A DNA stretch of 40,492 nucleotides from contig NXFV01000471.1 of NCBI GenBank assembly GCA_002803225.1, forward strand, positions 1 through 40,492, read 5' to 3'. Position numbers and translations under genes: made by a program. Of this stretch, positions 1-40,492 are shown piece after piece; positions within the stretch are counted from its first letter, which is position 1; the number at the start of each line of letters is the position of its first letter. The notes under the pieces were generated by a model, which was not told where the DNA came from, searched no databases, and worked only from the letters and a program-made list of their open reading frames with translations. The DNA is from Gamarada debralockiae (taxonomy: Eukaryota; Ascomycota; Leotiomycetes; Helotiales; Hyphodiscaceae).

Positions 1-2789
1 CTAGGAGGACTACTAGTAGGGAGCACTTGACTCCATAGAGAAGATAACAGATCAACAGGTAGATTCTAGGGTCCTAGCTACTAGATAGCAGTTGGGAATC
101 ATTTAAACACCTCCTCTATTAGATAATTAGGAACTCACTCTTCCTAACTAATACTCGGATAGAGCAGGAGATAGATCTATAGATAGTACTAGAGTATACT
201 CTTATAAGGGTACTCTATACTCTTATAGGCTATATCTAAGAAACACTGTCTATTTCCATTAGAGTATAGCTAGGCTACTACAGGCTAATAATAACGTACT
301 AGTATTAGACAATAACAGCTATAGAGAACTCTAAGAAATATCAATAGGAGCTAAGGATTTATATAAGGAGTACTTATTATCTAGAGGGAGGCCCTGGCGA
401 CCTGGGAAAAGCAGTATTACTGGAATACTACTAAGGTGACCTTTAATATCAAAGCCCGTTTATTAGCGATATAGATAGACTCTTTAGAATATCTTTAGAA
501 AGCTCCTGATTATAATTGAACTCCTAACCCTAAGCGCCTTTGAAGTTCTTATTATTAAAGAAGATTTAAGTATTAGAGAATTTATTAAGCTAGTAATATA
601 TTATTTATTCTTATATCTTCTTTTATACTTAATTAAGGGACTAGTACTATAGACCGAAGTAAAGGAGATAGATCTAGGAAAAATAGCTACTTAGGTATAT
701 ACTATATTTACGACTACTTATAAATATATTACTTTATATAGTATAAAAAGATAGAGAAAAGTTAGCTAGCTTAGATCTAAAAAGTACTTTATAGATTATA
801 GAGATAAAGATAAAGTTATACTAAGCTTTTTATTAGGTATTAGTAAGAATTAGTATAGACTCTTTTGATCTTAATTAAGCCTAGTAAATTATAAGGAAAA
901 GAATATAAATCTAAACTTTAGACTATTTTATTAAGTATCTAATATAAAGATATAGGATCTTCTTAATAAAGATATAGTACTTAGAATTACTATAATTTAG
1001 TAAAGGGATTAATATACTATAGATTTTTCTATATATTATATTACTATTACTAGTATATAAGAATTATTTAATACCTTAATAAAAAGTAGCTAAACTACTT
1101 ATAAATCTATATATACTATTAAAGTCAACTATAATTAATAAAGATAGAGAGGAGAGATATAACTTATATTAATATATATAAATATTTAGGGGAGAGGATC
1201 TATAGAGTATACCCTTATTAGTATACACTAGTAAGCCCCTTATACTATACAGCTTCCTACTCTCTTAAATACTTTTAAAGAGTTTATAGAAAGTAGCTAC
1301 TTTAAATAAGTTCAAAAGTAAGATAAGATTAGTCTTCCTTATTAAAGTATATACTTTGCTATAGTTATATATAGTCCAACCCTAGTATATATATAACTTA
1401 CTTAATAGATCCGGGATTTAAGTATTTATAGGGAGTTTCAGATTAGTTAGGTCTTATAGGTAGTCAAGCCTATTATATTTAGTATAGGATTAGCTATACT
1501 TATTTAAGAATACTTTATAGGACATAAAGTACTAATAATATAAATATTTAGGGTAAAAGAGCTTATGCAAAAAGTATTAATAGAAGTACTCTAATGTAGT
1601 AATTAATAGTACTCAAGAATTGCTCTTAGTAGACGAATTAGAGTCGAGTAATGATTTTATATTAGAAGTCTTAGAATAGGGATACTAGCTTTGTCTAGAC
1701 ATATAATTAGAATTACTTGAGTACTATAAGGGTAATAGCTAGTTTGCTTAGTATATTAATAGTGAGCTAGGGAGATTCCTTTGACTTACTTCTAGACCTA
1801 TATACCTCCCTTAATTAGGCCTATCTTTATCTGAGTCCGCTTTGTATAGGTTCCCTATATATAATTATATAGGAGAGGTATCTATTAGGCTTTATTAATA
1901 TTAGATAGTTATATTAGGTTATTTGGGGAGAGGTATTAGAGATAATAAGTAATAACTTAATAAAGCAGGGTAACTAGTTATAGTAGATACTAGTGCTTAT
2001 TAGTTCTTAATACTCTTTGATATATAACTAGGCCTAGTAGAGGCTAAAGATAAGAGAGGATCAAGAGTAGTTTAATTCTTTATATTCTTAGATAGTTAAT
2101 TTCAAGGCTTATATTTATAGAATTAAAAGCCCTCTAGTATATAAGTATCTTTAGGAAGAGAGATATCTTTGGCTTTTGTATTTATATTATATAAGAAATT
2201 AGTCTTAATTATATTTAAATATACTAAATAGTAGTCTTATCTTCAAGCTTTTTAATATATTTGTGATATACTTATTACTATTTCACTTGCTTTATAGAGG
2301 TTTAGGTTAGACAGGGATTTATATTTAGGTCAAATAAATAATAAATATAAATATAGAGCTAGAACAAATAATAATAGTTAATCTTAAGAATAATACTTTA
2401 TATATAGGTCCTTTATTTTATTATACTACCTTAGATACTTATTTTACTTTAATTTCCCTTCCTTTAAAAGCTTCCTTTAAAATCCCTAGGGGCTAGGCCG
2501 CTACAAGTATACTACTATATAATAAATATAAAAAAAGTATAAAAGGTAGCTATTTGTATATAATATCTTGGCCCTAATAGTCCCTCCTAAGGGACTCTAA
2601 GACTATAGACGTACTTATATAGTTAAAGAGGGATATATCCTATAGCTTTACAGGTATCAAGAGCTATCTCTTGTATACTATATATATAAAGCTTATATCT
2701 TTATTTGTAATATTATTATGCTTGTCTGCCTTAAGTACTAACCTTACTTTAATACTTAATTTAATGTTATTGTCTTACTTCCTTTAATA

Positions 2790-3570
2790 TATAATTTATC
2801 TTTGCCTTAGGTATATCTTTACTTTATTCTTTACTTTAATACTTACTTTAATACTTACTTTAATACTTATTTTACGACTTTAATAGTAACTTTTTAGGCC
2901 CTTGTTAACTCGAGCTAATAAGGGTAATACTATACTTATACCTTAAGTACTAACCTTACTTTAATACTTAAGGTATATACTTTACTTTATTTCTTTTATT
3001 AATACTTAATTTATTTTTACCTTAGGTATATATCTTATTTTATTCGTTCCTTTAATACTTAATTTATTTTCGCTTTAGATATAGGCCTTACTTTATTTCT
3101 TTCGTTAATACTTAATTTATTTTTACCTTAGGTATATATCTTACTTTATTCCTTCCTTTAATACTTACTTTAATACTTACTTTATAACTTTAATAGTAAC
3201 TTTTTAGGCCCTTATTAACTCGAGCTAATAAGGGCCTAAAAAGTTATTATTAAAGTTATAAAGGAAGGTATTAATAAAGGAAGATATTAAATTAAGTATT
3301 AAAGAAAAGAATAAAGTAAAGAAAATATCTTAAGTATACCTCTTACTTTAATTTTTTCCTTTAATACTTAATTTATTTTAGCCTTAGGTATATACTTTAC
3401 TTTATTCCTTTCTTTATTCCTTTTGTTAATACTTAATTCTTCTTACCTTAAGTACTCTTACTTTATTCCTTCCTTTAATACTTACTTTAATACTTTTCTT
3501 TATAACTTTAATAATAACTTTTTAGGCCCTTATTAACTTGAGCTAATAAGAGTAATACTATATTATTATA
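2790..3570. repeat. Array of diverged repeats around a CTCGAG-centred palindrome
   Basis: A unit rich in TTTAATACTTACTTTAATAC strings, followed by AACTTTTTAGGCCC and a CTCGAG core, recurs near 2890-2935, 3190-3235 and 3490-3545. The middle copy continues into its own reverse complement. Positions 3181-3262 form a near-perfect palindrome centred on CTCGAG at 3219-3224, and weaker inverted similarity extends outward to roughly 3120-3350. Such a structure could be a cruciform-forming repeat or two element ends joined head to head. No coding capacity is visible. Confidence 0.7.
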
Positions 3571-3654
3571 AGTCTTAGCTTTTGCGCTTTTATATATAAA
3601 AAGATAAGTAAAAAGGCTTATAATACCTATATATATACTATTTCTGTTAGTTAT

Positions 3655-3810
3655 AAAAATACTAGTATCTAGCTACCTTATATTTCTATTAGTCACGAAA
3701 ATACTAGTATCTAACTGCCCTGTATTTCTACTAGTCGCGAAAATACTAGTATCTGACTACCTTATATTTCTACTAGTCACAAAAAATACTAGTGCCTAAC
3801 TACCCTATAG
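3655..3810. repeat. 42-bp tandem repeat, about 3.5 copies
   Basis: The string ACTAGTATCT recurs at 3661, 3703 and 3745, with a diverged copy at 3788 (ACTAGTGCCT), giving a 42-43 bp period. Units differ mostly by C/T and G/A changes (TCACGAAA versus TCGCGAAA; CTGCCCTGTA versus CTACCTTATA), consistent with transition-type decay of a once uniform satellite. Confidence 0.75.
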
Positions 3811-4609
3811 TAACTTTGTACTTAGCCTACTATAATAAAGCATAAAATTTATTATTATAATTATTAAATTATAAGATATATAAGGCTTTTAAAGTATATT
3901 AAATATAATATTTAATTAATTAAAAAGAGCTATATTTATTTAATTAGAGTTAGTTTTAGTATTAGTTTTAGTAAGGTCGGCGTTCTAGAGCTTAAGAGTA
4001 CGTAGGCTACTATACTGCCTATGCGCTTACTTCATGCGACGTACGTCCTAAACCGAAGCCTAAACTCGTGGTCCACGTAAGGAATTTTAGCCTTAAGTCT
4101 AAGGTTACTTTAAAATACTTAAACTAAAAAATTAACTTTTGAAGTTCCTAAAGTATTTTTTACTTAAAATATTTATAATTTTAAATCTAGTAAAGTTATA
4201 AACTTAGTTTTTTGACTAAATTAATACGCTTAATTAGTTTTACTAGATTCTTAAATTTTAGGGTTATAATCCTAGAATTGACTTAATTCTAAATAGTTAC
4301 TTTTTAAAGTACTTTTTAAAGTAAAATCTTAGAATTTCCCTTTACTTTAATAATTTATAACTTTAGATCTAGTAGGCTTATAAACTTAGTTTTTTTACTA
4401 AAATATAATATAATATCTACTCTATTAGATTCTCTAATCTTAGGGTTATAACTCTAGTTCTTATTAACTTATTACTAACTACTATTTCATAGGTTTTTAG
4501 TTAGTATTAACCCCCTTGTATTTTAAGCGAGAATCTGGCGGTTAGTCTAAGGGCCAGGCAAAGGCATACCGCGAATAACTGTTAGTCGATTCGCCGGTGT
4601 TTTAGATCC

Positions 4610-4873
4610 TCCTCTATATTAGATATATCTGGAGTTTGGATCTATTCTATATTAGATATATCTAGAGTTTATATCTATTCTATATTAGATATATCTAGAC
4701 TTTATATCTGTTTTATATTAGATATATCTAGAGTTTATATCTATTCTATATTAGATATATCTAGAGTTTATATCTATTTTATATTAGATATATCTAGAGT
4801 TTATATCTATTCTATATCAGATATATCTAGAGTTTATGTCTATTCTAGGTCAGGTATCTCTAGAGTATATATC
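4610..4873. repeat. 33-bp satellite, about eight copies
   Basis: The palindromic core GATATATC recurs at exactly 33-bp spacing (4622, 4655, 4688, 4721, 4754, 4787, 4820, then a diverged copy near 4853). The unit reads approximately CTATTCTATATTAG, then the core, then TAGAGTTTATAT. The two edge copies are the most diverged. Internal copies differ by single transitions. No gene overlaps it. Confidence 0.85.
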
Positions 4874-4899
4874 CCTTGTAGGTTAGATAACTCTAGACT

Positions 4900-7800
4900 A
4901 GACGGCTCTTCTAGAGTTAGTAGCTACTTCTGCTTAATCCTATAGTTGACGACTAGCTACTTAATACTTAACGGGGGCATCACTTGCTACTAGTGGTCTA
5001 GGGTGAGATCCTACTCTCCCTTCCCCTACTATACTACCTCTTATAGTAAGTAACTTATTGTAGGACTACCTAGGACAAGATCTTGCCTCTGGTGCTACGC
5101 TATGTCCTGTCCCAAGCGATTCGCGACTGAACTGATCCTGAGCTACTAGTGCCACGTCTCTAAAACTCTACTATAGAGATCAAAGAGTAGCGGCTGAAGC
5201 TAGGTCAGGTAGTCGCCGTTGAGCCTATAGCTCTGTATCTCTTGGGTGATCGAGTGCCCCGCTTGCTATGCAAAGAGCTTGTGGATTATAGTCTAATTAG
5301 GTGGTTCTTATAGCCCCTTCTAGTAAGGGAGTAGCAAATGCTTTTAGCAGATTCCGATAGCGACCTAGCGATAGAGCGCGACTATAAAGGTCATTAATAG
5401 CTAGCGCTCCTAGCACGACTCTCGTAAGATCTCTATTAGTAATACTATCGCCCAAAAGCCCTACTTTATTGCCGAGACAATGATATCTAGACTACTCTCC
5501 TCTTCATCTTAGCTCTCTAATCCACTATCATCTTCTCCAAAATCACTGTCCCATCTGCTACTACCTATTTCAGGGCCAGTCTCGAGATCCTTCTAATTTG
5601 GAACCAATTCGATATTAATCTGCCTATAAGTCGGCTATAGATAGTAGGGCTACTCAGGACTAGAGAGATTGAGTTTCGTATAAAGGTAGTATACAAATGG
5701 CTAGATAAATACGAGATAAGAGTAAAGGAGGTCGCTAACAGACGAAGGGAGAAAGTAGATAATATAAAAGGGTAGTAGAGTACCGGCTATGCTCTTATTA
5801 TACTGTATTAAGATATAGAGCCAGCCCTCGTGAATCAGAATATTCCGTATTATACTCTCTATATTACATACCTTGATTAAGAGCAGTTCAGGCCCTCGTA
5901 GCGGCTGGCCAGTGGTCTAGTAGATAACGAGAAGGAGGGTACAAAGGAACTAGTCGTAGTTGTTAAGGTAGCGTAGGCGCGCTCTCTCAGTCTACTGTCC
6001 GCTCTTTAAGGCAAGCCAGTAGTAGGAGGATATATTAATAAAGGCCTGCGTACAAGCGTTAAGTCGCCGCTGATTTGGCTGTAGGTTCAGAAACGAGACG
6101 CCTAGCTCCCGGCAACTAATCGACTCCGAGAGGGCGTCTAATAAGGGTAGACCCAGCGCCCTAAAGCCCCCTATTAGGCTATTAAGCTATTGCCAACCGA
6201 GACTAATTATGCTATAGATCTAGTCTCGAAATACCGTTATCGTCAGGGACTGTGCGCCCATAGCTACGACACGGTTCTCTTGCGACCAGTAGAGTAGGGT
6301 TCGGCTAATATCCCGGTCACGGACCCTCTGGCCTAAGGCCCGCAGCCGCAGTAGTTCAACTAAGAGTACGCAGCTCCCTTAGACTATATACCTTATACGA
6401 ACGGATTGAAGCCGCGCTAAAGGGTCATTATACGAGTCCCGACTAGGCTACTATTGACAGAGATATAGCTTCTGAGGCAAGGTATATTCGAGAAAGAACA
6501 AGTGGCTTATCTAGATTAGGCTAGAGAGAATACTCATTAATTATGCTATAGGGATAAAGCTGTATCTCGTTACTGAGCTAACGGCGAGGTTAAGGCTAAG
6601 TATACCTATAAAGTAAACAAAGAGGTTACTACTCGATACTGACTAGGCGTTAGTTCGATAGGTAAGAAGGGATATGTTTAGCTCTATTAAGTGCTTCTCT
6701 AGGTCTCGCTTAAGACTCGATCTAATACTAGATAAGTAGTTAAGAGCTAGGTCGCTTGGATCGAAGAAGCGGCTACCCGTCCGCTTTTAGTAGACTATTT
6801 AAGCGTGGCGCCAGACTTCCTCCACTAAGATATACTACGGAGAAGTAGTCTAATAGTAAATATATAATACCTGGTCCTCGAGCTCTTTACTAAGTTGGCG
6901 TGCCCGGAATAGACTATACAAAAGACGTTTCTAGTAGCTGAGATACTAACTAATAGACCGAGGTTCCTATAGCTAGCTAAATGCGTCGCGGTACAACTTG
7001 TACTTATGCTAGGACTTAAGCTAATACTAAAATATATATAGTATCGAGTGAAAGGTAGCCTTATACCGCTCAAAGAGCTACTACTAAGAGGCAAGGATAA
7101 TCCTAAGAATATCTTCTAACTCAGCAGAAAAGAAGGCCTCAAGTAGCTTACTATTTGTGTTCTGTTCGTTACAGAGCTATAAAGGGCTACCTTATCGCGG
7201 GAGATAGGTTACCTAGCAGAGCGTATGCCAGTATAAGCGCTATTGGAACGTCTGTAGCCAGTCTATCTACTTAAGATACGGGCTCGTATCGCCCTTCGCC
7301 TGGGTACCGACTAGGTGCCGCTCCGTGTACAAATCAGGGGCGGTTCGCCTTAATTTCGATAATAACGATAGAGGCGTAGGGAGGGAGGCTAGCTGTATCT
7401 ATACTGCCTAGAAGATCCTATAGCCGCCTAAGTAACGGGGGAACTAAGTCTGTACAGGGACGAGCCAGTACTGAACCGCCCGGAACTAACCCTTCTCATG
7501 CTCTCTTTTCAGGTGCTTTCGTATTATATCTTAGCAGAACGCCCGGAAGTAGCTAGGTCCTAGGCAGACTATATACTCTAGCGCTTCCACGACCTTCAGC
7601 CCCTCGAAGACTAGGCTATTCTCAGGCAAGGAACACAGTAGCTAGCAGCGGCTGTTTAGCAGCGCCTTGGCAAGCCTAGGTCGGGCCTAGACTAGCTCAA
7701 GGAGCTGGCGCGGGGGAGGAGGGTCGTGGAAGTCAATTAGATAACAGTACAAGAGGTGCTGCACATAATAGAGAGGTGGGTGATACTTTACCGGATAGGC

Positions 7801-8000
7801 GTTAGCGGCGACGATAGTCGTACACAGGCGGCAGAAGACAAAGGGGCCGTTCGCGACCGTAATAATATCGAGGAAATCAAGGTTCAATAGTATCTTAAGG
7901 AGAAGTAAGGAGTAATAAAGGATAAAGATAACAGTGAAATAAAGCTTACTAAGGAGCGAATCGAAGGCGAATCAGTATTAATACAATATAGAATAGGTAG
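4900..8000 (-). pseudogene. RIP-decayed coding relic of an unidentified repeat
   Basis: Base composition is more balanced here than to the left, but every frame is interrupted. On the minus strand, long stretches still read as ordinary protein broken mainly by TAG/TAA where Gln codons would be expected. Around 5598-5520 the frame reads KDLETGPEIGSSRWDSDFGE and continues into an acidic Asp/Glu/Ser-rich stretch with a TAA. Around 5220-5165 it reads NGDYLT, stop, LQPLLFDLYSRV. CAG/CAA to TAG/TAA is the C-to-T change RIP makes on the coding strand. I do not recognise the protein family; a large transposon-encoded protein is the likeliest source. Confidence 0.55.
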
Positions 8001-8016
8001 GGAAGAAGAGGATACT

Positions 8017-8260
8017 TAGCTTATTATTAAGTCGGACTTAATACTTATTTACTATTATATAGTAGTCTATTCACATAGGAAAAGGAGGTAGGCTAGAAGA
8101 AACATAATAATGACGCGAGGTCGAACGCGACTCGGTACGTAGTGGGGCTAAGCGAGATTAGGGTCTAATAGGCGACAGACATCAGCCCTCTAGAGAGGGG
8201 TTTTCTATAGGCAGTAGGTCAGCGCTAGTATTATTAGCAAGGCGTGTGGACCACAGGCCT
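8017..8260 (+). repeat. Dispersed repeat Y, copy 1
   Basis: This block aligns with 17918-18350. Shared strings include GGACTTAATACTTATTTACT, GAGATTAGGGT followed by A/CTAATAGGCG, and GAGAGGGGTTTT followed by TATAGG/TATGGG. Copy 2 carries an extra 183-bp solo LTR plus target duplication that is absent here, so copy 1 shows the empty site. No coding sequence is evident. Confidence 0.75.
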
Positions 8261-8329
8261 TATATTTATAAAGTAATATAGCTTTAAAGTGAAATATAAC
8301 CTAGCTTAGCTCGCCTAATCGGCCGGGGT

Positions 8330-8612
8330 TCTAATTAGCCCTAAAATATAACCTAGGGCTAGGTTAAGTTAGGAATTGAGGATAGGAATAAAATATAAGT
8401 ATAAGTATATCCTAATTATACTATATATTATATATACTCTTAGTAAGGGATAAAACAAAAATAATATAAAATAAAGGTTATATACTTAAATATACTATAA
8501 AAACATATTAGAAAAGAAGTTGTACAATTATAATATATATATAGGTATCTATATATAGGTCCAGCTGCAAAAGACAAAATACGCCCGGCTGGCACGTGAC
8601 ATCCAGCTAAGC
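8330..8612 (+). repeat. Dispersed repeat P, RIP-mutated copy
   Basis: The block aligns with 17270-17508. Both contain AGTAAGGGATAAA, CCAGCTGCAAA, GGCACGTGA and GCGAGGTTG in the same order and spacing. Copy 1 differs from copy 2 mainly by C-to-T and G-to-A changes: the segment matching CGAGTATAAGCGCTTCCTGA in copy 2 reads TAAGTATAAGTATATCCTAA here. The 3' part, from about 8560, is better preserved than the 5' part. Confidence 0.7.
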
Positions 8613-8689
8613 GAGGTTGGCCTCAACGTGACCGATTTCCCCACTACAATACTAGGCGAGCGCGTGGCCACTAGGATGCCCATCTATTT

Positions 8690-8935
8690 AGTCTCCTCCT
8701 ACCTTAGAATCTATTCTACAGACTTTTCTCCCCATCCGACAGTTGAGCCTTCAGTTGTCGATATCTGTAGGGTCTGTAGACTCGGCCGCAAGGTATATAC
8801 ATACAGGCTGTACAGCGCTCTATATACACAGGCTCTACCGACTGTAGAACTGATGTAAGAATCAGGTCAAATTCATCTGAAGAATCACGTCTACGAAATT
8901 CATTTACTAGCGTTCACGTGACCCTGCCACACTGC
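8690..8935 (-). repeat. Dispersed repeat X, copy 1 (inverted relative to copy 2)
   Basis: The reverse complement of this block aligns over about 165 bp, at roughly 80% identity by eye, with 17533-17705. Landmarks in order are GCAGGGTCACGTG, CGCTAGTAAA, TTCAGATGAA, TTGACCTGATTCTTA/TTGACTTGATTCTTA, GGTAGAG, GAGTCTACAGA and CAGATAT. X is reversed relative to P when the two loci are compared, so the copies have been rearranged. Small open frames here (for example 8628-8858) fall inside repeat sequence and are not called as genes. Confidence 0.7.
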
Positions 8936-9049
8936 ACTAAGCCAGTTCAACACCCGGATGCCTCGCGACGCTCCTGCATTCTCAATGAAGTTGTCATCCT
9001 CCAGTTGCAGATAATTCGGCAAAACGAGGTCTACCAATCTGGGTTTGCC

Positions 9050-10136
9050 CTACACGCCTCCTGGGCGACAGTGTTTGGGAAGATTCAGAACTTCCCTATC
9101 CTCGAACAGATCTTCCACAAACGTTGATCTACTCGGGCTTGCGAGGAGCAGTTTCATTATTGCTTTCTGTGGCTTCTTGCATATGCACAGCAAGCGCTTC
9201 ACTATCTCCACCATTTTCTCGCGACGGTCCTCTGGCTCTGCAAAGAATTGTAATCCATCAATAACGATGAACAAACGCAGGTCCTCACCGATGGACTCCA
9301 CTAGTTGCTCAAAGGCCTTACATATGCTAACAACCTCGGTTGGGATCAAGCTGTTCTTACAAGCTTGTAAATGTGCTGGAGAAAGCCAGTGACAGAATTC
9401 GACAAGCTGCAAAAGTAGACTCATCATGAGCTCTGATGGATTCGAGTATATGTCTAGCAAATCTCGATGCTGACCACAGAAGAAGGAGACTACCAAGATA
9501 TTGTGACTGGACTCCATGGTGAGAAGCATCGATTCGACAAGTTTGGCAGAGAAAAAGGCCGTCTCCGATTGCGGCAATGAAGACGAACCTCCATTTATTA
9601 GTAGAACGGCAGGATTGTCGACTAGAAGCCATGACCGGAGCTGTGTATCCCTTATCATCGCTAGAAGTCTGTCGTAGTCCAAATGTTGCAAATCGAATTG
9701 TATCCTGACTAGCTGTTTAAAGTCTTCAGGAACTAAATGCCGTTCATATTGGAAGAATTCCAGAAATTCCTCAGATGAAGGCCCTTGAGTCAACTCGGCG
9801 TTCTTTCGAGGATGCTTTTTATTTGATATTGTTACCCTTTTAGCTGAAGGAGAGTAAGCTTATAGGTACGTAAGTGTTCCAGGCTTATACACTAACCTTT
9901 ATTCCCAGATTGTACCTGGTTCCCTAATTGCTGTTTTAATGCTTGAAGAACATCTGTGAGTTCGCCTATTGAATGAAAAATTAGGCGCATTAATTTCCCT
10001 TCTGGCTTGACATTAAGTTAGTGGGAAGAGGATGACTCTTACTGGGTATATAGAAGGTATTACTGATTTGACCAGAGTTATGGTATACTTGAGAACCCTG
10101 GTTAATTCCCGAGGCAGCTGCAGAGCTTTCCGCCAT
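9050..10136 (-). CDS. STAND/NACHT-like fungal protein with N-terminal amyloid-type motif
   Basis: Three exons (10136-10043, 9965-9897, 9843-9050) with GT-AG introns of 77 and 53 bp keep one frame of 318 residues. Residues 9-28 read SGINQGSQVYHNSGQISNTF, an alternating Asn/Gly/Gln pattern like the amyloid-signalling motifs found at the N-termini of fungal NLR receptors. A Lys-rich linker follows, then a fold typical of fungal STAND proteins: LLINGGSSS where the P-loop should be, FFCGQH, and a Walker-B-like strand RLFIVIDGLQFF. The Gly-Lys-Ser/Thr of Walker A is missing, so nucleotide binding is doubtful. The C-terminus stops after the NTPase-like part with no WD40, ankyrin or TPR repeats, so it may be a minimal or truncated receptor. 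It is divergent from the hydrolase gene at 10889, whose C-terminus carries a matching motif. Confidence 0.75.
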
Positions 10137-10888
10137 CTTTACCAGCTAGAAGGTAATCCAAGTTGTGATTCAGTGAGTTCAGCAGGAGGAATGGCTTGTC
10201 GTCAGTCGCTTTCGGAGTGTGATGAACGTTGTTGCCACCAGGGCAAAGTCACTGGCCGCCGTCTTCTGATCAGCCACCATTAATGCTTCGGATTCAAAAC
10301 TTGTCGAAGACCCAGAAGGATAACATCAAATAAAGACAAACTTTGTTAGTCGTGCTATTTTGTTCCTAGAACCGTGCATTATTTTGCATCATTCTTTGCC
10401 GCATCGCTCGATTCGTAATTCCCCGCAGCACAGCCTCGCTGAGAATCATGTCAGCAAATCGGAGTCAAGCTAGGAAATACACACTGAAGGTCGTGCTGAA
10501 GAATCCTTTGCTGGGGAGTGCGCCACCGCGTTGCCTACCAGATACGCTGCCTGTGTGTTACTGGACCGTTTGAGCACCATGGAGTAATTTAATTATCAAA
10601 TCGCTAACAAGAGAAATTATCTACGCGGAGATTTTAAGCTAGGCAGCCTCACTTGTGCTGAAACATGCAGCATGTTGTCAACCTACATGGGGTTTTCAAG
10701 CTAGGCAGCCTCACTTATACTGCAGCATGCGGCATATTGTCAACCCGTACAAGTCGCTGGATGAACATGGCCTTATTTATTGCCCCACCTTGCTGGTCCA
10801 CTAGGTTCATATACGCAGTCCAAGCCGATTTATCCACCATTGTGATTCGAATTCAGACTCTTCGCGAGAAGTCCTATAACAAATCAGT
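10137..10888. promoter_or_regulatory. Divergent intergenic region with a 52-bp tandem duplication
   Basis: This 752-bp gap separates the start codons of the STAND-like and hydrolase genes and should hold both promoters. It contains two copies of a 52-53 bp segment (10632-10683 and 10693-10745), both with AAGCTAGGCAGCCTCACTT near the start and TGTCAACC at the end. They are diverged at several positions. Nothing else recognisable was found. Confidence 0.55.
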
Positions 10889-12135
10889 ATGAATGGACTT
10901 ATGGTTCTCCATGATCCCCAGGATCCTGAAATCGAGTAAGTGCTCCAGTCCTACATAGTGGATTAACCTTTGTAGACACAGATCTTTTGACACCGTAATC
11001 AGCATTGTCTTCATACACGGGCTCAACGGAGGTCGGACAAAGACATGGACGAAAGACGAGACACTATGGCCGGCCGAGCTTCTGCCCAAAGAAGCCCCTT
11101 CAGCCCGGATCTTGACTTATGGCTACGATGCCAATGTCGTGCACTTCTGGTCGCGACCTGCCGAGAATCGGATTGATACTTTCTCCAACGCTTGTTTTTC
11201 TCAGTTGACCAACAATAGGTCCGCAGTTGATGCTGTAGGTTATAAATAGGATTAGTCATCGCTTTTACTTATCCCACAGAAATGTGATACTCATGTCATT
11301 AAACTACACAGTCTCATCGGCCCATAATCTTCGTCGCACACAGTCTTGGAGGCATTGTTCTTGCCAATGTATGTTGTCTATGTACATTAGCGTGTGGCCA
11401 AGATACCGAAGGGCTGAAAGGGCTAATCTGCTCAGGCACTCATTGACGCAGCATCAAATTCCTATAGCGAACTCTCAGCTTGCGTCCGTGGTATTATCTT
11501 CCTGGGTACGCCTCATAGAGGCTCCAGCAAGGCGAAATGGGGTGAGCAAGCTAGAAAATTCCTCGCCTATTTCAAGTCAACAAACCCCCAGATCTTGAAA
11601 GATCTAGACGAGAAATCAGAGAAGTTGGCTAAGATAGGCGATGCATTCCCTTCTCTGCTGAACACTCGAGGCAAGCAAGCCAACACACGAATCGAAGTCG
11701 TCTGCTTTTACGAGGGACAGCCGATGGGCAAATTGGGGAAGGTTAATACTAATTGATATTCAACGTCAACAGAACTGTCGCTGACCGTGTGGAAAGATCG
11801 TAGACGAAACGTCAGCCACATTGGCCGGCTACGAGAAAATCGTGCTGGATGCAGATCACTCCGAGATGTGCAAGTTTGCTACTGATGATAGTAACAATTA
11901 TCGTCAAGTGGCTGGCCAACTTACTAAATGGTGCAAAGACTTCTCCAAGCCTGCGGATGCCCTGGCTAATAAGGTTGGTGGCCATGTCTGGCCTTGAATT
12001 CCACGAAAGGATATAAAACTGATCCAGTTTTAGGAGGGCGTTCACAAAGCTTTTTTCTCAGGCACTAATTACGGCCTCCAGCAATACTCAAACACCGGTT
12101 CTCAAACAAATAATTTTGGCTTCAAGAGCAACTAG
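10889..12135 (+). CDS. SesB-like alpha/beta hydrolase with C-terminal amyloid-type motif
   Basis: Six exons (10889-10935, 11003-11234, 11312-11368, 11436-11741, 11797-11973, 12034-12135) join into 306 residues in one frame. The protein shows the hallmarks of the serine-hydrolase domain used as effector in fungal NLR systems: DIVFIHGLNGGRTKTW (oxyanion loop), WPAELLP, ARILTYGYDANV, the nucleophile elbow VAHSLGG, GIIFLGTPHRGSS, and a late His in DADHSEMCKF. After the hydrolase domain, residues 282-301 read SGTNYGLQQYSNTGSQTNNF, followed closely by the stop. This matches the motif at the start of the neighbouring STAND-like protein at 10 of 20 positions. The last intron has a weak donor (GTTGGT); without it the protein would end in GGHVWP and lack the motif. 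Known SesB-like effectors act at membranes after amyloid templating, and the same role here is inferred. Confidence 0.75.
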
Positions 12136-13006
12136 CCAACTTCGCCCTGTCAACATAGGATAACCCTTATTCCGGTTGATGGTGTGGATCGCGGACAGTG
12201 GGTGGTAGACTTGCTCGGCATTCCAATTTCCGCTTCAAGGGCTTGGTTAACTCGGAGGATTGCATGAGGGGTTTTGGCCACAGAATGGTAACTCGAACGA
12301 AGAGCTTCCTAGACAATCTCGGATTCCGGTCTTGGCATCATTATGGAAACTCAAGAGGTGGATCTGGCACGCGTGGGAGGTCGCACTTCATGATTAACCC
12401 ATTGAATGGAATGATTAAGTGCGCCCCTTAAATCGCTTATTTACCTAGTTCCGAGGTAGTGTCATGACCGAAATTTCTTAGTCAAATGTGTCTTGACTTC
12501 CCCCCACCCCCCTTTTACCATAATAGACATTCTTATTCACGCCCAAAAGATGCCTCTATTTTATCGGTCAGCTCCCTTCCTTCTATCCATCACTTTACTA
12601 ACTTCACACAATTAATAGAAGCTCTTCATATGTTCAGGGCCCCTGTTTACCTAATTAGCTTAGACACTTCGGACGATCAGTTAACTAACCTATTACCTGT
12701 TGATTAGTAGGTGTATTGTGTCTCATTAATTTGTCTATATCGAACTGTCCCGATCAATGAGGCCCGCAGGCCCGAGGCTTGATACGTGAGAAGTTGTGGT
12801 GTATGCGCGTAGCCTTCCGGCTGCAGGATCTTATTGGTAGGGGCGGTGGGATGCGCTTCAATGAGAGCAGGCAAGCCTGTCGAAGATATCCACGTGCAGA
12901 TTTCTACTTAGACCAGATTCCCGATGTGATGCCCCAGAATGGTTCACGCCGTCTCTTCAATACCAGTCTCTTACTACGGCTTCCTGTGTCTCAGATATGT
13001 CCCATC
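12136..13006. other. Intergenic, nothing recognised
   Basis: This is the gap between the hydrolase stop and the AAA ATPase stop (tail-to-tail). It holds scattered short frames only, including one at 12198-12431 with no recognisable domain. A pyrimidine/CCCC-rich stretch lies near 12495-12515. Both 3' untranslated regions should lie here. Confidence 0.5.
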
Positions 13007-16000
13007 TCAACCAGATGTGTCTGAATCATTGCTGGTGCTAGTGCCTGTGTCATCATCGTCGCCACCTTTAGCATTGCCTTCAATTATCGGATCAAATTTT
13101 TGCGTCGGTGTTTCTTCTGACTTTGAGCCGCCGGCAGATTTGCTTGGCTTCCGTAGTACAGCTTCTTGTCCTAGATGTGCAATCGAGGCAGGTATTGGTT
13201 GGTAAACCTTTACTGCCCTCACGGTCCCAGGGACATATTCGTCGTTTCTAACAGATTCGTTCCTCGCAGCACCTGCATCCTCTCCGCGGACATTGACCAT
13301 GTATTCCTCAAAGTCCTTGGCCGTCTGTGCAATCTTCATGAAGTTTTCTCGGGTTAGGTGGATCTTGAGGTACTTCTCCTTGCCATTCTTCTTCCCCTTC
13401 CTCTCAGCCTGCTCCTCCGTTAATCCTTTTCTTTTCAACATCTTTATGCGATCTGTGCGCCCAAGTGCAATGGCTGTTTGAAAGGCGTTTCGGATCTGTC
13501 GTCCATTCCACGTTCTCTTGAACTTTTCATGCTCCTGGAAGTGTGTTTCTGCAAAGGAGAGCAACTCATCCTTATCAAACTCTACTTTGATGGTCTGTGT
13601 TTCGTTATCACGGCTAATGCGTCTTAGAAGATTATCCCACAAAGCCTTCGTCGAAGCAAGGTCGAGACTTGGATAACGAAGAGAAACGTGGATTCTGGAC
13701 TTGAAAGCCTCGTCGATGACACCAATTCGATTAGTAGTAAGAAAGAGGATGCCGGAGTAGTACTCCAAAACTCGTAGAAACACTGTCAACATGTTATCAT
13801 AATGACTCGCTATGCTCAGAGATTAGAACCTCTGTCCTGTTGAACATACCGGAAACCGCCGCATTCCGCTCGATACTGTGCCAATCTCTCTTCGCCATAA
13901 AGATGTCGGCTTCATCCAAAAGGAGGACACATCCCCACTTGTTCGCCAATCGGAAATGATTCTCAAGGCTCCTCTCGATATGTGCCGCTACTGTGCCGAT
14001 GTCTCCACAAGTGATTGAATACAACGGCCGCTTTGTGTATGCAGCTATTGTCTCGGCCGTACTTGTCTTGCCAGCGCCCGGTGGACCGTGTAGAAGTATA
14101 ATGAGTCCATTTCCCTTTCCAGAAACGAGATCCATATGTCCCGATGCACTTGTTTCTAGTTCCTGGACATTTTTAGACCCCCTTGCATGGTTCTCAACTA
14201 GGGAGAGCAGTAGCTGTCGATAACTCGTCGGAATGACAAGATCTTTGAAACCCCTCGTCCTCTCTTCATCAGTTGTATTAATATCTTTTACATCATCAAC
14301 CGCTAGGAAAACTAAAGAAAAATTAGTCCTTAACCTGCTTAGTTGGCTTGCTTGAGGATCAACTTACGCCAGCGCCGCGACCGAAATATATATCCAAAAA
14401 CATCTGCAGGAAGGAGTTGATGCTGCTCATCACTCATCGAATCTTCATCCGGATTGATGGGACTCAGGAAAGCTGAACTTTCTCTGAGGAATTCTTCCAT
14501 TCTTTCAGTCTCAACGTCGTTATCTGCCTCACTCTTGGTTCTTGACCCTGGGGGGGAAGGGGGTTCTCTGTATAGACGGTTATTCCGATACTTTTTTCCT
14601 GGCCGGCGAGTCTTAAAAGTATATTCAGAATTATCAGGGATTATGCGGCTTAGTTTGCCGAACGATGGGTTATGCTTGGTCCAGCCGCCAGTTTCCGAAT
14701 ATCCGGTATCCGGATCAATGTATACCTCTCCTACAACCTCTTCAGGGGTCCGTGTCGCTATTCCATAGTAGAGCTTATGCCCACGCAATGACATATATCG
14801 CTCACCGCGTTTCCGCAATCTTTCGAGAATGATATCAGTCTTGCCGCCAAAACCAGCTGGGCGAACATTAAGCTCGCTGATTTCCTTCACCCCAGAAAAG
14901 TGTCCAATATTGAAAGTATGCTGACATGGCGCAACAAAAACACCGTCGAAGTCCATATAGAGGCAGTCCAGAATCAGCGGGCTGTAATGACCGACACCAG
15001 CGCTGTAGTGACCGACACCGGGGGGAGGTGGTGGCGGACCTCTAGCGAATTCGGCTCCGGATCGTTCACCCCCTCGAGGATGTACACTCCTCCCAAGGAA
15101 AGCATCATATACGATCTCTTGCCCTGAATATGACTCCGCGTCCGAAAGCCGAAGTCTGCCGCCGGAAATAGAGTATACGACGTAAGCTCGCTCGTAGCCA
15201 TGCAAGGGTGACAAAACAACGTCTCCAGGGTTGAACAGGTACCAGAGATCTTCGAAAGCAATCGTCTTAAGGGTTTTTTTGTCCACGCCTTCAAGAACCT
15301 CAAGAAAATCGCTAAAGTCGTCCCTAATAAGATTAACGAGGCATTTCAGGTGTTCCCGTTTCAAGAGCAGGCTGCGTTCTGGCGGATTTTCAGATCTATC
15401 AAGGACTTCCTCGAGTTGCGCAAGTCTGCTTTGGATTTGAGGCCAAAACAAGAAAATTGCCTCAATACAAGCGTTAGCTAGTCAAGGGGATTTTTATTGT
15501 CATGTTTCTGACCTTGTAAGGCGGAATAAATCTGGAAGTTGGTCAATCTCTTGTTATTCTAGGCAAATTTTCATAACTGACATTAGAGGAACTGTATCGA
15601 ACGAGGTAGATATCAGATTTTCCAGCTCAGCGATCAAGATTAGTGAGTTAACGCGAATTCGTAAGGGCCGCTTCGTGGTCCTAATGACAGTTGATTGGAG
15701 CCTGAGGTTGCCTTTGCCTTCACTGAAGCCGTCCCAGCCAGTTCCTTGGTTTGGCATGTCTTTGCAATAAGCAACAATGACGTGGTCATTGTGGGCTGTT
15801 TTCCAGTCCGGATGGCTCATATCTAAATCCATTGGCGCCCTCTCTACCCGACATATTAGCTCCACCTCGGTCTTCGTATATCGTCTTCGGTGGTGGCTTG
15901 CTTCGTCTGAATATTCTAGACTCGCATTATCGCTGCTCGCATTATCGCTGCTCGCATTATCGCTGCTCGCATTATCGGTTGGAGGAGGTTCGAGAGGCGT

Positions 16001-16177
16001 GTCCCCTTCATCGAATCCTTCAATGCGTTGCAGAGTCCCCGAGACCTCCTTCAATTGCTCAATTTCGTCGCTAAATGTGAGACGTGGTTCATTTTGTTCC
16101 AGGATCCCGATGACATTGTCGATCTTTCTGCAAAGTGCAGAAAATCGTGAAAGTGCGTCAACATTGGACTCCTCCAT
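13007..16177 (-). CDS. Fungal AAA ATPase with DUF7025-type N-terminal region
   Basis: A large AAA ATPase, about 976 residues in four exons: 16177-15578, 15460-14368, 14311-13850, 13782-13007. Introns two and three are canonical; the first (15577-15461, GTTATG donor, GAG acceptor) is my best reading and is uncertain. The N-terminal half contains IAFEDLWYLFNPGDVVLSPL and CLYMDFDGVFVAP, typical of the DUF7025 region in fungal AAA proteins. Walker A is GPPGAGKT (about residues 640-647) and Walker B is VLLLDEADIF. These are followed by FLTTNRIGVIDEAFKSRIHV with the arginine finger, then a C-terminal lid and an acidic Asp/Ser tail. The cellular role of this fungal subfamily is not established. Oddities are a DNASS repeat in exon 1, a run of Pro, and a duplicated GVGHYS. 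Confidence 0.85.
15921..15975 (-). repeat. 15-bp coding tandem repeat (DNASS units)
   Basis: The unit CGCTGCTCGCATTAT on the plus strand is repeated exactly at 15931, 15946 and 15961, with a partial copy at 15921. Because the period is a multiple of three, it adds DNASS units to the AAA protein without breaking frame. Exact copies suggest recent slippage and a site likely to vary between strains. Confidence 0.85.
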
Positions 16178-16999
16178 AATGAACGTTCAAAACGATTCCG
16201 AGGAGCCCTACGGACGTCGAAAATCGAGGAGCCAAAGCCTCGCCAGCGCGACGGTGTCTTTCGTTGAGTGAGTGGGCCTGCTTACCGAAGGTACCGATGC
16301 CGGACCAGTGTGCTACCGTGGTTCTCAGTCGTCCGGAGATGTTAAAGGGTTCATCATAACCCAGAGACCTCAAGATTACGAGTCTCAGCTGAGATTTGCA
16401 CAGGAACACGAATTTTGCTACCCTAGCGCCAATGAATAATATGATTTACAACACTTAAGTCGCAACAACAATCACCACAAAAAATCAGTCACACCGTAAA
16501 AAATTGCGCTCTTTTCTAAGATTATAAAACCAATTGAGCTGATTTCAGATCTGCTTTCTGTTTTTTAGTAGCTGCTGTTGTTGTTAAAAAATGAATTAAA
16601 ACGTAAAAATATAAAGTCTTAGCGAACACGATACTGTTCAAAGGCAGATTAATGATTCAGTCACCCCCATCCCACCCCCCTGGGGGCCTGAATCTAGGTG
16701 GCTATGCCTCTTCTGGAGGCGGTGAATCGTGCTCTGCAAAGGTCATTGGCTTGCGTAATTTACTGTGGCAAAGACGCATTTTTCGTGGCTGGTGATTAAA
16801 AAACACCAGGTGTGTAAAAAAAGGGATGAGCTAAATCAACTCCACTCCCGGCTAAATCAACTCTTTAGTCATAATTTCGGGAGTACACTTATCAACCTTA
16901 TGCCACAGTAGTAATTTGTATACAAATGCAAGGCACAGAAGTGTAATCGTGTAAATATTGAATTATAATCAAAAGACCCAGAAATGAAGCTATTCCTAA
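16178..16999. other. Upstream region of the AAA ATPase, nothing else recognised
   Basis: AT-leaning intergenic DNA with short A/T runs (AAAAAATTG, TTGTTGTTAAAAAATG) near 16490-16600. There is a C/G-rich patch at 16661-16690 that could pair with itself (CCCCCC next to GGGGG). It probably carries the AAA ATPase promoter. No gene or repeat family was identified. Confidence 0.45.
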
Positions 17000-17332
17000 C
17001 TACACTAATTTATCCAAATCGTCGAACTCAAACTCCGTGTCCTGGGTATATACCTCAATACCCCTGATTGTGTCCTTTCTCATAGCAGATGAAGCAATTG
17101 TAGCTGCATCCTCTACACAATCATCCTGATAGACTGATGCTATTCCACACATATAGCCGCGTCCCCTCTGAGTCCCTGGTTCGTACGGATCCACGTGGCC
17201 AGCTTCAAGTCTAGCCATTGCTGAAGCAGTAGAAGACCGCTGTTTTAGCCCTGAATAGACCACATAGAGCTGATATACTGTGGAGGGGCAGATGCGAGTA
17301 TAAGCGCTTCCTGATTGCGATGGGTATCGCAC
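17000..17332 (-). CDS. Small hypothetical protein, probably transposon-derived
   Basis: A 110-residue open frame starting MRYPSQSGSAYTRICPSTVY and ending in an acidic FEFDDLDKLV tail. No domain is recognised. Its first codons lie inside dispersed repeat P: the segment around 17270-17340 has a RIP-mutated relative near 8380-8435, in which this frame is destroyed. That makes a mobile-element origin likelier than a single-copy gene. It could equally be the tail of a longer spliced or decayed protein. I cannot say whether it is expressed. Confidence 0.3.
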   Translation of the reverse strand: MRYPSQSGSAYTRICPSTVYQLYVVYSGLKQRSSTASAMARLEAGHVDPYEPGTQRGRGYMCGIASVYQDDCVEDAATIASSAMRKDTIRGIEVYTQDTEFEFDDLDKLV

Positions 17333-17508
17333 GTGCTCTCAGTAAGGGATAAACAAAAACGACAACTAACGATGTAAAACGAAGGTCATGGTGCTCGAAC
17401 GCACTGCAAAATGCGACAGAAAACGAGGTGTTACATGTCTAAGTGCTACTCCAGCTGCAAAGGCCATTTATGCCCTGCTGGCACGTGATCAAACTAGCTA
17501 TGCGAGGT
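17270..17508 (+). repeat. Dispersed repeat P, better-preserved copy
   Basis: The partner of 8330-8612, including the CCAGCTGCAAAGG, GGCACGTGATC and GCGAGGTTG landmarks. This copy retains many C and G bases that are T and A in the other, so it represents the less mutated version and is useful for rebuilding the history of the repeat. Confidence 0.7.
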
Positions 17509-17529
17509 TGTCAAATTTATGGGTTTAGT

Positions 17530-17705
17530 GGGGCAGGGCAGGGTCACGTGGACGCTAGTAAAAGAGCTTCGTTGAAGTGATATTTCAGATGAACTTGACT
17601 TGATTCTTATTCTAGTTCTACCTGCGGTAGAGTCTGTATATATAGAGAGCTCTGTATAGCTTGTACATATGTACCTTACGGACGAGTCTACAGAGCCTTC
17701 AGATA
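17530..17705 (+). repeat. Dispersed repeat X, copy 2
   Basis: The partner of the reverse complement of 8690-8935, beginning with GGCAGGGTCACGTGGACGC. Both copies contain a CACGTG hexamer close to the P/X junction. Orientation relative to P is opposite at the two loci. Confidence 0.7.
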
Positions 17706-17772
17706 TCGGGTCAGATCGGTCCGTCAGATATCGGGTCAGATCGGTATGTCAGATATCAGGTCAGATCGGTAC
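17700..17772 (+). repeat. 25-bp tandem repeat, three copies
   Basis: Three units start at 17700, 17725 and 17750, each containing AGATATCGGGTCAGATCGGT or a one-base variant, followed by a variable CCGT/ATGT/ACC. The first unit overlaps the end of repeat X. The matching locus at 8.7 kb has only a single partial unit, so the array grew after the copies separated. Confidence 0.8.
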
Positions 17773-17917
17773 CAAAGATACCGATATTTCAGGCAATATT
17801 CCTGACAGAGGTTCTTATAATTGTAAGACGCACTAAACCTGAAAAACAAGGCCACAACAACTTCATGTCAAATTTCCCTGCCACAATATAGTAGGGAATT
17901 GTTAGGAAAGGAAAGTG

Positions 17918-18350
17918 AACTTAGTTTATTATAAGGTAGGACTTAATACTTATTTACTATTATATAATAGTCTATTTAAGTAGAAAAGGAGAGTAGATTA
18001 GAGGAAACACAACAATAACATAAGGTTAGACACGACTTGGCGTGTGCTAGGGCTAAGTGAGATTAGGGTATAATAGGCGGGTATGACAGTTTGGGCAGGG
18101 CCAACTGGGCAAGGCCCTATGAAACGACGCTAGGGCTGGCCAAAGGGTACAAAGGGTCATCAGATCCTCACATTCTCTCCTTCTTTCCCTAGCTTGGTAT
18201 TTTCCAATAAACCGTGATCTTTGAACTCCGCGCTTCAGACCTTTGCATCGATCCCGCCGTCACAGCGGGCATATATAGACCCTCTTGAGAGGGGTTTTTC
18301 TATGGGGAGTAGGGGTCATACTGCCATCCTTAGAGGGGAGACACATGGAC
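17918..18350 (+). repeat. Dispersed repeat Y, copy 2, interrupted by a solo LTR
   Basis: The flanks of this block align with 8017-8260. Similarity runs to AATAGGCG, breaks at the 183-bp insert, and resumes at ATATAGACCCTCTTGAGAGG. The break coincides with a 5-bp target duplication, so the insertion post-dates the duplication of Y. Confidence 0.75.
18082..18264 (+). mobile_element. 183-bp solo LTR with 5-bp target duplication
   Basis: The insert is flanked by GCGGG on both sides (18077-18081 and 18265-18269). It ends in CCGTCACA. Its left end reads TATGACAG, which differs from the exact inverted complement TGTGACGG only by two G-to-A changes, as RIP would cause on the opposite strand. An AATAAA polyadenylation-type signal lies near the 3' part (around 18207). 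No internal retrotransposon domain is present, so it is a solo LTR left by recombination. The element family is unknown. Confidence 0.8.
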
Positions 18351-19281
18351 CACAGTTGAACCATGCTACAGAGTCCTTGAATTCTAATTCGGCGTTACGG
18401 GATAAGCAAGCAGCTACTGCGGGAATGAACTAATCGGATATCTTGCTCTCGGCGACCACGAGCCAGGCGCATGGAGGAACTGATTTGACCATTTTGAACG
18501 ACGGCCCGAATACAAGCAATATCATGGTCTACTTGACCGAATTCCGCCTGATGAGAATATGAAGACTTGTAGGTCTACTGCGTTGAGGAATCGGGCGATG
18601 GTGGGTGGGCATTTTGCTGTGCTTGCGTTGGGGGACATATCAGTTCTGGTGGCTGATTGTACCTGGAAGGAATGTAGTTAGGTATAAACAAGGATCGAAA
18701 GGTGTTTACCTGAACTGCCATCTCATGATTATCTCCTTGGTAGTTGTCTCGCTTCGGCGGCTCATATTTAGCTTGCGGATCACTTGGGGACCATTTGCTG
18801 GCGTGGGAATAATGTATTGCACATTCGGCAGAGGTAAACGCTGTTTAGAGAGACTGAGAGTATCCGAAGTATGCTTCTCTCCATCCCCCCCCTAAAACAA
18901 TTACGTTTTGACTTCAGTCTCTCCGGATGAGGACAGATAGGTAGCGTGGGAGAGTGTAAGCAAGGCGTAGTTCAATTTGCAGAGCGAAGAATATGAGTTC
19001 GGGATTGTAGAGAGCGGGTTCACAATTCACGGTCGCTGGATTGCGAGTAACAGTTCTAAAACCACGAGATGTATCTTTCGAATGGCACAGGGTAGAATGA
19101 TTAACATGGAGTATCAGACACCGAGCTCCAGTTTTGAAGAACCTAACTAATGACGCTTCCACACTCTAGATTCCGTCTAATCACCATCAACTATGCAGCC
19201 GCAACGAAACATACCCGAGCCTGGAAACAACATCTGGTTTCACTCCCTAGGGTCCAAGTTGAGGTGTCATGCGAGACGCTT
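18351..19281. other. Intergenic, no gene recognised
   Basis: Unique-looking DNA between the repeat block and the stop of the FAD monooxygenase. Short frames at 18605-18895 and 18914-19162 have no recognisable domain or good coding character. A CCCCCCCC run occurs near 18886. Confidence 0.45.
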
Positions 19282-21208
19282 CTACCTGGTAGGCATTTTG
19301 GTTTTACCCAAGATCATGTCAAACGCAGAAGCGATCTCTTCCGGCTTTCCACTACCAAGCGATCGCCAACCGACGATGGAGTCAGGGCGGACGAGTATGG
19401 CTCCACCGTCTTTGAAGCCTCGGGCCTCCGCCCAATGTGCATCGCAGTCGACATATTCCCCATCCTTGACTCCTTGGTAGGGCCCCACTATTTGGGCCAC
19501 CCTAAGCCCAATGCCTCGCGTTTCCGCGGCTTTCTTTGCTTCTTCAGCCCAAGCTTTGCCGAGGCGATCTGTAATGAGCAGAAAGTCGCCATTACTGGCT
19601 ACCAGGTCGTGGGTGGACAGGAACTTGCCGTTGAATGAGATCCAGGCGTGTGGAAGGCGATGGCCAGGCCGAGTAGTCGGGGTGTATATTTGGTGCATTG
19701 GATCCTCTGGCGGGGGGTCGGTGCCGTCTGGGACAATGCTGCCTTCGGGATAGAAAAAGCCAAGATCCATTTCGTGTGCGCTGAACTCGACTTTCTGACC
19801 GTCCACAACCTCTTGAAGGACTGCACGCTCAGCTCGGCCGATCTCGGAAGTCTCGTCCAAGAGTTCAGTAAGGTGGGCGATGTTGGCTTCTGTTTGCCCT
19901 TCCTTCATGCCCATGGCAGCGCTTATCATTAGGCGTCGTCTTGATGTGAAAAGAGCCCAATCGCAGTTACGTCTACCAATTGGACGTCTCTCCGTTTCGT
20001 AAGTGCTGAGAATGTCAGGGGATGCCTTCCCCTTGAGGACGCAAGCCAACTTCCAGGCAATGTTATGCGCGTCTTGCACTGCGGTATTGAGGCCGAGCCC
20101 AGTTGTAGGTGGATGGCGGTGGGCAGCATCACCGCCGAGGAAGACTCGGCCGACTCTATACTTTCTGGCCAGCACTCTCTCCAGGACCCAGCTACTGGTG
20201 CTCGTGACTTCCATTTGAAGGTCCGAGAGCTTCAACAGCTCTCTGACGCGTGCTACTGCATCTTTCTTTGAAAAAGTGCTGACACCTACTGGTGTGGAGA
20301 AGTGCATCTGCCACTCCTCCGAATGCCTTCCCCATGACGGCCCCAATGGAAGCATCGCGCCACTCTGGAAGCCAGCGCCACTCTCTGGGTTTGCGAAGTT
20401 TGTGATGCATGTACGGTCGTCCCAGTATTCCGAGAAGTCGGCCGTGAAGTGGACTGAGGTGACTTGTACGAGACCCCTCGGGCCATCCATTTCAATGCCA
20501 AGTTTTGGACCAACTGTTTTGCCACCATCAGCACCAACGACATATTGTGCGCGGTAGGTGCTTTCCTTGCCATCTCTACTCTTAACGTGTACAATAACAC
20601 AATCACCTTCATCCGTGAAGTCAGTTACCGAGTGGCCAAAGAGCACTCTTCCGGGGCTTCTTTCTTCGGCGATCGCCCGGAAGATAGGCTCTGAGCGGAG
20701 CAATGGAAGGTTGCATGGCAGGAGAGGAGCATCGCGCCTACAAATCCAATTCTCAGCTTTGATCTCATCCCCAGAAGCCCAGAGTCCCAAAACTTACTGG
20801 TATGTAACATTACGCTCAGTACCCGCCTTGCAGCCCCAAGTATCGATAGCTGCCAGAATCTTTCGATCCAGCGGCCCATCTCCGCCCAACGACGTTTGCC
20901 AGACAACTTGGCTCATCTGTTGAGGCGGCGTACCCTGCTCCACGATAGGGTCCGCTATACCGTGTTGACGAAAAATCTCCATGGTTCGCTGGTTGATGAT
21001 ATGTGCTTTCGGCGCGTGTGATGTACTCGGATGTCGCTCCAACAATACGTGGTCTACATGGAGGTCGGATAGGAATATTGACAGGTTTAAACCGCATGCT
21101 TTGGCAAGTTAGCTGCAATGACATGCGCACATTCGACATGTGCACATTCGACATGTACTTACAGCCTCCCCCAACTATTATCACCGGCACATCAATTATC
21201 TCAGACAT
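19282..21208 (-). CDS. FAD-dependent aromatic hydroxylase (phenol 2-monooxygenase/TfdB type)
   Basis: This enzyme family uses NAD(P)H and O2 to add a hydroxyl group to an aromatic ring. Three exons (21208-21163, 21098-20798, 20737-19282) join at canonical sites into 600 residues, about the usual length. The first intron has a CTAAC branch point and restores IVGGGSCGLNLSIFLSDL, the dinucleotide-binding GxGxxG-type turn. The next motif is LLERHPSTSHAPKAHIINQRTMEIFRQHG. The second intron removes an in-frame TAA. Further on come YVVGADGG (DG motif) and GRVFLGGDAAHRHPPTTGLGLNTAVQD (FAD ribityl-binding GD motif). The last ~170 residues match the thioredoxin-like C-terminal domain of phenol hydroxylases. 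Substrate is unknown; ring hydroxylation to a catechol is the obvious guess given the VOC and FAH genes downstream. Confidence 0.9.
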
Positions 21209-21973
21209 CTTGGGGCGCGCTCTTCGGAATGTACTCAATTGGCGGAAGTTGTAAAGGCTGGAAGCTGCAACGGCGAGAACTGGCGCTCCTGAAGTAGACC
21301 TTTAACAGAAATCCAAAGGGCACAATTTTGTGAAGTCAGGCCATCATCCATCGATACCAGGCAAGTGCCAGCTCGTCCCGAGTTTAGATTCCCATGCATC
21401 CATGGAAGATGCGTGGCAGCTCCTTTCAGCGTGTCGGCACACTTCGGAATCGCGACGTGGGGTTTTCCCGGGCAATTCATACAATAACCCTACGCCTCGA
21501 CCTCCTCGCGGTCATACGTTCCACCCCGTGGGGAACTCTATTCATTTGGCAGCGAGGCAGCGGGGCAGCGGGCAATGGATGTATGCCTTGAGCTTTAGGC
21601 ATAATGTACAAAGGTTGAGAAGATGGAGAGCTTAGGTAATCCTAAGTGCGGAGGAGGTTGAGGTTGTATAGCCTCAGTCAGAATCATCATCCCCCCCAAT
21701 CCCAGAGAGATCTGGAATGAGGCGACCTTAACTGACAAAATATGGAGTGCACGCCGCAGCTGTACACATATCTGTGCTGGTCTAGACAGGGTGAAACCGA
21801 TGGAAAATGAGGTTCGTGGACGGCATTTATAGTGCCATAGCTCCTTCGCCGATACAAGCATGTGAACGAGGATGGAATGTATTGAATGACTGCCATTGAA
21901 CGATTTATCACTGAAGCTGAAACTATCTAACAGGCATAGAAAAATCCCCCATGAATCCGCCTCTACGGTCTAT
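21209..21973. promoter_or_regulatory. Upstream region of the hydroxylase and 3' end of the next gene
   Basis: The hydroxylase and the flavin monooxygenase are both on the minus strand, so this gap holds the promoter of the former and the terminator of the latter. Short frames here show no domain. I see no clear operator. Confidence 0.4.
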
Positions 21974-24318
21974 TTATAATTGCGCAGCAGGAGCAGTTGC
22001 AGGCTTGACATATTTATAACGATGGCCCTCATAGAGGGGCAAAGGAGTACCCATCGCCTTAGCCTTTACCTGAAGAGCAATGAAACGGCCATAGAATCTT
22101 GCTTGACCAACAGCACCTCCATGCATCCAAAATCCGGGGTCTAGGTACTGAAGTTAGCCCAATTATTGCCAATGGGGAGGGTGTGATTACGCCCTGACGG
22201 CTTGAAAGCACCCTGCAATTCTCCTTCATCATTTAGGCCCCAGAAGTGCTCCACTCGGCTCGCAACTTTGCTACCAAACATTTCAGTAACGATACGCTTG
22301 AGGTCTCCAACAAAGCCAGTAGAAAAAACGATGACATCCGCCTTCAGATGATCACCGTTGGCGCACTTCAGGCCATCTTCCGTGTATTCAACAGGGAGCG
22401 AGTCAGCTTTGACCTTGATCTATAGTCTCGTCAGCGGAGCTTCGAGTGAGCTCTGTTGAGGGGCTCCAAATTACAATGTGCTACACACCTGGCCACGGGC
22501 TATCTTCCCCGACGCGCCCACATCCATGTAGTGACCCCCGAAACGTTCGTACATGCAGTACATCAAGTCTCCATATCGGTCGAGTTTAAAGCCTGCTTGC
22601 TCAAGAGCGTCGAACCGTTCATAATCGTCACGGATCTTCTTATGCAGATTCATCAACCCCAGCAACCTACCAACAGCTACAGGGCTCGAGAAGAACATCC
22701 GGTCTCCTGTTTCAGTGGGGAGTGTTGCATTGTAAGCTCCTGAGATTAATGTGTCAGCTTGCTGTATCTCCACTTCCTCGCTCAAGCACATACGATCATG
22801 GGTTCCCTTGTAGTGCTCAATTGGGATGACAACTAGACACAAATGATCAGTACGAAGGGTGGAGCGACCTGAAGGGGTTCGCGTTCATACATGTCTTGGT
22901 CCGTTGCACGAGAGTCACCTGTGCCATGCCTGCATCCAACATGTCCTCGGCCACATCGTGAGCTATGTTGTTAGTTTGGTTACAGCTGACTGGCGGGATT
23001 TTATACCTGTATTCGCGGACCCTACTACAACTCCATGTTTTCCCGTCCAATCTTGGGCGGACTTATAGTTTGCTGAATGGAGAGTAATCCCTTTGAAAAC
23101 TTCCTGATGCAAAGAGTTAGTGTCTTCTAGTCGGAATGGAAAGGACAAGACTCACTTTGTTCTTGTAGGTCGGAATTAAGGGGAATTGGCATCCTCCACC
23201 AACAGCAAAAACAACGGAGGCACAGGTTATGGTTGATTCTTTACCATCGCGCAGGGCTTTCAGTGTCCAAGTCTCCGTTACTTCATCATATGATCCAGAA
23301 ACAAGAGTTGTTAGGTGCCAAATGTTCTAATCAGGGAATTAGTTTTGGCGAGATCTGGTTGGGTGTTGGTCAACTTCCTGGTTGATACTTCCTGGCCCAT
23401 TCTTTGTATCCACGTGCCAAGTCATCTTTGGTGAGCCACTCCTGGTAAGTGCTTGGAAATGTTCGATCAAATGGCAAATGTGCTTCGCAACGTTAGTTCG
23501 TACAGAGCTGGACCGGGCTTCAAAGTGGTTACTCACCAAACTCTCTGACGGTGTGCACTGTGGGCTGTTAGAGTGTATTACGGAGCCGAAGAATATCGAG
23601 ACTTACATCTTGTTGAGTCGTATCTCTCCTTCCAGTTATCTCCCACCTCGGCATATTTATCGAGGATCACATAGGATACACCCAGCGCCTTCAGTCGTCC
23701 ACCAACACCTAATCCGGATTGGCCACCGCCAACAACAACGCATTCAAAATCCCTTCCCCCAGCATGCGTACAATTCGCTCCATTGACTCCATTGGCTCCA
23801 TCGACTCCGTTCACTCCATTTGCACCATTCACATGTGCCTCTTTGGAGATCTCATCGACTGATCGTAGCTCATCGCAGCTAGGTTGGCCCTTGATTCCTT
23901 CCAGGATTGTCTTGAGCAGCCATATCTTCCATGTACCGTCCTCTTCCGGGACGACAGACAAGAATCCACTGCAATTGAGTGCCGGAGTTCCGTTGGTTTC
24001 GAAGGTAAAGCCAAGCTCTACCCACGAATGCTTGGCGACACGAACCACATGAGGTTTCCCTCGGATCGCAAAAGCAGATGGTTCGTGTATTTTACTTATG
24101 TCCTTCCACGCAGCCGCAACCGTCTGCGATCCATAGAAAGTCCGCATAGAGCCCGTCACGGCAAAGGTATCCCGCCAGACAGCATTTTTCACAAAGTGCT
24201 CTGGGATTAGATTCTCGAGGACTGGTTGGAAGGACTTTGCTAATGCCTCGAGGTCGAGATATTCAGAAATGATGACTGTGGGCAGCGAGACTGGCAGGTC
24301 TGGGAGAGAGTAAACCAT
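21974..24318 (-). CDS. Flavin-containing monooxygenase with NTF2-like N-terminal domain
   Basis: About 635 residues in nine exons. Residues 1 to about 150 resemble the SnoaL/NTF2-like domain fused to this fungal FMO subfamily. A VNGANGVNGVDGANGVNGAN linker follows, then VVVGGGQSGLGVGGRLKALG (FAD fold). The next markers are LDKYAEVGDNWKERYDS, RLHTVREF, LPFDRTFP, FKGITLHSANYK (the FxGxxxHxxxY fingerprint of FMOs rather than Baeyer-Villiger enzymes), VVVGSANTAHDVAEDM (NADP fold), DVIVFSTGF and a C-terminal GFWMHGGAVGQARFYGRF. Eight introns are placed; seven are canonical and in phase. The third (about 23388-23327) has good GT and AG ends but leaves the frame one base short between ARK and NIWHLTTLV, so a one-base deletion, an unusual splice or a sequence error is likely. 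Substrate unknown. It shares a 503-bp divergent promoter with the next gene. Confidence 0.8.
23770..23835 (-). repeat. 9-bp coding minisatellite in the FMO linker
   Basis: Repeats of the form CCATTGACT/CCATTGGCT/CCATCGACT encode alternating NGV/NGA/DGA triplets between the NTF2-like and flavin domains. The linker is low complexity and in frame. Length changes in steps of 9 bp would lengthen or shorten it without loss of function. Confidence 0.7.
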
Positions 24319-24821
24319 GATGCTGAATCTGTAAATGGGTTCAGGGTGAAATTCAAGGCAAGATGTCTATCAGCCGTCAACAAGATGGGATGGAGACAAT
24401 GTAGGCGTAACCATGACTATAGTCTTCAAGTAAATATTTAAGACTGAGATGTCGGAACTTGTACTTTGCCGAGGTGTGTGGATGGACTTTTGCGATTCAG
24501 CATTTGCTTGACAATGTACCCATTTGGGCTAGCGCTTCGAGATGCATATCGGACTCTAGGGAGGGGTAGCCGAATGAGGGGGCTCCGGGTCTTGGGTATC
24601 GGCCTATAGGAGAATTCCCACATGCCGTTCTCGCAAATTATGTATGTCTAATCTATCACAATAACCCTCATCATATATTTTTAATTTATCCACCGCACCG
24701 AGGGCCCACAGTCCTCGTCTTTGACTGACAGCCTTCCCCTCGAGTCTTATTACCACGAAAACAGATAGAATGGGGATACTCGATTTTCTGTGTGACTTTC
24801 GTGCTCGTGAAGGAGAGAAAG
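24319..24821. promoter_or_regulatory. Shared divergent promoter (FMO / decarboxylase-like gene)
   Basis: Start codons of two divergently transcribed genes flank this 503-bp gap, which suggests co-regulation. A TATATT string sits near 24674. No operator could be matched to the other divergent promoters by eye. Confidence 0.45.
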
Positions 24822-25649
24822 ATGTCCTTAAAGCTACTTGGTACATTGCCGCGGTATGATATTCCTCCAATTTCGACACCGGATGAATTACAGCTGAATC
24901 TTGAAGGCTGCTGGGCTTGCGGCTGCCAACCAGGGCATCCACACACCCGAGCTCTACCTCTTAGCGACAGAGGGCCTCTCACTTGAACACAAGAAGATAG
25001 TCCAGCGAAGGATCAAAGAGGCTCTACTAAAGGGAACAGTCCTCTATGGTGTACCTCGAGCGGCGCAAGCACTGGGTCCGCTTTACCGAAGTGTGCCCGA
25101 TGGGGAGATGGATCTTTATTCACCTAGGTAAAGCCACTCTTTCAGTTGATAATTTTGTGCTTTGTTTTGATGGGAAGTATCTAATTGTTCTGACTGAAGA
25201 ACCGAGAAACTCGGTCTGAGGGGAGAGGACGAGAGACGGGTCGAAAGGGCGCGAAAGTATTTTGACACCACCTGGACACCTGGTCAAGCTCAAGAACAGC
25301 GAGACCGAGTCCTCAAATACCACCCAGACAGCTGTAGGTTTCAATTCGCGTCTAAATTGCCAACACTCCTCTGATTCCTAGACCAGACCTTTTGAACCTT
25401 GAGACCATATATCAGTTGTGGATCAGCGAAGATGCCATCCTGTCTAATTTTGAGACTCAAATGTGCACGGCCACCCTACTCACATGCCACGACTCCCCGA
25501 TTCAAGCAATGTGGCATACTCGTGGGCTTGTACGCCATGGAGCAACTTTGGAACAGGCACGTTTCGCTCAAGATCTTGGCTTAGTTATTGCCAAACAATT
25601 TGGTTGCAAGACTGGTGACATCACAATGGTTGATGATATCACTTTTTGA
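24822..25649 (+). CDS. Carboxymuconolactone-decarboxylase-like protein
   Basis: A member of the AhpD/CMD-like superfamily. Exon 1 (24822-25127) encodes the start MSLKLLGTLPRYDIPPISTP. Later in exon 1 come GIHTPELYLLATEGLSLEHK and VLYGVPRAAQALGPLY. Intron 25128-25199 leads to exon 2 (ERARKYFDTTWTPGQAQEQR), and intron 25338-25381 (weak GTTTCA donor) leads to exon 3 (LNLETIYQLWISEDAILSNF, then HTRGLVRHGATLEQARFAQD). The N-terminal part and the rest of exon 1 are in different frames: the switch falls near 24905 (GAAGGCTGC) and no canonical intron joins them. A one-base insertion, a pseudogene or a later start are all possible. The usual CxxC of AhpD is not visible. Bacterial relatives decarboxylate ring-cleavage lactones; the fungal activity is not known. 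Confidence 0.7.
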
Positions 25650-26091
25650 GGAGGGTTGTCTATGTGACTCTGCTTGCGATAAGTTTTGGAGGATTGTGTC
25701 AAGAGGTCCAAACTATGGGCTTCTCTTCACAGGAAGCAGAAACGCGATTGAAGTCGAAATATGAAGTATGCTACCATTGGGATGGGATGGGTCTTTTCGG
25801 TGCGAAGCTCTTTTGTAATGAAGACTTCTAAACATGTAGTATTCTTAGTGCTGACAGTCACGCTATAAATATCACCCGAGAAGTCACTGAAGTATGAACG
25901 TTCTGCATGAAAGTACTTTCGGTAATTTTATATGCAAATGAACGTCAGAATCATGCCACGTGAGACCAAACAAATTATATTCGGGAGATCTACGGAACTA
26001 CAACATCAAGTATATTATTTGATTGTAGCCACGGCCATTGATCCTCCTTGATTCAACATGCACCCCTTAATAATCCACCCTTCTGGGACTT
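25650..26091. other. Convergent intergenic region, nothing recognised
   Basis: The gap between the 3' ends of the decarboxylase-like and VOC genes. A short frame at 25646-25831 lacks any domain. One CACGTG hexamer occurs near 25959. Confidence 0.4.
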
Positions 26092-26688
26092 CTAGTGCTT
26101 ATTGAGCAGATGTGCAGGTGTGCCTCTGGATCCCGTTTCAGGCCGCTTCTTGATAGAAGCAAGATCTTCCCCAGACTGCAGGCGCCTAACAAGTTCCTCG
26201 GGATCAAAATCAGTCCCGATCGGGTTCTCTTTGAAAGCATCGGAAAGCATGAAGTCCGTAGCGTCGTCATTGTTGTCAAAGAGATCGACCTGTGTCTCGA
26301 GATAATTTCCGTCTGGGTCCTTGTAGTAAATCGACATGGTGATGCCATGGTTGACGCACCATACTGGCAGCATTCCAAGCTGCTTCCTTTGCCGGTACGC
26401 CAGCACGAGGTCGTGGAGGGAATGGAAGCCAAATGCTATGTGTTCCAGCCCTGCGCTCGACGGAATTTTGTCGCTCGTCCCTGCCATAGCACTGATAGCG
26501 ATTCGGTGATGCTCCTCATCGAAACAGAGGAATGCAATTCTGCTGCTCTCGAAGCGGGCTTCAGCATTCAGAAATTTCTTGTAGAAAGCCACCATCTCCT
26601 CGAATTTGTTCGTCCGGAGGAAGATATGCGCCAATGTCGCCGGACGCATCACTATCTCTCCCGGTGAATCAAAATCAATTGTTGACAT
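26092..26688 (-). CDS. VOC-family protein, extradiol-dioxygenase/glyoxalase-like
   Basis: An intronless 198-residue protein of the vicinal oxygen chelate fold. The expected metal triad is in place: His in LAHIFLRT (about residue 20), His in GLEHIAFGFH (about 82) and Glu in DPDGNYLETQVD (about 130). The conserved FYKKFLNAEARFE and YYKDPDGNYLE segments are also visible. Members of this family include catechol 2,3-dioxygenase-type extradiol ring-cleaving enzymes, glyoxalases and resistance proteins. The DPDGNYLE form with a single domain fits a type I extradiol dioxygenase-like enzyme, and the neighbouring ring hydroxylase and FAH hydrolase support that reading. A non-dioxygenase role cannot be excluded. 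The tail after about residue 150 is a variable extension. Confidence 0.85.
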   Translation of the reverse strand: MSTIDFDSPGEIVMRPATLAHIFLRTNKFEEMVAFYKKFLNAEARFESSRIAFLCFDEEHHRIAISAMAGTSDKIPSSAGLEHIAFGFHSLHDLVLAYRQRKQLGMLPVWCVNHGITMSIYYKDPDGNYLETQVDLFDNNDDATDFMLSDAFKENPIGTDFDPEELVRRLQSGEDLASIKKRPETGSRGTPAHLLNKH

Positions 26689-27246
26689 GGTTTTGAATTA
26701 TTGGTGTGATACTGTGTGGAGTCTTGTAGAGTAAGGTAGTCAGGGACGAGAATGCGGGTCTCTTAAGAGAGAGGTAAAGTCCTTGATCCAACGATTTTAA
26801 ATGAAGCAGCGTGTGTTATATTGGATTTGTCAGTTCACAGATGAATTTCTAATGATTTATGATACTCAAAAGTTTAGTGTGGGAAATCCCCGAGAAACTC
26901 AAATCCGCTTTCGCACAAGAGCTGAAAGTAGATGTGCATATGAGGTGGGAATAAGCCGACCGCCACAATCATCGCCATGACGGTTGTCGGCTACTTTACG
27001 ATTCGTATGAGTCATGCATCATGCCTCAGCCCTTCCATTCGGCTCCAGTGAAGGGAAATGGGACATTTCGAACATCCCTATAACGGAAATATGGCGTTGC
27101 CCGGCTTTGGACGGAGATGCAGGTTCATTCCACGGCCTACATATACATCGACGCAGAACGGGCAACTTTGCATAAACAGCCTTCTACGAGAGTGACAAAC
27201 CAGGATCCGAATACCAACACCACTATCTGAAGCACATAATCTTTCA
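26689..27246. promoter_or_regulatory. Shared divergent promoter (VOC / SDR genes)
   Basis: A 558-bp gap between divergent starts. It contains an inverted repeat AGCCGAC (26954-26960) and GTCGGCT (26986-26992) separated by 25 bp. CGG/CCG half-sites like these are used by fungal zinc-cluster regulators. Binding is not shown. Confidence 0.45.
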
Positions 27247-28138
27247 ATGGCGGGGCAAAAAAAAGTCGGACTCGTGACGGGTGGTGCTTCAGGCATCGGT
27301 CTTGCTCTCACCAAACACCTCTTGTCCAAAGGCTATCGAGTCGTAATTGCCGACATAAACGGCGAAACAGGCAACCAGGTCGCCAAAGAGCTCGGTCCCA
27401 ATGTTTTTAGTATACAATGCGACGTCTCGAGCTGGGAATCCTCTGCGGCAATGTTCAAGAAGGCATTTGAATGGGCTGGCCACATTGACTTTTTCGCGGC
27501 CAACGCGGGCACCGCAGAGAATGAGTCGCTGTATTCCTTACCAGATGATCCGGAGCCTCAGAAGCCGAATCTGGCAACTATTGAAGTTGACCTTCTCTCC
27601 GCTTTTTACGGATTGAAACTCTACAGACATTACGTACGCAAGAGCGGCGCCGGTACGGGCGGGAAGGTTGTCGCCACTTCCAGTATGGCTGGAATCTATC
27701 CAATGTATGTCGCGCCGATTTACGGTGCTGCGAAGCATGGTGTAAGTCTATCTCCTATGCAAAAGTGTGGTGTGTTTGCTAATGCTGGAAAAGGTCGTTG
27801 GTCTCTGCCGCGCTGCAGGGCTCAAGCTTTACAGCCAGGAGAAGATCACTCTGAACTGTGTGTGTCCAGGTCCTGTAGATACTGGTATTTCGCCTGGAAT
27901 GCAGAAATTAGTCCCTGACGAACACATGACCTCAATGGAGGCGGCCATATCGGCCTTCGACAAATTCCTCACGGAGGACCTCACCGGCGAGGTGGCTGAA
28001 GTCTCTGGTTCAGAAGTGTTTCTCCGCAAACCTCTCGAGTACTCGAATGAAACCGCCCGCTTCTTGAACCAGGGTATGCTCAAGCCTAAGAAGTTCGACA
28101 GTTATTATGATCGTGCTAACCACGATGACAAGAATTAA
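27247..28138 (+). CDS. Short-chain dehydrogenase/reductase
   Basis: A classical SDR of 279 residues, close to the usual 250-280. Two exons (27247-27741 and 27794-28138) flank a 52-bp intron with a GTAAGT donor. Features in order are TGGASGIG (cofactor glycine motif, residues about 11-18), ADINGE ending strand two (an Asp that favours NAD(H)), CDVSS, ANAGT (NAG), the catalytic Ser in VATSSMAG, and YGAAKHG (YxxxK). These are followed by CPGPVDTGI. The overall shape resembles 15-hydroxyprostaglandin-dehydrogenase-like fungal SDRs. It probably oxidises an alcohol or reduces a ketone intermediate of the cluster pathway; substrate unknown. Confidence 0.92.
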
Positions 28139-28721
28139 GCAACGAGGGAGTGTTGGATGAAAGACTTTAGCGTGCTCCCATCTGGGCGTGAATCGGCTCG
28201 TTGCAAACTAGCGAGGAGTGTGGAGGCTTCACTCAGGGCAGGTTGGGACGGACTGGCTGCTGAATTTCGCGCAGTTATGAGTAGGTAGCTCATATCTAGT
28301 CGCTCATCACCAGGTACTTTCGTACATCAGGCGAGAAATACATGCTTTACTGATTTCCCAGTGCTATTTTCATTGGTTCATGATAGAAGTTCCGATGAAG
28401 AAACTTGGTGCAAGTTACGTTCACTCCCGTTTTAGTCTGAATAATGGGATATTTACCCTAGACTGCTTAATACAAAGCTCTACAGAGACCTGAGAATTCC
28501 GCTTGCAGCTGTAATAGGAGACCTTGTGGTTTCTCAAGGTGTGGCGATGCCATTCACATTGTATATCGAGAGAATACCATGATTATATATTCTATTCCTG
28601 AGATTTTCAGGAGAATTCATTCTGTCTTCTATGGGACCTTCCCTGGCTACATCTATAGTACCCTTGTGGTGGCTATTGTCCTGAGCGCCAGGGCAGTTAT
28701 CACTGCGCTCATCGACAATCT
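28139..28721. other. Convergent intergenic region, nothing recognised
   Basis: The gap between the SDR stop and the stop of the esterase gene. No repeat or coding frame of note. It should hold both 3' ends. Confidence 0.4.
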
Positions 28722-30086
28722 CTATAGCTTCAGTTGCTGAGCATTCCGCTCATACATGGTCTTCTCGAACAAGGTAATCATCTCCTTTGCCTGATGATCA
28801 CCAGGCGGCAGTACCTGCCCACCATAAAACCCGCAAATTCCAGCTTCTCGATCCAAAAACTATCAGACGGAGAATCAGCAGCTGTTTCTCACCAAGCTAG
28901 CCAGGGTTGCTACTTACCCAGAACAGATTCAGAGCGCCGCTCCAGGTCAAACAGCCCTTCTTCCTAAAGGACACTCCATCTGTATTGACATCTTCCGTGG
29001 TTAACAGACCACCGAGACCCCAATCATACTTCACGCCTACTGGGAAATTTCCAATGCTGCAAGGGCCTGCTGACGGCTCGCTGTCGTAGATATCTTGCAG
29101 CACCTTCTGGCTCTCCTTTGAAAGCTGCGGCTGGAACATCATTGCCGTTGTTTCCTTCTTCAGCAGGATCTCCTCGTCGACTAGCAGACTTCGCAGGATC
29201 TTTAGATATGATGATGGGGATGCGAACAAACCCTGTCCTCCCAAAGTCTCGGTAGCGCCGTCAACCATGCTTGGTCCTTTGAGTGGCAAAACCTTGCCCT
29301 TGCCATCTGGTACTGCTGGATCACGGATGGATAAACTGCATTTACGGGCGGCAAGCTTAGAGTCTCTGTCTGGCCAAAAGGTTATGTCATTGATGCCAAG
29401 CGGAGCAAAAACATTTTTCTGGAGATAGGTATCAAGGTCTGTCTGTGTGAGGCGAGCGACCAGAAGACCGGCCCAGTCAAGGCCAGTGCTATAGGACCAA
29501 GATGTACCAGGTTCAAAGATCAGAGGAGTGGTGAAACTCTCCACAACAGCCGTGGGAGGCGTCATTGCAAACTTGACTCCAAGGGTGGCGTTGTATGCTT
29601 GCAGAGCTGGTGACATGAACACATAAGATGCCCCAGAGGAGTGTGTAAGAAGGTGCCTGCAATAGGCCCAGTCAGGTACGTGTTTTTGGATGCTGCTCAT
29701 CCAATGTCTTGTTTAGATAACTTGCAGACGTACCGTAAAGTTATCGGATTCTCGCGTTTCTTCAAGACCCCTTTCCCATTCTCTATTCCGGCCAAAACCT
29801 CTACCTCTGCGAGCTCTGGAAGGACGCCCGCCACGTCGTCATCAAGGCAAACCTGACCACGCTCAACAAGCTGGAGAACCGCAACTGTCGTAATAATCTT
29901 TGTGCAGCTCGTGAGGGTCATAAGGGTATCCGTATCCAGGGGGACCTTTGGGTCCTCGGCGAGGGAGCGCACGCCGAACGACTTCGCGTAGGTGAAACTG
30001 CCGGTCTTGTTCGTCGCCACCAGCACGGCGCCAGGAATTTTGCCAGCGGCGCAGGCGGCCTCAAAGGACTTTTCGAGAGTGGACAT
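28722..30086 (-). CDS. Beta-lactamase-fold serine esterase/transesterase
   Basis: This family (class C beta-lactamase-like; LovD-type transesterases in fungi) hydrolyses or transfers esters through a Ser-Lys-Tyr centre. Three exons (30086-29734, 29656-28918, 28859-28722) with canonical introns of 77 and 58 bp give 409 residues, a normal length. The catalytic SxxK appears as SCTK in LMTLTSCTKIITTVAVLQLV, the Tyr as WSYSTGLDWAG, with HLLTHSSGASY, GGQGLFASPSSYLKIL and KYDWGLGG also visible. The last exon ends FYGGQVLPPGDHQAKEMI, as in fungal relatives. No signal peptide is seen, so it should act in the cytosol. In the cluster it could open a lactone or remove or add an acyl group. Confidence 0.92.
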
Positions 30087-30985
30087 TGCAATGCGATGGG
30101 GTCGATGGTGTTTTGTTTTGTTTTGTTTTGTTTAGTTTTGGCTGCGGCAGGCAAGCAAGAGAGCGCGGAAATGCAGGGCTCTTTATCAGGCGCCATATGG
30201 GATAAGGTTTTATTTACAGGCTCTCCAGGCGCTCTCGTACAGCAGTCTCGCCGGGCGTCGAGCCTGTCTCGAGGTGGGAGTTGAAGGGCCCGCTGCTGAC
30301 CCTTCACACCCACCCGCCATCGGGATAAACCCACGCTCCCTTGGTCTGAATGGGAGCGCGGTCCGCCGCACTTCCCAGGAAAGGTTAGCTTCGCTCCCCA
30401 GCACCCCCGCACGGAGCATTTCCCAAAAGTCTGGGGAAATCTTTTTGGCTCACATCCTTCTCTCTTCCTCCACTCTGCAGAGGCCGCGAACGGTAATAAC
30501 GACGCTCGACATTGATTTCTTGTATCGCTAAGCATGTATAGGCGCCGTCACAGTCGTCTGTAACAATGCCACAGTCTATCCCGCCTTCTGCTGAAAAAGC
30601 CGCGATGCCGGCCCAGGACTTTACCCTCTGCTACGCAGAGGTGAACATGGAGGAGATCTTTCGGCTGTCTGCGGATATCGATCTGTGGAAGGCAGCAGGG
30701 GTGAACGAAAGCAGCGTACCGACTCTTCCCCACAAGTGCCTTATGCTAGTCTGACAACAGCTGGGCAGGACGACACTTGCGCACCCACTCAACCTCACGC
30801 AGCGTTGCATCTAGCGCACGTCTCATCACCCTCTTCCTTTCAGAGTTAGTATTAGCACCATTCCATGCAGCTCTGCTCTCCAATTTGACCTAGCGTAGGC
30901 GACACAGCAACGCCAAGTGACCTCGAACAGCACTTTTCTCCATTTGGAGGTACGCTTCCTGTCAAAATTTGATTCGTTTCTCTGT
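30087..30985. promoter_or_regulatory. Divergent region between esterase and regulator, with TTTTG repeat
   Basis: The gap holds the esterase promoter and the 5' part of the regulator gene. A TTTTG pentamer is repeated about five times at 30110-30137, just upstream of the esterase start and probably in its 5' leader. Small frames (30566-30754, 30274-30531) are not recognised. I searched all three plus frames here for a zinc-cluster Cys pattern and found none. Confidence 0.45.
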
Positions 30986-33007
30986 AGGACGCTAATTGTT
31001 GTACCCCTAAAGATATCAACCCCAGCACCCAAACTCCAGACCAGATATTCGTCGACGGCAACGTTGATTTATGGACAAGCTCTACCGAACTACACTCACG
31101 AGAAGCTACACGCATATCTTCGGGGAACTGGCCACACCCTGCGGTTCATGCTTCAGAATGTCTTGGTAACCCAGGCCAACATCTCTCAACTTTGTGGGAC
31201 AGGATAGATGTCCCTCCACTAGATGCATCTTTGCTTGATGAGCTGGTTTTAATTTACTTTGAAAACATACATCCACTCTGCCCCATCATCGATGAACACA
31301 ACTTCTATGAGCACTATTTCAAGTTCGGTAAAGATAGATTTTTTGGAACGTTCCCGTCAATCCTTTTCAATTCCATGATATTTGCGGCCTTCGCAGTAAG
31401 TGTCGAAAAGCTCTCCCGGTAATTTGTTATTTTAAACACCATTTACTGATTCTCAGCAGCATGCCAAGGAGGAACAGCTGCATCGTGCTGGCTTCAAGTC
31501 AGTATGTGAGGCACAGACAGAATATTTCCAGAGCCTTAAGGTAATCGCTCATACTTATCGACACCTTCATATTACTGACTGCTTTGGATAGAACATGTAT
31601 GAATGCGCTCAGTTTAATGTATGGAACGAGATAGATGAGCTCGTACTTGCCAAAACCTCCCTTCTGTTATCTTTCTGGTGTGGTCCAAAGCTGGACGTTA
31701 CTATCAATAGTCTTTGGGCGGATAGAGCCATCTACCACACTCGACAATACTTGCTCAAGTCGACCTCTCAAGTAACGCTGGAGATGCCGAAACGCCGAGA
31801 CATACTATACTGGTGCTGCCTTGCTCGAAATGCATTTATCTCTTATGCTATGAGACGACCGTACCGCTTGCACATCGAGGAACACCTGCTGTGTGAGCCT
31901 GACGCCGTCCGGTCTGAGTTTGACAGAGAGGTCTTGTTTCATAATTTTTCGTCTCCAGAAGGAAAGTTGAGGATGATCGATGATTTTGTTACTATGTGCA
32001 AGCTGAGCGCGAATCTCAGCGCGATATTGAGGTTGCAACGATCGGATTTGTTTCAACTGCGATGGAATGCTAGCGAACCGAGCATGATTGTCGAGGACAG
32101 AGACGATCCCCATACCGCTGAAAATTTACGCCAGTATCTCGAGAAATATTTAGAGGCTGCAAAATTTGAGTCGGAGATTTCGGAACTGATTCAGGAATAC
32201 AAGGAAAATCGGAGGGTCACAAGCATATTGAGTGAAGGAGACAAAGCGGAATCAGAACGACTCTTGGAGAAGCTACGATCATATTCCATATCTTTAATTG
32301 CACAGTCAGTACTTCTCCTGGCCTTCATTCCAGGGAGTGGCTAACGAGATTGGACTGAAGCTCAAGTATCGCGACATTGTACCAATCTACCCTATCTACT
32401 ACATCAGGGTCGTGGGCGAGGAGTTGTCAACGAACATGCCTAATGAGACTGAGGGATGCATCTTCAAAAGTTACCCAAACAGCTGAGCGCCTCTTAACGG
32501 AAATATCGTTAGAAGCAATTCCAGGGACACTGTAAGTATAAGATCCGAGTGCAGCGTGGGGATGACTAGCTGATAATGGATTTTCATAGTTTGTCCTGGA
32601 CCATATTGCCACTGGTCACTTTTCTTGTCGAGCAAAACTGCAAGAGGTTCCATCTACCACAACTGCTCGAGGATTCTGAAGAGGTTATACAAGCTAATCG
32701 AAACGCATCCATTTCCCATGAATTGGAGAAACTCTTGGAATTTGCGAGCATGCTAGCTCCAAGATTCCAGAGCGCCCGCGAACACTGGTCTCTCATGCAG
32801 GATGTCAACCGTCTTCTCCAGTCTACCGCGGCCTCAAAACAGGCACCGGAGCCTACTTTCAGTCCGTCGGCAGCCGGGTCAGGAAGGCGGAAGCGCCGCC
32901 GGACAAGTTTAGACTCCGAACGAATAGATGCAACGGATTTGGAACTTTTGAATCAAGCAATGTGTTATTTAGATCGTTGTCTGGCGTACGGGAATCCTTC
33001 ATTGTAA
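30903..33007 (+). CDS. Fungal-specific transcription factor (MHR domain), N-terminus unresolved
   Basis: This is probably the pathway-specific regulator. Supported exons are 30986-31395, 31457-31540, 31592-32336, 32408-32531 and 32590-33007, all joined in frame. The fungal regulatory middle domain is clear: LLDELVLIYFENIHPLCPII, FNSMIFAAFA, AKTSLLLSFWCG, and WCCLARNAFISYAMRRPYRL. The last exon ends with a basic GRRKRRR stretch that could be a nuclear signal. Upstream, an exon ending at 30953 (ATQQRQVTSNSTFLHLE) could join at 30986, but that intron would be only about 32 bp. No start codon or Zn2Cys6 motif (C-x2-C-x6-C) could be placed. Either the DNA-binding exon is missing, or this is a regulator lacking it. 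It resembles cutinase-regulator-1-beta-like proteins in the middle domain. Confidence 0.75.
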
Positions 33008-33358
33008 CTATGTATTCATGTTTAGCTGCACCTCTGGGGGGGATCCACATGTGATCTAGTGAGGTTCTGCGAAGCACAGCGGCAGCCATCATGCATATTT
33101 TCAGTAAGGTACGTGGGACAAGGGTTGAAGATATGCAGTAAGCACTAAAAAATTCATCTATTTGCCTGTCGAGAAATTGAGCGGCTGTCGGGATTTCCCC
33201 ACATGTGAATAACCTAGCCGAGGGGCGATCCCCCTGGGTCCAACGTGTGACGTCGTTCCAACTTACACCGAGGTGACATTTGCGTATAAGGGCCTCGCCA
33301 TCCGAAGAACTCTTTCCTAGGATATCTGAGGCATTATTTTGGAACCATTCAAGAGACA
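33008..33358. promoter_or_regulatory. Promoter region of the FAH-family gene
   Basis: A short gap between the regulator stop and the FAH start on the same strand. Contains TGACGTCG (33248), a CRE-like octamer with one mismatch. Nothing else stands out. Confidence 0.35.
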
Positions 33359-34288
33359 ATGGCTTTCGATGCACTTGTTCGATATGAGCATGGAGGCAGA
33401 TGTCACTACGGAAATTTAATAGAAAGTACCGAGGCTGGCTTTAAAGTCGTTAAGCTCAATGGAAATCTAGCAGAAGGTTTTACATCTTCTATGGAGGATG
33501 CGGTAACAGTACAAAAGGTCAGTCAATATTCAATCTCCTTTATGATACAAGATTCTTATATCAACTCCTAGCTTCTTTGCCCCCTTGAGAAAACTCCCAT
33601 CATTCAATGCGTGGGGGTCAACTACGGTAAACATGCGACTGAAGCAAAGGTCAGCCAGTCCCAGTAGCCCCGAGAGGTCATAATATAAGCTGACTCTCTG
33701 CAGCTCACCGTCCCCAAATATCCAGTCATCTTCACAAAGCCTGCGGACGCACTCGCCGGCCCCATGGACGACATCCCGATCCACACGGACGCACAAGTAA
33801 TGCTAGACTACGAGGGCGAGCTCACAGTTGTAATCGGTCGTGATGCTCTAAATGTATCCAAGAACGAAGCCCTCGATTACGTGCTGGGCTACACTGCGGG
33901 CAACGATGTGTCGGCGCGCAATTTTCAAATGCAGGATGCGTCGGGAGGCCAATACACATATGCAAAGTCTTTCGACGCGTTTGCGCCGATCGGGCCTGCG
34001 ATCTGGCCCACGAAGGCAGTGCCGGATCCACAGAAGCTTTGCTATGTGACGAGGGTAAACGGGGAGGTAAGGCAAGAGACGGGCACGGATGATATGATCT
34101 GGTCGGTGAGGGACATCGTGGTGCACCTCTCGCGCGGCATGACGCTGAGGAGGGGGACGGTCATCATGACAGGGACGCCGGCAGGTGTGGGGTTCTTCCA
34201 GAAGAAGTTCTTGAAGGATGGAGATGTGGTTGAGGTTGAGCTCGTAGGCCTGGGCAAAATTGCTAACAGGATGGCTTTCAACAAATAG
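33359..34288 (+). CDS. Fumarylacetoacetate hydrolase (FAH) family protein
   Basis: The family cleaves or isomerises beta-diketo acids such as acylpyruvates and ring-cleavage products, using a divalent metal. Three exons (33359-33517, 33572-33649, 33704-34288) with GTCAGT/GTCAGC donors give 273 residues, standard for the short FAH-fold enzymes (fumarylpyruvate hydrolase, HpcE-like). Visible family signatures are CVGVNYGKHATEAK, FTKPADALAGP, LDYEGELTVVIG (metal-binding Glu pair), GYTAGNDVSARNFQ, YAKSFDAFAPIGP and VIMTGTPAGVGFF. The N-terminal 50 residues are the small domain of eukaryotic members. Likely role: hydrolysis of the ring-fission product made after hydroxylation and extradiol cleavage. 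The pathway assignment is inferred. Confidence 0.92.
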
Positions 34289-35234
34289 ATGTTCTGCCAC
34301 GTACGCATTGTTTCTAAATTCGAGCATCATGAGGAATTGGTTTTTGTTTCGTTCAATTCCCGAGCCTTCCACACTGTGAGCCCAAGCGGGATGTGGGATG
34401 CTGTTATGTTGGGAGATTTGTATGCGAAGACACATATTCTGTCCCCAAGAATCTCCAATCTGTGGGCTTGGCGCATCGTTTCCCTATACGTGGAATGGAT
34501 TAAAGGTTTGTGATGTTGAGCTCCTATGTACATACAACTGTTTTAATTGCTCCAGATGTTTCCTTCAGCCACTGCTCAAGGTAGTCTAGTCAGAAAGACT
34601 GAAGTCAAGAACTCAATCATCTTGCAATATGGTCACGTGATGGACGAAAAGTGTAGGAGAATGTGGTTGGATTATTAAGGTATGAAGATACTGGAGATAC
34701 TAATAAACAAACCAAGTACGGAAGGGGGTAGAAGCAAATGAAGGTCACCTCTTAGTTCTGCCATCACTTGGAAAGGGAATTTATGGGGCGAAAGTGATTA
34801 ACCTAGAGCTTTGATTGGTCTGGGTGCTCACCGCCCACAAGGGTGGTGACCTTCATTTGCTTCTACCCCCTTCCGTACAGTAGTCTGTACTTATAGACAA
34901 AAACCCCTATGACTCATATTACATGTCACACTGCTCAAGTGAGCTGCGAGTCATGTGATCCTATGTGACACCATGTGACTCAGCAGGCAGCACTATCTGC
35001 CTAGAACCAGAGGCACTGATTACTCATTCCAACAAATCACATTTGAGCATCGCACGCTCCAAGGCGGGGAATACTTTCAACATTCGTGACTCGTGCTAAG
35101 ATATACAATTTCGGTTTCCGAGTTACAAGACACAGCTCACAGACAAGCACCAGGATAACTTTAGGAGCCCAGCTTTGTGTGAATTTTGTATGGAACGGAA
35201 TTTCCATCACGCGTGCATCGCCCCGGCGTGACGC
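34289..35234. other. Convergent intergenic region containing a MITE
   Basis: The gap between the FAH and transporter stops. Besides the MITE at 34716-34878, the part at 34905-34990 has several ATGTGAC/GTCACAT-type words and two TGACTCA sites (34910 and 34977), the core bound by bZIP proteins of the Gcn4/AP-1 type. Their position in 3' regions makes function doubtful. Confidence 0.4.
34716..34878. mobile_element. MITE with perfect 34-bp terminal inverted repeats
   Basis: The left arm (34716-34749) starts GTACGGAAGGGGGTAGAAGC. Its exact 34-base reverse complement occupies 34845-34878. The 95-bp middle has no coding capacity. TA lies at both outer ends (within GTAC), so a TA target duplication with termini starting CGGAAGG, as in Tc1/mariner-type elements, is the simplest reading. 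Perfect arms imply recent insertion and no RIP. No second copy was found in this window. Confidence 0.85.
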
Positions 35235-37026
35235 TCATAGCTTGCTAAGAACATCATGTGTATGCCACCAAGCTCTCATCCTCTTGCCATACATATACAC
35301 GGGAATGGTGGTTGCTGACAGACCGAGCATCGCGCCACCAATAAGGTTAAAAGTTTTGACTGGTCGCCATTCAGCAACCCAATTGTTCATAAAAACTTGA
35401 TAATTGTTAGTCCACGCTAGGTTCTGCCATCATGAATCCCGAGGGGCGGGGGTGGGGGGGCTTACATGAGAATCCAAAGAAAAGAAAGTTTTTGATAGCC
35501 ATGGAAGCAATGAAAACTTCGACGCTGGTGCTGCGGAAGGCATCCACGATATACGACCCTGTCGCATTCGATACAAGTTGAACAGAAACGAAAGCAATGC
35601 CCCAGATCATGGACATGACGACTGGGCTTTCGCCTCGGACGATCAGGTTCCCAAATAAGAAGTATCCTAGTGAGCAGAATATCGGGACCAGTGTCATAAG
35701 AACGAGACGGAACTCGGGTTCATAGACACCATTGTTCCGCTTGCTGATAGCCTTGGAAATAGGATCAGAGATAGCTCCACATAGAGCACAGCCAAGCAGC
35801 CCACCGACCATTGGACCAACAAAAAGATAGCCAATCTGGGCAGTGTTAAGATTGTATGGCGGGACAGCAAAGAGCTGTGCAATTATAAGATTGATGATAA
35901 GAGTCCATAGTTGAGAGAGGGCGATAAGAAGGACGGCCCATACAATAACAGGATTCAGCAGGGTCGCCAGCGGTCGAAGAATCAACTTTATGAGGGAATC
36001 GTCTGTGTAGGTGGTTGACCATGGCATCATCCTCTTCGCAAAGGAGGCCCGGAGCATAGAAGTGTTTGTGGACACAGTGACGGTTTTATCAATGTTTTGG
36101 CCCTCATGATGTGTTGCACTTCTCTTTAGCTCCGCGATAATCTGAAGATTCTGTCTCTCCATTAGCAGAGCCCAATCTGGCAGGACGGTTTACTCACATC
36201 TTGCGACGAGATATCGACCATGTACACCGCATTACGGTTGTAGGCAGTCTCCCAACCGAAGAAAACAACGCCAATAAATCCGAGGACGAGAAAAATTACG
36301 AGAAACCAGAAGGCCCATCGCCAACTCATATCAGTAGCAACCTGCCCCGTAATCAAGCTAGGTAGAAGTAACAAGCCAGACTGAGACACGACGAACATTG
36401 CCATGCGTGAGCCTCTTTGATGGACGCAATACATGTCGCCGACAAGAGAAAACGCGACGCTTTCGAACACAGCCGTACCAAGACCTTGGACTAACCGGCC
36501 TGCAAGGAGTGACTGGTATGAGGTGGAAGCGGCACAACAGGCTGATCCGACAATCAGACACACCATGGAGACGAGGAACGGTAGGCGCTTGCCATATTTG
36601 GTGCTAACTGCAGACACAAATACAGCCAACGTCCCAACGACGCAGAGTTGATATCCAGTAAGCAGAGACACCTGGGTATAGCTCAAATGGAATTCCTCCA
36701 GTATGGGGAAGGTTATGACGGCGACCATTGGCCCAATTCTAGCACAGTGTCAGTCGATGCTCGTAATGTGTCTCTTATGACACCTACCCTCCAACACAAA
36801 TCAGGGTACAGAACATGTAGAGGAGCAGGATCAAATCGCGCTGCCAGAGTGGCCAGTTCAAGGGGTCATTTGGGTCGTTGGATGGCTGCGGGATAAGAAC
36901 GACATCAGCATGTCTTCCCGTGCCTTTCTTGAGGTGGTATGTATTCTCTGGCAGAACATCTTCGAGCTGTGCTGTGCCAGGTACGTGCTCGAGCGGACCA
37001 TGGTATTCGAGAACACCAAATGCCAT
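35235..37026 (-). CDS. Major facilitator superfamily transporter
   Basis: A 541-residue polytopic membrane protein in four exons (37026-36788, 36738-36198, 36150-35466, 35395-35235), all at good splice sites. The N-terminal cytosolic part ends in NDPNDPLNWPLWQRD, the typical entry to helix 1 of fungal drug:H+ antiporter-like MFS proteins. Motif A-like STKYGKRLPFLVSMV, motif C-like GRLVQGLGTAVFESVAFSLVGDM, and SWRWAFWFLVIFLVLGFIGV follow. The second half (LLNPVIVWAVLLIALSQLW to VSNATGSYIVDAFR) holds the remaining helices. The length and NDP-NWP start fit the synthetic-lethal-family style carriers often found in fungal metabolic clusters. It probably exports or imports the pathway compound across the plasma membrane. 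It shares a divergent promoter with the alcohol dehydrogenase. I chose the ATG at 37026, which follows an in-frame non-ATG extension. Confidence 0.92.
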
Positions 37027-37805
37027 ATTGAATTGGGGCAAAAGCCGAATGGAGAGAAATGATACGATGAGAAATATGAGGGAAAATAAAGGAGGTGATG
37101 AGTCTGCTTGCTAGACAAGGGATGAGGAGGGCAGGCCATATAGACAGACTTTCATTGTTCTCCGGACCCTGGTCGCCCCAATTCATGGGGCGGCGGGGCA
37201 GTATCCCGTCGTCGAAACTGCGGGGAATATATTGTGAGGGCAAGACAATTATGCGACTTGCCAATTTCCCAGTGAAGCTATAACCAGCTTATTTATTACA
37301 CTTTAATGCAAGCATTCTGTCGCAATTGCTTCGAAGGCACTCCAATAGACTCTGACTTCAAAGGCTCCGATATAATTTTTAATTTACAAAGCATGAGAGT
37401 GAAGCGGCGTTGGATGCTCTGCTTAGGTGGATACTTGGCTCTGGGCCCCCAAGGTTGGCAGCGGTCTGAAAAGGCGGGGGTGGCTTCTTTGGGAGCACAG
37501 CTTTTAGCAATCAAACCAACGTGGCACATCCAGTCGTCCGGGGCCTAAAACCCCAGTACCTCGGCCGGTACTGAAAGTAAATACTGAGGTGTTTACCCAC
37601 TCGGTTTTCACCCACCTAATTTCGTCTCCACCATCAACTCATCCTCCGAATCGAGCTCCGAGTGGAGCACACATTGCATTGCTCTCTGAATACAATATTT
37701 GAGTTAAATTAATCATGTATTCGTTCGCTTCCGAATTCAATAGTTTGACAGCCAACAATCCCCATTTCCCTTGCACACACTCCGCACAAAACGCACAGAA
37801 TAGCC
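37027..37805. promoter_or_regulatory. Shared divergent promoter (MFS / ADH genes) with palindromes
   Basis: A 779-bp gap between divergent starts. It contains the palindrome AGTACC-TCGGCC-GGTACT at 37555-37572, next to GGGGCCTAAAACCCC (37540-37554), and CGCCCC-N7-GGGGCG at 37174-37192. CGG/CCG-bearing inverted repeats are typical sites for zinc-cluster regulators. No shared word with the other cluster promoters was confirmed. Confidence 0.45.
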
Positions 37806-38756
37806 ATGAAGGCTTATCAATGGAACGGCCCAGGTACTGAACTTGTGCTTCAGGAGGTCCCAATTCCGCAACCTTCTGCTGGGGAGGTGCAAATCCAGAT
37901 CAAAGCATGTGGACTTTGCCACTCAGACTGCCATATCCTCGATGGAACGGGAGCCCAATGGGTGAAACAAAGGCCTATCACGCTGGGCCACGAGATCTCA
38001 GCCCAGATTATGGCTTTGGGAGAAGGGGTCACCGAATTTCATGTTGGCCAAAGAGTTGGCATAGCTCTAGTCGCCCCTGCTACCGCGATTGGTCTCGACT
38101 TCAATGGTGGTTATGCCGAATATGCTGTTGCTCCGGCCCATACTGTCGTACCCCTGCCGGACAATCTTAGCTTTGAGAAAGCTTGTGTCGCCGCCGATGC
38201 AATCGCGTCGGCTTACCATGCGGTTGTGAAGATATCCGGGATAACCTCATCCATGAATGTTGGTGTGCTTGGTCTTGGCGGTCTCGGATCGGTTGGTCTG
38301 AAAGTTGCGTGCCTTCTAGGAGCGGCAGTCTATGGAGTCGATATCGATAGCAGCAAGCTCGAGGGAGCAAAGCAGAGCGGTGCCAAGGCTGTTTCCACAA
38401 ACATCGAAGATTTCAAGGATGTTACTTTTGATGTTATTATGGACTTTGTTGGTGTTAACGCGACAATGCTCGCGGCGATTCATGCTATTAAACGCGAGGG
38501 CGTTGTCTGTCTAGTCGGCATGGGAGCCTCAGAGATGACACTGCCAACCGGCCTTATCGTAATGAAGAGCATTGAGATTCGGGGCTCTTTGGGTGGGAGG
38601 AAGGAGGAGTTACCCGTCATATATGAATGGATTGCGAGCGGAAAGTTAGTGCCAGACATTGAAGAGGTTCCTTTTGAAAAGCTGAATGAATCACTTCAAC
38701 TTTTGGCAGAGGGTAAAGCAAAGAGTAGGATGTATGTAAGACCAAATGCATCATAG
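37806..38756 (+). CDS. Zinc-type alcohol dehydrogenase (MDR) lacking the structural zinc lobe
   Basis: An intronless 316-residue medium-chain dehydrogenase. Catalytic zinc ligands are present (Cys in KACGLCHSDCH, and GHE in ITLGHEISAQ). The Rossmann motif GVLGLGGLGSVGLKVACLLG ends in VYGVDI, whose Asp favours NAD(H). Between VGQRVGIALVAPA and NGGYAEYAV, where yeast-type enzymes carry four cysteines for the structural zinc, there are none, and the protein is about 25-30 residues short of the usual 340-350. It is probably active with a shortened lobe, as in some zinc MDR enzymes. Likely substrate is an alcohol/aldehyde intermediate of the cluster pathway. Confidence 0.9.
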   Translation: MKAYQWNGPGTELVLQEVPIPQPSAGEVQIQIKACGLCHSDCHILDGTGAQWVKQRPITLGHEISAQIMALGEGVTEFHVGQRVGIALVAPATAIGLDFNGGYAEYAVAPAHTVVPLPDNLSFEKACVAADAIASAYHAVVKISGITSSMNVGVLGLGGLGSVGLKVACLLGAAVYGVDIDSSKLEGAKQSGAKAVSTNIEDFKDVTFDVIMDFVGVNATMLAAIHAIKREGVVCLVGMGASEMTLPTGLIVMKSIEIRGSLGGRKEELPVIYEWIASGKLVPDIEEVPFEKLNESLQLLAEGKAKSRMYVRPNAS

Positions 38757-39212
38757 ATGATAGTGTAAATATGCCTCGAAAATTTATCAGAACTTGTTAC
38801 CGTTCGTGCAACGAAAGATTCTGTTTTCACCCAAGTTGCCAGAAAAATCTTAACGTGGAGAATGAAACATCATTCTTGCCTGTGTCTTTAAATCGAGCAG
38901 TAGGAGAGTGTTGCGAGGTCATAATTGTAGAATATGAAAGCAGCTTGACATTTAGAGAGTAGTGATCCAAGGGCTCTATATACAGCGTAGTGACTCATAC
39001 TCTGGGCAACAGGGCCAAGGGGTTATGACTCAGATGTCACGTTCCAACAGAGAGACTATCAAATTAGGCGTAACTTCCACTTCACAGAAATTCGTCACAA
39101 GACATGATCTCTAAAATCTGCACCACAGCCGCGTCTGATGCATGATATTGATTTGTGCAAAAGCGCCTATTCTAATGCCGACCCTTGCTTGAGTGACCTG
39201 CCTCATCTATAA
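38757..39212. other. Convergent intergenic region, nothing firm
   Basis: The gap between the ADH stop and the decayed D-lactate-dehydrogenase-like gene. A 63-codon frame at 38771-38962 is Cys-rich in parts but has no recognisable domain. Two TGACTCA sites occur at 38991 and 39026. Confidence 0.4.
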
Positions 39213-40265
39213 CTATTCTACATCAAAAACCTTGCCAGGATTCATGAGCCAGCTGCATAAAAGAGTAAGTTTGCTCTATCATTAAGCATGTAGATAAGAA
39301 AATTACGTACTGTGGGTCGAGGCTTCGTTTTATAGTCTTCATAACCCCTATTGCAACCGGGCCAAGTTCCTCCATCAAGCACTCCTAGAACATGTTAGTC
39401 CGAGGTGTGTGGAATAAATATCATCATCGAATCAAGGTAAAACTAACCTTCTTTCCTAATCCGATTCCATGTTAGCCCTTTGATAAAAGTCAGCATTCCG
39501 AGTGAAAGCTGGTTGGCACACGAATATCCTTACGGAAACAGTTCCTTCCATCTCAAGTGCTCTAATCATCATACGGTGAACGCAGTCTTCCACTGCTTTC
39601 TGCTGTTCTGGTTTCTTGGTTGGTACATCACAGCTTGATGAAAATTCCCATCCCCTACATGCCCCAAGGACGCTCGAAAAAAGGCCGAGGCTGGATGATT
39701 CTCTCTTTGAGAGTTCTATTATCACAAATTATTCTGAGATGCGCTCAACTTTGAAACTAGCACAGAAACCTACCAATGATCTCGGCCATTCTAGACAGTG
39801 GAACCGCCACATCTGTGGACCAAATTTGGGTACCTTCAGGCCTCATGGGTAGCAAAGCCCACAGAGCCTTCTTGCTGCCCACAAGTTGGCCATCTCTTTT
39901 TCTGTAGAAGCAACGTCAAATCTCCTTCCTTTGTTATGGTGAAAGATTTCCTTTGCGTGTTTGATACTCTCATCAATGCTACCTCGGCTTCCTGAGAATC
40001 TGCATCAAACCGGCCGCGTCAGTCAGCCTGTTGATAAATAGAGGCCTGGGAAACTCGGAGCCAAGTGGAGACTTACTTTAAAAACAACGTTGGCTTCTCA
40101 GCCCACATCCCTCCTCCAGCTCCGCCATTCTGATTGATGATCTCCATGTGAGTCTCATCCATCAGTTCCAAAGCGGCCAGTGAAACGCCGGCACGTATCA
40201 TTTCTGAAGCTACAATTGCCGCATCTTTAATTGATGGAAAAGCTGTGATAGCGACGCCAAATTCT
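39213..40265 (-). pseudogene. D-lactate dehydrogenase-like FAD oxidase, 5'-truncated and broken
   Basis: The C-terminal half of an FAD-linked oxidase of the D-lactate dehydrogenase (cytochrome) family is recognisable. In order: FGVAITAFPSIKDAAIVA, RAGVSLAALELMDETHMEII, WAEKPTLFLKFSGS, FDVASTEKEMANLWAAR, PMRPEGTQIWSTDVAVPLSR, then the VEDCVHRMMIRALEMEGTVS block, and finally WLMNPGKVFDVE. Several introns are still recognisable. The frame is broken after NLWAAR (39872 area), twice around 39650-39620 (the HVGDGNFHQAVMYQP segment is in another frame), and a TAA sits where GEHGIG should have its Glu (near 39475). Upstream of 40265 there is no FAD-binding N-terminal half, only a minisatellite. It reads as a pseudogene; homopolymer sequencing errors could explain some shifts but not the nonsense codon or the missing half. 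Confidence 0.8.
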
Positions 40266-40297
40266 CTAGGTATTGTTGATAGGTCTAGAAGGTACGG

Positions 40298-40382
40298 TGA
40301 TATCTAGGGACAGGCAGCAGGCTATCGGCACAGGCAACAAGATATCAGTACAGGCAACTAGCTATCGGGACAGGCAACAGGA
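40298..40382 (+). repeat. 20-bp minisatellite, four copies
   Basis: Units of about 20 bp with the core GACAGGCAACAG or CACAGGCAACAA recur four times (GATATCTAGGGACAGGCAGC at 40299, then units starting GCTATCGG, GATATCAG and GCTATCGG). The array lies directly upstream of the truncated oxidase relic, where the gene's missing 5' half would be expected. The remaining 110 bp to the window edge show nothing recognisable. Confidence 0.75.
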
Positions 40383-40492
40383 ATAAGCTGTATCAAGCTG
40401 CAGATATAACAGAAGGATTGAACTATGTAGGAAAGGGTAGAGATTTTGAATTGAAGCTTTCGAAGCCTATTTTGGACTAGCGCTATATGCAC

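Follow-up and report, generated by a model that had tools for sequence, protein, structure and literature searches.

Two neighboring genes of Gamarada debralockiae, predicted to encode a STAND-like, receptor-like protein and a SesB-like alpha/beta hydrolase, have in common a short motif related to the fungal PP motif, and we put at roughly 60% the probability that they form an amyloid-signaling pair in which the receptor-like protein activates the hydrolase, probably for cell death. The sequence itself shows the paired occurrence of the motif, its conservation among relatives of the hydrolase, the kinship with PP within the hydrolase family, and, in each partner, a tyrosine where PP has its second core glycine. 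The pair is likely PP derived, with a core altered in both motifs, and likely built on a STAND-like protein without a P loop.

The window, i.e., the whole stretch of 40,492 nucleotides that was analyzed, corresponds to positions 1 to 40492 of contig C207 in a genome of 54.3 Mb and 1,112 contigs. Relatives listed with names for the hydrolase and the receptor-like protein were all fungal. The two genes are divergent and head to head, with 752 bp between start codons. The gene models comprise six exons for the 313-residue hydrolase (10889-12135, plus strand) and three for the 318-residue STAND-like protein (10136-9050, minus strand), with the following features.

9050-9843, minus strand: receptor-like exon 3, AAA+/STAND-type core without Walker A (gene model, NPHP3_N, AlphaFold2)
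9897-9965, minus strand: receptor-like exon 2, linker (alignment to the linker of longer relatives)
10043-10136, minus strand: receptor-like exon 1, start codon and N-terminal motif (predicted splice sites GTAAGA/AATAG)
10053-10112, minus strand: motif, receptor side, SGINQGSQVYHNSGQISNTF, residues 9-28 (sequence, shuffles, alignment)
10137-10888, no strand: intergenic stretch between the divergent starts (752 bp)
10889-11973, plus strand: hydrolase exons 1 to 5 (10889-10935, 10982-11234, 11312-11368, 11436-11741, and 11797-11973), SesB-like alpha/beta hydrolase (gene model, DUF676, fold of relative P0026)
12034-12135, plus strand: hydrolase exon 6, tail and stop (identical-type tail in records P0026, P0027, and P0029)
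12058-12117, plus strand: motif, effector side, SGTNYGLQQYSNTGSQTNNF, residues 289-308 (sequence, relatives' tails, shuffles, alignment)

All seven introns run from GT to AG at their predicted splice sites, with one acceptor of the rarer AAG type (11796), and an in-frame stop codon lies immediately 5' of the start in receptor-like exon 1 (fragment 9993-10145). Among these predictions, splicing of hydrolase exon 6 is supported because the protein records of relatives contain the tail that it encodes, and splicing of receptor-like exon 2 because the exon aligns with the linker of longer relatives. As the initial annotation had stated, both motifs appear once introns are resolved, here by removal of the predicted GT-AG introns. 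Its expectation that automatic gene calls would miss them was wrong for the effector: records of named proteins in Aspergillus nanangensis, Stachybotrys chartarum, and Phialocephala subalpina already include the tail. The receptor motif was found at residues 9 to 28, where it had been placed before, and the hydrolase motif, previously numbered 282 to 301, falls at residues 289 to 308 of the 313-residue model, so the inner introns of the earlier model must have differed. Were the last hydrolase intron (11974-12033) retained, the hydrolase would be motif-less, and retention of the first receptor-like intron (9966-10042) would give a 48-residue peptide, barely more than the motif; either is a possible splice switch.

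The surroundings of the pair were also surveyed. Positions 1 to 8500 of the window showed RIP-type dinucleotide bias (TA/AT, 1.4 to 1.8; (CA+TG)/(AC+GT), 0.26 to 0.59), which was found in neither gene of the adjoining pair. Truncation of the receptor-like gene by this RIP-marked flank was considered and dropped, as relatives end shortly past the same point and the gene itself is without RIP bias; at the position of its TAG stop (9050-9052), the relative nearest to it, P0001 (at 75%), has a tyrosine and ends 13 residues later. On the other side of the pair, successive frames at 13007-15481 (minus strand) matched DUF7025, AAA, and AAA_lid_13 and were recognized as a fungal AAA+ ATPase gene. An open frame at 15554-16186 (minus strand) was noted by eye to contain SDNAS repeated in tandem. 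The frames between 19282 and 38756 included those of an aromatic-ring hydroxylase, an SDR, a glyoxalase/dioxygenase-type protein, an MFS transporter, an FAA hydrolase, and a beta-lactamase-like enzyme, which together may represent a cluster for aromatic catabolism. A search of the window against Rfam returned nothing.

Between hydrolase residues 289 to 308 and receptor residues 9 to 28, 10 of 20 residues (S, G, N, G, Q, Y, N, G, N, and F) were identical, as the initial annotation had reported. Over 22 aligned positions the identity was 10/22, which resembles the 32 to 48% motif identity within PP clusters reported in the available part of PMC7885112. The alternating agreement described earlier was likewise found, with identities at 9 of 11 alternate positions versus 1 of 11 other positions (Fisher two-sided, P = 0.0019). 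In the six hydrolase tails, mean entropy was 0.25 bits at alternate positions versus 0.76 bits at the others. Such a pattern is what would be expected with one constrained face of a beta strand.

The hydrolase matched Pfam DUF676 at 20.4 bits (cutoff, 20.3), shows the alpha/beta-hydrolase fold and the conserved serine and histidine of SesB-like proteins, and is a predicted lipase that may act on membranes. Among the 120 of 641 matches that were listed, five relatives (P0026 to P0030) were 56 to 72% identical to it and ended in tails of the form F-x-G-x-N-x-G-L-Q-Q-[Y/H/F]-x-N-x-G. A tree was built, with tails removed beforehand, from the window protein together with the first 40 relatives listed, except P0035 (odd extension) and P0039 (a fragment without a tail), which left 38 of them. 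The window protein and P0026 to P0030 formed a six-row clade (support, 99/98), the sister of which was a clade of six records (support, 97/95; joint node, 100/96); four of these six had canonical G-[F/L]-Q-L-G tails, and the other two (P0032 and P0038) were motif-less as annotated. The pattern NxGxQx[G/Y/H/F]xNxG was found in just nine among 155 retrieved proteins, namely, five relatives of the variant clade and four canonical ones. By the tree, the effector motif is derived from, or sister to, PP. Homologues without the motif had been named beforehand as evidence against the pairing, and here the answer is a half one: on the effector side the motif was kept in the five nearest tailed relatives among the matches listed, and on the receptor side, where the records of close relatives begin at exon 3, it was absent from more distant relatives. 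In the same genome, inspection by eye of translated frames at six further SesB-like loci revealed no PP-like tail. Two SesB-like frames (L032 and L033, on contigs C593 and C311) had, by eye, G-rich ends (AIGIGNQKVEGGFHIRK and AIGIGSQNVHGGFHVRT) followed by a gap and then an NTPase-like frame, and these ends are candidates for another short terminal motif.

Assignment of the motif to a class was less straightforward. The PP signature is NxGxQxGxN in the accessible text of PMC9815663, and a G-phi-Q-phi-G core is common to PP and RHIM according to the portion of PMC7885112 consulted. The flanks of the PP pseudo-palindrome are present in both partners as N-x-G-x-Q-x-Y-x-N-x-G, centered on Q. The core reads G-L-Q-Q-Y in the effector and G-S-Q-V-Y in the receptor, with Y at the second core glycine position in both window motifs (Y, H, or F in hydrolase relatives), and by the core definition the window motif is therefore not PP. 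The earlier statement that the motif fits no named class cleanly is supported. Pfam Ses_B, which serves as a PP motif profile in an excerpt of PMC8086366, matched the effector tail weakly (14.2 to 15.0 bits; cutoff, 23.2) and did not match the receptor at E values up to 1; among five variant tails compared with it, it matched weakly those of the window protein, P0026, and P0030 and left P0028 and P0029 unmatched at E values up to 1. This cutoff is insensitive, and missing it means little, because the canonical PP pair of the same genome (on contig C171) also fell below it (17.0 and 14.0 bits). Searched against the whole genome, Ses_B gave no match at an E value of 0.001, as in 14 control genomes; at an E value of 10 it matched two HELLP-like frames, on C171 (18.8 bits) and C1078 (16.8 bits), both below the cutoff, and one control genome, that of M. 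jannaschii, was also matched. On the effector side, common descent with PP-bearing proteins was found, its clade being sister to the clade with four PP tails among six records. Of the classes with which the initial annotation had proposed a profile comparison, the hydrolase tree and the weak Ses_B match of the tail point to PP rather than to sigma or HRAM. NACHT_sigma (PF17106) matched neither protein and neither terminal peptide at E values up to 1, and a sigma assignment was dropped for lack of a profile match; the motif is about 22 residues long. For HRAM, a family of 21-residue HET-s-type repeats, the one profile used, Pfam HET-s, gave no match at E values up to 1, and the motif is present in a single copy.

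The closest known arrangement is the PP signalosome (PNT1 NLR, HELLP, and SBP in C. globosum, with a two-gene form in P. anserina), in which a motif is likewise shared between the N-terminus of one protein and the C-terminus of an adjacently encoded one and in which SBP is, like the window hydrolase, a SesB-like effector. The N, G, Q, N, and G of the pseudo-palindrome are also retained. The window pair differs from it in that the second core glycine is changed to Y in both partners, in that the receptor-like protein has neither the Walker A motif nor the TPR repeats of PNT1, and in that no HELLP gene was recognized beside the pair. The sigma system of Nectria haematococca (SesA, SesB, and Het-eN) also joins a SesB-type hydrolase with a C-terminal motif to an NLR-like partner, but its motif is about 40 residues long with internal repeats, as described in part of PMC5485727, compared to about 22 residues and no NACHT_sigma match in the window. 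The RHIM of mammalian RIP1 and RIP3 is likewise a short N/Q/G-containing motif with a central Q; its core, G-(I,V)-Q-(I,V)-G in the excerpted PMC7885112, differs from those given above for the window motifs.

An apparent ordinary PP pair was found on contig C171 of the same genome, in a divergent-neighbor layout like that of the window pair (L029, 4867-5760 on the minus strand and from 5955 on the plus strand). It consists of a HELLP-like protein (PF17111, 61.3 bits) with the C-terminal end GFQIG and a PNT1-like N-terminal frame with GFQVG, with 194 bp between start codons. The frame after GFQVG matched TPR_10 (184.8 bits) and, just below the cutoff of 23.5, NB-ARC (21.4 bits), and the N-terminal and TPR/NB-ARC frames probably belong to one intron-joined gene. 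A second HELLP-like frame (L028, contig C1078, 4600-5060), 43% identical to that on C171 and with the PP-like end GYQAG, has TGA and TAG within the matched stretch; it is possibly decayed or split by an unmodeled intron.

One may suppose a single PP network in which the variant motifs cross-seed with the C171 pair and the hydrolase is an extra effector of that NLR. Precedents exist in the available parts of the literature, where PNT1 of C. globosum controls SBP, a SesB-like putative lipase (PMC7885112 and PMC5485727), and where one NLR is thought elsewhere to serve several effectors (PMC7889193). In ungapped BLOSUM62 comparisons over 22 residues, the receptor motif also scored 28 to 41 with canonical tails from four hydrolases of other fungi. 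Its mean score was 38.0 for variant tails versus 29.3 for canonical motifs; by these scores it is less specific than its hydrolase partner and not sharply variant specific. Against a single network, the hydrolase tail scored 6 with the PNT1-like motif of its own genome versus 45 with its neighbor, and it is without the core glycine that PP and RHIM have in common in the excerpt of PMC7885112. The C171 pair scored 56 within itself, and the HELLP-like motif scored 22 with the window receptor. We regard a single network as unlikely; the altered core probably keeps the window channel apart from the ordinary PP pair. Between three parallel motifs of P. anserina, no cross-seeding was detected, according to the part of PMC7885112 available.

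The receptor-like protein is not a standard NLR. Its exon 3 matched NPHP3_N at 27.1 bits (cutoff, 24.8), and the AlphaFold2 model of the core (pLDDT, 89.3) is of the STAND-type AAA+ kind. The Walker A pattern GxxxxGK[ST] was absent from the window protein and from 35/35 relatives, neither the window protein nor any of ten long relatives had recognized C-terminal superstructure repeats, and the frame ends about 20 residues past the core. Against the pairing, the motif itself was observed in a single genome, and its pattern was found in 0 of the 35 retrieved relatives; the records of the nearest four (P0001 to P0004) begin at exon 3, and longer relatives have some 300 other residues at that place. 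Exon 2 matches the family linker, and the motif exon therefore occupies the place of the relatives' long N-terminal region. These longer relatives (P0146 to P0155) are Goodbye/DUF7708-type STAND-like proteins with a homologous core and linker, equally without Walker A and recognized C-terminal repeats, and their N-terminal region, which contains no such motif, was DUF7708-like in nine of ten, below the cutoff. "Goodbye" is what we take to be the completion of source names reading "Fungal STAND N-terminal G." An unrecognized long N-terminal domain upstream was also considered and dropped when tblastn with 11 relatives gave no match there. A PDB sequence search with the receptor returned two uteroglobin-fusion matches (E values, 0.002 and 0.004), judged spurious, and no relatives of P0001 or P0026 were found in IMG/VR scans. 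The NLR/effector layout proposed by the initial annotation thus stands in part: a divergent STAND-like/hydrolase pair has N- and C-terminal motifs as in fungal amyloid signaling, but the receptor is not a standard NLR by its lack of Walker A and recognized repeats and by the different N-terminal region of its relatives.

A core without Walker A makes an NLR-like trigger hard to picture, which counts against an amyloid-signaling pair. The receptor-like protein might instead be a brake or decoy in which ATP binding and sensor repeats have been lost and whose motif caps or sequesters the hydrolase instead of seeding it. The missing Walker A and repeats agree with such a role, and the divergent layout of the genes would permit joint expression of both proteins. 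The position of the motif at residues 9 to 28 and the gene layout are, however, those of activating receptors, and the absence of Walker A from the core goes far back in the family rather than being a recent loss. We consider a brake or decoy less likely still than a single PP network.

The similarity of the receptor peptide to the hydrolase tail was assessed further by shuffling. Over the full lengths of the two proteins, no ungapped alignment of 20 residues scored higher than the motif pair (BLOSUM62 score, 50), a score reached against the hydrolase tail in 0 of 2,000 shuffles of receptor residues 1 to 45. With the register fixed, shuffles of the receptor 22-mer gave ten identities in 10/200,000 cases. 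A profile hidden Markov model was built from the five hydrolase tails of other organisms, with the window tail left out, and scored 8.1 bits against receptor residues 1 to 45, 11.7 bits with composition correction off (equaled in 3/20,000 shuffles), and 4.5 bits against the whole receptor (11/20,000). In a scan of 1,200 six-frame fragments of the window plus the two proteins, receptor exon 1 ranked next after the hydrolase. From the shuffles and the window-wide E values together, and considering where the match lies, chance is an unlikely explanation, though the match would be insufficient alone in a blind scan. It counts against the pair that a genome-wide search with each window peptide returned only the peptide itself, whereas one with the PNT1-like peptide of C171 found its HELLP partner (E value, 0.0038). 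Least probable of the alternatives is that the motif is real in the hydrolase tail only and the N/G/Q/S-rich receptor peptide a chance match, which would agree with the window-wide E values (0.15 for exon 1 and 0.97 for the full receptor), the lack of the motif in the retrieved homologues, and a register picked after the match was seen, but not with the profile score being equaled in only 12/20,000 composition-keeping shuffles, with nine alternate-position identities arising in 0/200,000, or with the peptide lying at the N-terminus of a divergent neighbor, the usual place. Judged by these comparisons, the motif shared by the hydrolase tail and the receptor-like N-terminus is real.

For the preferred reading, an amyloid-signaling pair, the following sequence of events is proposed. 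The receptor-like core, having no Walker A and no recognized sensor repeats, is probably a P-loop-independent adaptor or scaffold and not an ATP-switched NLR, and a partner or ligand would cause it to assemble. The window motifs would form amyloid, with the N-terminal motif of the assembled receptor-like protein seeding and templating its counterpart at the C-terminus of the SesB-like hydrolase. The templated hydrolase would be switched on, the outcome probably being cell death. Tentatively, and at somewhat less than even odds, we suggest that this channel became orthogonal by a domain swap, in which a P-loop-less, sensor-less Goodbye-type STAND protein had its N-terminal domain replaced by a PP-derived motif, with the core glycine turned aromatic in step with the hydrolase partner, and that it runs insulated beside the ordinary PP pathway of the same cell.

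A natural pair with the same core-position change in both partners would provide a direct test of what sets specificity in amyloid signaling. The presence of the motif on a STAND-like core without Walker A throughout the family would call into question the need for an ATP-driven NLR switch in amyloid-signaling receptors. The apparent replacement of an N-terminal domain by an amyloid-type motif within one family would represent one route from all-in-one receptors to two-gene signaling.
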